Positions 1 to 64,000 of a stretch of DNA of 64,000 bases are shown here, one piece after another. Origin of the DNA: Dokdonia pacifica (GTDB lineage: Bacteria > Bacteroidota > Bacteroidia > Flavobacteriales > Flavobacteriaceae); NCBI RefSeq assembly GCF_900188275.1, contig NZ_FZNY01000001.1, positions 496,001 through 560,000 on the forward strand, read 5' to 3'. The notes below the pieces were generated by a model that ran no database searches, was not told the origin of the DNA, and was given only the letters and a program-made list of their open reading frames with translations. The position numbers and the translations under genes are program-made. Positions within the stretch are counted from its first letter, which is position 1. Every line of letters begins with the position of its first letter.

Positions 1-801
1 AATAATATCTATCGCAACACCCAAGCTTCCGTAATTAAGTGTGTCTTGATGTCCTGGTTCAAAACGCCCTAAAAAGCTTCCTTCTTCTGCTTTATATTTC
101 CCTTGTAAAGAGTTAAATCCTGTTGTTTTTGGAAATACTTTTTCTGCTACCGATGCTTTAAAAAGAAAAATCCCATTTCCATATCCCGCATTCATCCATT
201 TGTAACAACTTCCTCCCATCACATCAATAGCCGATGTGTCAAAATCAAAAGCTTCGATGCCAAAATACTGCGTAGCATCTGCAAAAAACAAGGTATCGGG
301 ATAAGTCTCTTTCAACTGTTTGAGGAAGTCAAAATCTATTTTGATTCCGTTGATATATTGTATGACAGAAAATGCAAATATATCAGGTTGCGCTTTCGCG
401 AAAGCGGAGGCAATATTTTTTTCCAAGTTGCCATCTATCTGCGCATAGCTGATCTCAAAATCACGCGACTCAAATGGCCAATTTACCGAAGGGTAATCAT
501 TTTCTAATAACAGTACTTTCTTAGAGCTGGGCACGCCTTCTAGAAGTGTATTAAATCCGTACGAAAAGTTAGGCACTAATGCCACTCGGTTAGGCGCACA
601 AGAAAATAAGATTCCTACTTTTTCACGTATAGCGGTAAGCGCAGTACCTCGATTATCTTTAATTGCACTTCCCATCACAAAAAAGTCTAAATCATGCTCC
701 TGCCTATATTCCAATACGGGTGATGGAAGCAAACCCGAAGCCGGTGTATTTAGGTAGGTACATTGTTTTGTGATAGGGAAATATTTTTTAAATGCTGTCA
801 T
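1..801 (-). CDS. Class V aminotransferase / cysteine desulfurase-like protein, C-terminus off the window
   Basis: The reverse strand is open from an ATG at 801 to the left edge (267 codons), so the C-terminus is missing. The translation begins MTAFKKYFPITKQCTYLN, typical of class V (fold type I) PLP enzymes of the NifS/kynureninase group. Visible family marks are the PLP-ring Asp and Gln in FADATQ and the putative Schiff-base lysine in GGSCYKWMNAGYGNG. The substrate cannot be told. The palindrome at 392..405 is translated in frame as AFAKA within this gene, between the acidic and PLP motifs. The gene is divergent from the 2TM/folA pair. Family is fairly sure; specific activity is unknown. Confidence 0.8.
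   Translation of the reverse strand, partial: MTAFKKYFPITKQCTYLNTPASGLLPSPVLEYRQEHDLDFFVMGSAIKDNRGTALTAIREKVGILFSCAPNRVALVPNFSYGFNTLLEGVPSSKKVLLLENDYPSVNWPFESRDFEISYAQIDGNLEKNIASAFAKAQPDIFAFSVIQYINGIKIDFDFLKQLKETYPDTLFFADATQYFGIEAFDFDTSAIDVMGGSCYKWMNAGYGNGIFLFKASVAEKVFPKTTGFNSLQGKYKAEEGSFLGRFEPGHQDTLNYGSLGVAIDII
392..405. repeat. Short palindrome GCTTTCGCGAAAGC (intragenic)
   Basis: Perfect 14-mer inside the aminotransferase gene, extended to 16 bp by C/G (391..406). Read as Ala-Phe-Ala-Lys-Ala. Confidence 0.95.
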
Positions 802-851
802 AACTTTTCTGTGCGGGTTAAAAATGGTAATTTTGAGTAAAGGTCGTATAT

Positions 852-1298
852 ATGTCTATATTCTCAAAGAAAACACCGCCCAGTATCGATCCTGAACAGC
901 GTGCATTAATTGAAAATGCGCAGACACGGATCCGTCAGAAAAAGAGATTGTACCGTCATTTCGTACTTTTTCTAGCGGGCGCTATCCTCATGATTATTGT
1001 AAATCTTGCCTTAGGCTTTGGAAAAGACATCAAAATATTTGATACCGATTGGTTTGTGTGGGGTATTCTACTATGGACCTTTTTCTTCCTTGTACATGGA
1101 ATTAATGTCTTCGTTTTAAACCGTTTTATGGGTAAAGAATGGGAAGAAGAACAACTCAATATACTTATAAAAAAACAACAAGATAAAATTGCGGCGTTGG
1201 AAGAAAAAGTAGCGGTAGAGCATCCATTACCTGAAAAAAAAACTCCCATCGAGAGCACTATAACACCAACACCTACAGACCCGAATACTCCCCTATGA
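852..1298 (+). CDS. 2TM domain-containing membrane protein
   Basis: A 148-residue protein with two hydrophobic helices (roughly residues 35-57 and 67-90) separated by a short loop, followed by a charged coiled-coil-like tail (KEWEEEQLNILIKKQQDKIAALEEK) and a Pro/Thr-rich end. This matches the Bacteroidota 2TM domain family, often found alone or at the end of LytTR regulators. Its function is not known. Its stop overlaps the start of folA by four bases (ATGA at 1295), which implies translational coupling. The ATG lies about 50 bp downstream of the divergent aminotransferase start, so the two share one small promoter region. Confidence 0.75.
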   Translation: MSIFSKKTPPSIDPEQRALIENAQTRIRQKKRLYRHFVLFLAGAILMIIVNLALGFGKDIKIFDTDWFVWGILLWTFFFLVHGINVFVLNRFMGKEWEEEQLNILIKKQQDKIAALEEKVAVEHPLPEKKTPIESTITPTPTDPNTPL

Positions 1299-1777
1299 TA
1301 ACAATGATCGCTGCTGCGGCAGAAAATGACGCCTTAGGAAAAGACAATGACCTTGTATGGCACTTACCAGATGATTTTAAACGTTTTAAAACCTTGACTA
1401 CCGGGCACCATATCATTATGGGACGTAAAACATGGGAATCATTCCCCAAACCATTGCCTAATCGTACACATGTAGTTATCACTCGTAATACCGATTATAA
1501 AGCCGAAGGCGCTGTCGTGGTACATTCTATGGAAGATGCGCTCGCTTTCGCGAAAGATGACTCAAATGCATTTATTATTGGAGGTGGTGAGATTTATACC
1601 ATTGGGTTGGATTTTGCTACGCATATCGAACTCACACGTGTACACGGTGAATTTGAAGCTGATGCTTTCTTTCCTAAAATAGATACTACTATTTGGGAAT
1701 TACAAGAAAGTGTGTTTCATGACATTGATGACAGGCACAAGTTTGGGTTTACGTATGAGACTTGGAGGAAGAAGTAG
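1295..1777 (+). CDS. folA: Dihydrofolate reductase
   Basis: This 160-residue protein has usual DHFR length and reduces dihydrofolate to tetrahydrofolate with NADPH in the cytoplasm. Visible marks are the N-terminal strand with IAAAAENDALGKDNDLVWHLP, the substrate-binding acidic residue in LPDDFKRF (about D27), the cofactor motif MGRKTWESFP (42-51) and GGGEIY (96-101). The start overlaps the upstream 2TM gene by four bases. An imperfect copy of the genome palindrome (1544..1556) encodes AFAK at about residues 84-87, in the loop before the GGGEIY strand, a stretch that varies in the family. Identification is confident. Confidence 0.96.
   Translation: MITMIAAAAENDALGKDNDLVWHLPDDFKRFKTLTTGHHIIMGRKTWESFPKPLPNRTHVVITRNTDYKAEGAVVVHSMEDALAFAKDDSNAFIIGGGEIYTIGLDFATHIELTRVHGEFEADAFFPKIDTTIWELQESVFHDIDDRHKFGFTYETWRKK
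1544..1556. repeat. Imperfect short palindrome inside folA
   Basis: Thirteen of fourteen bases match GCTTTCGCGAAAGC (the last C is A). Read in frame as Ala-Phe-Ala-Lys. Confidence 0.85.
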
Positions 1778-1852
1778 ATTGTTAACAAAAACAACTCAAA
1801 GACAATAAATTAGAATATTTTTTTCCTCTTAAAATCTTAAATTGCAGTTGAC

Positions 1853-4800
1853 ATGATGTTCATTTTTATGAATATCATTAAATATTCGCATTATTTTATG
1901 GGGACACCTACAAAAACGATAGACTTATACAAACAAACTAAAATCTGGAAACACTTTATAAAAGTCACCAAAAAAAGTCCAGAAAAACAAACACTTGTTG
2001 AAGAATTAGTAGATGATGCTATCGGTATTCTAGATAAGATTTCTGAAACTTTTCCTACCTACACACTCCATAATGGACAACACCAATTAAATATTCTAAA
2101 TCTCTTCGAAAAGTTATTAGGAAAGAGAATGAAAGATGTACATGCGTTAGAAGCTGCCATCTTAATTTTAAGTGCTTTCTACCATGATATCGGAATGGTA
2201 TTTTCAAAAGAAGAAAAAGAAGATCTTAAAAACGAAACGTACTTTAATGATTTTCTAGCACAAAACAACAGAGCAAAACTAAATATAGAAGAAGACAACG
2301 GTATTAGTGACGCTACTGCAGAATGGTATTGTAGATGGAGTCATGCGAAACGCGTTTGGAAATATTTAGAACCTCTAGATGCTAAATTAGAATGGGAAGG
2401 AACGCCATTAAGAGAAGCTTTGGCAAATGTATGCTTAAGTCATAACGAAACTACTGATTGGATTAAAGAAGATACATTAGATCATAATTTCTGGGGCTGT
2501 GCAGATTTAAAATTTTGCGCTATTCTTTTACGTCTTGCTGATGTATTAGACTTTGATGACACCAGAACCCCAGCCTATTTATTTCAGTTTCTAGGATTAG
2601 ACAATCCTACGACCAGAGGAGAAGAAATAAGTCAGCAAGAATGGCAAAAACATATTGCCTCTAGAGGGTTTTCTTTTGATGCGTGGAATGAAGATCATAA
2701 TTATACCATTACATATAAAGCAAATCCAACCTCTCCAGCTATAGAACAAGATATTCGTAATTTCTTAAGTTATATAGAACGAGAGTTACATCAATGTGGT
2801 TCTGTACTTAATTTTTGCTCAGATCGTTGGAAAAACTTTAAATTACCAAATACTATTGATAAAAAGAATATCAAAAGTAAAGGCTATACGTTTGGAGATT
2901 TTAAATTTTCTTTAGATCAAGAACAAGTCTTATCGTTATTAATGGGTGAAAGCTTATATGATGATAAATTTGTTTGTATTCGAGAGCTATTACAAAACGC
3001 AATTGACACCAGTAGACACCGTAAATTCTATGAGCAAAATAATGGAAATCCTGATTTTGAACCTCAAGCTATAGATATAGATACTTGGTATGATAATGAA
3101 GGGTATCGTTGGATTCGTATTGATGATTATGGAATGGGCATGACACATGAGCAAATCTCAAAATACTTTCTCAAAGTCGGTAACTCATATTACAATTCAG
3201 ATGAATTCAAAGTAGAGAAACTAAGGTACAAAAAAGCAAACACAGATTTCACCCCTGTAAGTCGTTTTGGAATAGGTATTTTATCATGTTTTATCGTTGC
3301 TGATATAGTTGAGATAAATACACGTTCTATTCAAACTGATAACAAAAAAAAATATCCCATACGATTATCTTTAAAAGGACTACACAATTATTATGTATTG
3401 CAGACCAATAAAGATCTTCCGTCTTCAATTCCTAATCGTGATGGTTTACAAAAAGGCTATAGAAAAAAAACAGGAACGTCACTAGCATTACGTATACAGC
3501 CAAATAATGATTTGCCAAGTTTTAATTTATCTACAATTTTAGATAAAACTTTATTTAATCCTTTTGTTAAAATAAATCTAATAGGAAAAGGAGAAAAAGG
3601 GAGGTATCTACAAAGTATAAACCTTAATAATTTACCAATTCTAGAATATCAGATGCCATCTACAGATATTAAAGAAATAAAAGAGTTCTTATCTAGAAAC
3701 AGTCATATTAATATTAAAAAACTTAATCCTGAAATACGAGTAACACCTATAAGTCTTTCTAGGACCTTTGATCACCCTAACATAAAGGGACTTTTATATT
3801 TTATTACTCTAACACCTAATATTGAATTTGAAGAAGGAAGTAATGAATATAATAAAGATTTATTATCACTGAAATACAGTCAAAATTTAAAAAATGCACT
3901 TAATTTAGAAGTTGATAATCTAAAATATAATCATAGTAGAGATATTGTTTTATCAGACTTAACCGATAAGATAGAATTATTTAACAAATCAACACACTTT
4001 AAACATTTATTTCATACCATTATATTATCTCACAATGGAATTCTTGTTCCTAATAAGGATTCTTCAAGGATTCAATTATTAGATATAAGACATACTAATT
4101 TAATAATATTAGGGCATGTAGAACTATCTGACATATTAAGACCTAATCTTAGTATTGCTCGTAATAAAATGACCTCAATCCCTTGGAAGTTATGGTCTCA
4201 CCTTAATTTTACAATCAGAAAGAATATACCTAGCGAATACCCACATTTAAAAAAAGCTAATTTTCTGAATGCCTTTATTACTCCTAAAATAAAATGGAAT
4301 TATACTGATTTAAATGATGACGAGTACTTTTCAAACAAAAAAAAATGGCCATCAGAAAAAATATTTAGTAATAGTTATTATCCTAAAAAGGGTGATAATT
4401 ATTATTCATTGATTGATATTTTAGATCAGAATTTTCATTTTAATTGGATATTCACTCGAAAAGGTTCTACTAGATTATTACTCCAAAAAAAACTTATTGA
4501 ACTTTACTCAATTTACAGAATTACACTTTGCAAGAAATTAATTAAAGGAGGCAAAGTAATTCTACAAAAAAAAGCTTCAATCAAAAGAGGGAAAAATCCT
4601 TCAGTCTTAAACAAGCCTAACTACCCTCCACTCATGTTTTGTGAATATATTAATTTTGATGGGTTAATGCCTGAAAAACTAAATGAGCAAATTTTTAATA
4701 GTAATCATCTTTTTTCAAAATGGCTAATGAATTGTTATAATTATCTAGACTCACACTATCAAAATCATTTATATATTTTATTAAATAATACAGACCTAGC

Positions 4801-4951
4801 AGTTATAAATACAACACTAGAAAAATTACGAAGTCATTTACCCGATCAATATAAACCTGATCCGAATCTTCATCTTACAGAAGATGATTTTAAGGTTGAT
4901 TACGATAAAATTCCTTTTAAAGATGAAGAGATTGGAGATGAAGAAAAGTAA
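1853..4951 (+). CDS. HD-domain / Hsp90-like (GHKL) ATPase fusion protein, putative conflict or stress protein
   Basis: A 1032-residue protein without a signal peptide. Residues ~50-245 form an HD-type metal phosphohydrolase domain: H73/H77 in LHNGQH, the HD pair at 111-112 (FYHDIGM), and further His/Asp in RWSHAKR, LSHNET and LRLADVLDFDD. Residues ~345-560 form an Hsp90/HtpG-like ATP-binding domain: N-box RELLQNAID (377-385), G1 box DDYGMGM (424-430), G2 box SRFGIGILSC (470-479). The long C-terminal half is unrecognised and ends in an acidic tail. The second half of the gene is visibly richer in A/T than its neighbours, which could mean transfer. ATG at 1898 (MGTPTKT) is an alternative start. 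A SAM methyltransferase follows after 30 bp. HD plus GHKL fusions have been discussed in prokaryotic conflict systems; a role in defence here is inference. Confidence 0.75.
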   Translation: MMFIFMNIIKYSHYFMGTPTKTIDLYKQTKIWKHFIKVTKKSPEKQTLVEELVDDAIGILDKISETFPTYTLHNGQHQLNILNLFEKLLGKRMKDVHALEAAILILSAFYHDIGMVFSKEEKEDLKNETYFNDFLAQNNRAKLNIEEDNGISDATAEWYCRWSHAKRVWKYLEPLDAKLEWEGTPLREALANVCLSHNETTDWIKEDTLDHNFWGCADLKFCAILLRLADVLDFDDTRTPAYLFQFLGLDNPTTRGEEISQQEWQKHIASRGFSFDAWNEDHNYTITYKANPTSPAIEQDIRNFLSYIERELHQCGSVLNFCSDRWKNFKLPNTIDKKNIKSKGYTFGDFKFSLDQEQVLSLLMGESLYDDKFVCIRELLQNAIDTSRHRKFYEQNNGNPDFEPQAIDIDTWYDNEGYRWIRIDDYGMGMTHEQISKYFLKVGNSYYNSDEFKVEKLRYKKANTDFTPVSRFGIGILSCFIVADIVEINTRSIQTDNKKKYPIRLSLKGLHNYYVLQTNKDLPSSIPNRDGLQKGYRKKTGTSLALRIQPNNDLPSFNLSTILDKTLFNPFVKINLIGKGEKGRYLQSINLNNLPILEYQMPSTDIKEIKEFLSRNSHINIKKLNPEIRVTPISLSRTFDHPNIKGLLYFITLTPNIEFEEGSNEYNKDLLSLKYSQNLKNALNLEVDNLKYNHSRDIVLSDLTDKIELFNKSTHFKHLFHTIILSHNGILVPNKDSSRIQLLDIRHTNLIILGHVELSDILRPNLSIARNKMTSIPWKLWSHLNFTIRKNIPSEYPHLKKANFLNAFITPKIKWNYTDLNDDEYFSNKKKWPSEKIFSNSYYPKKGDNYYSLIDILDQNFHFNWIFTRKGSTRLLLQKKLIELYSIYRITLCKKLIKGGKVILQKKASIKRGKNPSVLNKPNYPPLMFCEYINFDGLMPEKLNEQIFNSNHLFSKWLMNCYNYLDSHYQNHLYILLNNTDLAVINTTLEKLRSHLPDQYKPDPNLHLTEDDFKVDYDKIPFKDEEIGDEEK

Positions 4952-4981
4952 TTCTTAAAGTTATGCGTACCTTTAATAGCC

Positions 4982-5590
4982 ATGAATATCATTGATAAAC
5001 AAACGGTTAAATACTTCCATAAAGATCGTATTAAGGAATTTGGTCATAATCTTGCCAAAGCACAAGGATGGTCTGATATCACAGCACAACAAACTCGTTT
5101 TAAAACTATTTTTGAGTTGGCAGATTTTAATAATGCCTCTGTATTGGATGTAGGTTGTGGGTATGGCGATTTTAAAGCCTTTTTAGATAAGCAACACGTC
5201 ACTGTAGATTATATTGGTTTAGACCAACAACCCACGTTCATCAATCATGCTCAAGAACTATACAAATCACAGCAAAACACACAGTTTCATGAGGTAGATT
5301 TTAGCAAATGCCAATTACCTAAAGTAGACTTAGTGATTGCTTGTGGTGTATTATCATATCGTAGTTCTGATGCAAACTATTATATGAATATGATCCAACG
5401 TTTTTATGATTCTGCTCAAAAAGCATGTATTTTTAATATGTTAGATAATAAGTCCTTTACTTCAGGTCCTTTAATTGTGGCACATGACAAAGAAAAAATA
5501 TATCAAGAGTGTTTAAAATTGTCCCCAAAAGCAACTCTCATTACTGGATATTTAGAAAATGATTTCACTATCAAAATGCCTAAAATATAA
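4982..5590 (+). CDS. Class I SAM-dependent methyltransferase
   Basis: A 202-residue Rossmann-type methyltransferase. Motif I is SVLDVGCGYGDF (about residues 54-65), the acidic end of strand 2 is IGLDQQP, and motif IV is in KVDLVIACGVLSY. Domain size and arrangement suit a small-molecule or general methyltransferase; the substrate cannot be inferred. It begins 30 bp after the HD/Hsp90-like ATPase gene on the same strand and may be co-transcribed, but nothing in its own sequence marks it as a defence protein and similar methyltransferases are common in this family of bacteria. Confidence 0.8.
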   Translation: MNIIDKQTVKYFHKDRIKEFGHNLAKAQGWSDITAQQTRFKTIFELADFNNASVLDVGCGYGDFKAFLDKQHVTVDYIGLDQQPTFINHAQELYKSQQNTQFHEVDFSKCQLPKVDLVIACGVLSYRSSDANYYMNMIQRFYDSAQKACIFNMLDNKSFTSGPLIVAHDKEKIYQECLKLSPKATLITGYLENDFTIKMPKI

Positions 5591-5698
5591 GTCCCTTATT
5601 TTATCTTATCTATTTGTTAAAAATTGCACGTAATTAAACGAAAGAAACTACTTTTAATACGACTAATTCGATACTAAAAACAGCTAAAAATAAGTACC

Positions 5699-6166
5699 AT
5701 GAAAAATCTAATTGGGATTGACCAAGATAAAGCCAAAGCACTAACTAGTGAACTCAACCAATTACTCGCAGACTATCAAGTTTTTTACCAAAACTTACGC
5801 GGATTTCATTGGAATATCAAAGGACGTGAGTTTTTTGAACTTCATTTAAAATTTGAAGAATTTTACAATGATGCTGTGATTAAAATAGATGAAATTGCAG
5901 AACGCATTCTTACTTTAGAAGGAGAGCCTTTGCATACCTTTACAGCTTATGTAAACCATGCTGATATTAAAGAAGAAAAAGGAATCACCAATGGTATTGA
6001 AGGCGTAGAAATTGTGGTGAAAAACTTTGCAACTATTATCTTAAAGGAAAGAGAGATTTTAGCACTTGCCGCCGAAGCAGATGATGAAGGAACGGTTGCA
6101 TTAATGAGTGACTACATCTCTCAAACAGAAAAAACCCTTTGGATGTTAAACTCGTATTTACAATAA
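5699..6166 (+). CDS. dps: Dps-family ferritin-like DNA-protection protein
   Basis: At 155 residues this is normal length for Dps, which forms hollow dodecamers that oxidise Fe(II) with hydrogen peroxide and store iron. The inter-subunit ferroxidase residues are visible with the family spacing: H37 (GFHWN), H49 (ELHLKFEEF), D64 and E68 (KIDEIAER). The tail is short and not Lys-rich, so DNA binding need not be strong. The isochorismatase-like gene follows after 3 bp, suggesting a two-gene operon. Confidence is high for the family. Confidence 0.92.
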   Translation: MKNLIGIDQDKAKALTSELNQLLADYQVFYQNLRGFHWNIKGREFFELHLKFEEFYNDAVIKIDEIAERILTLEGEPLHTFTAYVNHADIKEEKGITNGIEGVEIVVKNFATIILKEREILALAAEADDEGTVALMSDYISQTEKTLWMLNSYLQ

Positions 6167-6169
6167 GCA

Positions 6170-6739
6170 ATGACAAAACTAAGAGATCAAAACACTGCTT
6201 TACTTTTGATAGACCTTCAAAAAGGTTTTTCTGAAGAAGCCCATTGGGGAGGCAATAGAAATAACCGAGATGCAGAAGAAAAGGCATTACAATTATTAGA
6301 AACATGGAGATCATTAGAACTTCCTATTTTCCATATAATTCATAGTTCGCAAGATCCAAATTCATTACTTCATAAATCCCATCCAGGATTTGAAATGATA
6401 GATGCATTAAAACCCAAAAATGATGAACCGTTGATTATCAAAGATGTCAACAGTGCCTTTATAGGAACCGATTTAAAAGAACGTTTGGATGCTCAAAACA
6501 TTAATAAGCTAGTTATTGTGGGACTTACGACAAATCATTGTATTTCTACCACAACCCGAATGGCAGGAAATTTAGGATTTGATGTGCTATTAATTTCTGA
6601 CGCTACGGCTACATTTGACAGAAAAGGATTGAATGGACAAACCTATTCTTCAGAGATGATTCATGAGACCGCATTGGCAAGTTTACATAAAGAATTTGCC
6701 GAAGTAATCGATAGTTCGGCAGTACTGGAAATGGTTTAG
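6170..6739 (+). CDS. Isochorismatase-family cysteine hydrolase
   Basis: A 189-residue protein of the isochorismatase/nicotinamidase fold. The catalytic triad is visible: Asp in LLLIDLQKGF (D15), Lys in IIKDVNSAF, and Cys in GLTTNHCIST. The family hydrolyses amides or vinyl ethers of small molecules; this member lacks an obvious metal-binding set, so it is probably not a pyrazinamidase-type enzyme and the substrate is unknown. It starts 3 bp after dps, so the two are likely co-expressed. The region after its stop holds a reversed long repeat (6771..6830). Confidence 0.85.
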   Translation: MTKLRDQNTALLLIDLQKGFSEEAHWGGNRNNRDAEEKALQLLETWRSLELPIFHIIHSSQDPNSLLHKSHPGFEMIDALKPKNDEPLIIKDVNSAFIGTDLKERLDAQNINKLVIVGLTTNHCISTTTRMAGNLGFDVLLISDATATFDRKGLNGQTYSSEMIHETALASLHKEFAEVIDSSAVLEMV

Positions 6740-6770
6740 ACCACTTCGCTTTAGGACTTAGGGCTTTTTA

Positions 6771-6830
6771 TACGCTTTAACACTACGCTCTCCCTTTCGT
6801 CTTGAATCATTTTAAGAAGCGCTTTTCCTC
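6771..6830 (-). repeat. Long repeat element, copy A (reverse orientation)
   Basis: TACGCTTTAACaCTACGCTC and the following TCCCTTTcGTC match the reverse complement of the ~62 bp repeat seen best at 17115..17180. The part after ~6803 (TGAATC...) is degraded. It lies just after the stop of the isochorismatase-like gene and before fabD. Confidence 0.75.
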
Positions 6831-6856
6831 TTCTTAAAATACTCCCATACTTTCTG

Positions 6857-6864
6857 TATTTTTG
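6857..6864 (+). promoter_or_regulatory. -7 promoter box of fabD
   Basis: TATTTTTG followed by C matches the Bacteroidota -7 consensus TAnnTTTG and lies 28 bp before the fabD ATG. No clear -33 TTG at the expected distance. Confidence 0.65.
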
Positions 6865-6892
6865 CAGACACAACTAAATAAACAAACTATAT

Positions 6893-7780
6893 ATGAATGC
6901 ATATATTTTTCCAGGACAAGGAGCGCAATTTTCAGGAATGGGACTTGACTTATTTGAAGCATCTGGACTGGCACAAGATTACTTTCATAAAGCAAATGAT
7001 ATTTTAGGTTTTGCTATTACAGACATTATGTTTGAAGGAGAAGCCGAAGATTTAAAACAAACTAAAGTAACACAACCTGCTATATTCTTACACTCTGTTA
7101 TTTTAAGCAAAGTATTAGGAGATGCATTCCAACCCGATATGGTTGCTGGGCATTCTCTAGGAGAATTAAGTGCGCTTGTTGCTAATGGTACTTTAGGTTT
7201 TGAAGATGGGTTAAAACTGGTATCTCAACGTGCCCTCGCTATGCAGAAAGCATGTGAAATGCAACCTTCTACAATGGCAGCCGTATTAGGATTAGAAGAT
7301 CAGGTAGTAGAAGATGTATGTGCAGCAACAGAAGGAATTGTTGTCGCTGCAAATTATAATTGCCCAGGTCAATTAGTAATTTCTGGTGATATTCCTGCTA
7401 TTGAAGCAGCTTGCGAAACCCTAAAAGAAAAAGGAGCTCGTCGTGCATTAGTACTTCCTGTAGGTGGTGCTTTTCACTCTCCATTAATGGAACCTGCTCG
7501 TGAGGAATTAGCTGCAGCAATAGAGAATACAACATTTAACACACCTAAATGTCCTATCTATCAAAATGTATCTACCACAGCAATTACAGATCCAAAGCTC
7601 ATTAAAGAAAATTTAATGGCTCAACTTACGGCTCCTGTAAAATGGACACAAAGTATACAGCATATGATCGCCGATGGTGCCACTAATTTTACAGAAGTAG
7701 GACCTGGAAAAGTATTACAAGGATTAATGCGTAAAATAGATCGCAATGTGACTGCAAATGGTGCTGCATTACCAGAATAG
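6893..7780 (+). CDS. fabD: Malonyl-CoA:ACP transacylase
   Basis: A 295-residue protein of normal FabD length that moves the malonyl group from CoA to acyl carrier protein, supplying fatty acid elongation. Motifs: GQGAQ near the N-terminus (8-12), the nucleophile elbow GHSLGE with Ser about 88, a basic residue region SQRALAMQ, and the catalytic His in GGAFHSPLM. It stands alone here with its own promoter box at 6857 and a strong terminator at 7809, so it appears to be monocistronic rather than inside a fab operon. Confidence 0.95.
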   Translation: MNAYIFPGQGAQFSGMGLDLFEASGLAQDYFHKANDILGFAITDIMFEGEAEDLKQTKVTQPAIFLHSVILSKVLGDAFQPDMVAGHSLGELSALVANGTLGFEDGLKLVSQRALAMQKACEMQPSTMAAVLGLEDQVVEDVCAATEGIVVAANYNCPGQLVISGDIPAIEAACETLKEKGARRALVLPVGGAFHSPLMEPAREELAAAIENTTFNTPKCPIYQNVSTTAITDPKLIKENLMAQLTAPVKWTQSIQHMIADGATNFTEVGPGKVLQGLMRKIDRNVTANGAALPE

Positions 7781-7808
7781 GTAATCGCCCTTATATACAT
7801 ACAAAGTA

Positions 7809-7832
7809 AAAGCCCGGCATTTGCCGGGCTTT
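7809..7832. terminator. Hairpin terminator between fabD and the repeat lipoprotein
   Basis: Perfect 11 bp stem AAAGCCCGGCA / TGCCGGGCTTT with a TT loop. It sits between convergent genes and can serve both. Confidence 0.85.
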
Positions 7833-7859
7833 CTAGTTACTTTCTTTTAATCACAAATA

Positions 7860-8297
7860 TTAATGGTCAGTAACATTTTTTACAGCGTCTTTTGCATCTT
7901 TAGCAGCATCTTTCGCTTTATCTACTGCATTTCCAGCAGCATCTTTAGCATCATTTACAGCTTCACCTGCCTTATCTACTGCATTTCCTGCAGCTTCTTT
8001 AGCATCATTTACAGCTTCACCCGCTTTATCTATTACTTCTCCTGCTGCGTTTGTTGCTTCTTCAACAGCTTCACCAGCAGCGTTTGTTGCATTTTCAACA
8101 GCTTCACCAGCAGCATTTGTTGCATCTTCAACAGCCTCTCCTGCAGCGTTTGCAGCATTTTCAGCAGCTTCTCCAGCAGCATTAGCAGCATTCTCTACCG
8201 CATTTCCAGCCTCTTCAGCATTTTCTTTTACTTCTCTACAAGAAGTGATATTAAAAACTAAAGCTACAGCAGCAATACTTAAAATAATTCGTTTCAT
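7860..8297 (-). CDS. Ala-rich lipoprotein with 11-residue LEA-like repeats
   Basis: A 145-residue protein. A signal peptide ends in a lipobox with Cys at residue 20 (FNITSC), so it is predicted to be lipid-anchored. Nearly all the rest is low-complexity amphipathic helix: about five 11-mers of the form NATNAAGEAVE, then two 18-mers (KAGEAVNDAKEAAGNAVD), then KDAAKDAKDAVK. The 11-mer period resembles group 3 LEA and apolipoprotein helices, which suggests a membrane-surface or stress-protective helix, but this is inference. The repeats are also evident at DNA level as ~33 bp units around 8035-8205, prone to copy-number change. Convergent with fabD. Confidence 0.8.
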   Translation of the reverse strand: MKRIILSIAAVALVFNITSCREVKENAEEAGNAVENAANAAGEAAENAANAAGEAVEDATNAAGEAVENATNAAGEAVEEATNAAGEVIDKAGEAVNDAKEAAGNAVDKAGEAVNDAKDAAGNAVDKAKDAAKDAKDAVKNVTDH

Positions 8298-8494
8298 GTC
8301 GTTATAAGTTTTGACGATTAGTTAATGACCAAAATTAACAAGTACTTCCTAATTAACATATCTATTAGGACGAATGTTTTGTTTTTATCGATGAAATACA
8401 CAAATTTCACCTTTAAAAACATAAATGGCCTGTAAATTATACATTATATACGTGTATACCTTGCTAACTGGATCACGCTACTTAAAGAAAAAGC

Positions 8495-8532
8495 GGAAAT
8501 ATTCCTAATTTATAACTAGGAAATATTCCTAA
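8495..8532. promoter_or_regulatory. Twin GGAAATATTCCTAA boxes, candidate operator of the XRE/S24 gene
   Basis: GGAAATATTCCTAA occurs at 8495..8508 and again at 8519..8532, 24 bp apart. Each box is a near-palindrome (AGGAAATATTCCT has one central mismatch). The second ends 18 bp before the ATG of the regulator, where a self-repressor would bind. Confidence 0.6.
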
Positions 8533-8550
8533 ATTTCTTATATTCACCAA

Positions 8551-9321
8551 ATGGGAACAAATGAATTACCTTCAGAAATACGTCGTTTTAAAGAAATACG
8601 TGAAGATCACGATTTTACACAATCTGAATTTGCAGAACAATTAGGCATTAAACATTCTACTGCCGATATAGAACGTGGTCGCACCAAACTTTCAGGACGT
8701 GTCGTAACAGAATTATTACGTCTTTTTAACGTCAACCCATTATGGTTGTTTGGATATAGTAATCAAAAACACCTTACTACAGATAATGGTGATATTAGTC
8801 CCAAAGTCGTGGTCGTAGACAAAGAGGATCAAGAAAATATGATTCTAGTAAATCAAAAAGCTGCCGCAGGGTATCCTAATAATATCCAAGATGTAGAATG
8901 GTATCAAAAACTCCCAGCTTTTGATCTTCCATTACCACAGTATCGCAATGCGACCTATCGTGGTTTTCAAGTAGAAGGTGACAGTATGCTTCCTAATTTT
9001 AGGCCCGATGACTGGGTACTTGCCAAAGGCGTTGAAAGTCTAGAATATGCAAATGACAATAAAGTATATGTTGTGGTTATGCAAGATGCAGTTGTCGTAA
9101 AAAAATTACAGAAACTTCCAGATTCTTCAAAGGTATTATTAGTTTCGCTTAATCAAGAGTATGTACCTTATGAAGTCTTTGTCAGCGATATTCAAGAGAT
9201 ATGGCAAGTCAATAGTAAACTCACTTTTAATATAGACTCAGGATCTGAACATACCTTATTAAGAGAACTCCAAGCATCTATGCAAGAATTAAAAAGTCAG
9301 ATCAAAAACTTAAACACTTAA
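8551..9321 (+). CDS. XRE-family regulator with S24 (LexA-like) peptidase domain
   Basis: A 256-residue protein. Residues ~8-70 form a helix-turn-helix (FTQSEFAEQLGIKHSTADIE), and ~130-230 form an S24 peptidase domain with the nucleophile in EGDSMLP and the general-base lysine in VVVKKLQK. Such proteins are cleaved in response to RecA-ssDNA (LexA, CI) or are peptidase-like stress repressors. A C-terminal coiled coil (LRELQASMQELKSQIKNL) is an addition. No phage genes surround it, so it is more likely a host stress regulator than a prophage repressor. Twin operator-like boxes precede it, suggesting autoregulation. DUF2461 follows after 9 bp. Confidence 0.85.
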   Translation: MGTNELPSEIRRFKEIREDHDFTQSEFAEQLGIKHSTADIERGRTKLSGRVVTELLRLFNVNPLWLFGYSNQKHLTTDNGDISPKVVVVDKEDQENMILVNQKAAAGYPNNIQDVEWYQKLPAFDLPLPQYRNATYRGFQVEGDSMLPNFRPDDWVLAKGVESLEYANDNKVYVVVMQDAVVVKKLQKLPDSSKVLLVSLNQEYVPYEVFVSDIQEIWQVNSKLTFNIDSGSEHTLLRELQASMQELKSQIKNLNT

Positions 9322-9330
9322 TCCAATTTT

Positions 9331-9987
9331 ATGGGTTTTCCTGAATTATATGATTTCTTAGAACGGTTACAACAAAACAACTCTAAGGAATGGATGGATC
9401 TTAACCGCAAAGAGTATAAGGGAGTACGTGCTTTTTTTGTGAGTTGGTTAGATGAACTTAACGGTAAATTAGCAATCATAGATCCTGAATATTTTGACAC
9501 TCCAGGTAAAAAAGGTATTAATAGGATCAACAACAATTTGATGTTTGCGCCCAATAAACCTATTTATAAGGATCATTTTGCAGCAGGTTTAGATCAACTT
9601 ACCAAACAAGGGGATTTTTATATAGAAATAGGATTAAAACACAACTTACTTGCGGGTGGTTTTTGGCGACCTGAAAAATCAATATTACATAGTATACGAG
9701 ATGCTATAGATTATAATGGAGAAGAGCTTTTAGCAATCCTAGAAAAGCCTTCATTTAAAAAAATGTTTGGTTCATTATACCATGACGATCCATTAAAGAC
9801 AGCTCCTAAAGGGTTTTCTAAAGAGCACCCATACATAGGATTATTACGTCATAAAACCTTCGGTGTTGAAATGATGCTTTCGCGAAAGCAAATACTAGAC
9901 CCTCATTATCAGGATATTTGTATAGAAGTATATCTAGAGATGCTTCCGTTTAGGCGTTATTTACGTGAAGCCGTAACGGTACAGTAA
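9331..9987 (+). CDS. DUF2461 family protein
   Basis: A 218-residue protein matching the DUF2461 family (TIGR02453) along its length: N-terminal LERLQQNNSKEWMDLNRKEY, central RINNNLMFAPNKPIYKDHF, and GGFWRPE. Its biochemical role is unknown. It follows the S24 regulator by 9 bp on the same strand and may share its mRNA. A perfect short palindrome (9876..9889) is read in frame as LSRK near the C-terminus. Confidence 0.8.
   Translation: MGFPELYDFLERLQQNNSKEWMDLNRKEYKGVRAFFVSWLDELNGKLAIIDPEYFDTPGKKGINRINNNLMFAPNKPIYKDHFAAGLDQLTKQGDFYIEIGLKHNLLAGGFWRPEKSILHSIRDAIDYNGEELLAILEKPSFKKMFGSLYHDDPLKTAPKGFSKEHPYIGLLRHKTFGVEMMLSRKQILDPHYQDICIEVYLEMLPFRRYLREAVTVQ
9876..9889. repeat. Short palindrome (intragenic, DUF2461)
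   Basis: Perfect GCTTTCGCGAAAGC, extended by T/A to 16 bp. Read as Leu-Ser-Arg-Lys. Confidence 0.95.
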
Positions 9988-10061
9988 TACTCGTAACGTA
10001 ATCAAAACGTATCTTTGTATTCCTTATAAGATAAATGCGATAAAAAAAGCATTTGCATCCC

Positions 10062-10091
10062 TTGTAAATTAATAGATTAGTGGTATATTTG
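10062..10091 (+). promoter_or_regulatory. Promoter of rplU-rpmA
   Basis: TTG at 10062 and TATATTTG at 10084..10091 are separated by 19 bases, matching the Bacteroidota -33/-7 arrangement. It is followed by a ~50 base leader. Confidence 0.75.
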
Positions 10092-10142
10092 CACCCGCTT
10101 AAATCGAAAGATTAAGTTATTTTTAATCATTAATTAATAGCT

Positions 10143-10826
10143 ATGTACGCAATTGTAGAGATAGCAGGGCAGCAATTTAAAGTTGCAAAAGACCAGAAAG
10201 TCTTTGTACACCGCCTAGCAACCGAAGAAGGAAAGAAAGTGTCTTTTGACAATGTTCTTTTAATCGGTGACGGTGACAAAGTAACGATCGGCGCCCCGGC
10301 TATAGACGGAGCTCAAGTTGGAGCGAAAGTCATTAAGCACCTTAAAGGTGACAAAGTAATCGTTTTCAAAAAGAAAAGACGTAAAGGATACCGTGTTAAA
10401 AACGGACACCGTCAGTCTCTTACTGAAATCGTAATCGAAAACATCACAGCATCTGGAGCAAAGAAAGCAGCTCCAAAAAAAGAAGCTAAAAAAGCTGAAC
10501 CAAAAGTAGCGGCTCCTGTAAAAGAAGCAGCACCTAAGGTAGAAGCTAAAAAAGCACCAGCAAAGAAAGCTGCTGCAAAAAAGGGTGATGATCTTAAGAA
10601 AATAGAAGGTATCGGACCAAAAATTGCTCAAACATTAACAGACGCTGGAATTGCAACGTTTGCTGAGTTAGCAAAAACTGATGCCGCTAAGATTTCTGAA
10701 ATCATAGCAGGTGTACGTGGAAATCACGTAACAGATACATGGCCAAAGCAAGCTGAAATGGCTGCTGCAGGTGAGTGGGATGCCCTTAAGAAATGGCAAG
10801 ACGAATTAGACGGCGGTAAAGCATAA
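10143..10826 (+). CDS. rplU: Ribosomal protein L21 with C-terminal helix-hairpin-helix extension
   Basis: Residues 1-~103 are a complete L21 (MYAIVEIAGQQFKV, KKKRRKGYRVKNGHRQ), the large-subunit protein that binds 23S rRNA near L20. Usual length is about 103, but this gene encodes 227. Residues ~105-148 are a Lys/Ala/Pro linker and ~149-227 hold a helix-hairpin-helix-like domain (LKKIEGIGPKIAQTLTDAGI, then a Trp-rich end WPKQAEMAAAGEWDALKKWQ). The frame is continuous, so this is a true fusion. I recall such long L21 proteins in other Bacteroidota. rpmA follows after 37 bp as in most bacteria. Confidence 0.93.
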   Translation: MYAIVEIAGQQFKVAKDQKVFVHRLATEEGKKVSFDNVLLIGDGDKVTIGAPAIDGAQVGAKVIKHLKGDKVIVFKKKRRKGYRVKNGHRQSLTEIVIENITASGAKKAAPKKEAKKAEPKVAAPVKEAAPKVEAKKAPAKKAAAKKGDDLKKIEGIGPKIAQTLTDAGIATFAELAKTDAAKISEIIAGVRGNHVTDTWPKQAEMAAAGEWDALKKWQDELDGGKA

Positions 10827-10863
10827 GCGCTTCCGTTAAGTATAACAATAAAACCGAAACAAG

Positions 10864-11124
10864 ATGGCTCATAAAAAAGGAGTTGGTAGTTCTAAAAACG
10901 GTCGTGAATCAGCATCGAAACGCTTAGGCGTTAAGATTTTTGGTGGCCAAGCTGCAATTGCAGGGAACATCATCGTACGTCAAAGAGGAAATACACACCA
11001 TCCAGGTGAAAATGTATACGGTGGAAAAGATCACACACTTCACGCAAAAGTAGATGGTGTTGTGAAATTCACTAAAAAGAAAGACAATAAATCTTACGTT
11101 TCAATCGTACCGTTTGAAGCATAA
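10864..11124 (+). CDS. rpmA: Ribosomal protein L27
   Basis: An 86-residue protein of normal length for L27, a large-subunit protein whose N-terminal tail reaches the peptidyl-transferase centre. The family signature is clear: [34 protein letters not shown] and [16 protein letters not shown]. The start is at the canonical MAHKK. It is the second gene of the rplU-rpmA operon and is followed 22 bp later by a strong terminator. Confidence 0.97.
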
Positions 11125-11146
11125 GTACTGTTTTTTCCTTATAAAT

Positions 11147-11178
11147 AAAAAACCCTTTCCAAATGGAAAGGGTTTTTT
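11147..11178 (+). terminator. Rho-independent terminator of rplU-rpmA
   Basis: 14 bp stem AAAAAACCCTTTCC / GGAAAGGGTTTTTT with loop AAAT, ending in a T-run. Confidence 0.9.
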
Positions 11179-11272
11179 TATGCTTCTAAAACAACGTCAT
11201 AACAGTACAAATAGGTTTTTCTTTAAAAAAGGCATCCTTTTTGATATGTCTATGCAAAACCATCAATTTCTC

Positions 11273-11842
11273 ATGAAAAAACTACACTCCCTATCCCTAA
11301 TTTTTCTGGCACTTTTCATTCAATCTTGTTTTCCCGTTAGCATTCCTCCTAACCTAGAAAATGGAAAACTCATGGAAGCCAAAAAATTTAAACGTAAGCT
11401 TCCTGGCCAATACGCATATATCTTTACAGACCCCAAAGATGCTAATGAATTTTATTACTATTTAAGTGCTAAATTTCCACCAAATCAAGAAGGAGATTCT
11501 GAAAACAATGTACCTGCACGCATACATAATACCGATTATTATATTTCATTTTATGAAACAGAAAAAAAGTCACGTGTAGTAAACTTACTACCTGCCATAG
11601 CAAATGAAGTAATGAGAGAAAAAAATATTGCCATTGAACTCGACGAACCTCCTATTGTAAGAGACGGCACATGGTATATTGCACTTGTCATTACGGATGC
11701 AGCATTTTCTGATGCATTGTCTCCCGACTACAAACATCAAAAAGAAGTGTTAGCATATGCTAAGTCATTACATAACGAATATATAAGTACACACAACTAT
11801 AATAGTTTGCAATTTCAGAATACAACAAATACTAATAAATAG
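11273..11842 (+). CDS. Lipoprotein of unknown function, tandem copy 1
   Basis: 189 residues from ATG 11273. The open frame reaches back to 11114, but that would run through the rpmA terminator; only the 11273 start gives a signal peptide with a lipobox Cys at 19 (LFIQSC). The mature part has PPNLENGK, AKKFKRKLPGQYAYIFTDPKDANEFYYY, and WYIALVITDAAFSDAL. It is clearly paralogous to the next gene (11977..12534) across its whole length. I do not recognise the family. A short palindrome follows the stop at 11861. Confidence 0.75.
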   Translation: MKKLHSLSLIFLALFIQSCFPVSIPPNLENGKLMEAKKFKRKLPGQYAYIFTDPKDANEFYYYLSAKFPPNQEGDSENNVPARIHNTDYYISFYETEKKSRVVNLLPAIANEVMREKNIAIELDEPPIVRDGTWYIALVITDAAFSDALSPDYKHQKEVLAYAKSLHNEYISTHNYNSLQFQNTTNTNK

Positions 11843-11860
11843 TATATAAATACTGAGTAT

Positions 11861-11874
11861 GCTTTCGCGAAAGC
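11861..11874. repeat. Short palindrome after lipoprotein copy 1
   Basis: Perfect GCTTTCGCGAAAGC. The bases before it (AATAAATAGTATATA, ATACTGAGTA) are shared with the site after copy 2, where the long form is found instead. Confidence 0.95.
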
Positions 11875-11976
11875 GCAACCAACACAATACTTCAAAGGTT
11901 ATTCCTAATCCTAGAAATCACTGCCTTTTGCACATGGCATAATCTTTGTTTAAAATTAAAGACTAAAACTACACGT

Positions 11977-12534
11977 ATGAAAAGAATATCCTACATTCTT
12001 CTTCTATCTATTTGCTATTCCTGTATCCCATTACAGATCGCACCTAATCTAGAAGAAGGAAAAGTCTACAAAGCAAAGAAATTTAAGCGCTCACTTCCTA
12101 AACAACACACCTATGTGTTTACAGATCCAAAAGATGCTAATGAATTTTACTACTTTATAAGTTCAAAATATCAGATAAACCAAGATACTGGTGAAAATAA
12201 CATCCCAATTCTTATAGAAAATAGACGTTATTACTTGTCCTTTTACGAAATGGAAAAATCCACACAGACTATTAATTTAATCCCACTTGCTTTAGATGCT
12301 ACTTTAATAGCTAATGATAGCGAACCCATTTTAGAGGATATATATACTTCAAGAACTGGCAATTGGTATATCGCACTCACCATTACAGATTCAAATCTTA
12401 ATGATGCATTAGACCCAACCTATAGAGACACAGATAAAGTTGTATCCTTTGCAACACAATTGCAAGAGGAATATCTAGCTACACAAAATTACAATAGCTT
12501 GTTACTAAAAAAAACTGTACCTACAAATAAATAG
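11977..12534 (+). CDS. Lipoprotein of unknown function, tandem copy 2
   Basis: 185 residues, paralogue of the preceding gene: same order of APNLEEGK, AKKFKRSLPKQHTYVFTDP, DANEFYYF, WYIALTITDSNLNDALDP and a final NYNSLL. The signal peptide ends with a lipobox Cys at 16 (CYSC). Function is unknown. The pair probably arose by a local duplication that included the 3' flank, because both stops are followed by nearly the same ~35 bases leading into the palindromic repeat. Confidence 0.75.
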   Translation: MKRISYILLLSICYSCIPLQIAPNLEEGKVYKAKKFKRSLPKQHTYVFTDPKDANEFYYFISSKYQINQDTGENNIPILIENRRYYLSFYEMEKSTQTINLIPLALDATLIANDSEPILEDIYTSRTGNWYIALTITDSNLNDALDPTYRDTDKVVSFATQLQEEYLATQNYNSLLLKKTVPTNK

Positions 12535-12541
12535 TATATAG

Positions 12542-12622
12542 ATACTGAGTACGCTTTCGCGAAATTGAGCTTGCGAGATTCACGGCCAAAGAGAGAGCGT
12601 AGCGTTAAAGCATACTCAGTAT
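12542..12622. repeat. Long repeat element, copy B, inside a bidirectional hairpin
   Basis: ATACTGAGTACGCTTT at 12542 pairs with AAAGCATACTCAGTAT ending at 12622 (15 of 16 bases). Between them lies the repeat body CGCGAAATTGAGCTTGCGAG, TTCACGGCC, AAAGAGAGAGCGTAGCG. A T-run follows. It separates convergent genes and probably ends both transcripts. Confidence 0.85.
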
Positions 12623-12629
12623 TTTTATT

Positions 12630-15014
12630 TTAAAATTGAAAACGGTAACCTACATCTGGAAAGAATCCTATTTGATCTACCTCATCAATTCTATTGGTCA
12701 CTCGATTATAACGTTGTTGAAACAAATTACTATTATTTGTCACGTTTTGTAAGTCGACAAAAAACTGATGGGATTGTTTCTTTTTTGCACTATTTAATTT
12801 TACCCCAAATTTCACATCCCATCTAAAATAGGCATCACTTTGCTCACTAAAAGCAAGATCTTCTTGCAATACTTCAAAGCCAGCAGCTTGCGATGCTTCA
12901 AGGTTTGCAGGTGTAAAATAACGCCCTCCTGAAGTCGTGATTTTGGTATCTACAAACCACGTATTACGTCCTGTTGCTCCTAGTTTGAATTCTTTTCCCG
13001 CCAATACATTAACAACATAGCCATTATTAAAAGGGGTATTACGCTCTATTCCATCACTTCCTTCATACTTGCTTTCAAAAAACGAGGAAGTAAACAAGCC
13101 ATAAAATCCTTTATCAAAAAACTTCTCTATCGTGATCTCAACACCCTGGTTAAAACCAGTCCCTTCATTAACTAATGATACACGATCATTATCAAAACCA
13201 AAATCTGCTCCTTCAGTAAGGGAAGAATAACTAGACGGAAACGCCTCTATAGCGGCATTGCTTATAGATTGGTAATAGACCTCCAGTTTCCCTCGCCAAC
13301 TTTTTGCTAATCGCACATCATATCCTACGACAAAGTGATTGCTTTGTGTAAAATCCAACTCCTTGTTGGTTTGCACTAATTCGCCATTAACTGCTTCATT
13401 AAGAAAAAGGATAGGTAGTGGTTGCAGTTGGTGATGCAAACCATACCCTATATTAATTTTATGTTTTGGGGTGATGGCATAATTTACAGCAGCTCTTGGT
13501 TCTAATACAAATTGCTCACTCAACGTACTATATTGTCCATGAAGACCGCCGTTTAAGGTAAGCTTCTCTGTAAGCCTATATTGTCCTGATATATACGGTT
13601 GAAATATCCCTAAGCTTTCGTCTATATCACTAAATGTAAATAGATCTGGATCGCCATCACCATCGCCGTCAGATTGCATGTTACGATCTCTTTCTAAGGT
13701 GTCAAATCCTATATTTTCATATACAAAACCTGCTCGTACCGTTGATTTATTATTGAGTTTTGTATTGAATAAACTGGAAATACTCACTCTTGTTTCTGTA
13801 TTATCTGCTTCTGTAAAAAGAATAGAGCGTTCTTGTGGAGTATCTTGATCAAAAAATCTATTGACCTCAAATTGATTGGTAGATAAGCTACTTGACAGGG
13901 TTGTTTTTATATAGGATTTATCATTCAAATTGATACGATGTTTCAATCCTATCACACCAAATCCAGAATCTACAAATGTATCTTCGTCGGTGGCAGCAAA
14001 TAAATCATCTTCGTCTATATCATCACCCAAGAAGTCAATATTTGAAGTTCCAAAAATTCCAAATATTGAAAAATTCCCTGCTTTCCCTCTTCCAAAATCA
14101 ATATTCAGAGATAGATCACCATAATTGGGTGTAGCACTAGTTCCACCTGCTCCTTGGCCTAAAATTCCGACTAATGAGTAACGTCCAGCTACTAGGAAAG
14201 AGCCTCCTTTATTCCCTAAAGGACCTTCTACATTGGCTTCGACTCCAGAGAAAACACCTACTTGTAAAGAGTATTCATAATCGTCTGTATTTCCTTTTCT
14301 AAATCCTAAATCAAAAACACCACCTAAGGCATTTCCATATTCAGCAGGGAATGCAGAGGTTAAGAAATCTGAGTTCTTTAGCATATTTGGGTTTAAAGCA
14401 GACACAGGCCCTCCCGTAGTTCCTGCGGTTGAAAAGTGATTTGGACTTGGTATTGGAATGCCTTCTAAACGCCATAACAAACCTGTAGGAGAATTTCCTC
14501 GTACTACAATATCATTACGACTATCGTCGGGTGCAGATACGCCAGCAAAATTGGCTGCAAGTCTTCCTACATCACTTCTTCCTCCTGAAAATCGAGTCAC
14601 CTCATCTACGCTAAACTGTCGTGATGAGACGGTTGCCAGTTTATTTACAGCTCGCTCCTTATTGGTGCCAGAGCTAATCACTACTTCATCGAGTTGCCCA
14701 AATGCCTCTACCAAATTCACGTCTACTACTGCATCTTTACCCGCAGTTACTACAATATTTGGTATCGTAATAGATTCAAATCCTAAATAGGTAACACGAA
14801 TACGTTGTCTTCCCACAGGAACATTTTCCATTCTGAACGCACCATTTTCATCGGTAATAACACCCACAGGCGGATCTACATCCAGAAGCTCTACTGTTGC
14901 TCCCATTAATGGAATTTCTGATTGCTTATCGAATACATTTCCTTTAATTACGCCATTCTGAGCGGTAAGTACACCTGCACATAATATCAGAATAACTCTT
15001 ATTAGATTTTTCAT
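12630..15014 (-). CDS. TonB-dependent outer membrane receptor with carboxypeptidase-regulatory-like N-domain
   Basis: 794 residues from ATG 15014 (MKNLIRVILILCAGVLTAQ, a signal peptide). The frame extends to 15071, but that extra part merely translates a palindrome (15045) and has no signal. Order: CarboxypepD_reg-like beta-sandwich (VIKGNVFDKQSEIPLMGATV, ~20-110), plug domain (LDEVVISSG to ~230), and a beta-barrel ending in GYRFQF with terminal Phe. It should import a ligand across the outer membrane using TonB energy. There is no SusD partner, so it is not a classic SusCD pair. A LytS/LytR-type two-component pair is divergent from it and may control it (inference). Confidence 0.9.
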   Translation of the reverse strand: MKNLIRVILILCAGVLTAQNGVIKGNVFDKQSEIPLMGATVELLDVDPPVGVITDENGAFRMENVPVGRQRIRVTYLGFESITIPNIVVTAGKDAVVDVNLVEAFGQLDEVVISSGTNKERAVNKLATVSSRQFSVDEVTRFSGGRSDVGRLAANFAGVSAPDDSRNDIVVRGNSPTGLLWRLEGIPIPSPNHFSTAGTTGGPVSALNPNMLKNSDFLTSAFPAEYGNALGGVFDLGFRKGNTDDYEYSLQVGVFSGVEANVEGPLGNKGGSFLVAGRYSLVGILGQGAGGTSATPNYGDLSLNIDFGRGKAGNFSIFGIFGTSNIDFLGDDIDEDDLFAATDEDTFVDSGFGVIGLKHRINLNDKSYIKTTLSSSLSTNQFEVNRFFDQDTPQERSILFTEADNTETRVSISSLFNTKLNNKSTVRAGFVYENIGFDTLERDRNMQSDGDGDGDPDLFTFSDIDESLGIFQPYISGQYRLTEKLTLNGGLHGQYSTLSEQFVLEPRAAVNYAITPKHKINIGYGLHHQLQPLPILFLNEAVNGELVQTNKELDFTQSNHFVVGYDVRLAKSWRGKLEVYYQSISNAAIEAFPSSYSSLTEGADFGFDNDRVSLVNEGTGFNQGVEITIEKFFDKGFYGLFTSSFFESKYEGSDGIERNTPFNNGYVVNVLAGKEFKLGATGRNTWFVDTKITTSGGRYFTPANLEASQAAGFEVLQEDLAFSEQSDAYFRWDVKFGVKLNSAKKKQSHQFFVDLQNVTNNSNLFQQRYNRVTNRIDEVDQIGFFPDVGYRFQF

Positions 15015-15044
15015 GATTTTGTTTTTTGATACTGTAAATCTTAC

Positions 15045-15058
15045 GCTTTCGCGAAAGC
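15045..15058. repeat. Short palindrome upstream of the TonB receptor
   Basis: Perfect GCTTTCGCGAAAGC 31 bp before the receptor start, in its leader region. Confidence 0.95.
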
Positions 15059-15249
15059 ATTCCCAACTCAAAAAGTTTAATTGTCAATACACCTATCCTA
15101 CTGTTATAAATCTTCTTGAAGTAACTTATGAGGTATTTTCACACTGTTTTTAAACTCATACAAAAGGTATCACAGTTCAAGTAGTAAAATGACAATTCAT
15201 CTATTCCCATAGAAGAGAGGCTATCTTTATCACTTATATTTACAGGATC

Positions 15250-16338
15250 ATGAACAGTCTATTCACACATTTTAATCTAAAAAAGTTTGGCTTTAGAGTC
15301 ATTGTAATTACTGTGGTGTACCTTCTTGTTAAGTTAACAATAGACCATGATGATGATGGAAAAGAACATGCTTTTGATTTTACATCTATAGCGTATTATC
15401 TCTCTGCTTTTTTTCTTTTTATGGTTATCTGGGAGACCAGTGATTGGTTAATACGACGCCATCAAAAACAAAACGGCTCCATTTATTTTAAAGATAGTAT
15501 CCGCATCTTAGGAATTAATATAGCTATTGCCATTCCGGTGATTGCATTGACCTATTATATCATCAATTTTCATCTTGATGAGCTATGTAATATTTTACCT
15601 GAAGAAAGGCCTTTACGATTTCGAGTAGACTTTTTTAGAGCGCTTTTACTCACTTTTGCTGTAGGTACCTCTAATCTTTTTTACTTTTCTTTAAATCAAA
15701 AGAAGCGTATCGAAGAAAAAATGGAAAAACTTCAAAAAGAACTTATCGCTTCTCAGTATGCCTCTTTAAAAAGCCAGATTAGCCCTCATTTCTTATTTAA
15801 TAGCCTAAATATCTTAACGTCATTAATGTATGAAGATCGAGATTTGGCTTCCGATTTTGTAACACGCCTTGCTTCTTGTTATCGATATATTTTAGACAAT
15901 AGAGAAGAAGATATTGTTCCACTAGAAAAGGAGCTTAACTTCCTTGAGTCTTTTATCTTTATGATGAATGTACGTCATGAAGGCGCATTACACATATCAA
16001 ACCATGTAACAACAAATCCTAAGGAGTTATTTATACCCACACTTTCATTACAAATGCTTATTGAAAATGCCTTAAAGCATAATTATTACTCAAAAGAAAA
16101 ACCATTAGAGATTAGTATTTTTTCTATTGGCAATGAAAGTATTGTGGTACAAAATACACTTCGTAAACGCTCACCTGAAGAAACGTCTACACAACTTGGA
16201 TTAAAAAATATACAAAAGCGATATGGCTTTTACACCAATGACAGAGTCATTATAGAAGAAGAAAACAATTTCTTTAAAGTGACCATGCCATTACTATCTA
16301 AAGACCAAACAATCAAAACCATTTTATCTGTTTCCTAA
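15250..16338 (+). CDS. LytS-type membrane sensor histidine kinase
   Basis: 362 residues. Four hydrophobic helices (about 14-31, 46-68, 86-107, 128-147) anchor it in the inner membrane. A coiled coil leads to the His_kinase domain (PF06580 type) with the phosphoacceptor His at ~180 in QISPHFLFNSLN, followed by an ATPase domain with IENALKHN and GLGLKN-like GLKNIQKRYGF. There is no separate ligand-binding domain. A cognate LytTR regulator starts 2 bp later. Divergent from the TonB receptor, with ~235 bp between starts. Confidence 0.9.
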   Translation: MNSLFTHFNLKKFGFRVIVITVVYLLVKLTIDHDDDGKEHAFDFTSIAYYLSAFFLFMVIWETSDWLIRRHQKQNGSIYFKDSIRILGINIAIAIPVIALTYYIINFHLDELCNILPEERPLRFRVDFFRALLLTFAVGTSNLFYFSLNQKKRIEEKMEKLQKELIASQYASLKSQISPHFLFNSLNILTSLMYEDRDLASDFVTRLASCYRYILDNREEDIVPLEKELNFLESFIFMMNVRHEGALHISNHVTTNPKELFIPTLSLQMLIENALKHNYYSKEKPLEISIFSIGNESIVVQNTLRKRSPEETSTQLGLKNIQKRYGFYTNDRVIIEEENNFFKVTMPLLSKDQTIKTILSVS

Positions 16339-16340
16339 TT

Positions 16341-17099
16341 ATGAATGCTGTTATTATTGAAGACGAACCTATTGCTTCTCGCAGACTCGCTAATTTGATT
16401 TCTGAGCTGGCTCCAGAAATGAAAATAACTGGACAAATTACCTCTGTTGAGAATGGTATTCATTGGTTTCAAAACAATGATATGCCTGATCTTATTTTTT
16501 TAGACATTCAATTAAATGACGGGTATGGCTTTGATATTTTGGACACTTTAAAAGATCACCCTTCTATTATTTTTACAACCGCCTATAATGAATACGCCAT
16601 ACGAGGTTTTAAATACAATGGGCTTGATTATTTATTAAAGCCTATAGATAAAAACGATTTGATTACTGCGTTAACTAAGTTTAGAAAATCTCGTGTACCC
16701 CATGACTCCATCATGGATGAAAATAAGATTGCTAGAATCAAAAACTTATTTGAAAAAGAATACAAACACCGATTTATGGTGAAAGTAGGAAATCAGTACA
16801 ATAGCTTTAATGTACAAGACATTGCTTATTTCAAATCTAATGAAGGCGTCATTTGCCTTCATACACATACCAATCAGCAGTTTCCTATTGAGTACACGAT
16901 TGATCAGCTAGAGGACATTTTAAATCCCATCGATTTTTTTAGAATCAACCGTAAATTTATGGTGTCTGTAAAAGCAGTATCACAAATTAGCACCTACTTT
17001 AATAGTAGATTAATTTTAAAATTAACGCCAAAAGAAGAAGAACAAGTAATTGTCTCCAGAGAGCGAACTAGCAATTTTAAAAAGTGGCTGGATATGTAA
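16341..17099 (+). CDS. LytTR-family response regulator
   Basis: 252 residues. Residues 1-~120 form a receiver domain with phosphoacceptor D55 in LIFLDIQLND, acidic pair ED at 7-8, and the conserved lysine in DYLLKPID. Residues ~145-250 form a LytTR DNA-binding domain (VGNQYNSFNVQDIAYFKSNEG, FFRINRKFMVSV). It should be phosphorylated by the kinase encoded 2 bp upstream. Its DNA targets are not visible here; the divergent TonB receptor is the obvious candidate. Confidence 0.93.
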   Translation: MNAVIIEDEPIASRRLANLISELAPEMKITGQITSVENGIHWFQNNDMPDLIFLDIQLNDGYGFDILDTLKDHPSIIFTTAYNEYAIRGFKYNGLDYLLKPIDKNDLITALTKFRKSRVPHDSIMDENKIARIKNLFEKEYKHRFMVKVGNQYNSFNVQDIAYFKSNEGVICLHTHTNQQFPIEYTIDQLEDILNPIDFFRINRKFMVSVKAVSQISTYFNSRLILKLTPKEEEQVIVSRERTSNFKKWLDM

Positions 17100-17114
17100 T
17101 GCTACTTTATTTTA

Positions 17115-17180
17115 TAAGCTTTCGCGAAATCGAGCTTGCGAGATTCACGACCAAAGGGAGAGCGTAGCGTTAAAGCGTAT
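17115..17180 (+). repeat. Long repeat element, copy C (best-preserved)
   Basis: ATAAGCTTTCGCGAAAT, CGAGCTTGCGAGATTCACGA, CCAAAGGGAGAGCGTAGCG, TTAAAGCGTAT. The outer arms (AAGCTTT / AAAGCGT) are the two halves of the short palindrome. It lies between convergent genes ending at 17099 and 17201. Confidence 0.88.
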
Positions 17181-17200
17181 AGCCAGATTATTCAAGTGAT

Positions 17201-17905
17201 TTATCCTTTCACCAGTTTATCCGTTCCTAAATACCCATTGTCTTTATTGTAGTACCAAGCACGATCTTTAGGCATTTTAATTCCTCCAATTTCCATCTCG
17301 TCAGTAAGAAGAATATATTCTCCAGTGGTTTCATCAGGCCCTTTAAAAAACTGATATACTTCCATCGCATAGGTTTCAGGATTGAAATAAAATTGCCAGA
17401 TATCAGAACCTACTTCTTGATCATAGCTCGCACGAATTACCAGATATTCTTTTCCTTTAAATGTCTTTTTCTGCACTACAGGATCTATATGCGTTCCAGG
17501 ATCTTTAAGTTTCATGGGAAGTCCATAGAGATAGGTGTAGTAATTTTTAAACATGGTAGAACGTTCGCAATCACCATGGTGTTTTTTTATGTCTTCCTCA
17601 GATACTTCTTTGCTTCCATTAAGCATAAATAGACATGCCCCTTTATCCACCACACGTCTTGTCTTATCTTCTCCTTGAACTGTCACACTAAAAAACTCAT
17701 TGGGTAAATCTATTAGCACCTGACTTACTCTCGCAGGTCGGTCTGGCATTTCTAATTCTATGTTTAGAAGGCCTTGAAAAGTTTCCCATTTTCCATTTGG
17801 ATCGTGATAGGCAATTGCTTTTTCTAAAAGCTCATTGGCTGTAAGTGTTTGCCCTGTTACAGCGAGTGTACATATGCCTAATAGTAGGGTGAAGATTGTT
17901 TTCAT
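17201..17905 (-). CDS. Secreted protein resembling DUF6503
   Basis: 234 residues with a signal peptide (MKTIFTLLLGICTLAVTGQ). The mature part holds LLEKAIAYHDPNGKW, FNIELEMPDRP-like strands, DDC-like charged turn HHGDCERSTMFKNYYTYLYGLP, and a C-terminal beta-rich region (DIWQFYFNPETYAMEVYQFF). This resembles the DUF6503 family of periplasmic or outer-membrane-associated proteins, whose role is not known to me. The overall look is a LolA/LppX-like half-barrel, but that is a guess. Divergent from the caspase-like candidate gene; convergent with the LytTR regulator. Confidence 0.65.
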   Translation of the reverse strand: MKTIFTLLLGICTLAVTGQTLTANELLEKAIAYHDPNGKWETFQGLLNIELEMPDRPARVSQVLIDLPNEFFSVTVQGEDKTRRVVDKGACLFMLNGSKEVSEEDIKKHHGDCERSTMFKNYYTYLYGLPMKLKDPGTHIDPVVQKKTFKGKEYLVIRASYDQEVGSDIWQFYFNPETYAMEVYQFFKGPDETTGEYILLTDEMEIGGIKMPKDRAWYYNKDNGYLGTDKLVKG

Positions 17906-17981
17906 GTGGTTGTTAATTGAACCTACAATGTATGATTATATCCGTATGATACCAAACCAGACTTCCCCACGTTATCCCTAT

Positions 17982-18743
17982 ATGATCAAATACATATTCC
18001 TTCTTTTATTCTCGACAAGCGTATTCGCTCAAAATACAGCTCCTAAAACCGTTCATGTATTTGTAGCACTTTGTGATAATGTGAATCAAGGGATTGTTCC
18101 CGTACCGAAGACCTTAGGGAACGGTCAAAATCCAACAACCAACTTATATTGGGGAGCATTATATGGCGTAAAAACACATTTTAAAAAAAGTAAGGATTGG
18201 ACATTTATCAAATCTATTCCTTCAGAAAACCCTCAGATATTAGAACGTGTGCTTTTTAAACATACCACCACAAACACGTATCTACTAGCAGACGCCTATG
18301 ACGGAAAATACATCAAGCAAACAACCATTGATTTCTTAAAAGCATCTTCAGGAGATTTTTCTACATTCATTAAAATAGATGACAAATCATTAGACTTCGG
18401 AGGAAAAGCAGATTTGGTAAGCTATATCGGTCATGATGGGCTTATGGAATTCCAACTAGATATTGCGATTACAAAAGACACCTCTTCTACCAAAGATGCG
18501 ATTATACTTGCTTGTTATAGCAAAGAGTATTTTACACCTTATTTTGAAAAAACTGGAGCAACTCCATTAGTCTGGACAACAGGACTTATGGCACCAGAAG
18601 CTTACACCTTAAAATGGGCTTTGGATGGTTGGATTCAGGAGAAGAGCGATGCCGAAATTCGAGAACTCGCTGCACAAGCCTATCACCATTATCAAAAATG
18701 CGGCATGCGCGGTGCACGTAACTTATTGGTAACAGGGTTTTAA
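17982..18743 (+). CDS. Secreted protein of unknown function, possible caspase-like (clan CD) fold
   Basis: 253 residues from ATG 17982, chosen because it gives a clean signal peptide (MIKYIFLLLFSTSVFAQ); earlier ATGs in the frame overlap the divergent gene. Two hydrophobic strands each end in a potential catalytic residue: ADLVSYIGHDG (H151) and DAIILACYS (C178), followed by GLMAPEAYTLKWALDGW. The strand-His-x-Gly then strand-Ala-Cys order is that of caspase/gingipain-type peptidases, but the 27-residue spacing is shorter than usual. Another motif, HVFVALCDN, starts the mature part. I do not recognise a named family; the fold is inference. Confidence 0.6.
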   Translation: MIKYIFLLLFSTSVFAQNTAPKTVHVFVALCDNVNQGIVPVPKTLGNGQNPTTNLYWGALYGVKTHFKKSKDWTFIKSIPSENPQILERVLFKHTTTNTYLLADAYDGKYIKQTTIDFLKASSGDFSTFIKIDDKSLDFGGKADLVSYIGHDGLMEFQLDIAITKDTSSTKDAIILACYSKEYFTPYFEKTGATPLVWTTGLMAPEAYTLKWALDGWIQEKSDAEIRELAAQAYHHYQKCGMRGARNLLVTGF

Positions 18744-18927
18744 TTTGTTTTACAATTTAACTAGGGATTATACATCCTAAAAGGTATTAAAGAAATCTTC
18801 ATTCCATCCTTTAGGATTTGAGGAAAAGAATGAAGATAAAGCATCCAAATACTAACTGTTTACCTAGATAAGCAACGGATTAAAAAAAGTATCTGCTTTC
18901 AAGGAACGTAGTGACGCAGAAGTTTAT

Positions 18928-18946
18928 ACTGAGCATAGTCGAAGTG
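18928..18946 (+). repeat. ACTGAGCATAGTCGAAGTG dispersed sequence
   Basis: A 19-base sequence I recall as a frequent intergenic repeat in Flavobacteriia. Only one copy is seen in this window, directly before long repeat copy D. Confidence 0.4.
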
Positions 18947-18947
18947 C

Positions 18948-19017
18948 AAAATCGAGCTTGCGAGACCTGCCAGCAGGCAGGTTCACGACCAGAGGGAGAG
19001 TGAAACGGTAAAGCGTA
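18948..19017 (+). repeat. Long repeat element, copy D, with a nested palindrome insertion
   Basis: AAAATCGAGCTTGCGAGA, then the insert CCTGCCAGCAGGCAGG (18966..18981), then TTCACGACCAGAGGGAGAG and TGAAACGGTAAAGCGTA. It ends against the dnaE stop codon (19018). The left arm CGCTTTCGCG is lost. Confidence 0.82.
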
Positions 19018-22000
19018 CTAATTCAATTTATAATGCACCGCATTCTCCTCCAAAGCATCTAGTAAATCTTGAGTTATATTTACTTTTTGCTTCTTACTAG
19101 GCATACGGACATATAATTTCTCTTTAGGTTCAAATACCTGAAAGTGTAATTTATTATCTCCTTTATGTTGATCTAAAATGGTTTTTATCTCTTGAACCCG
19201 TGCTTCTGCAATCTCATTAATATCGATATTGATCGTCAATTTTTTAGCATAGGTATCCATTACATCCTGTAATTGTTGGATATTATTAAATTGCGTACGC
19301 GGATCACTTCTTCTCCCCGTATCTCTATTTACAAATCCTTCACGTATAAAAACCTTGGCATGAACAAACGTATTAGGAATCAAAAAGTGGCGTAATTTTA
19401 AATACTCTTCTCCAAACATTCTAAACTCAAAAGAATCCATAAAATCCTCTATCGTAAATGCGGCCCATCCTTTTCCATTTTTAGAAATACGATGCTGTAC
19501 ATCTGTAATCACTCCTCCAAAGGTAAGCTCACGATTTACATAGGCTTCCATATTGTTAAAATGAGATACTGTTGCATTACAGAAGGTTTCCATTTCTGTT
19601 TTAAAATCATCTAATGGATGTCCAGAAATATAAACCCCTACTACTTCTTTTTCTCTACGAAGTTTTTCCATAGTTCCCCATTCTTCACAAGGGGGTACAA
19701 CAGGTTCTGGAATTTGTACTTCACTTGCTTCTCCAAACAAGCTTACTTGCGCACTATTTTCGTTTTCCTGATGGCGTGCTCCATATTTTACAGCTTTTTC
19801 CAAGAAAGTAATACCATCACCTTCATCATGGAAGAACTGTGCACGATGTGTCTCTCCTAATTCATCAAACCCGCCAGCTAGTGCTAAACTCTCAAAGGCT
19901 TTTTTATTGGCTGCACGTAAATCAATACGACGTGCAAAATCAAATACAGATTTGTATTTACTTTCTTTTCTATGCTCTACAATAGTTGCTACAGCTCCTG
20001 TTCCTACTCCTTTTACAGCTCCCATTCCAAACCGAATCGCTCCGTTATCATTTACCGTAAACTTTCTAAAGGATTCATTTACATCTGGTCCTAACACCTC
20101 AAGCCCCATACGTTTACACTCTTCCATAAAGAACGTAACTTGCTTGATGTCATTCATATTATTAGAAAGTACCGCTGCCAGATATTCAGCTGGATAATGC
20201 GCTTTTAAATAGGCTGTTTGATAGGCAATCCAAGCATAACACGTAGAGTGTGATTTATTAAATGCATAGGCTGCAAAAGCTTCCCAATCTTTCCAGATTT
20301 TTTCTAGTTTTTCGGCGTCATGCCCTTTGGCGGAAGCCTGCTCAATAAACTTAGGCTTCATCTTATCCAGTACCGCAATTTGTTTTTTACCCATCGCCTT
20401 ACGAAGGACATCGGCTTCACCTTTGGTAAAATCGGCAAGCTTCTGAGAGAGAAGCATCACCTGCTCTTGATAGACCGTAATCCCATAGGTTTCTTTCAAG
20501 TATTCTTCCATGGCTGGAAGGTCATACTCAATATCTTCTTCCCCGTGTTTACGACGAACGAATGACGGAATATATTCCATCGGTCCAGGGCGATACAAGG
20601 CATTCATTGCAATCAAATCTTCAAAAACGGTAGGTTTTAAAGACTGCATGTGTTTTTGCATTCCGGGAGATTCATATTGGAAGATCCCTACCGTATCTCC
20701 TCGCTGAAATAACTCATAGGTTTTCTCATCATCCAACGGAAAATTTTCTGGATCGAGGTCTACATCATGTCGATACTTTACTAATTTAACGGTATCCTTA
20801 ATCAGTGTTAAGGTTTTAAGACCTAAGAAATCCATCTTTAGAAGTCCCGCTTCCTCAACAACCGAGTTATCAAACTGTGTTACATATAAATCAGAATCTT
20901 TTGCGGTAGCTACAGGAACAAACTTGGTAATATCATCTGGTGTAATAATCACCCCACACGCATGAATTCCCGTGTTACGCATAGAGCCTTCTAGTTCTTT
21001 TGCTTTGCGCAACATTCTTCCTTCCAGATCATTTCCTTCAGAAAGATTAATAAGCTCATTTACTTTCACCAAATCATCGGCTCTGAACTTCGCTCTAAGC
21101 TCCTGCTCACTTTTCCCTATAATCTTATTAAGCTTAGACATATTAGGAATCAACTTTGCAATACGATCTGCATCTCCTAATGGTAAATCTAATGCTCTTG
21201 AGGTATCACGTATAGATGACTTAGCTGCCATGGTTCCATAAGTAATGATTTGTGCTACCTGATTAGCTCCATACTTATCAATTACATATTGCATCACACG
21301 GCCACGTCCTTCATCATCAAAATCAATATCAATATCGGGCATACTTACACGATCCGGATTTAGGAATCTCTCAAAAAGCAGATCGTACTTCATCGGATCG
21401 ATATTTGTGATCCAAAGGCAATACGCAACCACACTTCCTGCAGCCGATCCACGTCCAGGACCTACCGACACATCCATATTTCGTGCTTCCCGTATAAAAT
21501 CCTCCACAATCAAGAAGTACCCAGGATACCCTGTCTTTTCAATAACATCTAGTTCAAAATCTAAACGCTCTACCACTTCTTCAGAAAGGGGTTCTCCGTA
21601 TCGTTTTTTAGCACCTTCATACGTAAGGTGTCTTAAGAATTTATTCTCTCCTCGCTTACCGCCATCTATTTTATCTTCTTCACTCTGGAATTCTTCAGGG
21701 ATATCAAACGCAGGTAAGAGGACATCACGAGCCAATTCAAAAGGAGTTACTTTATCAATAACTTCTTGCACATTGAGAATGGCTTCTGGAAGATCATTAA
21801 AAAGTGCTTTCATCTCATCGGCACTTTTAAAATAATATTCGTCATTAGGTAATCCATAACGATACCCACGACCACGGCCTTTAGGTGTCGCTACTTTTTC
21901 TCCATCTTTTACACATAGTAAAATATCATGTGCCTCGGCATCCTCCTTATCTACATAAAATGTATTATTAGACGCTATTAATTTAATGTTATGCTTTCGC

Positions 22001-23403
22001 GAAAGCGTAACCAGCACGGGCATTACTCTATCCTCATCTTCTTGCCCATGTCGCATGAGCTCTACATACAAATCGTCACCAAATTCTTCTTTCCACCAAA
22101 CCAATGCTTCTTCTGCCTGCTTCTCTCCTACATTTAGAATCTTACTTGGCACTTCCCCATAGAGATTCCCTGTGAGTACAATAACATCTTCCTTGTATTG
22201 TTCTATCACTTTTTTATCAATACGAGGCACATAATAAAATCCATCGGTATAAGCGATTGATGCCATTTTTGCCAGATTATGATATCCGTTTTTATTTTTG
22301 GCAAGCATCACAATTTGATACCCGTTATCTTTTTGATTTTTATTGGTATGATCTACACAAACATTAAATTCACAACCTACAATAGGTTTTAAAGTTTTTG
22401 TTTCTGGCTCATTCCCTTCGGCTATCGCTGCTTCATTTTTAGCTTTAACACCTTTATTATAATTTTTGACTGCTTTCACAAAATGGAAAGCTCCCATCAT
22501 GTTTCCCGTATCTGTCATTGCTACAGCAGGCATATTGTATTTTGCTGCGGCATCTACTAAGTTTTGAATATTGGTAGTAGATTGTAGGATCGAGAATTGC
22601 GTATGGTTATGAAGATGTGCAAAGGCTGCTTCTGCCATTTGCGCTTCATTATCTGCAATTTCTGTTTTAGATATCTCTGGCGCTTCGTCTTTTTGAAGTG
22701 CTTTACGAATTCTATCGGAAGCCTTCTTAAGATTGATGTGTTTAAGTCCTATAAATTGAATAGGTTGTGGATTACTTTCTGAGAATTTCTCAAAGTAATC
22801 AGGTTGCACATCTAACTCCTCCTGTGTGAAAATTCTTTTACGTATAAGTTCAAAGAAACAACGTGTGGTTGCCTCTACATCGGCTGTTGCGTTATGTGCT
22901 TCTCCAAAAGGTTCTCCAAATAGGAATTTATGTAACTCGGTAAGTGTAGGCAGTTTAAATTTCCCTCCTCTACCACCAGGAATTTGGCATAATTGCGCTG
23001 TTATCTCTGTACACGTATCTAGCACAGGCAATTCTTGAAGATCATTAGGAAGTGCTTGTCTATGAAACTCAGCTCCCATAATATTTACGTCAAACCCTAC
23101 ATTTTGACCTACAACATATTTTGTTTTTGATAACGCAATATTAAACTTCTCTAATACTTCTTGCAATGGGATACCATCCTGAGCAGCAAGCTCTGTAGAA
23201 ATACCATGAATACGTTCTGCATCATATGGAATATCAAATCCATCTGGTTTGATCAAATAATCTTGATGCTCTATGACATTACCCATTTCATCATGTAACT
23301 GCCAAGCAATTTGTATCGCTCTTGGCCAGTTACCAGAGTCCGTAATAGGGGCATTCCAGTTTTTAGGTAATCCAGTAGTTTCAGTATCAAAAATCAGGTA
23401 CAT
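19018..23403 (-). CDS. dnaE: DNA polymerase III alpha subunit with fused N-terminal DnaQ-like exonuclease
   Basis: 1461 residues, about 300 longer than E. coli DnaE. Residues 1-~195 are a DEDDh 3'-5' exonuclease (FDTETTGLP with D6/E8, NVGFDVN, HNATADVEAT). Then a PHP domain (HLHNHTQFSILQ ~266), the polymerase core (GPGRGSAAGS and PDIDIDFDDEGRG with the catalytic aspartates), the finger/thumb region, and a C-terminal OB-fold (LTFGGVITDVQHRIS). It replicates the chromosome and probably proofreads itself. The PHP metal site is degenerate (MTDTGNM has T where active PHP domains have His). A short palindrome at 21993 is read as LSRK. Confidence 0.96.
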   Translation of the reverse strand: MYLIFDTETTGLPKNWNAPITDSGNWPRAIQIAWQLHDEMGNVIEHQDYLIKPDGFDIPYDAERIHGISTELAAQDGIPLQEVLEKFNIALSKTKYVVGQNVGFDVNIMGAEFHRQALPNDLQELPVLDTCTEITAQLCQIPGGRGGKFKLPTLTELHKFLFGEPFGEAHNATADVEATTRCFFELIRKRIFTQEELDVQPDYFEKFSESNPQPIQFIGLKHINLKKASDRIRKALQKDEAPEISKTEIADNEAQMAEAAFAHLHNHTQFSILQSTTNIQNLVDAAAKYNMPAVAMTDTGNMMGAFHFVKAVKNYNKGVKAKNEAAIAEGNEPETKTLKPIVGCEFNVCVDHTNKNQKDNGYQIVMLAKNKNGYHNLAKMASIAYTDGFYYVPRIDKKVIEQYKEDVIVLTGNLYGEVPSKILNVGEKQAEEALVWWKEEFGDDLYVELMRHGQEDEDRVMPVLVTLSRKHNIKLIASNNTFYVDKEDAEAHDILLCVKDGEKVATPKGRGRGYRYGLPNDEYYFKSADEMKALFNDLPEAILNVQEVIDKVTPFELARDVLLPAFDIPEEFQSEEDKIDGGKRGENKFLRHLTYEGAKKRYGEPLSEEVVERLDFELDVIEKTGYPGYFLIVEDFIREARNMDVSVGPGRGSAAGSVVAYCLWITNIDPMKYDLLFERFLNPDRVSMPDIDIDFDDEGRGRVMQYVIDKYGANQVAQIITYGTMAAKSSIRDTSRALDLPLGDADRIAKLIPNMSKLNKIIGKSEQELRAKFRADDLVKVNELINLSEGNDLEGRMLRKAKELEGSMRNTGIHACGVIITPDDITKFVPVATAKDSDLYVTQFDNSVVEEAGLLKMDFLGLKTLTLIKDTVKLVKYRHDVDLDPENFPLDDEKTYELFQRGDTVGIFQYESPGMQKHMQSLKPTVFEDLIAMNALYRPGPMEYIPSFVRRKHGEEDIEYDLPAMEEYLKETYGITVYQEQVMLLSQKLADFTKGEADVLRKAMGKKQIAVLDKMKPKFIEQASAKGHDAEKLEKIWKDWEAFAAYAFNKSHSTCYAWIAYQTAYLKAHYPAEYLAAVLSNNMNDIKQVTFFMEECKRMGLEVLGPDVNESFRKFTVNDNGAIRFGMGAVKGVGTGAVATIVEHRKESKYKSVFDFARRIDLRAANKKAFESLALAGGFDELGETHRAQFFHDEGDGITFLEKAVKYGARHQENENSAQVSLFGEASEVQIPEPVVPPCEEWGTMEKLRREKEVVGVYISGHPLDDFKTEMETFCNATVSHFNNMEAYVNRELTFGGVITDVQHRISKNGKGWAAFTIEDFMDSFEFRMFGEEYLKLRHFLIPNTFVHAKVFIREGFVNRDTGRRSDPRTQFNNIQQLQDVMDTYAKKLTINIDINEIAEARVQEIKTILDQHKGDNKLHFQVFEPKEKLYVRMPSKKQKVNITQDLLDALEENAVHYKLN
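21993..22006. repeat. Short palindrome (intragenic, dnaE)
   Basis: Perfect GCTTTCGCGAAAGC. On the minus strand it is read as Leu-Ser-Arg-Lys in VTLSRKHN. Confidence 0.95.
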
Positions 23404-23492
23404 ACGTATGCGTATTTATAACAAAGAAATGTACTAAAAATCTTCAGATAGCATCGTATTTTTTATCAATGAGTTATTAAATGTTATACACT

Positions 23493-23523
23493 AAAAAAGG
23501 GCTTCGATATGAAGCCCTTTTTT
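23493..23523 (-). terminator. Terminator downstream of the DUF6252-like lipoprotein
   Basis: 13 bp stem AAAAAAGGGCTTC / GAAGCCCTTTTTT with loop GATAT, 21 bases after the end of the minus-strand gene at 23545. Confidence 0.9.
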
Positions 23524-23544
23524 AAATTATTTTATACTTGTATA

Positions 23545-24360
23545 CTAGTAGCTTACAGAGAATTCTCCATCAGTAATTGAAAACCCATCTGCTTCAAAAA
23601 CAAACTCTCCTGATACTTCATCTGCATCTGTATCGTTTGAAACGATAGTCAAAGTACCTGATTGCGCTTCTAAAACAGTACTATCACCTAATAAAATATA
23701 AGATGCAGTAAAATCTGTACCTGGAGCAATATCGTACGTTCCAGGAGGTGTATCTGGAGGAAATAACACAGATATAGATGCCTGCTGTGTTTGTCCAGCT
23801 ACTGTTAATCTATTTCCAAGAAGTGCTGTAATAATAGTTGGATTAAATATCACTGAATTTACTCTCGCCGTAAATGAGTCGTTTGTATTCATATCTGGAG
23901 TATCTCCTAACTCAGAAAGAATAGGAATCCCAAACATAAAACCTTGACTTAAGGTAATCGTATCTTGAATTCCGTTACGTAATGCTGTAAAATTAAAGGT
24001 TCCAGAAACGGTGTTATCTCCATTAATCTGGTAATTTACTTGTCCATTTGCATTTGTAGATGCTGTAGAAAACACATTTCCAAACTCATCTGTAAAAGAG
24101 GCAATATCTGTATTAGGACTTTCTCCTCCTAATTCAACTTGTGTTTGATTCAGGGAGTTAATTAATATATTCAAGGTTTCTGTAGCAGAATTTCCTTGTA
24201 TAAGAAGACTTCCGTTATCGTTAAAAACGGCTCTACTATCTGCAGATCTAAAAAGAATGCTATCTTTCACAGCCTGAAATGCAGGGCTGTTATCTTGAAT
24301 CTCATTAGAACATGAAAAGGCAAATAGTGACAATAGTAGGATAGGTAATAAGCGTTTCAT
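23545..24360 (-). CDS. Lipoprotein, DUF6252-like
   Basis: 271 residues with a lipobox Cys at 17 (LFAFSC). The rest is beta-rich and ends in GEFVFEADGFSITDGEFSVSY, the type of ending seen in DUF6252 lipoproteins of Bacteroidota (two similar ~100-residue halves, each binding nothing known). Residues 35-125 and 150-271 look like two related halves. Function is unknown. It is divergent from rpsP and has its own terminator at 23493, so it is a single-gene unit. Confidence 0.65.
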   Translation of the reverse strand: MKRLLPILLLSLFAFSCSNEIQDNSPAFQAVKDSILFRSADSRAVFNDNGSLLIQGNSATETLNILINSLNQTQVELGGESPNTDIASFTDEFGNVFSTASTNANGQVNYQINGDNTVSGTFNFTALRNGIQDTITLSQGFMFGIPILSELGDTPDMNTNDSFTARVNSVIFNPTIITALLGNRLTVAGQTQQASISVLFPPDTPPGTYDIAPGTDFTASYILLGDSTVLEAQSGTLTIVSNDTDADEVSGEFVFEADGFSITDGEFSVSY

Positions 24361-24434
24361 AATGACATAAATAGGTTTAGTGGCAAATGTACTATAAAAA
24401 AGTAAATAACGTAATGTAGGCTAAAAAATTGTGT

Positions 24435-24442
24435 TATCTTTG
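24435..24442 (+). promoter_or_regulatory. -7 promoter box of rpsP-rimM
   Basis: TATCTTTG followed by C matches TAnnTTTG, 49 bp before the rpsP ATG. Confidence 0.7.
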
Positions 24443-24491
24443 CACGCCTAATTAAATCTGAGGTCGGGTACCTCAAAAATTAATTCAAATT

Positions 24492-25013
24492 ATGTCAGTT
24501 AAAATTAGATTACAAAGACACGGTAAAAAAGGAAAGCCTTTTTACTGGATCGTAGCGGCAGATGCTCGCTCAAAAAGAGATGGTAAATTCTTAGAAAAAT
24601 TAGGAGTTTATAATCCAACTACAAATCCTGCAACTATCGAATTAGATGTAGATGGATCTGTAAAATGGTTACAGAATGGTGCACAACCTACTGAAACTGC
24701 TAAGCGTCTTCTTTCTTATAAAGGAGCAATGCTTAAAAACCACTTAGTTGGTGGGGTGCGTAAAGGTGCTCTTACAGAAGAACAAGCTGAAGAAAAATTC
24801 AATGCTTGGGTTGAAGAAAAAGCAGCAAAGATTGCTTCTAAAGAAGGAGATCTTTCTAAAGCAGCAGCACAAGCAAAAGCAGAAGCTCTTAAGGCTGAGC
24901 AAGCTGTAAATGAAGCGCGTATTGCAGCGGCACAACCTGAGCCAGAAGTAGTAGCAGATGCAGAAGATGCACCCGCTGAAGCTACTGAGGCAGCAGCAGA
25001 CTCAGAAGAGTAA
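24492..25013 (+). CDS. rpsP: Ribosomal protein S16 with long acidic C-terminal tail
   Basis: Residues 1-~85 are S16 (MSVKIRLQRHGKKGKPFYWIVAADARSKRDGK in two pieces, LGVYNP, GAQPTETAKRLL), a small-subunit protein needed for 30S assembly. Typical S16 is 80-90 residues; this gene encodes 173. The extra part is a charged helix (EEQAEEKFNAWVEEKAAKIA) and an Ala/Glu-rich acidic tail to the end. Long tails of this kind are common in Bacteroidota S16, so it is lineage-typical rather than a local accident. rimM follows after 17 bp, the usual partner. Confidence 0.95.
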   Translation: MSVKIRLQRHGKKGKPFYWIVAADARSKRDGKFLEKLGVYNPTTNPATIELDVDGSVKWLQNGAQPTETAKRLLSYKGAMLKNHLVGGVRKGALTEEQAEEKFNAWVEEKAAKIASKEGDLSKAAAQAKAEALKAEQAVNEARIAAAQPEPEVVADAEDAPAEATEAAADSEE

Positions 25014-25030
25014 CATTATATGTTTATACG

Positions 25031-25555
25031 ATGAAGAAAGAAGAATGCTTCTATCTAGGTAAAATCGTACGAAAATATAGTTTCAAGGGGGAACTCCTAG
25101 CTAAGCTAGACACAGACGAACCCGAAATGTATACAAATTTGGAATCAGTATTCGTGGATTTTAACCCGAATCTGGTTCCTTTTTTTATAGAGTCTTCTCA
25201 ATTACATAAATCTACACTTTTACGTTTTAAACTTGAAGACGTAGACACCGAAGAGGATGCAGAAGATCTTATAGGAGCCAACTTATATCTTCCTCTAGAC
25301 ATGCTTCCAAAACTTGATGGAGATAAATTTTACTTTCACGAAATTATAGGATATACGGCTATAGATGAAAGTTTTGGAGAAATTGGGGTTATCAAAAACA
25401 TTAATGACACTACCTCTCAAGCTATTTTTGAAATAGAGCGAGATGGCAAAGAAGTACTCATTCCTATGATTGATGACTTTATTAAAAAATTAGATCGTGA
25501 TAAAAAAACGATCCTTCTCCAAGTTCCCGATGGGCTTATCGATTTGTATTTATAA
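25031..25555 (+). CDS. rimM: Ribosome maturation factor RimM
   Basis: 174 residues, normal length. RimM helps assemble the 30S head and binds S19. Visible are the N-terminal beta-barrel (FYLGKIVRKYSFKGELLAKLDTD), the connecting LEDVDTEEDAEDLIGANLYLP, and the C-terminal PRC barrel (FYFHEIIGYTAIDESFGEIGVI, IPMIDDFIKKLD). It lies 17 bp after rpsP, the classical operon order, here without trmD and rplS next to it. Confidence 0.95.
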   Translation: MKKEECFYLGKIVRKYSFKGELLAKLDTDEPEMYTNLESVFVDFNPNLVPFFIESSQLHKSTLLRFKLEDVDTEEDAEDLIGANLYLPLDMLPKLDGDKFYFHEIIGYTAIDESFGEIGVIKNINDTTSQAIFEIERDGKEVLIPMIDDFIKKLDRDKKTILLQVPDGLIDLYL

Positions 25556-25597
25556 TTCTTTTACCATTACGTTTTTACAACTATTGACACTAACACT

Positions 25598-25605
25598 TAT
25601 CTTTG
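25598..25605 (+). promoter_or_regulatory. -7 promoter box before the 25621 lipoprotein
   Basis: TATCTTTG, 15 bp before the ATG, giving a very short leader. Confidence 0.55.
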
Positions 25606-25620
25606 AATAGAATATAAGTT

Positions 25621-26163
25621 ATGAGAGTCTTTTTTTTATGTATTGTATTTCTATCCTTTTTGACAATTAGCTGCAAAGTTAAATCTGAAGGATTCAAAGA
25701 ATGCGATATAGAAACACTAATGAATAAGAAGAAATACTCCAGAATAGGAACTTATAAAGTTTCTATTCCAGATTCTATCACCCGCGATGAACAAATAACA
25801 CAATTAGCTTTTCATTGCATCTATATTCAAGCAATACCAAAAGTGATTTATGATGAATTTGGTTTATGGTCTAGAACTTTACAAATTGAAAATCACAAAG
25901 ACCCCATTCTTATCTGGGATTCGGTAAATATAGAAGGTATCGCAAAAAATATTACATTAATAAGTGGTTATCACTTACATAGAAAAAAACCTGTTACCGA
26001 TATCATCATTTTAGATAAACACGGAAAAGATCTTCTTAAAGAAACTTCAAATCAAAGAACATCATTAATCTCTTATTTCGGCAAATTATTACGCGAAAGC
26101 AAAATAAACAATAATGATTTCTTCATTAAATACGACAACTCATTTCCAAAAGCATCTAATTAA
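25621..26163 (+). CDS. Small lipoprotein of unknown function
   Basis: 180 residues with a signal peptide ending in a lipobox Cys at 18 (LTISC). The mature protein has no motif I recognise; it is beta-rich (GTYKVSIPDSITRDEQ, ILIWDSVNIEGIAKNITLISGYHLHRK) and ends in a charged, polar tail. Four Cys are present in total, two in the mature N-terminal part. It lies between rimM and the TrmN6-like gene with its own promoter box. The 11 bp gap to the next gene suggests co-transcription with it, though their functions look unrelated. Confidence 0.7.
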   Translation: MRVFFLCIVFLSFLTISCKVKSEGFKECDIETLMNKKKYSRIGTYKVSIPDSITRDEQITQLAFHCIYIQAIPKVIYDEFGLWSRTLQIENHKDPILIWDSVNIEGIAKNITLISGYHLHRKKPVTDIIILDKHGKDLLKETSNQRTSLISYFGKLLRESKINNNDFFIKYDNSFPKASN

Positions 26164-26174
26164 ATAGCATTTTC

Positions 26175-26948
26175 ATGGCACAAAAGCCTTTTCAATTCAA
26201 GCAATTTACAGTCACACAAGATCGATGTGCTGCAAAAATAGGCACTGATGGTGTATTATTAGGCGCTTGGACTTCTATAGACCATACTCCCGGATCTATT
26301 TTAGATATCGGAACAGGAACAGGCGTTATAGCATTAATGCTTGCGCAACGTAGTTTTGCCGAAACCATAGATGCGTTAGAGCTTGACGATGATGCCTATG
26401 AGCAAGCCACAGAAAATTTTGAAAATAGCGATTGGGGAGATAGACTATTTTGCTATCACGCGCATCTGTATGAGTTTGCTACCGAAATAGATGACACCTA
26501 CGATCTTATTGTAAGCAATCCTCCTTTTTACGAAGCTGCTGCTGCACCTGAAGGTGATAATGAATTAGCTGCATCTCGAAAAAAAGCACGATTTGAAGAT
26601 GCGATGCCTTTTGAATTATTAATTGGTGCTGTCTCCAAACTACTTTCGGAAACAGGAACATTTAATGTCATCATTCCACATCATAGGGAAGAGGATTTTA
26701 TTGCGCTGGCTTCACAAGCACATTTGTTTCCTACACGTATTACGCATGTAAAAGGAACTCCTGATAGCCCCATCAAAAGAAGCATGATTGCGTTTCAACG
26801 TTTAGAACAAATACCTCATGATATAGAAGGGGGCTTTATACGCTTTCGCGAAAGCGTACTCCCGCAAGAACTTATTATAGAATATGGACGTCATGAGTAT
26901 ACAGATGCTTATACTGAATTAGTAAAAGATTTTTACTTAAAAATGTAG
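26175..26948 (+). CDS. trmN6: tRNA1(Val) A37 N6-methyltransferase-like protein
   Basis: 257 residues, the size of TrmN6/YfiC, which methylates N6 of A37 in tRNA1(Val). Motif I ILDIGTGTGVIALMLAQR (about 38-55), acidic motif ALELDDDA, and the N6-adenine/NPPF catalytic motif in LIVSNPPFYE are visible; the N-terminal FKQFTVTQDRCAAKIGTDGVLLGAW is typical of the family. Substrate is inferred from the family. A short palindrome (26842) is read as FRES near residue 225, before the C-terminal RQELIIEYG-like segment. Confidence 0.85.
   Translation: MAQKPFQFKQFTVTQDRCAAKIGTDGVLLGAWTSIDHTPGSILDIGTGTGVIALMLAQRSFAETIDALELDDDAYEQATENFENSDWGDRLFCYHAHLYEFATEIDDTYDLIVSNPPFYEAAAAPEGDNELAASRKKARFEDAMPFELLIGAVSKLLSETGTFNVIIPHHREEDFIALASQAHLFPTRITHVKGTPDSPIKRSMIAFQRLEQIPHDIEGGFIRFRESVLPQELIIEYGRHEYTDAYTELVKDFYLKM
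26842..26855. repeat. Short palindrome (intragenic, trmN6)
   Basis: Perfect GCTTTCGCGAAAGC, full TACGCTTTCGCGAAAGCGTA at 26839..26858. Read as Phe-Arg-Glu-Ser, the third possible frame. Confidence 0.95.
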
Positions 26949-26956
26949 AGGTGATA

Positions 26957-26988
26957 TTGGGGCATAGAAAACGTTTTCGTTACATTTG
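26957..26988 (+). promoter_or_regulatory. Promoter of gcdH
   Basis: TTG at 26957 and TACATTTG at 26981..26988 are separated by 21 bases. The -7 box overlaps the GTG at 26988, so translation must begin further downstream, at ATG 27009. Confidence 0.7.
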
Positions 26989-27008
26989 TGCCTACTAAAA
27001 TTAAAACC

Positions 27009-28187
27009 ATGCGACCAGATCTTTTTGAAGCGCCAGATTACTACAATCTTGACGATCTTTTAACCGAAGAACACAAACTAATACGTGATGCTGCTCGTGC
27101 TTGGGTAAAGCGCGATGTATCTCCTATTATAGAAGAAGCAGCTCAAAATGCAACATTTCCAAAATCTATCATTCCAGGACTAGCAGAAATAGGTGCTTTT
27201 GGCCCTTATATTCCTGAAGAATATGGTGGTGCAGGACTTGATCAAATCTCTTATGGGTTGATCATGCAAGAGATCGAAAGGGGAGACTCTGGTGTACGAT
27301 CTACGGCTTCTGTACAGTCTTCTCTTGTGATGTATCCTATTTGGAAATACGGTACTGAAGAGCAACGTAAAAAATATTTGCCAAAACTTGCCAGTGGAGA
27401 ATGGATGGGATCTTTTGGTCTTACCGAGCCTGATCATGGATCAAATCCAGGAGGAATGGTGACGCACTTTAAAGATATGGGAGATCACTACCTTTTAAAT
27501 GGTGCAAAGCTTTGGATCTCTAACTCACCTTTCTGTAATGTAGCTGTCGTTTGGGCGAAAAATGAAGAAGGGCGTATACATGGACTTATTGTTGAGCGCG
27601 GTATGAAAGGTTTTTCTACACCAGAAACGCATAACAAATGGTCACTACGTGCAAGTGCAACGGGAGAGTTGATCTTTCAAGATGTAAAGGTTCCTAAAGA
27701 GAATTTATTACCAAACAAATCAGGATTGGGCGCTCCATTAGGATGTCTGGATTCTGCTCGTTTTGGTATTGCTTGGGGAGCGATAGGTGCTGCTATGGAC
27801 TGTTATGATACGGCTTTGCGTTATGCAAAAGAGCGTATTCAATTTGGAAAACCTATTGCCGCATTCCAATTACAACAAAAGAAACTTGCTGAAATGATCA
27901 CAGAAATCACAAAGGCACAATTATTAGCATTTCGTTTAGGGCAACTTAAAAATGAAGGTCATGCTACGTCTGCACAGATTTCTATGGCAAAGCGTAACAA
28001 TGTCGATATGGCTATAAAAATTGCTCGTGAAGCTCGTCAAATCTTAGGAGGAATGGGTATCACTGGTGAGTATAGCATCATGAGACATATGATGAATTTA
28101 GAAAGTGTGATTACGTATGAAGGAACACATGATATTCACCTCCTCATTACAGGATTGGATATTACAGGTGAAAATGCTTTTAAGTAA
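27009..28187 (+). CDS. gcdH: Acyl-CoA dehydrogenase, glutaryl-CoA dehydrogenase type
   Basis: 392 residues from ATG 27009 (the frame opens at a GTG at 26988, which overlaps the promoter). An FAD flavoenzyme that oxidises and decarboxylates glutaryl-CoA to crotonyl-CoA in lysine/tryptophan breakdown. Family marks: SVRSTASVQSSLVM-like GVRSTASVQSSL, SFGLTEPDHGSNPGGM (flavin site), RIQFGKPIAAFQ, QILGGMGITGEYS and the catalytic Glu in TYEGTHDIH near residue 375. The residue pattern fits glutaryl-CoA dehydrogenase better than short/medium-chain enzymes. It is a single-gene unit with a terminator at 28205. Confidence 0.85.
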   Translation: MRPDLFEAPDYYNLDDLLTEEHKLIRDAARAWVKRDVSPIIEEAAQNATFPKSIIPGLAEIGAFGPYIPEEYGGAGLDQISYGLIMQEIERGDSGVRSTASVQSSLVMYPIWKYGTEEQRKKYLPKLASGEWMGSFGLTEPDHGSNPGGMVTHFKDMGDHYLLNGAKLWISNSPFCNVAVVWAKNEEGRIHGLIVERGMKGFSTPETHNKWSLRASATGELIFQDVKVPKENLLPNKSGLGAPLGCLDSARFGIAWGAIGAAMDCYDTALRYAKERIQFGKPIAAFQLQQKKLAEMITEITKAQLLAFRLGQLKNEGHATSAQISMAKRNNVDMAIKIAREARQILGGMGITGEYSIMRHMMNLESVITYEGTHDIHLLITGLDITGENAFK

Positions 28188-28204
28188 AAAAGAGTTATAT
28201 ATTT

Positions 28205-28238
28205 AAAAAGGCTGCATCTGTTTAGATGCAGCCTTTTT
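28205..28238. terminator. Bidirectional terminator after gcdH
   Basis: 15 bp stem AAAAAGGCTGCATCT / AGATGCAGCCTTTTT with loop GTTT, between convergent genes. Confidence 0.9.
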
Positions 28239-28242
28239 TCTT

Positions 28243-29367
28243 TTATAAATACTCTTGTTGTTTCTTCTCTACGAGCTCCATTTGAGCTTTACGCATATCT
28301 GCCACCATACGCATTACTTTATTTTGTCTATACACAAAAAATGCAATAAGGGACACCCCAACAATAGAACATAGCACATAAATAAGCATCCTTCTCTTTT
28401 TAGCTTTCTGCGTTTCTTCTTTATCTATTTCTTGTTGCTTCTTATTTTTCTCTAGTACAGATTCAAAGGCATGGATATATCCTATACGGGATAATGCTGT
28501 TTTCTTATTAATATCATTAAGACTATCTACAAGTACCAGCGCATTCTTACTATAATCTAATGCCATTTCTTTATCACCAGAAGCCAAATACACATCCGAA
28601 AGCAACTTTAGTGTTTTTGATTTAACACTAATATCATTTTCATTCTCAGCTAGAGTAACTGCTTTCTGAAAACATAAAATGGCGTTTTGATTATCTCCTA
28701 ACTTATACAATAGTTTTCCTTTAAAATAATGCGCCATCATAGGAACACTATCAGGGTCAAAAAAAGAAAAAGCTTTGCTGATCTGTCTTTCGGAAGAGGC
28801 ATAATCATCAAGCATGTAATACACCTCACTTTTATATACATGATTTAATGCCTTCTGATAATCATTTTTGATTTTTTCGGCATACGTAATTCCTTTATCA
28901 AAAAAACTATTTGCAGTATCGTATTCCCCTTTTCTTATATACGTTTCTCCTAAGTTTTTATATATCAATGCTAGTAACTCAGATTCTTCTTCCTTGTCAA
29001 TAAGGTTTTTCTTAACTGAATTAAAATATGTGATAGCCATATCATACTCTTCCATTTCTAAAAGGATTTCTCCTAAATTATAAATGGCATTTCTAAGCGT
29101 TATGGTATCTTTTTCATTAATGGCAAGTACTCTTGCTTTATCATAATAGATATATGCTTCGGCCGAATCTTTTAAACTATCTTTATTTATAGTTGCGATC
29201 TCTTGGAGTATAGAGAGTTTTTCCTTCCTATCACTCACCTTCTCTAAAGTAGCCTTTAGACTATCTAAATTATGGGTTTGACTATAAGTAGTCAACGCAA
29301 AGAAACTGCTTAAAAAAACACCTATTAAGATGCTTCTTTTACATATAGGGAAATCCATTATATTCAA
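28243..29367 (-). CDS. TPR-repeat membrane protein lacking an output domain
   Basis: 374 residues. A signal peptide (ILIGVFLSSFFALTTYSQ) is followed by about six TPR units (NAIYNLGEILLEMEEYDMAITYF, ALIYKNLGETYIRKGEYDTANSFFDKG, LKLLSDVYLASGDKEMALDY) and one transmembrane helix (ILIYVLCSIVGVSLIAFFVY, ~325-345). Only ~28 charged residues remain after it (MRMVADMRKAQMELVEKK). The layout equals the sensor half of Bacteroidota TPR histidine kinases or LuxR-type regulators, but the catalytic or DNA-binding domain is absent with no frameshift remnant before the terminator. Related in layout to 33690..34778. Confidence 0.8.
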   Translation of the reverse strand: MNIMDFPICKRSILIGVFLSSFFALTTYSQTHNLDSLKATLEKVSDRKEKLSILQEIATINKDSLKDSAEAYIYYDKARVLAINEKDTITLRNAIYNLGEILLEMEEYDMAITYFNSVKKNLIDKEEESELLALIYKNLGETYIRKGEYDTANSFFDKGITYAEKIKNDYQKALNHVYKSEVYYMLDDYASSERQISKAFSFFDPDSVPMMAHYFKGKLLYKLGDNQNAILCFQKAVTLAENENDISVKSKTLKLLSDVYLASGDKEMALDYSKNALVLVDSLNDINKKTALSRIGYIHAFESVLEKNKKQQEIDKEETQKAKKRRMLIYVLCSIVGVSLIAFFVYRQNKVMRMVADMRKAQMELVEKKQQEYL

Positions 29368-29547
29368 ACCTTAAAGGGATTAGTTTGTGATTGCTTAAGA
29401 TACAAAATAAATAATTCTCAATAGAATACCTCTATTTTTATTAGCGGGAAGAATTGAAAAGAGTCTTATATATTCTAATTGTATATCAAGAAGAAAAATA
29501 AAGCCTATATGGTGGCACTTCGATAGTTTTTTTTGCATCTTTACGAT

Positions 29548-30453
29548 ATGAATTCTCGTAAGCGATTAGATAGGGCTTATAAAAATGCTAAAGTAATTCA
29601 CTTTAGCAATGCCGATAAAATGATTTTCTTTTCGGATTGTCATCGAGGAGATAAAAGCTTTGCTGATGACTTTGCGCGTAATGAAAACATTTATTTTCAC
29701 GCACTTACACATTACTACAGAGAAGGTTTTACATATTATGAACTAGGTGATGGTGATGAGTTGTGGGAAAACAATTCTTTTGAAAGCATTCTCAGAGCTC
29801 ATAAAAATGTATATCATTTACTTCAGAAGTTTCACTTGGAGAATAGACTTCATTTGATATGGGGAAATCATGATATGGTTTATCGAGATCAGAAATACGT
29901 ACAAAAACACCTTACTACATATTTTGATCCTAAAGATGGTAGGGAAGAGATTCTTTTTAGAGATTTAAAATACCAAGAAGCCATTGTTTTAAAACACTGT
30001 GACACATCGCAAGAATTGTTTTTATGTCATGGCCATCAAGCTGACTGGATGAATTATCATGGATGGCGAATCAACAGGTTTTTGGTGAGATTTTTATGGA
30101 AACCATTACAAATATTTGGTATCTCAGACCCTACAAGCCCTGCTAAAAATTACAAAGAGCTTATTAAGGTTGAGCGTCGTTTAAAAAAATGGATTACTGA
30201 CAATAAAAACCTTATGACTATTGTTGGTCACACACATAGACCTCGTTTTCCAGAACCTGGAGATATTGCCTTTTTTAATGATGGAAGTTGCGTACACCCT
30301 AGAAGCATTACAGGAATAGAAATTGAAAATGGAGCTATTTCCTTAATAAAGTGGCATATTGACACACATAGCGATGGAACTCTAAGAGTAAGTCGTGTTT
30401 TACTGGAAGGACCAAAAAACCTAACTGAATATAAAACTGAGCCTTCCCAATAA
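29548..30453 (+). CDS. Metallophosphoesterase (calcineurin-like)
   Basis: 301 residues from ATG 29548; the frame opens at a TTG at 29533, a weaker start. The two-metal site is complete: D-x-H in FSDCHRGD, GDGDE, GNHD, the His in CHGHQADW, and GHTHRPRFPEPG. No signal peptide, so cytoplasmic. The order resembles UDP-2,3-diacylglucosamine hydrolases (LpxH) and other phosphodiesterases, but the middle region (WMNYHGWRINRFLVRFLWKP) is of the longer group whose substrates are unknown. It is divergent from the TPR protein. Confidence 0.85.
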   Translation: MNSRKRLDRAYKNAKVIHFSNADKMIFFSDCHRGDKSFADDFARNENIYFHALTHYYREGFTYYELGDGDELWENNSFESILRAHKNVYHLLQKFHLENRLHLIWGNHDMVYRDQKYVQKHLTTYFDPKDGREEILFRDLKYQEAIVLKHCDTSQELFLCHGHQADWMNYHGWRINRFLVRFLWKPLQIFGISDPTSPAKNYKELIKVERRLKKWITDNKNLMTIVGHTHRPRFPEPGDIAFFNDGSCVHPRSITGIEIENGAISLIKWHIDTHSDGTLRVSRVLLEGPKNLTEYKTEPSQ

Positions 30454-30484
30454 AAAGACTCAGTTCTATAAATAGATCTTTACA

Positions 30485-31372
30485 TTAGTCTTCAAATAAT
30501 TTAATAGTATTCCCTTCGTCTTTTGCTGTTACAGTAATTAAAAGTTTCTTAATTCCCAGCTTATTTACTTTATACACTTTGGTTCCTATAGTCCAGCGTT
30601 CTTTCTTTACTGTGCCAGGCATCATTGGAAATCCATAACCAAAATGCCCGCCATCTTTTTTAGGTCCTTTTACCACAAAATGATTACGATTCCATGAGTT
30701 ATTTTTAATTTTTATATCTATATACCTTCCTTTATCACTTCCTTTTGCAGATGTTGATTTTTTAACTTCTCTCTTTACATCACCCTTAAGTTCTTTAGGC
30801 TGTTTCACTAATTCTATACGTGCTTTTTTATCAAGCTTTCCATCAACAATTTGAGAGGCATTCACAATTGCCTTTCCATTTCCCCATATATTCACATAGG
30901 CTTCTTCAGTTTGCAAAGCAGTAGCATCTACAATTCCTGCTTCTCCAGAAATACGAGCATAATTTGTTGTACCACTAGCTTTAATAGTTCCTAAAATCGC
31001 TATAAGAGAGATTTCTTGATTTTGTATGTTTTTAAATAGTACAGTTTCATGCACGTCCACTTGCAAACGTTTTAATAGCGGTGCTCCTATCACAATCTTA
31101 ATACCTTGAGAAGGTTGGATCCATTCTTTTTGGGTAAGTTTCATCGTTCCGTCTACAATTTCTGTATCGATAAGTGACAACAAATTACCATCTGTTGTTA
31201 TCGTCATATTTGCTGTTGCATTTTGATCTATCTCAACATCGGCATATAAAGCCATTTCTAAGTCTGTAAGATTGTTTACAGGAATTGTTACGCTACTAAT
31301 TTCTTTGTTACCTTTTACTTGTGCTATTGCAGTCATCCCGACCATCATAAGCAATACATATAATTTTTTCAT
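30485..31372 (-). CDS. Secreted DUF2807 (GIN domain) protein
   Basis: 295 residues with a signal peptide (MKKLYVLLMMVGMTAIAQ). Residues ~28-190 show the repeated short beta-strands of the GIN/DUF2807 auto-transporter-like beta-helix (LTDLEMALYADVEIDQ, ITTDGNLLSLIDTEIVDGTMKL, IKASGTTNYARISGEAGIVDATAL). The C-terminal 100 residues are Lys-rich and end in a second domain (WTIGTKVYKVNKLGIKKLLITVTAKDEG). It is probably periplasmic or on the cell surface. Last gene of a minus-strand run DoxX, small lipoprotein, GIN protein; a repeat with a nested palindrome separates it from the lipoprotein. Confidence 0.75.
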   Translation of the reverse strand: MKKLYVLLMMVGMTAIAQVKGNKEISSVTIPVNNLTDLEMALYADVEIDQNATANMTITTDGNLLSLIDTEIVDGTMKLTQKEWIQPSQGIKIVIGAPLLKRLQVDVHETVLFKNIQNQEISLIAILGTIKASGTTNYARISGEAGIVDATALQTEEAYVNIWGNGKAIVNASQIVDGKLDKKARIELVKQPKELKGDVKREVKKSTSAKGSDKGRYIDIKIKNNSWNRNHFVVKGPKKDGGHFGYGFPMMPGTVKKERWTIGTKVYKVNKLGIKKLLITVTAKDEGNTIKLFED

Positions 31373-31388
31373 TGTTTTGTTTTTTTGG

Positions 31389-31428
31389 TACGCTCCTGCC
31401 TGCCGGCAGGCAGGTTCGCGAAAGCGTA
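31389..31428. repeat. Short palindrome interrupted by a 20 bp palindrome
   Basis: TACGCT, then CCTGCCTGCCGGCAGGCAGG (31395..31414, perfectly self-complementary), then TTCGCGAAAGCGTA. Removing the insert restores TACGCTTTCGCGAAAGCGTA exactly. It lies between two minus-strand genes. Confidence 0.93.
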
Positions 31429-31435
31429 TCGTTAA

Positions 31436-31813
31436 TTATTTTGTTGTTTGTTTTGCATCTGGGTTATCAAAAACGCCTTCATACATTAAGGTTTCTGGTT
31501 TGTATTCAAAATGAAGTGCTCTATTGTTTTTTCCTGAAAGCTCATATACTCCATTATGCACAAACTTAAATTCTACAGTACTAACAGCTGTAGTTTGTGA
31601 CACCGTTAGTTCATAAATCCCATCATTATTGGTATCTGTAAGGGGTAGTATTTCTTTCCAAGGTGGGTTTGTAAATTCTCCTTTTACACCCACTTGAGAG
31701 ACTGGCTCTATATTTGTCATATCTACTTTAAAAGTGACTGTTTTAAGATGTTCTTCTTGCACACAACTCGCTAAAGAAATAAGCGCAAGGCACATGATAA
31801 TTGTTTTATACAT
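31436..31813 (-). CDS. Small lipoprotein with a CBM/early-set-like beta domain
   Basis: 125 residues from the ATG at 31813 (another ATG two codons earlier at 31819). Lipobox Cys at 17 (LISLASC). The mature domain (VTFKVDMTNIEP, VGVKGEFTNPPW, NNDGIYELTV, VEFKFVHNG) is the pattern of small starch/glycogen-binding or early-set Ig-like domains in which a loaded strand follows a NDGxYE turn. Carbohydrate binding is plausible but unproven. It lies 11 bp downstream of DoxX in the same minus-strand run. Confidence 0.7.
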   Translation of the reverse strand: MYKTIIMCLALISLASCVQEEHLKTVTFKVDMTNIEPVSQVGVKGEFTNPPWKEILPLTDTNNDGIYELTVSQTTAVSTVEFKFVHNGVYELSGKNNRALHFEYKPETLMYEGVFDNPDAKQTTK

Positions 31814-31824
31814 TCTCATAAGTA

Positions 31825-32310
31825 TTAGTTTAGTTTTTTAGAAATTAAATAGTCTATCCCGAAACGCCCCGATCCTAAATAAGTGTGATAGATTGCAATC
31901 CACAGGAATCCCATTGCAGGTAGCATTGCCCAAGTACCTTGCGCCCATTTTTGCATAAAAATGGCGACAAGCATCGTACACATAATTAAGAAGGATGCAA
32001 TTCTTGTTTTAAATCCAAAGGCTAGAAAAATACCTCCTACAGCTTCACTAAAAGCTCCCATCCAAGCAAAGAAAACTGGCATTAAAGCAAAGATGCCTCC
32101 ATATTCGGCTACGTCTTTTGGAAACCAAGCTGACACTTCAAAAAGAGATAAGTTTTGTCCATCAGGAGTCCAAGGCATTCCAAACTTACTTGAACCGAAA
32201 TCTATAGAGAGTAGTATTCCACATATAAAGCGTACGCAAGCAAATGTGAGATCTGCAAACCAATGCTTTTGTGTGATAGGCGTGATTATTATATTGATTA
32301 TTTTTTTCAT
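31825..32310 (-). CDS. DoxX-family membrane protein
   Basis: 161 residues from ATG 32310 (MKKIINIIITPI); the frame extends ten codons further but starts less convincingly. Four hydrophobic helices with the DoxX features: FICGILLSIDFG, FALMPVFFAWMGAFSEAVGGIFLAFG, FLIMCTMLVAIFMQ, and AMLPAMGFLWIAIYHTYLGSG near the end. DoxX proteins are small inner-membrane proteins linked to redox or sulphur metabolism; the exact job is not known. First gene of the DoxX/lipoprotein/GIN run. Confidence 0.82.
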   Translation of the reverse strand: MKKIINIIITPITQKHWFADLTFACVRFICGILLSIDFGSSKFGMPWTPDGQNLSLFEVSAWFPKDVAEYGGIFALMPVFFAWMGAFSEAVGGIFLAFGFKTRIASFLIMCTMLVAIFMQKWAQGTWAMLPAMGFLWIAIYHTYLGSGRFGIDYLISKKLN

Positions 32311-32380
32311 AACGATTGTTATTTTGATTCGATAGGTCAAAAGTGCAACCGATAGTTATTTCTCACGCTTCAAAACGTAG

Positions 32381-32413
32381 TAAGACGTCTCAAATACGAT
32401 TTGAGTCGTCTTA
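32381..32413. other. 15 bp inverted repeat without a T-run
   Basis: TAAGACGTCTCAAAT / ATTTGAGTCGTCTTA, 14 of 15 bases paired around an ACG centre. It lies 71 bp upstream of DoxX and 44 bp past the end of the AraC-type gene. It could be a terminator or a regulator binding site. Confidence 0.6.
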
Positions 32414-32456
32414 TTTTGTATTTCAAAATAGCATATGATTAACGTAAATACCTTAA

Positions 32457-33647
32457 TTAAAGCGATTTAAGGTATTCTGTAGGAGAAGTTTGAGTAAGTT
32501 TCTTAAAAACACGATTAAATGTAGCTTTGCTGTTAAAACCACACTCAAGTGCAATACCTAGTAATGATAATTGCTCTTGTTTTCCTTGCTTTAGCATTTG
32601 TTTTACTGCTTCTACGCGATAGGTATTCACAAAATCATTAAAGTTTTTTCCAAAGCCTTCATTAACCACTTCAGATAATTGGGAACGAGACATCTTTAGC
32701 TTTCGCGAAAGCGTAATTAAATTTAAATCAGGATCTAAATAGGGTTTGTCTTGATCAAAATAATCGCTAACCATTTGTTTATTTCCGATTAACTCTTCAG
32801 AAAGCGGACGTTTACTATCTGCAGGGATGGAATTAAAAACCACTGCTGTATTTTCATTAAAATCTAAGCCTTTAAGCTTATCTGTATTGGTAATATATCC
32901 TTTTATTCCTATATAAATAATTGCAAGCGCATTGAGAAACTGCAACCACCATTTCTGAATCCAACTTAATTCTGTAATGGCTATATCTACCAATGTCTGA
33001 CCTATATCATATACAAATAAGACAGTATATATCAATAAAAAATTACGAATCCAATTAAGTTCTAAGGCATACGTGTTTGAAAAATATTGTTGGATATTTT
33101 TACGATACGTTACATATAACTGTAATGTCAAGACGATATATACCACCATTTGAATGTAAGAAAACAAAGACTGAAATGGGTCTACATATTTCCATTGGAA
33201 GTTCTGGACTAAATATCCATTTTGTGTTTCAGAAAACCCTGGCTGATTAGCGTCATATATAAGAATGATGACTTTAATTAAAAAATAAATAATACCTGGT
33301 ACAAAATGCCATAGGTGTTGTTTTTTAAATCTAAAATCAGAAACTGTAATACTCTTTACATAAAAATAAATAAGAGGAATGACGATGAGTCCGAAGTTAA
33401 CTAGATAATAGTTGATTTTTGTATTCCGATACGTATCATACCAATCCATAAATCCTATGGTATAGGTAGTGCGGTGGTAACAAGTGATAAGTAGAATAAA
33501 TGCTAGAATCAAGTATGATATACTCTTTTGCTTCTTGTACTTCCCAAATAGCAAAAAGGCAAAAATGAGTCCTTGAATCACCAAAATGAGAAGTGGTGTA
33601 CTAAACAAGTTAAAATTAGGAAATTCTATAAGGAAGTTGGTCAACAC
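32457..33647 (-). CDS. Membrane-anchored AraC-family transcription regulator
   Basis: 396 residues. About eight hydrophobic helices fill residues 10-250 (FNLFSTPLLILVIQGLIFAFLLFG, YLVNFGLIVIPLIYFYVKS, FLLIYTVLFVYDIGQTLVDIA). A linker leads to an AraC DNA-binding domain at ~300-396 with two helix-turn-helices (NLITLSRKLKMSRSQLSEVVNEGFGKNF, LGIALECGFNSKATFNRVFKKLTQTSPTEYLKS). Membrane-bound AraC proteins of this layout are common in flavobacteria. It starts 42 bp after the TPR membrane protein and probably works with it. A short palindrome (32699) is read as LSRK in the first recognition region. Confidence 0.88.
   Translation of the reverse strand: MLTNFLIEFPNFNLFSTPLLILVIQGLIFAFLLFGKYKKQKSISYLILAFILLITCYHRTTYTIGFMDWYDTYRNTKINYYLVNFGLIVIPLIYFYVKSITVSDFRFKKQHLWHFVPGIIYFLIKVIILIYDANQPGFSETQNGYLVQNFQWKYVDPFQSLFSYIQMVVYIVLTLQLYVTYRKNIQQYFSNTYALELNWIRNFLLIYTVLFVYDIGQTLVDIAITELSWIQKWWLQFLNALAIIYIGIKGYITNTDKLKGLDFNENTAVVFNSIPADSKRPLSEELIGNKQMVSDYFDQDKPYLDPDLNLITLSRKLKMSRSQLSEVVNEGFGKNFNDFVNTYRVEAVKQMLKQGKQEQLSLLGIALECGFNSKATFNRVFKKLTQTSPTEYLKSL
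32699..32712. repeat. Short palindrome (intragenic, AraC-family gene)
   Basis: Perfect GCTTTCGCGAAAGC. Read on the minus strand as Leu-Ser-Arg-Lys (ITLSRKLK). Confidence 0.95.
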
Positions 33648-33689
33648 TATTCAAAGTTATAAAAATCTTTGATATAGCTGTGATTATAT

Positions 33690-34778
33690 TTATTCTCCAT
33701 TTTGTGAACTACGCTCCTCGAGTTCTCTACCCACAAGTTTTGTTTGAATATCATGAACTTCCTGCGTCATTTTTACTACTTTGATTTGCCTGGATATTAA
33801 GAAGACAAGCAGTACAATTCCAATAGCGACTAGTACATAAATAATATTCATATACTTTTCTTTTTGCTTCATACGAGTAATAGCCTCTTCTTTACTTCGT
33901 ATATCTGCATTTAACTTTAGCATCTCAATGACATGCTCATCTTTAGCAACGCTCAGACTATCTTCATACATTACAAAGCGTTTATAATGTAGTAATGCGT
34001 CTTTGTAATTTTCTTTACTACTTTCTATACGGTAAAGTAAATCTGAAGCTTCAGAAATACTTTTAATATCATTTTCTTTTTGAGCAAGAGACAGGCCTTT
34101 TTCTGCCTCTATCATTGCGCTATCTGCATTTTGTAATGCAAATAATGTATTACCGCTTGAAATGTTTAAAGAAGGGAATGCTAATCCTTTTTTCTTTGCT
34201 ATTTTTTTAGCAAGGTCTAAATGCTTTTTTGCATCTATATATTTTTCGATTTTGTATTCTGTCTCCCCAAGATTAGCATAATCTATAGCCATACCAAGAC
34301 TATCTTTATTTTGGGTTGATATCTCTATGGCTTTATTAAAAAAAACAATTGCCTTATCGTATTTTTCTTCTGTAAAATACAAGGCAGCAATACTACTGTT
34401 TATGACACTAATACTCTGGGAATCTTTGAGCCTTTCAAAGATGAATAACGCTTTTAAGTAATTTTCAATGGCTAGATTGGTTTCTCCTGTTTCTGTAAGA
34501 ATTAGACCAAAATTAAATAAGGCTCTTCCTTCTTTATCAGGAAGACTGTACTCTTTTGCTATTTGATATGCTTTTTCATTGTAGTAATAGGCGCTATCGT
34601 TATACAATTGGGAGGTATAAAAAGAAATCGCAATTTCATTGTATAGATTTGTTTTTTCTATAGGATATTCTATCTCCTCTAGAAGCAACTTTAAACTATC
34701 AACTTTTGATTCTTGAGCTATAGAAGCGTGTAAAGTAAATAGCATAAATGCAAGTATGCATTTATATACTGTATTCAT
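33690..34778 (-). CDS. TPR-repeat membrane protein lacking an output domain, upstream of the AraC gene
   Basis: 362 residues. Signal peptide (CILAFMLFTLHASIAQ), then about six TPR units (GRALFNFGLILTETGETNLAIENYLKAL, NSSIAALYFTEEKYDKAIVFFNKAIEI, MAIDYANLGETEYKIEKYIDAKKHL), one transmembrane helix (IIYVLVAIGIVLLVFLIS) and a ~35-residue charged end (VVKMTQEVHDIQTKLVGREL). Same layout as 28243..29367. With the AraC-type regulator 42 bp downstream, it looks like a split sensor/regulator pair in which the DNA-binding part is on a separate membrane protein. Inference from layout and spacing. Confidence 0.8.
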   Translation of the reverse strand: MNTVYKCILAFMLFTLHASIAQESKVDSLKLLLEEIEYPIEKTNLYNEIAISFYTSQLYNDSAYYYNEKAYQIAKEYSLPDKEGRALFNFGLILTETGETNLAIENYLKALFIFERLKDSQSISVINSSIAALYFTEEKYDKAIVFFNKAIEISTQNKDSLGMAIDYANLGETEYKIEKYIDAKKHLDLAKKIAKKKGLAFPSLNISSGNTLFALQNADSAMIEAEKGLSLAQKENDIKSISEASDLLYRIESSKENYKDALLHYKRFVMYEDSLSVAKDEHVIEMLKLNADIRSKEEAITRMKQKEKYMNIIYVLVAIGIVLLVFLISRQIKVVKMTQEVHDIQTKLVGRELEERSSQNGE

Positions 34779-34870
34779 AGTTTGGGGCTGTTAATGGTTT
34801 TAAATATACAAAATGTATTTAAACCTCCTAAAATCACAGAATTAAACCAGTATCAGGCACTTGACATTTA

Positions 34871-34910
34871 CATTTTGTCTATATTAAAATGCATTTTATC
34901 TATATTAAAA
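34871..34910. promoter_or_regulatory. Direct repeats CATTTTRTCTATATTAAAA, 21 bp period
   Basis: CATTTTGTCTATATTAAAA at 34871..34889 and CATTTTATCTATATTAAAA at 34892..34910 differ by one base and are spaced 21 bp start to start. A similar inverted copy occurs at 34798..34815 near the TPR start. Such spacing is what AraC-family proteins bind. Confidence 0.6.
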
Positions 34911-34930
34911 AAACTAGTAAATTATCTTGA

Positions 34931-35260
34931 TTAACTTTCTGGAGCCAAACGTACTTTAAGGCCATCTAATGCAGGATGCATATGTATCTGACAGCCAAGT
35001 CGGCTATTATCTTCTACATAAAAAGCTTCGGCAAGCATCGCATCTTCATCGTCAGATATTTCTGGGAGTTCATGATCACTCTCTACATAGCATTGACAGG
35101 AAGCACACATGGCCATCCCTCCACAAACACCAATAGTTCCTTCTGGTGCTAGTTCGTAAGAACGTACAATTTCCATAAGATTCATATTCATATCTGTAGG
35201 CGCTTCTACAGTATGTGTAGTGCCCTCTCTATCTGTAATATGTATGGTAATGTCTGACAT
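34931..35260 (-). CDS. 2Fe-2S ferredoxin, adrenodoxin type
   Basis: 109 residues. Cluster ligands C46, C52, C55 and C90 (GVCGGMAMCASC and GCQIHM) match the C-x5-C-x2-C...C adrenodoxin/vertebrate-type pattern; the C-terminal HPALDGLKVRLAPES is typical. It carries electrons in the cytoplasm, probably from the reductase encoded two genes upstream. It is the last gene of a five-gene minus-strand Fe-S run and starts immediately after the small membrane protein's stop. Confidence 0.92.
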   Translation of the reverse strand: MSDITIHITDREGTTHTVEAPTDMNMNLMEIVRSYELAPEGTIGVCGGMAMCASCQCYVESDHELPEISDDEDAMLAEAFYVEDNSRLGCQIHMHPALDGLKVRLAPES

Positions 35261-35497
35261 TTAAAATCTCATTAAACTTATCGCCCCAAAAATAATTAAC
35301 AATACAATATAAAGTATCATCAAAAAGATACCGAAGTACAAAAACTTTGTAAGAGTTCCTTTTGCTTTAACTTTCTTTTTATACATCTCTGTTTTTGAAA
35401 GTGCTAGATGAAGAAAAAAACCTCCAACAATTACAATGACAAAGAAGCCTATAATACTGGCCGTACTAACTCTAACATCTGTAATAATTTGATCCAT
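35261..35497 (-). CDS. Small two-helix membrane protein of unknown function
   Basis: 78 residues with two hydrophobic helices (ASIIGFFVIVIVGGFFLHLAL and FLYFGIFLMILYIVLLIIFG). No motif is recognised. It overlaps the reductase stop by one base (35497) and touches the ferredoxin start, so it is translated with both and is a stable part of the operon. A membrane partner for the reductase/ferredoxin pair is possible, purely by context. Confidence 0.75.
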   Translation of the reverse strand: MDQIITDVRVSTASIIGFFVIVIVGGFFLHLALSKTEMYKKKVKAKGTLTKFLYFGIFLMILYIVLLIIFGAISLMRF

Positions 35498-36549
35498 TAC
35501 TCTATCGCTTTAACAACCGCCTTGGGTGCCTCTTTTTTACTTCCATCAAATCCTGTAACACCGCCTACTGTTGTATATTTCATTACATAGCGTTTATCTG
35601 GGAAGATACGTTGGTATGCACTTTGACACATGAGTGTAGCTTCATGAAAACCACAAAGAATTAGTTTTAATTTTCCTGGATAGGTATTTACATCGCCAAT
35701 TGCATATATGCCGGGAATATTGGTTTGGTAATCGAGGCTATTATTTACTTTGATTGCATTTTTCTCTATCTCAAGTCCCCAATCTGCTATAGGTCCTAGT
35801 TTAGGTGCCAATCCAAACAACGGAATAAAATGATCTACTTCAATTTCTTTTTCTTCCTCACCTCTTTTTACCTTGACACTCTCTAAATGATCATTTCCTG
35901 AAAGTGCTGTAATTTCGGCAGGCGTAATCAAAGTAATCTTTCCTTGGTTTTTTAACTCTTGTACTTTCTCTACGCTATCTAGTGCTCCTCTAAACTCATT
36001 ACGACGATGCACTAAAGTAACTTCACTAGCTACATCTGATAAGAAAATACTCCAATCTAATGCACTATCACCACCACCAGCAATAATGACTCTTTTATTT
36101 CTATAAATTTCTGGATCTCTAATAATATACTCTACTCCTTTATCTTCAAACTGAGTAATATTCTCTAAGATAGGTTTACGTGGTTCAAAACTTCCTAATC
36201 CTCCTGCAATAGCAACAATAGGTGCGTGATGTTTTGTTCCTTTATTTGTGGTAACAATAAAGGTATCGTCTTCTTGTTTTTCTATGGTTTGTGCACGTTC
36301 TCCTAATGTAAATCCTGGTTGAAAAGGTTCGATCTGTTTCATCAGATTGTCTACCAAATCTCCTGCTAGCACTTCTGGAAATGCAGGAATATCATAAATA
36401 GGTTTTTTAGGATAAATTTCTGAACACTGCCCTCCCGGTTGTGGTAAGGCGTCTATAAGGTGGCATTTTAATTTTAAAAGCCCTGCTTCAAAAACAGCAA
36501 AAAGTCCTGTTGGGCCTGCTCCTATAATGAGTATATCTGTTGTAATCAT
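35497..36549 (-). CDS. Ferredoxin-NADP+ reductase, thioredoxin-reductase-like type
   Basis: 350 residues, the size of TrxR-like ferredoxin-NADP+ reductases (YumC class). FAD site IIGAGPTGLFAVFEAG at the N-terminus, QPGGQCSEIYP, NADP(H) site VIIAGGGDSALDW, GVYAIGD-like GIYAIGDVNTYPG. The thioredoxin-reductase Cys pair is absent, as expected for an FNR. It would pass electrons from NADPH to the ferredoxin at 34931. It is separated from nfu by 61 bp holding a short palindrome (36567). Confidence 0.92.
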   Translation of the reverse strand: MITTDILIIGAGPTGLFAVFEAGLLKLKCHLIDALPQPGGQCSEIYPKKPIYDIPAFPEVLAGDLVDNLMKQIEPFQPGFTLGERAQTIEKQEDDTFIVTTNKGTKHHAPIVAIAGGLGSFEPRKPILENITQFEDKGVEYIIRDPEIYRNKRVIIAGGGDSALDWSIFLSDVASEVTLVHRRNEFRGALDSVEKVQELKNQGKITLITPAEITALSGNDHLESVKVKRGEEEKEIEVDHFIPLFGLAPKLGPIADWGLEIEKNAIKVNNSLDYQTNIPGIYAIGDVNTYPGKLKLILCGFHEATLMCQSAYQRIFPDKRYVMKYTTVGGVTGFDGSKKEAPKAVVKAIE

Positions 36550-36566
36550 TGATTCTTGTTAAGTAC

Positions 36567-36580
36567 GCTTTCGCGAAAGC
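36567..36580. repeat. Short palindrome between nfu and the reductase gene
   Basis: Perfect GCTTTCGCGAAAGC inside the operon, between nfu and the reductase start. Could attenuate or stabilise the mRNA at this point. Confidence 0.95.
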
Positions 36581-36610
36581 GAATTTACAAACACTTTACT
36601 TGTAACGATT

Positions 36611-36853
36611 TTAAGAGGCTACATTAATCACGTTTTCTATCTGAGGAGCGTATTTTTTTATAGTCATTTCTACACCGCTCTTTAACGTCATTTGATTTAC
36701 AGAACATCCTACACAAGCACCTTCTAGTTGTACTCGAACCGTTTTACCCTCTTCAATACCAAGTAAGGTAATATCACCTCCATCACTTTGAAGAAATGGC
36801 CTGATTTCTTCAAGTGCATCTTCTACTTTTTGAGTTAATTCTTGATCTGTCAT
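36611..36853 (-). CDS. NifU C-terminal domain (Nfu) Fe-S carrier
   Basis: 80 residues, a free-standing Nfu domain. The cluster-binding CxxC is in GACVGCSVN; flanking ALEEIRPFLQSDGGDITLLGI is the conserved Nfu start. It accepts a 4Fe-4S cluster and delivers it to target proteins. It starts 3 bp after the mrp stop, so both Fe-S carriers are translated together. Confidence 0.93.
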   Translation of the reverse strand: MTDQELTQKVEDALEEIRPFLQSDGGDITLLGIEEGKTVRVQLEGACVGCSVNQMTLKSGVEMTIKKYAPQIENVINVAS

Positions 36854-36856
36854 AGA

Positions 36857-37993
36857 CTAGTTTTTAACGGCACTACACCCTGCCATTGTTGTTATTTTAA
36901 TTGCTTCTGTAGGAGGCAAACTTTTATTACGACGTACGGTTTCTTCTACTACATTTCTAGTAAGCTCTTCATAAGATTTAGAAAGTGGTGACCCCGACTG
37001 TAATGCCGCTGGGCGTCCAACATCTCCTGCTTCTCTAATACTTTGCACTAATGGAATTTCTCCTAATAGTCTTACATCTAAATCTTCTGCGAGGTTTCTT
37101 GCGCCTTCTTTTCCAAAGATATAGTACTTATTATCTGGCAATTCTTCTGGTGTGAAATATGCCATATTTTCTACAATACCTAATACAGGTACATTAATAC
37201 TTTCTTGCTGAAACATAGCCACTCCCTTCTTTGCATCTGCTAGTGCAACTGTTTGAGGTGTACTTACGATAACTGCTCCCGTAATGGGTAACGACTGCAT
37301 GATACTTAAGTGAATATCTCCCGTGCCTGGAGGTAAGTCTAATAATAAGAAATCTAATTCTCCCCAAGCGGCATCAAAAATCATTTGATTTAATGCTTTG
37401 GCTGCCATAGGTCCTCTCCATACGACTGCTTGATCTGGTTTTGTAAAAAAGCCTATAGATAATACCTTCACACCATAACTCTCTACGGGTTTCATCTTAG
37501 ATTTACCATCTACATTTACAGAAAGTGGGCGCTCATGTGGCACATCAAACATAATAGGAATAGAAGGTCCATATATATCGGCATCTAGTACGCCTACTTT
37601 GAAGCCCATCTCAGATAAGCTTACCGCAATGTTTGCGGTTGTTGTAGATTTTCCTACGCCTCCTTTTCCTGAAGCAATCGCAACAATATTTTTAATTCCT
37701 GGAATCGCTTTCCCTTTAATTTCTACTTTTTCTTTAGGAGCAGGCGCATCTACTTTTAGATTTACTTTCACTTGAGCTTTTTGTTCCACTTTATCATGGA
37801 TAGCCTTCATGATTTCTACTTCTGTTTTTTTACGGGCTTGTAATGTTGGGTTTTTAATAGTAATATCTACAATAACCTCATCTCCAAATGTAAGGACATT
37901 TGTTACTGCGCCACTATCTACCATATTTTCTCCAGCACCAGGAACTGTTATTGTTCGTAATGCTTCTAGGATATCTTTTTTATTCAGTTTCAT
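36857..37993 (-). CDS. mrp: Mrp/ApbC-type Fe-S cluster carrier ATPase
   Basis: 378 residues. An N-terminal MIP18/DUF59 domain (ILEALRTITVPGAGENMVDSG, ~1-95) precedes a MinD-like P-loop NTPase (VAIASGKGGVGKSTTTANIA ~105-125, DADIYGPSIP, LLDLPPGTGD). It loads Fe-S clusters onto apoproteins. The C-terminal TMAGCSAVKN carries one Cys. First gene of the minus-strand run mrp, nfu, reductase, small membrane protein, ferredoxin, a compact set for making and using Fe-S centres. Confidence 0.94.
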   Translation of the reverse strand: MKLNKKDILEALRTITVPGAGENMVDSGAVTNVLTFGDEVIVDITIKNPTLQARKKTEVEIMKAIHDKVEQKAQVKVNLKVDAPAPKEKVEIKGKAIPGIKNIVAIASGKGGVGKSTTTANIAVSLSEMGFKVGVLDADIYGPSIPIMFDVPHERPLSVNVDGKSKMKPVESYGVKVLSIGFFTKPDQAVVWRGPMAAKALNQMIFDAAWGELDFLLLDLPPGTGDIHLSIMQSLPITGAVIVSTPQTVALADAKKGVAMFQQESINVPVLGIVENMAYFTPEELPDNKYYIFGKEGARNLAEDLDVRLLGEIPLVQSIREAGDVGRPAALQSGSPLSKSYEELTRNVVEETVRRNKSLPPTEAIKITTMAGCSAVKN

Positions 37994-38268
37994 TTCTTTT
38001 TTTAAAAAGGAGATTGTCTAAACTCATTAAACCTTACTTAGACTAATTCTAAATGCAAAGATACCGCTTAAAGTATGAAGTACAAAGCCTTTAAGACTTC
38101 TTAAACATTAAGCAAAACTATACGCTCTCTTACCTACTAGCAAGATAAATCTATGAACACAAAATAGAAACACACTTACGCAAATTGGCACTCCAAATCT
38201 ATGTATCGTTCATTTTAGCTAGGTATTCTGTAAATTAATGATTCAAAAGCCGACTTATTTTTTTATAA

Positions 38269-40071
38269 ATGAAGATCTTTTTAACATACATTATTTTTTT
38301 ATTTCCTCTAATGATCATTGCTCAGAATGACAATTCTCTTTGTGTTTTATTAGAGGGTGGGTCAATTCCTGATGATATTGAAGGAGTTTATAGCAGCTCT
38401 GTGGATGAAGATTTTCTAGCCGCTTTTGAGCCAGTTACATTTACTATTTTTTTCTGGGGAATTAATAATGACGATGCCAGCAACATTCCTACTATTAATG
38501 AAGCAACTGTTCAGGAAGCAATGACCCGAATAAACGATGATTTTAATCCATTTAATATATTTTTCAGATTAAAGGGATTTGATAACCAGTCGTTCAATTC
38601 TTCTGCGCATCATATCGGGGCTAATCTCCAAGAAATTGGAACGTATGCAAAACAAAACGGCCTTATAAATCCTCATTCTTTTAATGTATATATCCCAGAA
38701 GATCATGGTCCAGGAAGTGGCGAGGCAAGATTTAATAGTACCATATGCGCTGTACAACGAAGTGATTTTAATGACTACACACTCACTCACGAATTAGCAC
38801 ATGACTTTTTTATTTTACACACAAGAGAGTTTTTTAATACTACAGCATGTGAGCATGTAACTAGAGATCCTAATGATCCAAACTATAATGCTACGACAGC
38901 TGGTGATCGTGTAGCAGATACTGCCGCTTGCCCAAGATATAGTGGTAATCCTGAAATTAGAGAGACTCAATTAGATGAAGAAAATTGTTTATACATTGGG
39001 GACCTAACTGATTGTGAAGGGACTCCTTATGAGATATTTCAGGAAGACATTTTAAATTACATGAGTGCATTTGCTTTTTCTTGTAGAAGTATATTTTCAA
39101 CAGGTCAAAAAATAAGAATGCATGAATCTATCGTAGCAGATATTAATAATGTATTTGCAAAAACCCGAATAACACATATTCCTGATCCTAATTTTGAGCA
39201 ATCTTTAATCAATCAAGGTATTGATACTGATGGTGTTCTTAACGGAGAAGTACTCACTGCCGATATTTATACATTAACTTCCCTGAATATTAGCAATGAA
39301 AATATACAAGATCTCACAGGAATTCAGGATTTTACAGCTTTACAAACATTGAACTGTAGTTTTAATAATGAGATTACATCTATTCATCTCTCAAAAAATC
39401 AATCATTAGAGACATTGATTACTGATCATACATCGTTAGAAAGTCTAGATATTTCATCTAATACACAACTTCGTTTTTTAAGCGTTCAAGACAATAACCT
39501 AACCCATATTGATGTTTCTAACAATGTGCTATTAGAGACATTAAACATTGCCAATTTGGATACTCCTGTAGGTAATGAAATTACAGATCTTGATCTTTCA
39601 ACAAACACTGCGCTCACCTCATTGATTGCTTCCAACGTCAATCTATCAAGCCTAAATATTCAAAACGGAAATACTAATAACATTACAACATTTTCGACGC
39701 TCACAAATCTTAACCTCAACTGTATTCAAGTAGATGATGCGACTAGAGCAAATAATAGAGAGACTCCTTATAGTCAATGGGAAATTGATGCTCAAACATT
39801 TTTCTCTGAAGATTGTAGTATCACAGATGAAGGTTTATTTCTATCTACATTTAAAATAACTCCTAACCCTGTTCAAGATATCATTAGTATTATACCTCCT
39901 CAAGAAATTCAATTATCAAAAATTGAGGTATACGACATTACTGGAAAAAGAGTGATTCTGCAAGAAGTAGATTTAAATAACGTAGCTGTCTCTACATTAC
40001 CCAAAGGAGTATTCTTTCTTCGAATAGATACTCAAACAAATACTGTTATAAAACGATTTATAAAAGGGTAA
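38269..40071 (+). CDS. Secreted M43-like metallopeptidase with leucine-rich repeats and T9SS sorting domain
   Basis: 600 residues. Signal peptide (LTYIIFLFPLMIIAQ). The zinc site is HELAHDFFILH (H174, E175, H178, H184), a metzincin HExxHxxxxxH, and the Met-turn is in ILNYMSAF (~265), fitting pappalysin-type (M43) enzymes. Residues ~310-460 hold leucine-rich repeats (LTSLNISNENIQDLTGI, LESLDISSN). The final ~80 residues (FKITPNPVQDIISIIPPQEI, YDITGKRV) form a type IX secretion C-terminal domain, so it is exported to the cell surface. Probably degrades extracellular protein. Confidence 0.85.
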   Translation: MKIFLTYIIFLFPLMIIAQNDNSLCVLLEGGSIPDDIEGVYSSSVDEDFLAAFEPVTFTIFFWGINNDDASNIPTINEATVQEAMTRINDDFNPFNIFFRLKGFDNQSFNSSAHHIGANLQEIGTYAKQNGLINPHSFNVYIPEDHGPGSGEARFNSTICAVQRSDFNDYTLTHELAHDFFILHTREFFNTTACEHVTRDPNDPNYNATTAGDRVADTAACPRYSGNPEIRETQLDEENCLYIGDLTDCEGTPYEIFQEDILNYMSAFAFSCRSIFSTGQKIRMHESIVADINNVFAKTRITHIPDPNFEQSLINQGIDTDGVLNGEVLTADIYTLTSLNISNENIQDLTGIQDFTALQTLNCSFNNEITSIHLSKNQSLETLITDHTSLESLDISSNTQLRFLSVQDNNLTHIDVSNNVLLETLNIANLDTPVGNEITDLDLSTNTALTSLIASNVNLSSLNIQNGNTNNITTFSTLTNLNLNCIQVDDATRANNRETPYSQWEIDAQTFFSEDCSITDEGLFLSTFKITPNPVQDIISIIPPQEIQLSKIEVYDITGKRVILQEVDLNNVAVSTLPKGVFFLRIDTQTNTVIKRFIKG

Positions 40072-40082
40072 TATGGTGCATC

Positions 40083-40147
40083 CGCTTTAACACCATGCTA
40101 TCTCTTATGGTTATAAATCTCGCAAGTACGCTTTCGCGAAAGCGTAC
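40083..40147 (-). repeat. Long repeat element, copy E (reverse orientation)
   Basis: CGCTTTAACACCATGCTATC, TTATGGTTATAAATCTCGCAAG and TACGCTTTCGCGAAAGCGTA. A degraded reverse copy whose left end (in the repeat's own direction) is a full short palindrome (40130..40143). It follows the M43 gene. Confidence 0.75.
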
Positions 40148-40280
40148 TCAGAAACCTAAGTATCTAATAGAAAATAACTTTATCATTTATATGTTTTATT
40201 TCTGTACCTCAGGCAACCTTTTTTAAAACAACAACGTCTTATAAGTATACCACTTAAGGTAATCTTGCAAAAAAAGACGT

Positions 40281-41129
40281 ATGTATTCAATCAAAAATAG
40301 CAATCCTTTTATTACAGCTTTAGGCTTAATTTTATACATAGCCATTATCTTTTCCTTACCAATAGATCGTTTATTCTCTACAGATTATTTTTCAGAATTT
40401 CAAATTGAATATATTGTTCTAGCATTAAAAATGTCTGCTCTTTTTACAGTAGGTTTGATAGGCATTAAAAAAGTAAATTTACTTTCATTAAGTGGTCTTT
40501 CTCATTCTGACAAATGGTCCTTCAAGCTTCTTAACTGCATACCTATTTATCTTTTTATTCTTGGGATTTTATCTTTTATTGGCAATGACATTACTCAAGT
40601 ACAAATCAGTAATGTCATATTACTTTTTATAGCCTGCATGATGGTTGGTTTTGCTGAAGAATTCATTTTTAGAGGATTGCTAATCCCACTTTTTATCAAA
40701 AAATATCGTTACCACAAAAATGGTATATTCCTAAGTATTTTCTTCTCTGCTTTATTTTTTGGGCTTTCACATTTAATAAATTTAGCTGTAAATGAAAATA
40801 TACCTCAAGTAATCGCCCAAGTTATTTTTGCAACTTTTATGGGAATATTTTTTGCGTCGGTATTAATAAAAACAAATAAGTTAATTCCAATAGCTATAAC
40901 ACATGGACTTATCAATTTCTTTTTCCTTTTTAGAACTTTACCAGCCATAAACAATAATTCTGAAGTGATTACACAAAACCTGACCGATCAAATAGCAGGA
41001 GCATTACCTTCTATTCTTTTATTTTTTCCATTATTGATTATAGGGCTTATAATTTCAAGAAAAATAAATAGAGATGTAACGCTTAAAAAATTACCTACAC
41101 AAGGCAATCAAAAAGTAATAAAATTGTAA
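40281..41129 (+). CDS. CPBP family intramembrane glutamic endopeptidase
   Basis: 282 residues with about eight hydrophobic helices. CPBP (ABI/CAAX-like) motifs: EEFIFRGLL (~132-140), FFGLSHL with catalytic-site His, and ITHGLINFF. Such proteins cleave other proteins within the membrane or have lost activity and help in bacteriocin resistance; this member keeps the EExxxR and both His motifs, so it is probably active. No bacteriocin-like genes are nearby. Its target is unknown. Confidence 0.87.
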   Translation: MYSIKNSNPFITALGLILYIAIIFSLPIDRLFSTDYFSEFQIEYIVLALKMSALFTVGLIGIKKVNLLSLSGLSHSDKWSFKLLNCIPIYLFILGILSFIGNDITQVQISNVILLFIACMMVGFAEEFIFRGLLIPLFIKKYRYHKNGIFLSIFFSALFFGLSHLINLAVNENIPQVIAQVIFATFMGIFFASVLIKTNKLIPIAITHGLINFFFLFRTLPAINNNSEVITQNLTDQIAGALPSILLFFPLLIIGLIISRKINRDVTLKKLPTQGNQKVIKL

Positions 41130-41168
41130 TTCGTGTTTTTTTAAGTGATGATTCTATCAAGAAGCACA

Positions 41169-41516
41169 TTACTCCATCCCTAGTTCTACAACAGGATCCC
41201 AAAAGAATTTTTTAAAATCTACGACTTGATCATCTTCCACTTGAATCCCTTCTTCTGCTAGCATTTGTGCCATAGCATTACTACTTCCAAAATGCATTTT
41301 ACCTGTAAGAATCCCTACTCTATTTACCACACGATGTGCTGGCACATCGGGATATTTTCCAGCCCCATTCATAGCCCATCCTACCATACGACTACTACGT
41401 GCTGCCCCTAAATATTTAGCAATAGCACCATAACTAGTGACACGACCATAAGGGATGAGTTTTGTAACTGCGTATACTTTATCAAAAAAGTTTTCTGTTT
41501 CTACTGAGTATTTCAT
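41169..41516 (-). CDS. Alkyltransferase-like (MGMT family) protein lacking the catalytic Cys
   Basis: 115 residues, equal to the DNA-binding domain of O6-methylguanine-DNA methyltransferase alone. The acceptor site reads VPAHRVVN (A60) in place of PCHRV, so it cannot accept the alkyl group. Such Atl proteins bind alkylated bases and recruit nucleotide excision repair. GRVTSYGAIAKYLG and SRMVGWAMNG contain the recognition helix and arginine finger. It overlaps the LysE-family gene by four bases. Confidence 0.87.
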   Translation of the reverse strand: MKYSVETENFFDKVYAVTKLIPYGRVTSYGAIAKYLGAARSSRMVGWAMNGAGKYPDVPAHRVVNRVGILTGKMHFGSSNAMAQMLAEEGIQVEDDQVVDFKKFFWDPVVELGME

Positions 41517-42142
41517 TCAAAGTAAATGGTTCTTATTAATGTAATGATCACCAAAACCAGCATTAAAGCTGCCATAAAATAATTAGAATACTTTGCAAAA
41601 GAAGCGCTTTTATTCTCAATTCTTGCAAAGAAAACAACATATAAATATAAGGTGGTAAATGTCCCTAATACTGCTGCTGCAATAAAAATACTTATTGCTA
41701 CAATATCATACTCTACCTTACCACTTACATTAAGAGCTGCGCCTAAAGCACAGAAGTATGGAATAGGTAATACATTTAGAACAGAAACCATCATTCCTTT
41801 CCCTAAACTTCGTATTCCTGCATGTTTTGAAACCTTTACTTTCTTAACACGACTACGTTTTGCCTTTACAAAAAAGAAAATAGCCATGATCAAGAAAATA
41901 ACTAATCCCGTACGAAGTAACATATTACGCACAAAAGGATTTCCAAAAATATACCTAGCGAGTAAAATTGCAATAAGTGCCTGAAAAGCAACCACTAATG
42001 ACGCCCCAATAGCTACTAAAAATCCATTATTTTTGCCATGTTGCACACACGTTTTTGCCACAGACATATTGATAAGTCCAGGAGGAATCACTCCAGCCAG
42101 TGCGGCAAAATAAGTAATAAAGAAGAGTTTGGTTGTTTCCAA
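41513..42142 (-). CDS. LysE-family transporter
   Basis: 209 residues with five to six transmembrane helices and the family's N-terminal ALAGVIPPGLINMSV (PGP-like signature). LysE/RhtB proteins export amino acids or related compounds; substrate is unknown. It starts 10 bp after trmB and overlaps the Atl-like gene by four bases, forming a minus-strand run of three genes (trmB, lysE-like, atl-like) with no common function. Confidence 0.83.
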   Translation of the reverse strand: METTKLFFITYFAALAGVIPPGLINMSVAKTCVQHGKNNGFLVAIGASLVVAFQALIAILLARYIFGNPFVRNMLLRTGLVIFLIMAIFFFVKAKRSRVKKVKVSKHAGIRSLGKGMMVSVLNVLPIPYFCALGAALNVSGKVEYDIVAISIFIAAAVLGTFTTLYLYVVFFARIENKSASFAKYSNYFMAALMLVLVIITLIRTIYFE

Positions 42143-42152
42143 AAGCCTTGAA

Positions 42153-42827
42153 CTATTTGACTCTAAATTTAATATAAGTTATTGGTTTTCCTTGCTCAAG
42201 ATATTGTTTTTCATAAAATGTTTGTATTCCCACTACTTCTTCTGGAGAATATTCATTCTTATACACATCATGATTTGCATGTAAAATCTCATGCCCTTCT
42301 CCATGCAAAAGTCCCAAAGTATATCCATGCATAAACTCAGAGTCTGTCTTTAAATTTATGGTTCCTTCAGGTTCTAAAATCTGTTTATATTTTTGCAAAA
42401 ATTCTGTATTGGTCATTCTATGCTTGGTGCGCTTATACTTAATTTGAGGATCTGGAAAGGTAATCCAGATTTCTGCTATTTCTGCTTTCGCGAAAGCATA
42501 ATTAACAAGCTCTATTTGTGTGCGCATAAAGCCTACATTCGTCATATTATCTTCCAATGCCGTTTTTGCACCTCTCCAAAAACGAGCTCCCTTAATGTCT
42601 ATTCCTAAGAAATTTTTATCAGGATATCGTTGCGCTAATCCCACAGAGTATTCTCCTTTACCACAACCCAACTCCAAAACAATAGGCTTATTATTTTTGA
42701 AAAAATCTGTTTTCCACTTACCTTTAAGCGGAAAGCTTCCATCAACTAACTCTTCACGAGTAGGCTGAATGACGTTGCTGAAAGTTTCGTTTTCACGAAA
42801 ACGTTTTAATTTATTTTTACTTCCCAA
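42153..42827 (-). CDS. trmB: tRNA (guanine-N7)-methyltransferase
   Basis: 224 residues, normal for TrmB, which makes m7G46 in tRNAs. Motif I VLELGCGKGEYSVGLAQ, FLGIDIKGARFWRGA, and the signature WITFPDPQIKYKRTKHRMT are clear; the conserved RLTN-like end is MTNTEFL. The palindrome at 42484 encodes AFAKA in the strand before WITFPDP, a region that usually reads as a variable helix. Confident. Confidence 0.95.
   Translation of the reverse strand: MGSKNKLKRFRENETFSNVIQPTREELVDGSFPLKGKWKTDFFKNNKPIVLELGCGKGEYSVGLAQRYPDKNFLGIDIKGARFWRGAKTALEDNMTNVGFMRTQIELVNYAFAKAEIAEIWITFPDPQIKYKRTKHRMTNTEFLQKYKQILEPEGTINLKTDSEFMHGYTLGLLHGEGHEILHANHDVYKNEYSPEEVVGIQTFYEKQYLEQGKPITYIKFRVK
42484..42497. repeat. Short palindrome (intragenic, trmB)
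   Basis: Perfect GCTTTCGCGAAAGC. Read on the minus strand as Ala-Phe-Ala-Lys-Ala in NYAFAKAE. Confidence 0.95.
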
Positions 42828-42896
42828 AGTACTATTTAATATTTTGGTAAAATTAAGGAAACTTTTAGTAGATATACGTGTCTGAAATTTGCATTT

Positions 42897-44045
42897 ATGA
42901 ATACACCTGTAAATATACTTGTAGCACCTCTTAATTGGGGATTAGGACACGCAACACGTTGTATCCCAATAATACACGCATTACTTGCTGATGGATATCA
43001 AGTAATTATAGCAAGTGATGGCATTGCTTTAGCTTTATTACAAAAGGAATTTCCAGAGTTATTATCTGTAAAACTTCCTTCTTATGACATAGAATATGCT
43101 AAAAAAGGAACGCATTTTAAACGAAAAATGATTTCTAATGTTCCAAAAATCATAAAAGCTATACGTAGAGAACACAGGGCATTAAAACATATTTTAGAAC
43201 TTTATAACATTGATGGTGTCATTTCCGATAATAGATTAGGACTGTATACTTCAAAAGTTCCTACCGTTTTTATCACACATCAATTACAGGTATTAAGCGG
43301 CAAAACTACTACTGCCACTACGTATACACACAAACGTTTTATAAAGCGTTTTGACGAATGCTGGGTTCCCGATTATAAAGGGAATATGAATTTAAGTGGT
43401 ATGCTTGGGCATCCCAAAAAAGTAACACTCCCCGTACAATACATAGGCCCTTTAAGCAGGATGCAAAAAGAGACACTACCATCTAAGTACGATGCGCTAG
43501 TTATTTTATCAGGTCCAGAACCACAACGGTCTATTCTTGAAGATACTTTAATGACTGAACTAAAAAAGTACAACGGTGCTATTTTATTTGTAAAAGGAAT
43601 CATTGAAGAAGAAGAAACCCGTGAACAACAAAAAAATATTGAAATTGTAAATTTCTTGACATCAGACAAACTTGCCAAGGCTATTAATAGCGCTCCTTTT
43701 GTTATAGCAAGATCAGGCTATACAACTATTATGGATCTTGCCGCTTTACAAAAGAAAGCATTTTTCATTCCTACACCAGGACAACCAGAACAAGAATATC
43801 TTGCAAAAAGATTAAAAGAAAAAGGGATTGCTCCCTATGCAACACAAGAAAGCTTTAAAGTAAAAGATTTAGCAAAACTAAGTGTATATAAAGGATTTGA
43901 AGAATCTCAAGAACCTATAGATTTAAGGCAATTTTTCGGCCTTTTCAAGGGTGAAAGAAAACTCAGACCCAACACCAAATTCGCTTTCGACATAGATTTT
44001 CTCATCATGCGCCTCAATAATATGCTTGACAATAGAAAGGCCTAA
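42897..44045 (+). CDS. MurG-like family 28 type glycosyltransferase
   Basis: 382 residues. An N-terminal Rossmann domain starts with ILVAPLNWGLGHATR (GT-B glycine-rich loop) and the second domain carries the nucleotide-sugar site (FVIARSGYTTIMDLAAL, IPTPGQPEQEYLAKRL). This family of MurG-like or monogalactosyldiacylglycerol-synthase-like transferases is present in many Bacteroidota without an assigned sugar acceptor. The last 41 codons lie opposite the 3' end of the PhoR-like kinase gene (123 bp overlap, 43923..44045), so the two convergent genes share DNA. Confidence 0.8.
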   Translation: MNTPVNILVAPLNWGLGHATRCIPIIHALLADGYQVIIASDGIALALLQKEFPELLSVKLPSYDIEYAKKGTHFKRKMISNVPKIIKAIRREHRALKHILELYNIDGVISDNRLGLYTSKVPTVFITHQLQVLSGKTTTATTYTHKRFIKRFDECWVPDYKGNMNLSGMLGHPKKVTLPVQYIGPLSRMQKETLPSKYDALVILSGPEPQRSILEDTLMTELKKYNGAILFVKGIIEEEETREQQKNIEIVNFLTSDKLAKAINSAPFVIARSGYTTIMDLAALQKKAFFIPTPGQPEQEYLAKRLKEKGIAPYATQESFKVKDLAKLSVYKGFEESQEPIDLRQFFGLFKGERKLRPNTKFAFDIDFLIMRLNNMLDNRKA

Positions 44046-44975
44046 TCCAGAACCTCCTACTTTACGATTTCCAGACTTATCTACACGATAGAAACGTTCA
44101 AAAAGACGCGGTATATGCTCACTCTCTATTCCTTCTCCATTATCTGTAATACGGATAAGTACTTTATTCTGAATTAAGTTTTGAATACTCACTTCAGTTG
44201 TACCATCATTTTTTCCATACTTAATAGAATTTTCTATAAGGTTTGTCAATAATTGCTGAATTCGCTCTTCGTCTGCATTTACTATAATAGGCTCTTCATA
44301 ATCTACATCAAAAGTCAACGTTACATTCTTCTTTGTAGCTTTCATCTCTAAAAGCTCAAAGGTACTTTTAACCAATGCTACAATATCAAAGTACGTGTAA
44401 TTAAGATTGAGATCTCCCACTTCTAATTTTGTGATCATATCCAGATCATTCACCAAATAGATAAGCCGCTCTACTCCTTTATCTGCTCTTTGCAAATATT
44501 TTTTACGAACAGTTTTGTCTTTAATAGCACCATCTAACAGAGTGAGTATATACCCTTGTACAGTAAACAAAGGTGTTTTAAGCTCATGTGCTACGTTTCC
44601 TAAAAAATCTTTACGATACTCGTCTTTAATTCTAAGAGATTCTATTTCTAGCTTTTTGCTGGTTGCATAACGCCCTACCTCATCAGTAAGTGATTTTAAA
44701 TCGGTTGTAATTCTACCAGGTTTAAGATCTGCATCTTCTAGTAATGTTACCTCATCATAGATGTTTTTTACGCGTCTATAGATAAATATCTTCGTACGAT
44801 AATATATGATGACAAAAAGAAATACAAAGCAAAAAGCAGCAACCATAGCAATAAGAACCCAATCTATATTGTCTTGCCAATATCCAATACCTATAAGTAT
44901 ACCCGAAAAAAATAGTGTTACATAAAGAGCTGTAACAATCGAAAAACCATATGACCTCCTAAAGTCGTCTGTCAT
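43923..44975 (-). CDS. PhoR-like sensor histidine kinase
   Basis: 350 residues. Two transmembrane helices (~15-30, ~36-56), a short periplasmic link and a cytosolic coiled coil, then HisKA with phosphoacceptor in GNVAHELKTPLF, and an HATPase with N-box NLIENSIKYG, ITDNGEGIE and GSGLGLSIVKHIIEAH. The small sensor part resembles flavobacterial PhoR-type kinases. The response regulator ends one base into its start, so the pair is translationally coupled. The 3' end overlaps the glycosyltransferase gene on the other strand. Confidence 0.9.
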   Translation of the reverse strand: MTDDFRRSYGFSIVTALYVTLFFSGILIGIGYWQDNIDWVLIAMVAAFCFVFLFVIIYYRTKIFIYRRVKNIYDEVTLLEDADLKPGRITTDLKSLTDEVGRYATSKKLEIESLRIKDEYRKDFLGNVAHELKTPLFTVQGYILTLLDGAIKDKTVRKKYLQRADKGVERLIYLVNDLDMITKLEVGDLNLNYTYFDIVALVKSTFELLEMKATKKNVTLTFDVDYEEPIIVNADEERIQQLLTNLIENSIKYGKNDGTTEVSIQNLIQNKVLIRITDNGEGIESEHIPRLFERFYRVDKSGNRKVGGSGLGLSIVKHIIEAHDEKIYVESEFGVGSEFSFTLEKAEKLP

Positions 44976-45658
44976 TAAACTACAAATTTATAGCCAACAC
45001 CTTTTATTGTTTTAAAAGATTCGTCACCTATTTTCTCTCTTAGTTTACGTATGTGCACATCTATAGTACGACCCCCTACTACAACTTCATTTCCCCACAC
45101 TCTATCTAAAATATCTTCTCTTTTAAAAACTTTACCAGGCTTTGACGCTAGTAAAGAAAGTAATTCAAACTCTTTTCTAGGTAAAACGATCTCTTCTTTT
45201 CCCTTAACTATCTTATACTCTTCTCTATCTATTACAATATTCCCTACTTTAATAATCTCAGAAGATTCTTCTTTATCCTTAAACCTTCGTAGTAATGCTT
45301 TCACCTTACTAATAAGCACTTTTGGTTTAATAGGTTTTGTAATATAATCATCTGCTCCCGCATCAAAACCAGCAACTTGAGAATAATCTTCTCCGCGAGC
45401 AGTAAAAAAAGTAATAATCGTTTCTGAAAGATCTGGATTTTTACGTAATAACTCACAGGCCTCTATCCCATCCATTTCAGGCATCATTACATCTAGTATC
45501 ACAAGATGAGGTTTATGTTTCTTCCCTAGTTTAACAGCTTCTACACCATTAGATCCTGTGATCACATTATATCCTTCATTAGATAAATTATACCCTACAA
45601 TTTCTAGGATATCCGGTTCATCATCGACTAATAATATTTTGATATTTTTATTCTTCAT
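44975..45658 (-). CDS. OmpR/PhoB-like response regulator
   Basis: 227 residues. Receiver domain with D56 (VILDVMMPEMDG), the acidic DDE at 12-14 and a conserved Lys (ITKPIKPK); then a winged helix DNA-binding domain (EFELLSLLASKPGKVFKREDILDRVWG, TIDVHIRKLREKIG, TIKGVGYKF). It acts with the histidine kinase coded one base downstream. A phosphate role is an analogy to PhoB only; no pho box was identified. Confidence 0.93.
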   Translation of the reverse strand: MKNKNIKILLVDDEPDILEIVGYNLSNEGYNVITGSNGVEAVKLGKKHKPHLVILDVMMPEMDGIEACELLRKNPDLSETIITFFTARGEDYSQVAGFDAGADDYITKPIKPKVLISKVKALLRRFKDKEESSEIIKVGNIVIDREEYKIVKGKEEIVLPRKEFELLSLLASKPGKVFKREDILDRVWGNEVVVGGRTIDVHIRKLREKIGDESFKTIKGVGYKFVV

Positions 45659-45781
45659 GAGTATCTCACGGTTTGACGTTATAAATATAGTCTATTATAC
45701 GTTCTTTATTAAATCACTAAAGTAGTTTATTCTACACGTTACCTAGATACTATCAATATTAAGAATGGGTTAAATATTTTC

Positions 45782-45795
45782 GCTTTCGCGAAAGC
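45782..45795. repeat. Short palindrome upstream of the 45853 gene
   Basis: Perfect GCTTTCGCGAAAGC, 27 bp before the -7 box at 45823. Confidence 0.95.
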
Positions 45796-45822
45796 AAAAA
45801 CCTATAACACTCTTACATTTTG

Positions 45823-45830
45823 TATTTTTG
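45823..45830 (+). promoter_or_regulatory. -7 promoter box of the DUF5689 protein gene
   Basis: TATTTTTG followed by C, 22 bp before the first possible ATG. Confidence 0.65.
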
Positions 45831-45852
45831 CACCTTATTACTAAACTAATTA

Positions 45853-48411
45853 ATGATTATGAAAAAAATTACTCTTTTAATTGCATTACTAATCTCTTGC
45901 CTTTCTTTTGGACAGGTAGTGATTAATGAAGTTGATGCAGATCAAACTGGAACAGACACCATGGAGTTTGTTGAACTCTTTTCTGAGACACCAAACCAAT
46001 CACTAGATGGTCTTGTTCTTGTTCTTTTTAATGGATCTGATGATGCTAGCTACAATGCAATAGATTTAACAGGTTTTTCTACAGATGCCAATGGGTTTTT
46101 TATTGTAGGAGGTGATGAAGTTACGGGTGCTGATATAATGATAGGCGCTAATAATACAATCCAAAACGGAGCTGATGCTGTAGGAGTTTATACTGGAAAC
46201 ATCGATGATTTTCCAAATGACACTCCTGTTACCACTGCAAATCTTGTAGATGCTATTGTTTACGGAACAAATGACGCTGATGATGCAGGTTTACTTACTG
46301 GATTAGGAGAAACAGTACAATACAACGAAGATAATGTAGATGCAGATATTGAATCTCTACAGCGTCGTGCTGATGGAACATACTGTACTGCAGCACCAAC
46401 ACTACGTGCTGAAAATGGATGTTCTGCTTGCACACTTTCTTTTAGCTTTAATGATGCTACTTGTGATGACGTAACAGATGGACAAGACGGTGTTACGTAT
46501 CTTGTAGATTTTACAGGAGGTGGTGCAGAAATGGTAACATTAGATCTTGACGGAACTACTGGAACTATTGGCGGAGATGATCCTAGTACAGATGCTACTG
46601 GAACGATTTCTATAAACGTAAGTGAAGGAGTAGATTTTGCATTAACTGCTATAGGCACAACATGTGACCTTTCTATTGATTTATTTGCTGTAAACTGTAT
46701 CCCTACTTCTGAAGTAGCTACTATTGCTGAACTAAGAGCAGGCGTAGAAGGTGTAGAATACTTATTAACTGGAGAAGCAGTACTTACATTCCAACAAGAT
46801 TTTAGAAATCAAAAATTTATAGAAGATGCTACAGGAGCAATTCTTATAGATGATTCTGCTGGAACAATTACTACGATGTACACTATTGGAGACGGAATAA
46901 CTGGAATATTAGGTACATTAGGTTCTTTTAATGGAATGACACAATTTGTACCTTCAGAAGATTCTGGAGCGGCTACATCTACTGGAAATGCTGTAGTACC
47001 ACAAATGGTTACAATTACTGCACTTAATGCAAATCCAAATGATTTTGAATCTGAATATGTACAATTAGCAGATCTTACTGTAGATAACTCTGCAAACATG
47101 ACATGGGTAACTGGTACAGAATACCCAATTTCAAATGCAGATGGAGATTACATATTTAGAACTTCATTCTTTGACGTTGATTATATTGGAGAAAACGTTC
47201 CTACAGAAGCTACTATTGCTGGTATTATCACAGAACGTAACAATGGAGATTACTTTATTACTGCTCGTGACCTTACTGACATAGAAAACACCTCTTCTTG
47301 TACATTAGTACTCGATGCAGCAGTCATTACTTGTGACAGTGAAACTTCTGGCCAAGACGGGACTACAATCACTATAGATTATACTGGTGGTGGTAATGAA
47401 ACGTACACAGTAGAAGTTGTAGGTGGTGGTGTAATAGATGGTGATGACCCTACTTCTGTTGCCGAAGGAACTATCATCATTAATGCCGTATCTGAAGCTA
47501 CTACAGTAACTCTTGAAATCACAAGTTCAAACTGTGATATCTCTTTAGATATTACTACACCTGCATGTGAAGAAATTCCTGAAGTTGCTACAATTGCAGA
47601 ACTAAGAGCACAAAATGAAGGTGAAGAATTTATTTTAAGTGCAGAAGCTGTTTTAACATTCCAACAATCACAACGTAATCAAAAGTGGATCGAAGATGCT
47701 ACTGGAGCCATCGTTATTGATGATCCTGCTGGAGTAATTACGACAACCTATACAATAGGAGACGGAATCACAGGAATAAGAGGTACACTAGGTTCTTTTA
47801 GTGGATTATTACAATTCTCTCCTTCAGAAGATCCTGGAGCAGCGACATCTACTGGAAATGAAATCACACCGCAAGTAGTATCTATTACAGATCTTAATGC
47901 AGATGGTGAAGCTTATGAATCTGAGTATGTAGCTGTTGTTGGTGTAACCATAACAAATGCTACTGGAGACTGGCAAATGGACACAAATTATGAAATCACT
48001 AATGCTGATGGTGCATTTACATTACGTACTAACTTTGATGAAGCAGATTATGTTGTAAATCCTGATGCTATCCCTACTACTGCTGTAAACATAGCTGGAC
48101 TTATAGGACAATTTAATGATACGTATCAAATCACTCCTAGATTTGCTGCAGATATTGATATTACACTTTCTATAGAAGAAAATAATATTGATGGATTATC
48201 TATATATCCTAATCCAGCACAAGATGTTGTAACCATTACAACAGTTTCAAACACACAAAAAGAGGTTTCTGTATTTGATATTACAGGAAAACTAGTATTA
48301 CGTACAACTACATTAAACACAATTAATGTACAAACACTAGAAACTGGAATCTATTTAATGACTATTACAGAGAATGATGCGACAGCAACAGCTAAGTTGA
48401 TCGTAAGATAA
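45853..48411 (+). CDS. Large T9SS-exported protein with lamin-tail-like domain and two DUF5689-type repeats
   Basis: 852 residues (ATG 45859, two codons on, is equally possible). Signal peptide KKITLLIALLISCLSFGQ. Residues ~20-190 are lamin-tail-like (VVINEVDADQTGTDTMEFVELF). Then two units, each a short Ig-like stretch with paired Cys (CTLSFSFNDATCDD; CTLVLDAAVITCDS) and a DUF5689-like domain (TIAELRAGVEGVEYLLTGEAVLTFQQ; TIAELRAQNEGEEFILSAEAVLTFQQ), which are about 70% identical to each other in part. The end (SIYPNPAQDVVTI, VFDITGKLV) is a T9SS sorting domain. Highly acidic, a surface protein; function not known. Confidence 0.8.
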   Translation: MIMKKITLLIALLISCLSFGQVVINEVDADQTGTDTMEFVELFSETPNQSLDGLVLVLFNGSDDASYNAIDLTGFSTDANGFFIVGGDEVTGADIMIGANNTIQNGADAVGVYTGNIDDFPNDTPVTTANLVDAIVYGTNDADDAGLLTGLGETVQYNEDNVDADIESLQRRADGTYCTAAPTLRAENGCSACTLSFSFNDATCDDVTDGQDGVTYLVDFTGGGAEMVTLDLDGTTGTIGGDDPSTDATGTISINVSEGVDFALTAIGTTCDLSIDLFAVNCIPTSEVATIAELRAGVEGVEYLLTGEAVLTFQQDFRNQKFIEDATGAILIDDSAGTITTMYTIGDGITGILGTLGSFNGMTQFVPSEDSGAATSTGNAVVPQMVTITALNANPNDFESEYVQLADLTVDNSANMTWVTGTEYPISNADGDYIFRTSFFDVDYIGENVPTEATIAGIITERNNGDYFITARDLTDIENTSSCTLVLDAAVITCDSETSGQDGTTITIDYTGGGNETYTVEVVGGGVIDGDDPTSVAEGTIIINAVSEATTVTLEITSSNCDISLDITTPACEEIPEVATIAELRAQNEGEEFILSAEAVLTFQQSQRNQKWIEDATGAIVIDDPAGVITTTYTIGDGITGIRGTLGSFSGLLQFSPSEDPGAATSTGNEITPQVVSITDLNADGEAYESEYVAVVGVTITNATGDWQMDTNYEITNADGAFTLRTNFDEADYVVNPDAIPTTAVNIAGLIGQFNDTYQITPRFAADIDITLSIEENNIDGLSIYPNPAQDVVTITTVSNTQKEVSVFDITGKLVLRTTTLNTINVQTLETGIYLMTITENDATATAKLIVR

Positions 48412-48433
48412 TCTCATATCATTATAACATTGT

Positions 48434-48463
48434 AAAAAAGCGTCCTTTTAAAGGACGCTTTTT
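48434..48463 (+). terminator. Terminator after the DUF5689 protein
   Basis: AAAAAGCGTCCTTT / AAAGGACGCTTTTT with a one- to three-base loop, then T-rich. Confidence 0.85.
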
Positions 48464-48498
48464 GTTTATATACAATACTTATATTCAACGGGGATTAA

Positions 48499-48506
48499 TA
48501 CCTTTG
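48499..48506 (+). promoter_or_regulatory. -7 promoter box of the LuxE-like gene
   Basis: TACCTTTG, 16 bp before the ATG at 48522. Confidence 0.65.
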
Positions 48507-48521
48507 TTTTAAATCAAGCAT

Positions 48522-49499
48522 ATGGAATATCAAGATATCTTTGCTATACAAACTCCTCAAGAATTTGAGCAAAAAGCCCTTGATATATTTCAGTATCAAT
48601 TTGATAACAATACGATATATCGCTCTTTTTGTGATCTTCTTTACAAACACCCAAGTGATATTAAACAACTTAAGGATATTCCTTTCTTACCCATTTCTTT
48701 TTTTAAATCACATGAAGTAGTTTCTTCTCAAGAAATAACTGAAGCTACTTTTACAAGTAGTGGGACTACAGGAAGTATTACTAGCAAACATTATGTAAAA
48801 GATCTTTCTATATATGAAGCAAGTTTCCAAAAGGGGTTTACAGCATCGTATGGAAACATAGAGGAGTATGCTGTCTTAGCTTTACTTCCTTCATATCTTG
48901 AACGCACTGGGTCTTCATTGGTGTATATGGTAGATCATCTCATTAAAGCAAGTACTCATGAAGACAGCGGGTTTTATCTTAATGATTATTTCGCTTTAAG
49001 CGAAAAATTAAAAACGCTTGACGCCTCAGGACAAAAGGTACTTCTTATAGGGGTAAGCTTTGCTTTATTAGACCTTATAGAAAAATACAGTTTTTCTTTA
49101 AAAAACACTACCATTATGGAAACAGGAGGTATGAAAGGAAAACGAAAGGAAATGATTAGAGAAGAACTTCATGAAATACTTTCAAAAGGATTTGGAGTCT
49201 CAGAGATACATAGTGAATATGGAATGACTGAACTTTTATCTCAAGCATATTCAAAAGGGAAAGGAGTTTTTACTACACCTCCATGGATGAAAGTAATAGC
49301 CAGAGATCCTGAAGATCCATTTACAACACTCCCACATTCCAAAACAGGAGGACTTAACATTATAGACCTTGCTAATATACACTCTTGCGCTTTCATTGCA
49401 ACTCAAGATTTAGGCAGCACTTACAAGGATAATACCTTTTCTATTGTAGGTAGATTTGACAATTCTGATATAAGAGGTTGCAATCTTATGGTGCTATAA
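48522..49499 (+). CDS. LuxE/PaaK-like acyl-activating enzyme
   Basis: 325 residues, similar to the acyl-protein synthetase LuxE and the phenylacetate-CoA ligase group. Adenylate-forming motif is TFTSSGTTGS (~82-91); a second is EIHSEYGMTELLSQAY (~230-245). In LuxE a C-terminal Cys forms an acyl-enzyme; a Cys near the end (SCAFIATQDL, GCNLMVL) may do the same. No luciferase or reductase genes are nearby, so a light-emission role is not supported; flavobacterial members are often near lipid or aryl polyene genes, not seen here. Activity is inferred. Confidence 0.75.
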   Translation: MEYQDIFAIQTPQEFEQKALDIFQYQFDNNTIYRSFCDLLYKHPSDIKQLKDIPFLPISFFKSHEVVSSQEITEATFTSSGTTGSITSKHYVKDLSIYEASFQKGFTASYGNIEEYAVLALLPSYLERTGSSLVYMVDHLIKASTHEDSGFYLNDYFALSEKLKTLDASGQKVLLIGVSFALLDLIEKYSFSLKNTTIMETGGMKGKRKEMIREELHEILSKGFGVSEIHSEYGMTELLSQAYSKGKGVFTTPPWMKVIARDPEDPFTTLPHSKTGGLNIIDLANIHSCAFIATQDLGSTYKDNTFSIVGRFDNSDIRGCNLMVL

Positions 49500-49580
49500 A
49501 ATGAAACTAAAATGCTATAATTATGTTAAAAATGTAATGTTTTATATTTTTATCGACCTAACCTATGTAAAATTTATACA

Positions 49581-50030
49581 ATGAAAAATTTCCTATTAAT
49601 AGTAATTGCTTTTGTAAGTTTTCAAACATTTGGACAACAAACAGATTATTATCTTAAAAAAGGATACGTTGCAGAAGGATACGATGTTACTGAATACTTT
49701 AATAATAAAGCAGTAGAAGGTAACAAAAAGTTTACAACAGAATATGACGGAGTCAAATTCAAATTTGTAAGTCAGGCAAATCTTGACAAGTTCAAAGCAA
49801 ATCCTGACAAATATGTTCCTCAATATGGTGGTTACTGTGCATATGCAGTAGCAGATAAAGGAAAAAAAGTAAGTGTTGACCCAGAGACATTTGAAATAAG
49901 AGATGGAAAATTATACCTCTTTTATAATTCTTGGGGAGTAAATACACTCGAAAAGTGGCAAGAAGAAGGTCCTGAAAAATTAAGAGGACAAGCAGATGCG
50001 GCTTGGAGCAAAGTAAAACATAATAAATAG
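49581..50030 (+). CDS. Secreted YHS domain protein, copy 1
   Basis: 149 residues with a signal peptide (FLLIVIAFVSFQTFGQ). A YHS-type domain (GYDVTEYFNNKAVEGNKKF, FKFVSQANLDKFKANPDKYVPQYGGYCAYAV) binds metal in some proteins; YGGYCAYA holds the motif's Cys. No fusion partner domain. 73% or more identical in much of its length to 50263..50715, so a tandem duplication. A terminator follows at 50064, and copy 2 has its own upstream region. The role of free-standing flavobacterial YHS proteins is unknown; metal binding is inference. Confidence 0.82.
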   Translation: MKNFLLIVIAFVSFQTFGQQTDYYLKKGYVAEGYDVTEYFNNKAVEGNKKFTTEYDGVKFKFVSQANLDKFKANPDKYVPQYGGYCAYAVADKGKKVSVDPETFEIRDGKLYLFYNSWGVNTLEKWQEEGPEKLRGQADAAWSKVKHNK

Positions 50031-50063
50031 AAGATATTCATAATTGATTGGTTAGTTAGTTAG

Positions 50064-50100
50064 AAAACCCTAGTGAAGCAACTTGCTCACTAGGGTTTTT
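50064..50100 (+). terminator. Terminator after YHS copy 1
   Basis: Stem AAAACCCTAGTGA / TCACTAGGGTTTT with an internally pairing AGCA/TGCT loop, then T-run. Confidence 0.88.
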
Positions 50101-50262
50101 GTCTTTTGTGTGTTTTTGACAAAAAACTACACTAAAAAACAAGCAATTACTTTAAATGAAAAAATTATTTAAGGAATAATTGACAATTTTATGTAAGCTT
50201 ATATAGAAATACCGACAGAGTCTTTATAAATCAAAAATCAACACATTTTAAAGAAAAGACTC

Positions 50263-50715
50263 ATGAAAAAATCAATGATCATACTAATAGGATTACTTAT
50301 TGGATTTACTTCACAAGCACAACAGATAGACTATTACTTAGACAGCGGTTATATTGCCGAAGGATATGACGTAACAGAATACTTTAACAATAAAGCTGTA
50401 GAAGGAAGCAAAAAATATGTCACTACCTATGATGGTGCAAAATATAAGTTTTCTACACAAGGCAATTTAGACAAGTTCAAAGCAAACCCTTCTAAATATG
50501 TCCCTCAATACGGTGGTTACTGTGCATATGCGCTTGCTACCAATGGAAAGAAAGTAGATGCCGATCCAGAAACTTTTGAAATAAGAGATGGAAAGTTATT
50601 TATGTTTTATAACTCTTGGGGAAGAAACACCTTAAAAAGCTGGAAAAAAGAAGGACCAACTACATTAAAACCAAAAGCAGACAAAAACTGGGAAAACGTA
50701 AAATATAAAAGTTAG
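50263..50715 (+). CDS. Secreted YHS domain protein, copy 2
   Basis: 150 residues, same layout as copy 1: signal peptide (MIILIGLLIGFTSQAQ), GYDVTEYFNNKAVEGSKKYV, YKFSTQGNLDKFKANPSKYVPQYGGYCAYALA, ETFEIRDGKLFMFYNSWGRNTLKSW. The longest shared run is around GGYCAYA and ETFEIRDGKL. The paralogues differ mainly at the N- and C-termini, so both seem to be under selection. Ends at a convergent terminator with tyrS. Confidence 0.82.
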   Translation: MKKSMIILIGLLIGFTSQAQQIDYYLDSGYIAEGYDVTEYFNNKAVEGSKKYVTTYDGAKYKFSTQGNLDKFKANPSKYVPQYGGYCAYALATNGKKVDADPETFEIRDGKLFMFYNSWGRNTLKSWKKEGPTTLKPKADKNWENVKYKS

Positions 50716-50735
50716 TTTTTCACCCCTTCAAACCA

Positions 50736-50772
50736 GAACAGCCCATTAGTTATTTTTACTAATGGGCTGTTC
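50736..50772. terminator. Bidirectional terminator between YHS copy 2 and tyrS
   Basis: 15 bp stem GAACAGCCCATTAGT / ACTAATGGGCTGTTC with a 7-base loop containing T-run. Confidence 0.9.
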
Positions 50773-50793
50773 GCTTTTAGATCGTATGGTATC

Positions 50794-52089
50794 TTAAATC
50801 ACTTTTATGAGGAATTTATTTCTTTTCCCTCTTTGTACAAGAATAAAACGATCATTTATTAAATCACTTTCTTGTATCATAAAACCTTCCTGAACTTTCA
50901 CAAAGTTTACAGACACTGAGTTTTCTTTAAGCGCTCTTCTAGCCTCTCCATTAGACTTTAAAAACTTAGTTTTTTCTGCTAATGCACCTATCACATCCAA
51001 TCCGTTTTCAAATTCAGATCTTGACAACTCTGCTTGAGGAACTCCTTCAAAAATACTCAAGAATGTCTCTTCATCTACTTTTTTAATATCTTCTGCAGCA
51101 GTTTTACTAAAAAGAATGTTTGAAGCTTCTTCAGCTTTTACAAAAGCTTCTTCACCATGCACCGTAATAGTCACTTCTTTGGCAAGTCGTTTTTGAAGTG
51201 TTTTTCTATGCTCTTGCCCACTATGTTCTTCTAGTAAAGCTTCTATTTCTTCTTGATTTAAAAACGTAAAAATCTTAATATATTTTGCCGCATCCTCATC
51301 ACTTGTATTCAACCAGTATTGGTAAAATTTGTAAGGAGAAGTACGCTTTGCATCTAGCCAGACATTACCTCCTTCACTTTTTCCAAATTTACTCCCGTCA
51401 GATTTTGTAATTAATGGACAGGTAAGTGCATATCCTTTACCACCACCTATACGACGTATTAATTCTGTTCCTGTAGTAATATTACCCCACTGATCACTAC
51501 CTCCCATTTGAAGTGAGCAGTCATTATTTTGGTACAAATGCAAGAAATCATACCCTTGCACTAGTTGGTATGTAAATTCTGTAAAAGACATTCCATCTGC
51601 CGATTCACCTGATAAACGATTCTTCACAGAATCTTTAGCCATCATATAATTTACCGTAATATGCTTTCCAACATCGCGTATAAAATCCAAAAATGAAAAT
51701 TCTTTCATCCAATCATAATTATTAACCATGACCGCTTCATTTTCTGCACCCGATGTAAAATCTAAAAATTGTGATAATTGTGTACGCACACATTCTTGAT
51801 TATGTCGAAGGGTTTTCTCATCTAGCAAGTTACGCTCTGAAGATTTTCCTGAAGGATCTCCTATCATACCTGTGGCACCTCCTACAAGTGCAACAGGCCT
51901 ATGTCCCGCTCTTTGGAAGTGAGCAAGTAACATAATGGGAACTAAATTTCCTATATGTAAAGAATCTGCAGTAGGATCAAATCCCACATAAGCACTACGC
52001 ATTGCTTCCATAAGGTGCTCTTCTGTTTGAGGCATCACATCGTGTATCATCCCTCTCCATTGCAATTCTTGAACAAAATTTTTCATCAT
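50794..52089 (-). CDS. tyrS: Tyrosyl-tRNA synthetase
   Basis: 431 residues from ATG 52089 (a second ATG at 52086). The frame reaches 52113, but that start lies on the -7 box at 52111..52118, so it cannot be used. Class I synthetase that joins tyrosine to tRNA(Tyr). HIGH motif variant HIGNL in [10 protein letters not shown], tyrosine/ATP pocket [14 protein letters not shown], and the KMSKS variant KFGKSEG; an S4 RNA-binding domain forms the C-terminal ~75 residues ([18 protein letters not shown]). Confident. Confidence 0.97.
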
Positions 52090-52110
52090 TGAATTTTCTT
52101 TTTGAAGGTG

Positions 52111-52118
52111 CAAAGATA
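52111..52118 (-). promoter_or_regulatory. -7 promoter box of tyrS (minus strand)
   Basis: TATCTTTG on the minus strand, followed by C. It overlaps the outermost possible start (52113) and therefore decides in favour of 52089/52086. Confidence 0.75.
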
Positions 52119-52167
52119 AAAATTAAAGTGGCGTTATTGGGGTACTTGACCAGAGTAGATTATATTT

Positions 52168-53172
52168 ATGCTCATGATTTTAGTTACAGGAGGCACAGGA
52201 CTGGTTGGAATGCATTTATTACTTGCGCTTACGCAAGAAAATAAACCCGTGCGTGCGACGTTCAGATCTCTGGAAAAAGTAAATGAGGTGGATGCTTTTT
52301 TTGCTTTCGCGAAAGCGGAAAAACAATTTAAAACTATTGATTGGATAGAAGCCGATATCACAGACGTACCTTCCTTAGAACCCGTTTTTAAAGATATTAC
52401 ACATGTATATCATTGTGCGGCACTCATCTCTTTTGACCCTTATGATTTTCAAAAATTATTAAAAGTTAATGTTGAAGGAACTGCAAATATTGTAAATCTA
52501 TGTCTAGCACATCAAATACAAAAGCTATGTCATCTAAGTTCTGTCTCTGCTTTAAGCAAATTACCAAACAATCCTATTACAGAAGATAATATCTGGGATG
52601 CAAACGAAGCTAATTCTGTATATGCTATTTCAAAATACGGAGCTGAAATGGAAGTTTGGCGAGGTACACAGGAAGGATTAGACGCTATTATTTTCAATCC
52701 TGTTATTATTTTAGGAGAAGGAGATTATACAAAAGGCAGTGGCACATTATGCGACTATGCATTAAAACAGAAACGCTTTTATCCAAAAGGAAGTAATGGT
52801 TTTATAGATGTAAAAGATGTCGTAAACCTTATGATACAAGGCCTACATAGCTCTATTACAAAAGAACGCTATATCCTAGTAGGAGAAAACACATCTTATA
52901 AAGATATATTAGAACGTATGGCCCTGCAGTTTTCTAAAAAACCACCCAAAAAGCCACTTTCTAATAGCCTTCTAAAACTAGTCATTACTGGAGATTGGCT
53001 TTTAGGAATACTTACTCGCAAACGGAAAATCACACATATAAGTGCGGCTTCTATTCAAGGAGAAAAGACCTACAGTTCTGAAAAAGCAAAACAGCAATTG
53101 TCATACACTCCTACACCTATAACAGACACCTTAGAGCGAATACAACATCATATAACTACAAAGAGTCTATAA
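52168..53172 (+). CDS. NAD-dependent epimerase/dehydratase-family protein (extended SDR)
   Basis: 334 residues (ATG 52174 also possible). N-terminal Rossmann fold with TGGTGLVG (~8-15) and the active-site pair in YAISKYG (Tyr ~153, Lys ~157). The C-terminal half (~180-330) is less conserved, as in the atypical/extended SDRs that act on nucleotide sugars or dihydroflavonol-type substrates. Substrate unknown. The palindrome at 52303 encodes AFAKA at residues ~47-51, in a variable loop after the first strand pair. Its 3' end overlaps the DUF4296 gene by 17 bp (53156..53172). Confidence 0.83.
   Translation: MLMILVTGGTGLVGMHLLLALTQENKPVRATFRSLEKVNEVDAFFAFAKAEKQFKTIDWIEADITDVPSLEPVFKDITHVYHCAALISFDPYDFQKLLKVNVEGTANIVNLCLAHQIQKLCHLSSVSALSKLPNNPITEDNIWDANEANSVYAISKYGAEMEVWRGTQEGLDAIIFNPVIILGEGDYTKGSGTLCDYALKQKRFYPKGSNGFIDVKDVVNLMIQGLHSSITKERYILVGENTSYKDILERMALQFSKKPPKKPLSNSLLKLVITGDWLLGILTRKRKITHISAASIQGEKTYSSEKAKQQLSYTPTPITDTLERIQHHITTKSL
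52303..52316. repeat. Short palindrome (intragenic, SDR gene)
   Basis: Perfect GCTTTCGCGAAAGC. Read as Ala-Phe-Ala-Lys-Ala in FFAFAKAEKQ. Confidence 0.95.
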
Positions 53173-53656
53173 CTATTTCTTTAGATATTCGAATAGGGGA
53201 ACGTGGTTTTTCTATTTTACCAGCAATACTATCTGATCTTTTGATACTATCTTTCTCTCTTTGAATTTCTCGAGCTCTTGCCGTACGTAGCGAATCTTTC
53301 ACCTTCTTTTCTAGCTTTGCTAAAGAATCATAATGAGAAAACTCTCCTTCAATTCGTTTTTGAATAGAGAGATACATATCCCTATAACCTTCGATGTCTG
53401 AAGAGTAATATGAAACACTTTTTGCATACTGTACGCTATCTATTCCAAATTTTTCAAAAACATAGGTTTCTGGATTGACATCATATTGACTCAGCTTCTG
53501 TATATCATAGCCTCTGGCACTATTTACGATAGCTATTTCATAAATAATCTCTTCCATTTTTGCTCTCTCAATAAGATTTGCTGGCTTTTCTACAGGTGGA
53601 ATATCCTGACAGCTTATAACAAAGAAAACAAAGAATATATATAGGAATGGTTTCAT
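53156..53656 (-). CDS. DUF4296 lipoprotein
   Basis: 166 residues with a lipobox Cys at 16 (FFVISC). The middle (MEEIIYEIAIVNSARGYDIQKL, YVFEKFGIDSVQYAKSVSYYSSD) matches the DUF4296 family of Bacteroidota lipoproteins, of unknown function. A charged coiled coil and Ser/Lys-rich tail complete the protein. It overlaps the dihydroorotase stop by one base and is convergent with and overlaps the SDR gene by 17 bp. Third and last gene of the dpm-pyrC run. Confidence 0.85.
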   Translation of the reverse strand: MKPFLYIFFVFFVISCQDIPPVEKPANLIERAKMEEIIYEIAIVNSARGYDIQKLSQYDVNPETYVFEKFGIDSVQYAKSVSYYSSDIEGYRDMYLSIQKRIEGEFSHYDSLAKLEKKVKDSLRTARAREIQREKDSIKRSDSIAGKIEKPRSPIRISKEIVIDSL

Positions 53657-54996
53657 TATCTATCAAAGGTTAATCGCTCTCCAAAAGTATCATCATATAC
53701 TTTAAAATTCTTATAGGCTAGCCTTCCATTTACAAAAGTATGCGTGATACGTGACTTAAATGTAGTGCCTTCAAAGGGAGACCACCCACATTTATATAAG
53801 ATATTATCTTTTTGTACCGTCCAAGGCGCATTCAAATCTACAAGAACTAAATCTGCCTTATATCCTTCTCTAATAAATCCTCGTTTTTCTACTTGAAATA
53901 AAATAGCTGGATGATGAGACATTTTCTCAACAATTTTCTCTAAAGTAATTTTCCCTTGATGGTAAAATTCTAGCATAGCAGGTAAAGCATGTTGTACTAA
54001 TGGGCCACCACTCGGTGCTTTTGTATAAGCTTGATTTTTCTCTTCTAATGTGTGAGGAGCGTGATCTGTAGCTATGACATCTATCCTATCGTCTAGAAGT
54101 GCTTTTAGTAGTTCATCTCTATCTGCAGCTGTTTTTACAGCAGGATTCCATTTGATATGTGTGCCTTTATCTTCATAATCTTGATCTGAAAACCATAAAT
54201 GATGTATACACACTTCTGAAGTAATTTTCTTTTCTTCTAATGGAGTCTTATTATCAAAAAGATGTGTTTCTTTAGCCGTAGAGAGATGGAAGACATGTAA
54301 TTTGGCACCTGTCTTTTTTGCAAGTTCTATTGCCTTAGAAGAAGAAATATAACACGCATCTTCACTACGAATAATAGGATGTAAGTGAATTGGAATATCA
54401 TCTCCGTAGCGTTCTTTATAAATCGCTAAATTATTTTTAATAGTCTCTTCATCTTCACAATGCACAGAAATTCTTAAATCTGTAGAAGAAAATATTTTTT
54501 CTAAAACTTTTTCATCATCTACAAGCATATTTCCTGTAGAACTTCCTAAAAATAGTTTAAGCCCAGCAACGTTTTTCTTATCTACTTTAAGAATCTCTTC
54601 CAAATTATCATTAGTTCCTCCAAACATAAAAGAATAATTTGCATGAGAGTTCTTCTTTGCAATTGCAAATTTTTCTTCTAATTTTTCAATCGTAGTCGTT
54701 TGCGGGTTTGTATTAGGCATTTCCATAAAAGAAGTAATCCCACCTGCAACCGCAGCTCTTGACTCACTTTTAATATCTGCCTTGTGTGTAAGTCCTGGCT
54801 CTCTAAAATGTACTTGATCATCTATAACCCCAGGCAATAAATACTTCCCTTCAGCATCAAAAACATGTACATCTGGAGATTTTGCACTTATACTTTCTCC
54901 TATTTCTTGAATAATTCCATGATGTACGAGGATATCCCCATGTGTGATAGTACCCTCATTTACTATATGTACATCTTTTATTAATATTTTTTCCAT
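53656..54996 (-). CDS. pyrC: Dihydroorotase-like amidohydrolase
   Basis: 446 residues, class I dihydroorotase length; makes dihydroorotate in pyrimidine synthesis. Metal-binding residues: IDDQVHFREPG (residue 61 is Gln where the first His of HxH is usual; H63 stays), the carboxylated lysine in AGLKLFLGSSTG (K147), H179 in SVHCEDE, a His in LHVFHLST, and Asp in IATDHAPHT. The Q-V-H form is shared by Bacteroidota dihydroorotase-like proteins as I recall, so it may be the normal enzyme of the phylum. Starts one base after the GT2 gene's stop. Confidence 0.88.
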   Translation of the reverse strand: MEKILIKDVHIVNEGTITHGDILVHHGIIQEIGESISAKSPDVHVFDAEGKYLLPGVIDDQVHFREPGLTHKADIKSESRAAVAGGITSFMEMPNTNPQTTTIEKLEEKFAIAKKNSHANYSFMFGGTNDNLEEILKVDKKNVAGLKLFLGSSTGNMLVDDEKVLEKIFSSTDLRISVHCEDEETIKNNLAIYKERYGDDIPIHLHPIIRSEDACYISSSKAIELAKKTGAKLHVFHLSTAKETHLFDNKTPLEEKKITSEVCIHHLWFSDQDYEDKGTHIKWNPAVKTAADRDELLKALLDDRIDVIATDHAPHTLEEKNQAYTKAPSGGPLVQHALPAMLEFYHQGKITLEKIVEKMSHHPAILFQVEKRGFIREGYKADLVLVDLNAPWTVQKDNILYKCGWSPFEGTTFKSRITHTFVNGRLAYKNFKVYDDTFGERLTFDR

Positions 54997-54997
54997 A

Positions 54998-55726
54998 TTA
55001 CTTTTTCCCCTTAAAAAGATGATTTAATCGTAATCGTATTACTCCAAAAACAGCTTCTGAAATAATTCCTTTACTCATTTTACTTTGTCCTTTAGTTCGA
55101 TCTGTAAAAACAACAGGTATTTCTACAATTGCAAACTTTTTAATGTATGCTTTATATTTCATTTCTATTTGAAATGCATATCCTACAAAACGAATCTTAT
55201 CTAAGTTTATGGCTTTAAGCACTTCTTTTTTATAACATATAAAGCCTGCTGTTGTATCATGTATATTCATACCTGTTACTAAGCGTACATACTTAGAAGC
55301 ACCCCAAGAGAGTAAAACTCTACCCATAGGCCAATTTACTACATTAACCCCAGTCACATAACGCGATCCTATTGCTACATCTGCTTGATTTTTTGCACAA
55401 GCATTATAAAGTCTAATCAAATCATTGGGATTATGCGAAAAATCTGCATCCATCTCAAAAATATATTCATAGTCCTTATCTAATGCCCATTTAAAGCCTG
55501 CAATATACGCCGTTCCTAAACCAAGCTTCTTTTCCCGTTCTATAATAAATAAACGATCCCCATACACATCTTGCAACTCCATTATCTTTTTTGCAGTACC
55601 ATCTGGCGAACCATCATCTACTACTAGAATATCAAATGCACGCTGCAATGCAAAAATATTACGCACAAGACGTTCTATATTTTCAATTTCATTATAGGTA
55701 GGTATAACTACTAAAGCGTTTGTCAT
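54998..55726 (-). CDS. Polyprenol monophosphomannose synthase-like GT2 glycosyltransferase
   Basis: 242 residues. N-terminal GT-A domain: LVVIPTYNEIENIE, LVVDDGSPDGTA, and the DxD in EMDADFSHNP. No transmembrane helix, as in the soluble/short form of dolichyl-phosphate mannose synthase. It should transfer mannose (or another hexose) from a nucleotide sugar to a polyprenol phosphate carrier, supplying surface glycan or lipid mannosylation. First gene of a minus-strand run with pyrC and a DUF4296 lipoprotein, without clear metabolic connection. Confidence 0.88.
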   Translation of the reverse strand: MTNALVVIPTYNEIENIERLVRNIFALQRAFDILVVDDGSPDGTAKKIMELQDVYGDRLFIIEREKKLGLGTAYIAGFKWALDKDYEYIFEMDADFSHNPNDLIRLYNACAKNQADVAIGSRYVTGVNVVNWPMGRVLLSWGASKYVRLVTGMNIHDTTAGFICYKKEVLKAINLDKIRFVGYAFQIEMKYKAYIKKFAIVEIPVVFTDRTKGQSKMSKGIISEAVFGVIRLRLNHLFKGKK

Positions 55727-55835
55727 TAACTATTGCTTTTGGCAAATGTACTTATTTTATAGATGTAGAAAATATGAAGTTGGTGGCTTTTACAGGTATT
55801 TTATGGTATTTTTAACGCATCTTAAATCATACTAA

Positions 55836-56486
55836 TTGGAAACTACCTTAAAAACAATCATTAACAAAGACTGGATCACCTTACTTCTGGTGCTCTCATT
55901 TCTAGTACTTGTAATAGGTAAGTTTTTTTACACACAACAATTTCAAGGATTGCTTCCCTTTTTAGGATCAGATAAGTATACGACTAGAACTAAAGATAAA
56001 AAGGCATTACATCCATTTACAGTACTATTATCCATCCATCAAATCACTATATTTTCTTTATTCCTTTTTTTATGGTATTCCATATCATTAGGAAAAGAAT
56101 ATACACAGTTACCTGACTTATACATTAAGATACTTATAGGTTATTTAGCTTTTGAAGTTGTAAAAACACTTATTGATAAAATAATTGGCTATTTACTAAA
56201 TGTTCAAGGAGTCATGCAATTGTACCTAAACAGGAAGCTAAACTTTAAAAATTTGTTAAGTATTCTTGTCCTAATTCTTTGTTTTTATGTAGTTTATAGT
56301 GATTTTGTTACCATTCAACTCTTACAAATAAGTTTATGGTCTATTGTTGGCTTATACTTCATTTCATTAGCGATAACAATAAGTAAATATCAAGATCAAA
56401 TTCTTTCGCTTCCATCTTATTTTATTTTGTATTTTTGCACTCTCGAAATAGCACCCTACTATATTTTGTATCATATAGCTACATAA
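55836..56486 (+). CDS. DUF4271 membrane protein (TTG start)
   Basis: 216 residues with about six transmembrane helices, matching the DUF4271 family that is regularly next to hemD in Bacteroidota. The start must be the TTG at 55836 (protein METTLKTIINKDW); no ATG lies near the N-terminus. The position of the first helix right after it supports this. Its function is unknown, but it stands 29 bp before hemD and the pair is probably an operon. Confidence 0.83.
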   Translation: METTLKTIINKDWITLLLVLSFLVLVIGKFFYTQQFQGLLPFLGSDKYTTRTKDKKALHPFTVLLSIHQITIFSLFLFLWYSISLGKEYTQLPDLYIKILIGYLAFEVVKTLIDKIIGYLLNVQGVMQLYLNRKLNFKNLLSILVLILCFYVVYSDFVTIQLLQISLWSIVGLYFISLAITISKYQDQILSLPSYFILYFCTLEIAPYYILYHIAT

Positions 56487-56515
56487 ATAGATAGGGTTTT
56501 ATAAAAAGAGTATCT

Positions 56516-57262
56516 ATGAAAGTGAAAACTATTTTAGTCTCACAACCAAAGCCAAAGGTTGAAAACTCGCCGTACTTTGAATTAGAGCAAAGGCAACGCG
56601 TAAAGATAGATTTCATCCCATTTATTCATGTGGAAGGAGTCTCTAGCAAAGAGGTCCGATTACAGAAAGTAGACCTAAATGACTACACGGCTATTATATT
56701 AACAAGTCGTAACGCCGTAGATCACTTCTTTAGAATTGCAGAAGAAATGCGTTTTAAAGTGCCAGATACAATGAAGTATTTTTGCCAAAGTGAAGCTGTA
56801 GCTTTTTATCTACAAAAATATGTGGTATACCGTAAACGTAAAATCTATGTTGGTAAACGCACATTTGTAGAAATGACACCACTTATCAAGAAACACAAAA
56901 ACGAAAAGTTTTTATTACCTTCTTCAGATAAGCTAAAAGACATTATTCCTCAAACACTTGATGAATTAGGTGTAGACTGGAAAAAATCTACATTCTACAA
57001 AACAGTAGTAAGTGATTTGTCTGATTTAGAAAATGTGTTTTATGATATTCTTGTATTCTTTAGCCCTAGTGGAATAGAGTCATTACTTCATAACTTCCCA
57101 AATTTTAAGCAAAACGACACTCGCATTGCTGTTTTTGGAAACACAACAATAAAAGCAGCTGAAAAAGCAGGTCTTAAAATCAACATTCAAGCGCCTACAC
57201 CACAGACTCCGTCTATGACAATGGCATTAGAAAAATATATTAAAGAGGTAAACAAAAAATAA
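56516..57262 (+). CDS. hemD: Uroporphyrinogen-III synthase
   Basis: 248 residues, normal for HemD, which closes and inverts ring D to form uroporphyrinogen III for haem. The family is poorly conserved; supporting marks are the two-domain layout, ILTSRNAVDHFFRIAE (domain 1), FLLPSSDKLKDIIPQTL (hinge) and FFSPSGIESLLHNFP / AVFGNTTIKAAEKAGL (domain 2). Context with DUF4271 strengthens the call. A terminator follows at 57281 and a long repeat element at 57315. Confidence 0.88.
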   Translation: MKVKTILVSQPKPKVENSPYFELEQRQRVKIDFIPFIHVEGVSSKEVRLQKVDLNDYTAIILTSRNAVDHFFRIAEEMRFKVPDTMKYFCQSEAVAFYLQKYVVYRKRKIYVGKRTFVEMTPLIKKHKNEKFLLPSSDKLKDIIPQTLDELGVDWKKSTFYKTVVSDLSDLENVFYDILVFFSPSGIESLLHNFPNFKQNDTRIAVFGNTTIKAAEKAGLKINIQAPTPQTPSMTMALEKYIKEVNKK

Positions 57263-57280
57263 CCTTTTTTTACGCATCAT

Positions 57281-57313
57281 AAACCCACAAGATTATATGT
57301 TGTGGGTTTTTTT
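57281..57313 (+). terminator. Terminator after hemD
   Basis: 10 bp stem AAACCCACAA / TTGTGGGTTT (57281..57290 and 57300..57309) then T-run. Confidence 0.88.
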
Positions 57314-57314
57314 A

Positions 57315-57380
57315 TACGCTTTCGCGAAAGCGAATTTATGAGATTCACAACTATCGAGAGAGCGAAGCGTTAAAGCGCAT
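57315..57380 (+). repeat. Long repeat element, copy F
   Basis: TACGCTTTCGCGAAAGCG (full palindrome, 57318..57331), then AATTTATGAGATTCACAA, CTATCGAGAGAGCGAAGCG, TTAAAGCGCAT. Differs from the other long copies in keeping a perfect short palindrome as its left arm. Confidence 0.85.
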
Positions 57381-57432
57381 ATACATCAACCAAAAAATAG
57401 CAGCAGATAGCTGGTAACACAGGATATCTTCC

Positions 57433-57440
57433 TATTTTTG
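57433..57440 (+). promoter_or_regulatory. -7 promoter box of aspS
   Basis: TATTTTTG followed by C, about 122 bp before the ATG, leaving an unusually long leader. Confidence 0.7.
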
Positions 57441-57453
57441 CAACCAAGTTAAC

Positions 57454-57543
57454 TGCCTCAGGACAATTTCAAGAGGCAATTGCTTAAACTAATTTTTTGA
57501 TTTCGAGAGTACCCTCGAAATGTTTACATCTCGATTTATCGAG
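57454..57543 (+). promoter_or_regulatory. Structured leader of aspS with three hairpins
   Basis: TGCCTC/GAGGCA (57454..57478), TTTCGAG/CTCGAAA (57501..57520) and CTCGA/TCGAG (57530..57543) follow one another between promoter and start. CTCGA at 57514 could pair with TCGAG at 57539, so structures 2 and 3 may exclude each other. No T-box or known riboswitch motif was recognised. Confidence 0.5.
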
Positions 57544-57561
57544 TAAAAAGTACCAAAATAC

Positions 57562-59310
57562 ATGTACAGAAGTCACAACAACGGAAGCCTAAGAGCTAGC
57601 GATACAAATACAGAAGTGACCCTTTCAGGATGGGTTCAGAAATCTAGAGATAAAGGATTTATGATCTGGGTAGATTTACGAGATCGTTACGGAATCACTC
57701 AACTTATTTTTGATGAAGAGCGCACTCCAAAAAACATTATGGAGCAAGCTCGCACATTGGGAAGAGAATTTGTAATCCAAGTAAAAGGAACTGTTATTGA
57801 ACGTGCCTCTAAAAATCCTAATATCCCTACTGGAGACATTGAAATTTTGGTGTCTGAACTTACAGTTCTTAATGAAGCCTTAACACCTCCCTTTACAATT
57901 GAAGATGAAACAGATGGAGGAGAAGACCTTCGTATGAAATACAGATACTTAGACATACGAAGAAACCCCGTAAAAGACAGTTTAATCTTCCGTCATAGAG
58001 TAGCGATGGAGGTACGAAAGTATCTCTCTAACGAAGATTTTATAGAAGTAGAAACCCCATACCTTATTAAATCTACACCCGAAGGCGCTCGTGATTTTGT
58101 AGTTCCTTCTCGTATGAATGAAGGACAATTTTATGCATTACCGCAATCTCCGCAAACCTTCAAACAACTCCTCATGGTAGGAGGAATGGATAAGTATTTC
58201 CAAATTGTAAAATGTTTTAGAGATGAAGATTTAAGAGCAGATCGCCAACCGGAGTTTACACAAATAGACTGCGAGATGGCATTTGTAGAACAAGAAGATA
58301 TCTTAAACATTTTTGAAGGATTAACACGCCACTTACTGAAAGAAATAAATGGTGTTACTGTAGAAAAATTTCCAAGAATGCTGTATGATGATGCTATGCG
58401 CTTGTATGGAAATGACAAACCAGACATTCGTTTTGGAATGGAGTTTGGCGAGTTAAACGACGTAGCACAACATAAAGATTTTAAAGTTTTCAATAGTGCC
58501 GAGCTTGTTGTAGGAATTGCTGTTCCTGGAGGAAATAGCTACACACGAAAAGAAATAGACAAACTTATAGACTGGGTAAAACGCCCACAAGTAGGTGCAT
58601 TAGGTATGGTATATGCTCGTTATAATGACGATGGCTCATACAAATCTTCTGTAGATAAGTTTTATGATCAAGAAGATCTTGCAAAATGGGCAGATGTAAC
58701 AGGAGCAAAACCTGGAGACCTTATCTGTGTACTTTCTGGAGATACAAATAAAGTAAGAGCACAATTAAGTGCTTTACGCATGGAACTAGCTGAAAGACTA
58801 GGCCTTAGAGACCCTAAAGTATTTGCACCATTATGGGTAATAGACTTCCCGTTATTAGAACTAGATGAAGAAACAGGGCATTATCACGCAATGCACCACC
58901 CATTTACCTCTCCAAAACCAGGGCAAATAGAATTACTCGCTACAGATCCTGGCGCTGTAAAGGCAAATGCATATGACCTTGTTTTAAATGGAAATGAAAT
59001 AGGAGGAGGATCTATCAGAATTCATGATAAACAAACACAAGCCTTAATGTTTGACTATTTAGGGTTTACTCCTGAGGAAGCAAAAGCACAATTTGGATTT
59101 CTAATGGATGCTTTCCAATATGGCGCACCACCACACGGCGGACTTGCTTTTGGTCTTGACAGACTTGTTGCTATATTAGGAGGGCAAGAGACCATTCGAG
59201 ATTTTATTGCATTCCCTAAAAACAATAGTGGCCGTGACGTTATGATTGACGCTCCAGCAGCCATTGATGAAGAACAACTTAAAGAATTACACCTTAAAGT
59301 ACATGCATAA
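57562..59310 (+). CDS. aspS: Aspartyl-tRNA synthetase
   Basis: 582 residues, a bacterial-type class II AspRS. An N-terminal OB-fold anticodon domain (1-~110, [24 protein letters not shown]), motif 2 ([21 protein letters not shown]), an inserted GAD domain (~270-420) and motif 3 ([15 protein letters not shown]) are clear. It loads tRNA(Asp) with aspartate. It has its own promoter at 57433 and a leader with three hairpins. An 8 bp overlap joins its stop to the next gene (59303). Confidence 0.96.
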
Positions 59311-59566
59311 AGCAAGGCGTATTTTTATTATTCTCTTATTTTTTGCCCTAATCGGGCTCTTTGCCTTTGGATATTATTATAAATCTCAAGAAGGCCAAGA
59401 AATTTTAGGCAATAAATTAATAGGCTTTGCCTTAGCAGGCGGCTTTTTTGTGCTCATGCCCCTGTTTATCTACCATCGATGGAAAGATAAAAACATACAC
59501 GACTACATGCTTACTAAAGAGAATATCTTAAAAATGAAGGAATATAACGACTCAAAAGAGCGCTGA
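59303..59566 (+). CDS. Small two-helix membrane protein of unknown function
   Basis: 87 residues from ATG 59303, overlapping the aspS stop by 8 bp. A longer frame from 59246 exists but would lie inside aspS in another frame. Two hydrophobic helices ([21 protein letters not shown] and [22 protein letters not shown]) and a charged tail ([16 protein letters not shown]). No family recognised. The small overlap suggests it is translated from the aspS mRNA. Confidence 0.7.
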
Positions 59567-59590
59567 ATCCCATTAGTTTACAAAAATAAA

Positions 59591-59625
59591 ACGCTTTGAA
59601 AACAATATGTTAAAAATTAAAGCGT
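59591..59625. repeat. ACGCTTT/AAAGCGT inverted arms upstream of the cold-shock gene
   Basis: ACGCTTT at 59591..59597 and AAAGCGT at 59619..59625, the same outer arms as the genome palindrome, 21 bases apart, ending against the -7 box. May be a degraded long element or an operator. Confidence 0.5.
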
Positions 59626-59632
59626 AAGTTTG
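59625..59632 (+). promoter_or_regulatory. -7 promoter box of the cold-shock gene
   Basis: TAAGTTTG followed by C, 28 bp before the ATG. Confidence 0.65.
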
Positions 59633-59660
59633 CACTTTATTAATATTTTTATTTTTTATA

Positions 59661-59852
59661 ATGGAAGGAACAGTTAAATTTTTCAATGAGTCAAAAGGTT
59701 ATGGTTTTATAACTAATGACGACACCGGTAAAGATATCTTTGTACACGTTACAGGTCTTAACGGAGAAACTATCTCTGAAGGTGATAAAGTTGAGTACGT
59801 AGAAGAAGAAGGAAGAAAAGGAATGACAGCTGCACAAGTACGTGTACTGTAA
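59661..59852 (+). CDS. Cold-shock domain protein
   Basis: 63 residues, a single CspA-type OB-fold. RNP1 is KGYGFITND and RNP2 DIFVHVTGL; both aromatic surfaces for single-stranded nucleic acid are present. CspA-family proteins melt mRNA secondary structure in cold or stationary phase. It has a close promoter and a good terminator, so it is a single-gene unit. Its leader is too short for a classical cold-shock leader as in E. coli cspA. Confidence 0.93.
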   Translation: MEGTVKFFNESKGYGFITNDDTGKDIFVHVTGLNGETISEGDKVEYVEEEGRKGMTAAQVRVL

Positions 59853-59882
59853 TGATATAGATAATATCTTTTTACGATTATG

Positions 59883-59909
59883 AAAGCCTGCAAAAGCAGG
59901 CTTTTTTTA
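59883..59909. terminator. Terminator between the cold-shock gene and tadA
   Basis: 9 bp stem AAAGCCTGC / GCAGGCTTT with AAAA loop and a T-run on the plus strand. Confidence 0.9.
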
Positions 59910-59914
59910 TGTTT

Positions 59915-60364
59915 TTAATTTAAATTACGCTTCTCTACAAAAAAGCGTTTTAAAAGTTGTTTAGCCTCTTCTGCCAGCACTCCACCCTCTATAGTAGTTT
60001 TAGGATGCAACTTCGTTCCCATAGTTTTACAACCCCGTTGTTCATCGGCGGCACCATAAACAACTCTATCTATTTGACTCCAATATAAAGCTCCAGCACA
60101 CATTTGACAAGGCTCTAATGTCACATATAACGTACATTTATGTAAATATTTTCCACCAAGGTAATTAGCCGCAGCAGTAATAGCTTGCATCTCTGCATGC
60201 GCTGTGACATCTATAAGACGCTCAGTAAGATTATGTGCTCTTGCAATAATTGTATTGTTTACCACAACAACAGCTCCTACTGGTATTTCTCCAAGTTCAT
60301 AAGCAGCTTCTGCTTCAACTAATGCTCTTTTCATAAAATAAGCATCGTCAAAAGGATCTATCAT
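59915..60364 (-). CDS. tadA: tRNA adenosine(34) deaminase-like protein
   Basis: 149 residues from ATG 60364 (MIDPFDDAYFMKRAL). The frame reaches ATG 60388, but a minus-strand -7 box (60386..60393) covers that start. TadA converts A34 to inosine in tRNA(Arg). The zinc site is HAEMQAI and PCQMCAGALYWSQ (PCxxC). Family residues NNxI and TDERGC-like ADEQRGCKT fit TadA better than guanine or cytosine deaminases. Divergent from dxs with only 54 bp between starts. Confidence 0.9.
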   Translation of the reverse strand: MIDPFDDAYFMKRALVEAEAAYELGEIPVGAVVVVNNTIIARAHNLTERLIDVTAHAEMQAITAAANYLGGKYLHKCTLYVTLEPCQMCAGALYWSQIDRVVYGAADEQRGCKTMGTKLHPKTTIEGGVLAEEAKQLLKRFFVEKRNLN

Positions 60365-60385
60365 AGGAATCGTATTTTCAATATT

Positions 60386-60393
60386 CAAAAATA
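60386..60393 (-). promoter_or_regulatory. -7 promoter box of tadA (minus strand)
   Basis: TATTTTTG on the minus strand, overlapping the farther ATG at 60388 and so deciding the start at 60364. Confidence 0.6.
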
Positions 60394-60406
60394 CAATATC
60401 AAGACG

Positions 60407-60414
60407 TACCTTTG
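60407..60414 (+). promoter_or_regulatory. -7 promoter box of dxs
   Basis: TACCTTTG followed by C, only 4 bases before the dxs ATG at 60419. Transcription would begin at or next to the start codon, implying a leaderless mRNA. Confidence 0.6.
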
Positions 60415-60418
60415 CTAT

Positions 60419-62170
60419 ATGCTAGATCATATTGATAGTCCATACGCATTAAGACAGCTCTCTATTGACCAATTACCTCAATTAAGTAAGGAATTGCGTC
60501 AGTTTATCATTACCGTTCTATCTACAAAAGAAGGGCATTTAGGAGCAAGTTTAGGTGTTGTAGAGCTCACTATCGCATTACACTATGTATTTAACACCCC
60601 AGAAGATAAACTTATTTGGGATGTAGGACATCAAGCATACGGTCATAAAATATTGACAGGAAGAAAAAATATTTTTCATACCAATAGGCAAAAAGGAGGT
60701 ATTAGTGGGTTTCCAAAAATTTCCGAAAGTAATTATGACACTTTTGGCGTAGGCCATAGCAGCACTTCTATTTCTGCTGCATTAGGAATGGCTATTGCTG
60801 CAAATTTGCAAGGCAAAGAAGAACAACAACACATAGCAGTGATAGGAGACGCTTCTATCGCAAGCGGAATGGCCTTTGAGGGCTTGAATCACGCAGGTGT
60901 AACTGATGCCAACTTACTAGTTATATTAAATGACAATGCAATAGGCATTGACCCCAGCGTTGGTGCATTAAAAAAATACCTTACAAATGTCAAAAAGGGA
61001 ACAGCCAGAGAAGAAAACATTTTTGAAGCGCTGAATTTTGAATACCACGGTCCAATAGACGGACATGATCTTCCTGCTCTTATTGAAGCGCTAAAAAAAT
61101 TACAAAAAATAAAAGGTCCAAAATTCCTTCATGTGATCACTACAAAAGGAAAAGGACTAGCGCTTGCAGAAAAACACCAGATTACTTACCATGCTCCCGG
61201 AAAGTTTGATGCACTCACTGGAGAACGACACGCCAAGGATACCACACAATTACCTCCAAAATACCAAGATGTTTTTGGACACACGATTGTAGAACTAGCA
61301 ACAATCAATAAAAAGATAATAGGCATTACACCAGCCATGCCTACAGGAAGCTCTCTTAAATACATGATAGAGACTTTTCCCGATCGCGCATTTGATGTAG
61401 GTATTGCCGAACAGCATGCCGTCACATTATCTGCAGGAATGGCAACACAAGGAATGGTCGTATTTTGTAATATCTACTCTACCTTTTTACAACGCGCCTA
61501 TGACCAAATCATACATGATGTCGCGCTACAAAATCTGCCAGTTATATTCTGTTTAGATAGAGCTGGACTTGTAGGACAAGACGGTCCAACACACCACGGA
61601 GCTTTTGACTTAGCATACCTCAATTGTATTCCCAATATGATGATCTACGCTCCAAAAGACGAGATAGCGCTTCGAAATATCATGTATACAGCACAATTAG
61701 GACTACCAAACCCTATCGCTATACGATACCCTAGAGGCAGAGGCATTACTATAGATTGGAAACAACCCTTTCAAAAGATCGAAATTGGAAAAGGGCATTG
61801 TGTTCAAAAAGGAAAACGTATTGCCGTTCTATCTATAGGTACGCCTATACATCATGCAATCACAGCCACTCAAAACAAAGCCTACGATATTAGTATTTAT
61901 GATATAGGATTTTTAAAACCTATAGACACTGTACTTCTTGATAGTATTTTCAAAACATATGAAGTGATCATCACCATAGAAGATGGTACTATCAAAGGAG
62001 GACTAGGAAGTGTTATTACGGATTACGCTTTCGCGAAAGCGTATAAAGGCATAATCACATCACTAGGAATTCCGGACAAGTTCATCACTCATGGCACTAC
62101 CGAAGAACTGCAAGAAGAAATAGGTATTTCACCTACCCATATATCTAAAGTCATTGAAAAATATTTATAA
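60419..62170 (+). CDS. dxs: 1-deoxy-D-xylulose-5-phosphate synthase
   Basis: 583 residues (usual length ~620). TPP enzyme that condenses pyruvate and glyceraldehyde 3-phosphate at the start of the MEP isoprenoid pathway. Motifs: GHLGASLGVVELTIALHYVF, WDVGHQAYGHK, the TPP/Mg site in VIGDASIASGMAFEGLNHAG with NDNAIGI, and the catalytic region DVGIAEQHAVTLSAGMA, DRAGLVGQDGPTHHG. The start at 60419 matches the family's N-terminus. The mRNA is probably leaderless. A palindrome at 62027 encodes AFAKA near residue 540. Confidence 0.95.
   Translation: MLDHIDSPYALRQLSIDQLPQLSKELRQFIITVLSTKEGHLGASLGVVELTIALHYVFNTPEDKLIWDVGHQAYGHKILTGRKNIFHTNRQKGGISGFPKISESNYDTFGVGHSSTSISAALGMAIAANLQGKEEQQHIAVIGDASIASGMAFEGLNHAGVTDANLLVILNDNAIGIDPSVGALKKYLTNVKKGTAREENIFEALNFEYHGPIDGHDLPALIEALKKLQKIKGPKFLHVITTKGKGLALAEKHQITYHAPGKFDALTGERHAKDTTQLPPKYQDVFGHTIVELATINKKIIGITPAMPTGSSLKYMIETFPDRAFDVGIAEQHAVTLSAGMATQGMVVFCNIYSTFLQRAYDQIIHDVALQNLPVIFCLDRAGLVGQDGPTHHGAFDLAYLNCIPNMMIYAPKDEIALRNIMYTAQLGLPNPIAIRYPRGRGITIDWKQPFQKIEIGKGHCVQKGKRIAVLSIGTPIHHAITATQNKAYDISIYDIGFLKPIDTVLLDSIFKTYEVIITIEDGTIKGGLGSVITDYAFAKAYKGIITSLGIPDKFITHGTTEELQEEIGISPTHISKVIEKYL
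62027..62040. repeat. Short palindrome (intragenic, dxs)
   Basis: Perfect GCTTTCGCGAAAGC inside TTACGCTTTCGCGAAAGCGTAT (core TACGC...GCGTA). Read as Ala-Phe-Ala-Lys-Ala in DYAFAKAY. Confidence 0.95.
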
Positions 62171-62171
62171 A

Positions 62172-62200
62172 AAAAGGCTGGTTTAAAAAACCAGCCTTTT
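62172..62200. terminator. Bidirectional terminator between dxs and the fungalysin gene
   Basis: 13 bp stem AAAAGGCTGGTTT / AAACCAGCCTTTT with an AAA loop and T/A flanks, between convergent genes. Confidence 0.9.
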
Positions 62201-62224
62201 TGATATTCTATTTATTTTCTTTTC

Positions 62225-64000
62225 TTATTCAATAATAAGTTTAGTAGTATGACTACTGCTATCACTAGTGATATTCATGATATACACTCCTCTTGATAAT
62301 CCTGCTGCATTAACAGACACATTACCTTCAAGTGTTGCAGGCTTATTATAAACCTCTCTACCATTGATATCATAGATAAGTATTTGACCTTCTCCAAATG
62401 TTCCAGCTACACTTACTGTAATTTCTCCATTTGAAGGATTAGGATATACACTAAATACACTATCTAAGTCATTTTCATTTACACTAAGTAATTGCTCACA
62501 GTTTTCGATTACATCTGCTGGAAGATCAAAAGCTTCTTCTTGATCAAATCTATTATTAGAACTTCCTTGTACAGCACTAAATCCTGCTCCACGATTAGCA
62601 AATACATTCCAAATAGTACATACTGCAAAGTCTTTTTCGTCTTCAGGAATTAATGTATTAATCTCTACGGCAGCAATAATAGCATCTCTACCATCAAGGA
62701 AACCAGGGCTACATGGTTGTAACTTTAAACCATCCATTACTAATTGGATCGCAATATTGTTTCCTCCTGTTCCATTATAAACATCTGCATCAAAACCATA
62801 CTGATCTATAAAAGCCCATGTCATATCCCAGAGCATCGTAGCCCATACAGTACCTATACCATGTGGTTGAGATATGTTTGGATTATTTACATCATCATAT
62901 GTTAATGGATTCACAGAAAAATCAGTACTATATCTAGCAGGACGTATTCCTTGTCCTGTAATAGGCTGACCAATAGCGTATGTTCCAATACCTCTACCTT
63001 GCTCTGCAGTATCTTCTGGAGTCATCGTAAGTACCAATCCGAAATAATCAGACCATCCTTCTCCCATTTGCTCTGCATTACCTAAACATCCAGCAGCAGC
63101 AGGACCTCCAGTTAATCTATTTGAAATTCCATGTCCATATTCATGCACAATAATTCCATTATCTAAACTACCATCTAATTGGAAAGGACCATCATTTAAA
63201 AGAGAAACATTAATTTCTTCTCCTCCTTCAAGTGCTGCAATAATTGCTTCACCATCTGCTTGACTTACCATAATACTAGGTATCGTTACTTGACCTCCTA
63301 CAGCTCCCGCTCCCATAGCAAATGGTGCATCTGGAACGTTATTAACCATAATCACAGCAATAGCTCCTTCATCTTCTGCAGCTAATACTTTTACTCCAAA
63401 CTCACATGAACCTCTTCTAATTACTACAATTTTACCATCTAGATCTGCTCCATTAGTAATAGTATCACAAGCATCTATAGGATCTGTAGAATCTCCTGCA
63501 TCATCATCTTGCACTAAAGCTAGATCACCTACTAGCGGCGTATCTTCTGGAAGCTGCGCTCCAAAACCAGCACCTACACCTGAATAACCTCCATCTAAAG
63601 TTCCTCCATTTATAGTAAGAGGCTCTCCTGGAGGTCCTGAAGCACTCCATAGGAACATTTGCATTCTAGGATTACCACCATCTGGAGGTGTTCCAAAATT
63701 TGCATTGTTTAACCCTCCACCATCTTGCGAATCGGCATTTACAGAATCACTTCCTATACCACCATTTCCGTAGTTGTTTTCTTGGAAATTACCACTTTCT
63801 TCATCAAATCCGTATTGATAGAATACATCGTGTATAATATTATTCCAGTAAAATAAGTTTGTTGTTACCGCATCCAGCATATTTACAGGAGCCGTATCAA
63901 AGTTATAATCAAAATCAAAATTTAATTCTTCACCACCATCTGGAGATTCACCAACACCATTATTTGCATTGATATCATCTTGTGCCCAAACATTGTTTCC
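62225..64000 (-). CDS. M36 fungalysin-type metallopeptidase with PA domain and T9SS sorting domain, N-terminus off the window
   Basis: Open to the right edge; 592 residues are visible, the first at 63998 (GNNVWAQDD). The M36 region is in two parts around an inserted PA domain (GDLALVQDDDAGDSTDP to ~GGEEINVSLLND). The zinc site is VHEYGHGISNRL (HExxH) and the third ligand in GEGWSDYFGLVL. The end (SVYPNPSNGEITVSVAGTF, IYDINGREV, GVYIMNI) is a T9SS C-terminal domain, so it is secreted to the surface to degrade protein. The propeptide and signal peptide lie outside the window. Confidence 0.9.
   Translation of the reverse strand, partial: GNNVWAQDDINANNGVGESPDGGEELNFDFDYNFDTAPVNMLDAVTTNLFYWNNIIHDVFYQYGFDEESGNFQENNYGNGGIGSDSVNADSQDGGGLNNANFGTPPDGGNPRMQMFLWSASGPPGEPLTINGGTLDGGYSGVGAGFGAQLPEDTPLVGDLALVQDDDAGDSTDPIDACDTITNGADLDGKIVVIRRGSCEFGVKVLAAEDEGAIAVIMVNNVPDAPFAMGAGAVGGQVTIPSIMVSQADGEAIIAALEGGEEINVSLLNDGPFQLDGSLDNGIIVHEYGHGISNRLTGGPAAAGCLGNAEQMGEGWSDYFGLVLTMTPEDTAEQGRGIGTYAIGQPITGQGIRPARYSTDFSVNPLTYDDVNNPNISQPHGIGTVWATMLWDMTWAFIDQYGFDADVYNGTGGNNIAIQLVMDGLKLQPCSPGFLDGRDAIIAAVEINTLIPEDEKDFAVCTIWNVFANRGAGFSAVQGSSNNRFDQEEAFDLPADVIENCEQLLSVNENDLDSVFSVYPNPSNGEITVSVAGTFGEGQILIYDINGREVYNKPATLEGNVSVNAAGLSRGVYIMNITSDSSSHTTKLIIE

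Follow-up and report, generated by a model that had tools for sequence, protein, structure and literature searches.

The stretch analysed here, referred to as the window, comprises 64,000 nucleotides of Dokdonia pacifica (NZ_FZNY01000001.1, positions 496,001 to 560,000 of the forward strand) and contains a tandem pair of paralogous lipoprotein genes, copy 1 and copy 2, followed by a convergent TonB-receptor-like open reading frame (Table 1). Behind copy 1 stands a 14-bp palindrome, GCTTTCGCGAAAGC, located 18 nt 3' of the stop codon, and behind copy 2 a long form spanning 12542-12622, in which two outer arms enclose a non-coding body (body A). This placement of the short and long forms agrees with the preliminary description of this DNA, as does the outer-arm hairpin with which the long form was said to close; the right arm, however, ends at 12622 rather than at 12611, and the hairpin has 15 pairs over its 16 arm positions instead of a full 16 bp, the mismatch being C12552/A12612 on the + strand. 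Body A adds 42-45 bp over the short form, the range depending on where the AAA overlap is cut.

Table 1. Features of the lipoprotein locus and related elements, in coordinates of the window.
Feature	Positions	Strand	Remarks
Lipoprotein copy 1	11273..11842	+	Lipoprotein by its start, judged by eye; no Pfam family
Near-identical 39-nt patch, copy-1 half	11834..11872	+	37/39
Short palindrome GCTTTCGCGAAAGC	11861..11874	.	Exact match
Lipoprotein copy 2	11977..12534	+	No Pfam family
Near-identical 39-nt patch, copy-2 half	12526..12564	+
Long form, left outer arm ATACTGAGTACGCTTT	12542..12557	+	7 nt past the copy-2 stop
Long form, body A between the arms (49 nt)	12558..12606	+
Long form, right outer arm AAAGCATACTCAGTAT	12607..12622	+	Reverse complement equals the copy-1 left flank, 16/16
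Unit matching G007 L043:8665-8753 inverted	12543..12631	.	80/89, T-run included
T-rich run past the right arm	12622..12631	+	Terminator-like for copy 2, as judged from sequence
TonB-receptor-like ORF	12630..15071	-	Convergent with copy 2; Pfam CarboxypepD_reg and Plug
Second long form of the window	17112..17182	+
Variant with a CCTGCCTGCCGGCAGGCAGG module replacing the body	31388..31428	-
Third long form of the window	57312..57382	+	13 congeners have a short palindrome here

Copies of GCTTTCGCGAAAGC number 903 in the 5.52-Mb D. pacifica genome, a genome-wide excess far above expectation of the kind that characterizes a highly iterated palindrome (HIP). The sequence is present in all 18 Dokdonia genomes searched, with 369-905 copies in the 17 congeners, and occurs outside the genus in G027 (578 copies) and G029 (6 copies), each from another genus; 39 of the 59 genomes searched, that of D. 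pacifica being counted among the 59, contain none. Within the window, CTTTCGCGAAA yields 32 strand-matches against 0.02 expected. The palindrome statistics are based on 1.26 Mb from the window's contig, hereafter C, out of the 5.52-Mb genome; the 12-bp core occurs there 230 times, and among 59 further palindromes matched in composition the best occurs twice. Short copies lie for the most part inside ORF calls (142 of 222), these calls being crude (greedy ORFs of at least 80 aa). Viral contigs with the 14-mer mostly carry one copy per stretch among the matches listed, and all six palindromes of G029 are located on a single contig, between 82640 and 174379.

When contig C4 of the sister genome G014 is aligned with contig C, 36 of 37 coding palindromes are identical in the two genomes, compared to 38,035 of 213,235 other coding 14-mers (18%), while the seven non-coding sites available for comparison include five identical palindromes, against 5,911 of 21,653 other non-coding 14-mers. 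With respect to the more distant G013, 18 of the 21 palindromes of that genome are kept in D. pacifica over a background of 5.0%, and 18 of 35 D. pacifica palindromes are kept in G013. The short palindrome is hence an older, conserved feature, the copies of which are held exactly at fixed orthologous positions, mostly in genes.

The copies are also evenly spaced. Omitting three gaps larger than 20 kb, the coefficient of variation of the spacing is 0.64, compared to 0.90 in simulations (minimum 0.78 in 1000 runs), and gaps shorter than 500 bp are observed 3 times versus 21 simulated. The one large gap that we looked into is a 91-kb stretch (L024-L168, contig C21:385329-476573) without any palindrome or half site. 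It carries, among the 10 ORFs examined, a TraG P-loop protein, mercuric-reductase-like proteins, AcrB-type efflux, a copper oxidase and a P-type ATPase, and resembles an integrated conjugative element that carries metal-resistance genes as cargo; the absence of the palindrome is as expected of acquired DNA. The surroundings of one of the six G029 palindromes (L232, G029:C18 around 126988) share approximately 72-75% identity with the efflux operon on this palindrome-free island. The DNA uptake sequences of Neisseria (DUS) and Haemophilus (USS) likewise occur as hundreds of exact copies, spaced evenly and found both within genes and close to gene ends, but uptake sequences are not known to be palindromic. 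The Dokdonia 14-mer resembles them in number, spacing, position and its absence from a large conjugative-type island, and differs from them in being a palindrome.

With a profile of the body, 47 matches were found over 1.6 Mb, 35 of them in C and 12 in G014 contig C4, and these were sorted by eye. Even though the left arm lies outside the search profile, it is exact in 33 of these matches; the other 14 comprise three tandem second units, two one-base variants, one truncated copy and eight copies with another module in place of the arm (seven TACTGAG, one of them degenerate, and one CTGCC). A shorter, core-only profile gave 32 matches, 20 of them with an exact CTTTCGCG nearby, the remaining 12 including copies whose arm falls beyond the checked stretch. 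The breakpoints of the body lie at CGCTTTCGCG and AAAGCG, with an ambiguity of AAA or, in a subtype that keeps an intact palindrome, of AAAGCG. According to a sequence-only model, body copies number at least 131 in D. pacifica, 106 in G014, 77 in G005, 57 in G017 and 54 in G007, and 0-9 were found in each of 13 other congeners, all of these counts being lower bounds from at most 128 or 150 scored candidates per genome. The same model found none in 21 relatives of other genera, and a search of 12 further genomes recovered one body-A copy, in the palindrome-rich G027 (L325, G027:C10:35896-35960). Covariation supporting a conserved RNA structure of the body is weak, with 1 of 14 predicted pairs changed on both sides, and no Rfam match in the window reached the gathering score. 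An 80-base query with the long form had no match in the phage or the plasmid collection, and an origin from either was discarded.

Several elements show a composite organization. Tandem double units of body A sharing an AAAGCG boundary occur at C 733371, 739756 and 373244. The 20-bp palindromic module CCTGCCTGCCGGCAGGCAGG is found within the short palindrome and, flanked by GAGA and TTCAC, also within body A, with no apparent target duplication (window 31388-31428; C 291764, 664816 and others). A further module, ending in TACTGAGCTTGTCGAAGTG, is flanked by CTTTC and CGAAA in many elements (C 344374, 373224, 514928, 710941; L042 8720), resulting in nested modules; it adjoins a palindrome half in 8 of its 13 copies in C.

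The two forms replace each other at orthologous sites. The site at G014 178400 is short and its counterpart at C 593142 long, with matching flanks on both sides; G014 265730 is long, its D. pacifica counterpart short; G014 246265 is short, its counterpart at window position 57319 long; and G014 101969 is short, its D. pacifica counterpart carrying a different module. In this survey, 17 of 98 sites on the G014 side and 4 of 90 on the D. pacifica side were unanchored, and only pairs read in alignment were used, since the automatic body label was sometimes triggered by chance on long intervals. The site at 57319 is long only in D. pacifica. Of its congeners, 13 are short, five of them (G014, G007, G013, G017 and G001) with both flanks corresponding and eight (G002, G003, G004, G006, G008, G009, G012 and G016) with only the right flank in common because the left gene differs; G010 and G015 hold a half site without body, G005 has nothing in 400 nt and G011 was unscored. 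In these orthologues (L245-L268) the palindrome stays upstream of a TATTTTTGC stretch, which we take to resemble a Bacteroidota promoter, even where the left gene differs. Using G013 as an outgroup, chosen by identity rather than from a tree and itself holding few bodies, 11 of 37 long-form rows could be placed, representing 10 distinct loci: four are short there, six have neither form and none has the body. Wherever a site can be polarized, the short form predates the long one and the body represents a gain and not a loss, gains being frequent only in some lineages. Conversion between forms, as put forward in the preliminary description together with a comparison of relatives to tell gain from loss, therefore holds at these orthologous sites.

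Short intergenic elements with inverted arms and lineage-specific numbers are known as REP sequences, associated with RAYT (Y1) transposases, and as MITEs, and the long forms share these traits. Transposase-driven movement of the body as a non-autonomous mobile element would account for a small, non-coding, multi-copy sequence that occurs in either orientation, in lineage-specific numbers, and outside ORF calls in all 21 long forms examined (hand-picked from the 35 matches in C). We nonetheless consider it unlikely. The Y1 transposase family searched for (Y1_Tnp, PF01797) has no member in the D. pacifica genome, which led us to reject a RAYT as the driver, and it occurs in 4 of 18 Dokdonia genomes, among which only G007 is body-rich. 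There is no clear target duplication, only an overlap of 3 nt (AAA) or 6 nt (AAAGCG), and the body almost always lies within the palindrome, so that, in contrast with REP sequences and MITEs, it does not form a palindrome of its own; its arms belong to a conserved palindrome that was already there.

The copy-2 hairpin and T-run look like a transcription terminator in sequence, and both forms might be terminators varying freely. The long form behind copy 2 sits between convergent genes and has a predicted fold with z-scores of -2.7 on the + strand and -3.6 on the - strand. Among 64 intergenic short copies with a neighbouring stop codon, 39 lie at most 60 bp from it, compared to 36% of intergenic positions, and the palindrome may assist termination near gene ends. 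A terminator scan, which permits loops of 3-8 only, did not flag the copy-2 T-run. As a general account, free variation of terminators is improbable: short copies are mostly found within ORF calls, the 41-nt stretch with the copy-1 palindrome has no stable fold (z 0.13), the other two long forms of the window give z-scores of -0.5 and -2.2, and the exact conservation in coding sequences is left unexplained.

The preliminary description had regarded the lipoprotein pair as a direct comparison of the two forms at one ancestral site, on the basis of 3' flanks matching for about 40 bases. The match itself is confirmed, at 37 of 39 positions (11834-11872 versus 12526-12564), and the 27-nt flanks of copies 1 and 2 are the most similar (25/27) in a comparison of 514 half-site flanks comprising 131,841 pairs. 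A tandem duplication carrying one element, the copies of which now show short and long states, would be consistent with a common flank that ends in the palindrome and with the palindromic sequence behind both copies in G014. We regard this origin as having little probability, and gene identity, the G014 flanks and the G007 element all disagree with it. The paralogues share 46.5% amino acid identity, and their DNA 51-76 identities per 100 alignment columns, compared to 95% in the patch, so that the duplication is too old for a neutrally evolving flank of such similarity. The patch begins at the last codons and stops inside the palindrome. Both copies are present in G014, yet the patch is not shared by their flanks there: G014 copy 1 ends earlier and bears a CTGCC module, and G014 copy 2 bears a short palindrome. 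Given the age of the duplication, the patch looks like later local copying, to which the extension of the similarity past the palindrome also points. Of the two outcomes that had been set against a single ancestral site, a separate origin of the sites is largely what was found, whereas similarity limited to the palindrome was not.

The element behind copy 2, in turn, corresponds to one located beside the TonB-receptor-like gene in G007. The order in that genome is a lipoprotein gene, a 684-aa ORF, an element with the arms seen in the window and a TonB-receptor-like gene (Pfam Plug). The 684-aa gene has matches in G007, G014 and G013 and none in D. pacifica. The G007 element matches window positions 12543-12631 at 80 of 89 positions when inverted and, in ungapped comparison, at 24 of 89 directly. 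The two bodies show 6 differences over 43 positions, and 26 of 171 unrelated pairs are as close or closer; an inversion in place and two separate insertions are therefore indistinguishable. Together, these comparisons favour reading the lipoprotein pair as a mosaic, not as two states of a single ancestral site, and do not support conversion between forms at this pair. In terms of gene order in three genomes, copy 2 was probably brought beside the long element by loss of the intervening gene; G013 has a different gene order.

A plain gain of the body at the palindrome that follows copy 2 in G014 (L042), without any gene-loss junction, would fit the right flank in G014, AAAGCGCACTTAGTATT, which resembles that of the window, AAAGCATACTCAGTATT. 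It is nevertheless rather doubtful, because the left arm fits the G007 TonB-side sequence TACTGAGTACGCTTT (15/15) better than the G014 sequence GATACAGGATACGCTTT, the whole 89-bp unit has its inverted match in G007, and G014 runs on into the gene that is not found in D. pacifica. Copy 2 itself is 92% identical to its G014 counterpart over residues 1-145 and 80% identical over residues 145-184 in another frame. This two-frame match in G014 copy 2 (L042 6001-6554) reflects a frameshift or a sequencing error.

The explanation that best accommodates these data, and which we hold with moderate confidence, combines a maintained palindrome, later gain of the body, break-repair copying and, at the lipoprotein pair, a gene-loss junction followed by a conversion tract. 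The highly iterated, evenly spaced 14-bp GCTTTCGCGAAAGC is held at fixed orthologous positions on the Dokdonia chromosome, and some intergenic palindromes have received a small non-coding body between CGCTTTCGCG and AAAGCG. A palindrome that breaks, or that stalls as a hairpin, might then be repaired from an existing long element, homology being provided by the arms CGCTTTCGCG and AAAGCG, in a transposase-free, homing-like copying. Break-repair copying appears the most likely route because nearly every body copy has palindrome context. At the lipoprotein pair, the TonB-side long element would have reached copy 2 through loss of the intervening gene, and a short conversion tract may have transferred to copy 1 the terminal part of copy 2 together with its newly acquired flank as far as the palindrome, copy 1 retaining its own short palindrome; the direction of this transfer is suggested by one comparison, that with G014. 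No driver enzyme was identified, and no insertion was directly observed.

Rearrangement breakpoints do not concentrate at the palindromes: 15 of 104 lie within 60 bp of one in C, compared to 12.9 expected, and 15 of 104 in G014, compared to 11.2 expected. We accordingly rejected the palindromes as rearrangement hotspots. At the 60-bp scale they are not general break hotspots, which weakens the break-repair step of the proposed mechanism. The palindrome itself may be subject to maintenance of the HIP kind, act as a signal in DNA uptake or recombination, or bind a protein.

The closest parallel is HIP1 of cyanobacteria. HIP1 is a perfect palindrome present genome-wide at very high copy number, as is the Dokdonia 14-mer, and its one-base deviants are reported to concentrate at the outer positions (PMC4390886); correspondingly, among 37 one-base variants of the 14-mer, 32 have the changed base in one of the two outermost positions on either side. 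The Dokdonia palindrome differs in its length of 14 bp, in its CTTTCGCGAAAG core and in belonging to the Bacteroidota, not the cyanobacteria. HIP1 itself, GCGATCGC, is not iterated in D. pacifica, with 5 occurrences in 1.26 Mb against 3.1 expected. A model for the cyanobacterial role of HIP1 has been offered in the same source (PMC4390886). The link to a partner methyltransferase for an inner sequence was not confirmed for the Dokdonia palindrome in the two families considered. PF00145 and PF01555 have no member in the D. pacifica genome and are absent from 10 and 14, respectively, of the 18 Dokdonia genomes, that of D. pacifica included in the former count; C5 and N6/N4 methyltransferases of these families were rejected as partners of the palindrome on the grounds of their absence from D. 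pacifica.

We tentatively put forward, as a possibility short of probable, that Dokdonia harbours an independent Bacteroidota counterpart of HIP1, in which sequence-specific maintenance without an obvious partner methyltransferase would be coupled to use of the palindrome as the exclusive homing site for passengers spread by transposase-free break-and-copy repair. Literature searches covering HIP, uptake sequences, REP, TTTCGCGAAA and palindromes of Dokdonia brought up no account of GCTTTCGCGAAAGC. Dokdonia offers a second, unrelated lineage with a palindrome longer and sharper than HIP1. With most sites conserved in a sister species and natural sites interrupted by the body, both maintenance and targeted insertion are testable by comparison and simple genetics, and congeners such as G008, G009 and G012, in which hundreds of palindromes occur but no body was detected, provide further material for comparison on both questions.

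Two minor observations concern coding sequences of the window. A palindrome at 15046, at the upstream end of the TonB-receptor-like ORF, adds an in-frame N-terminal CFRESVRF stretch, which is probably not part of the real protein. Positions 7860-8297 hold a small, repetitive Ala/Glu-rich ORF with NAANAAGEAVE-like repeats and a lipoprotein-like start.
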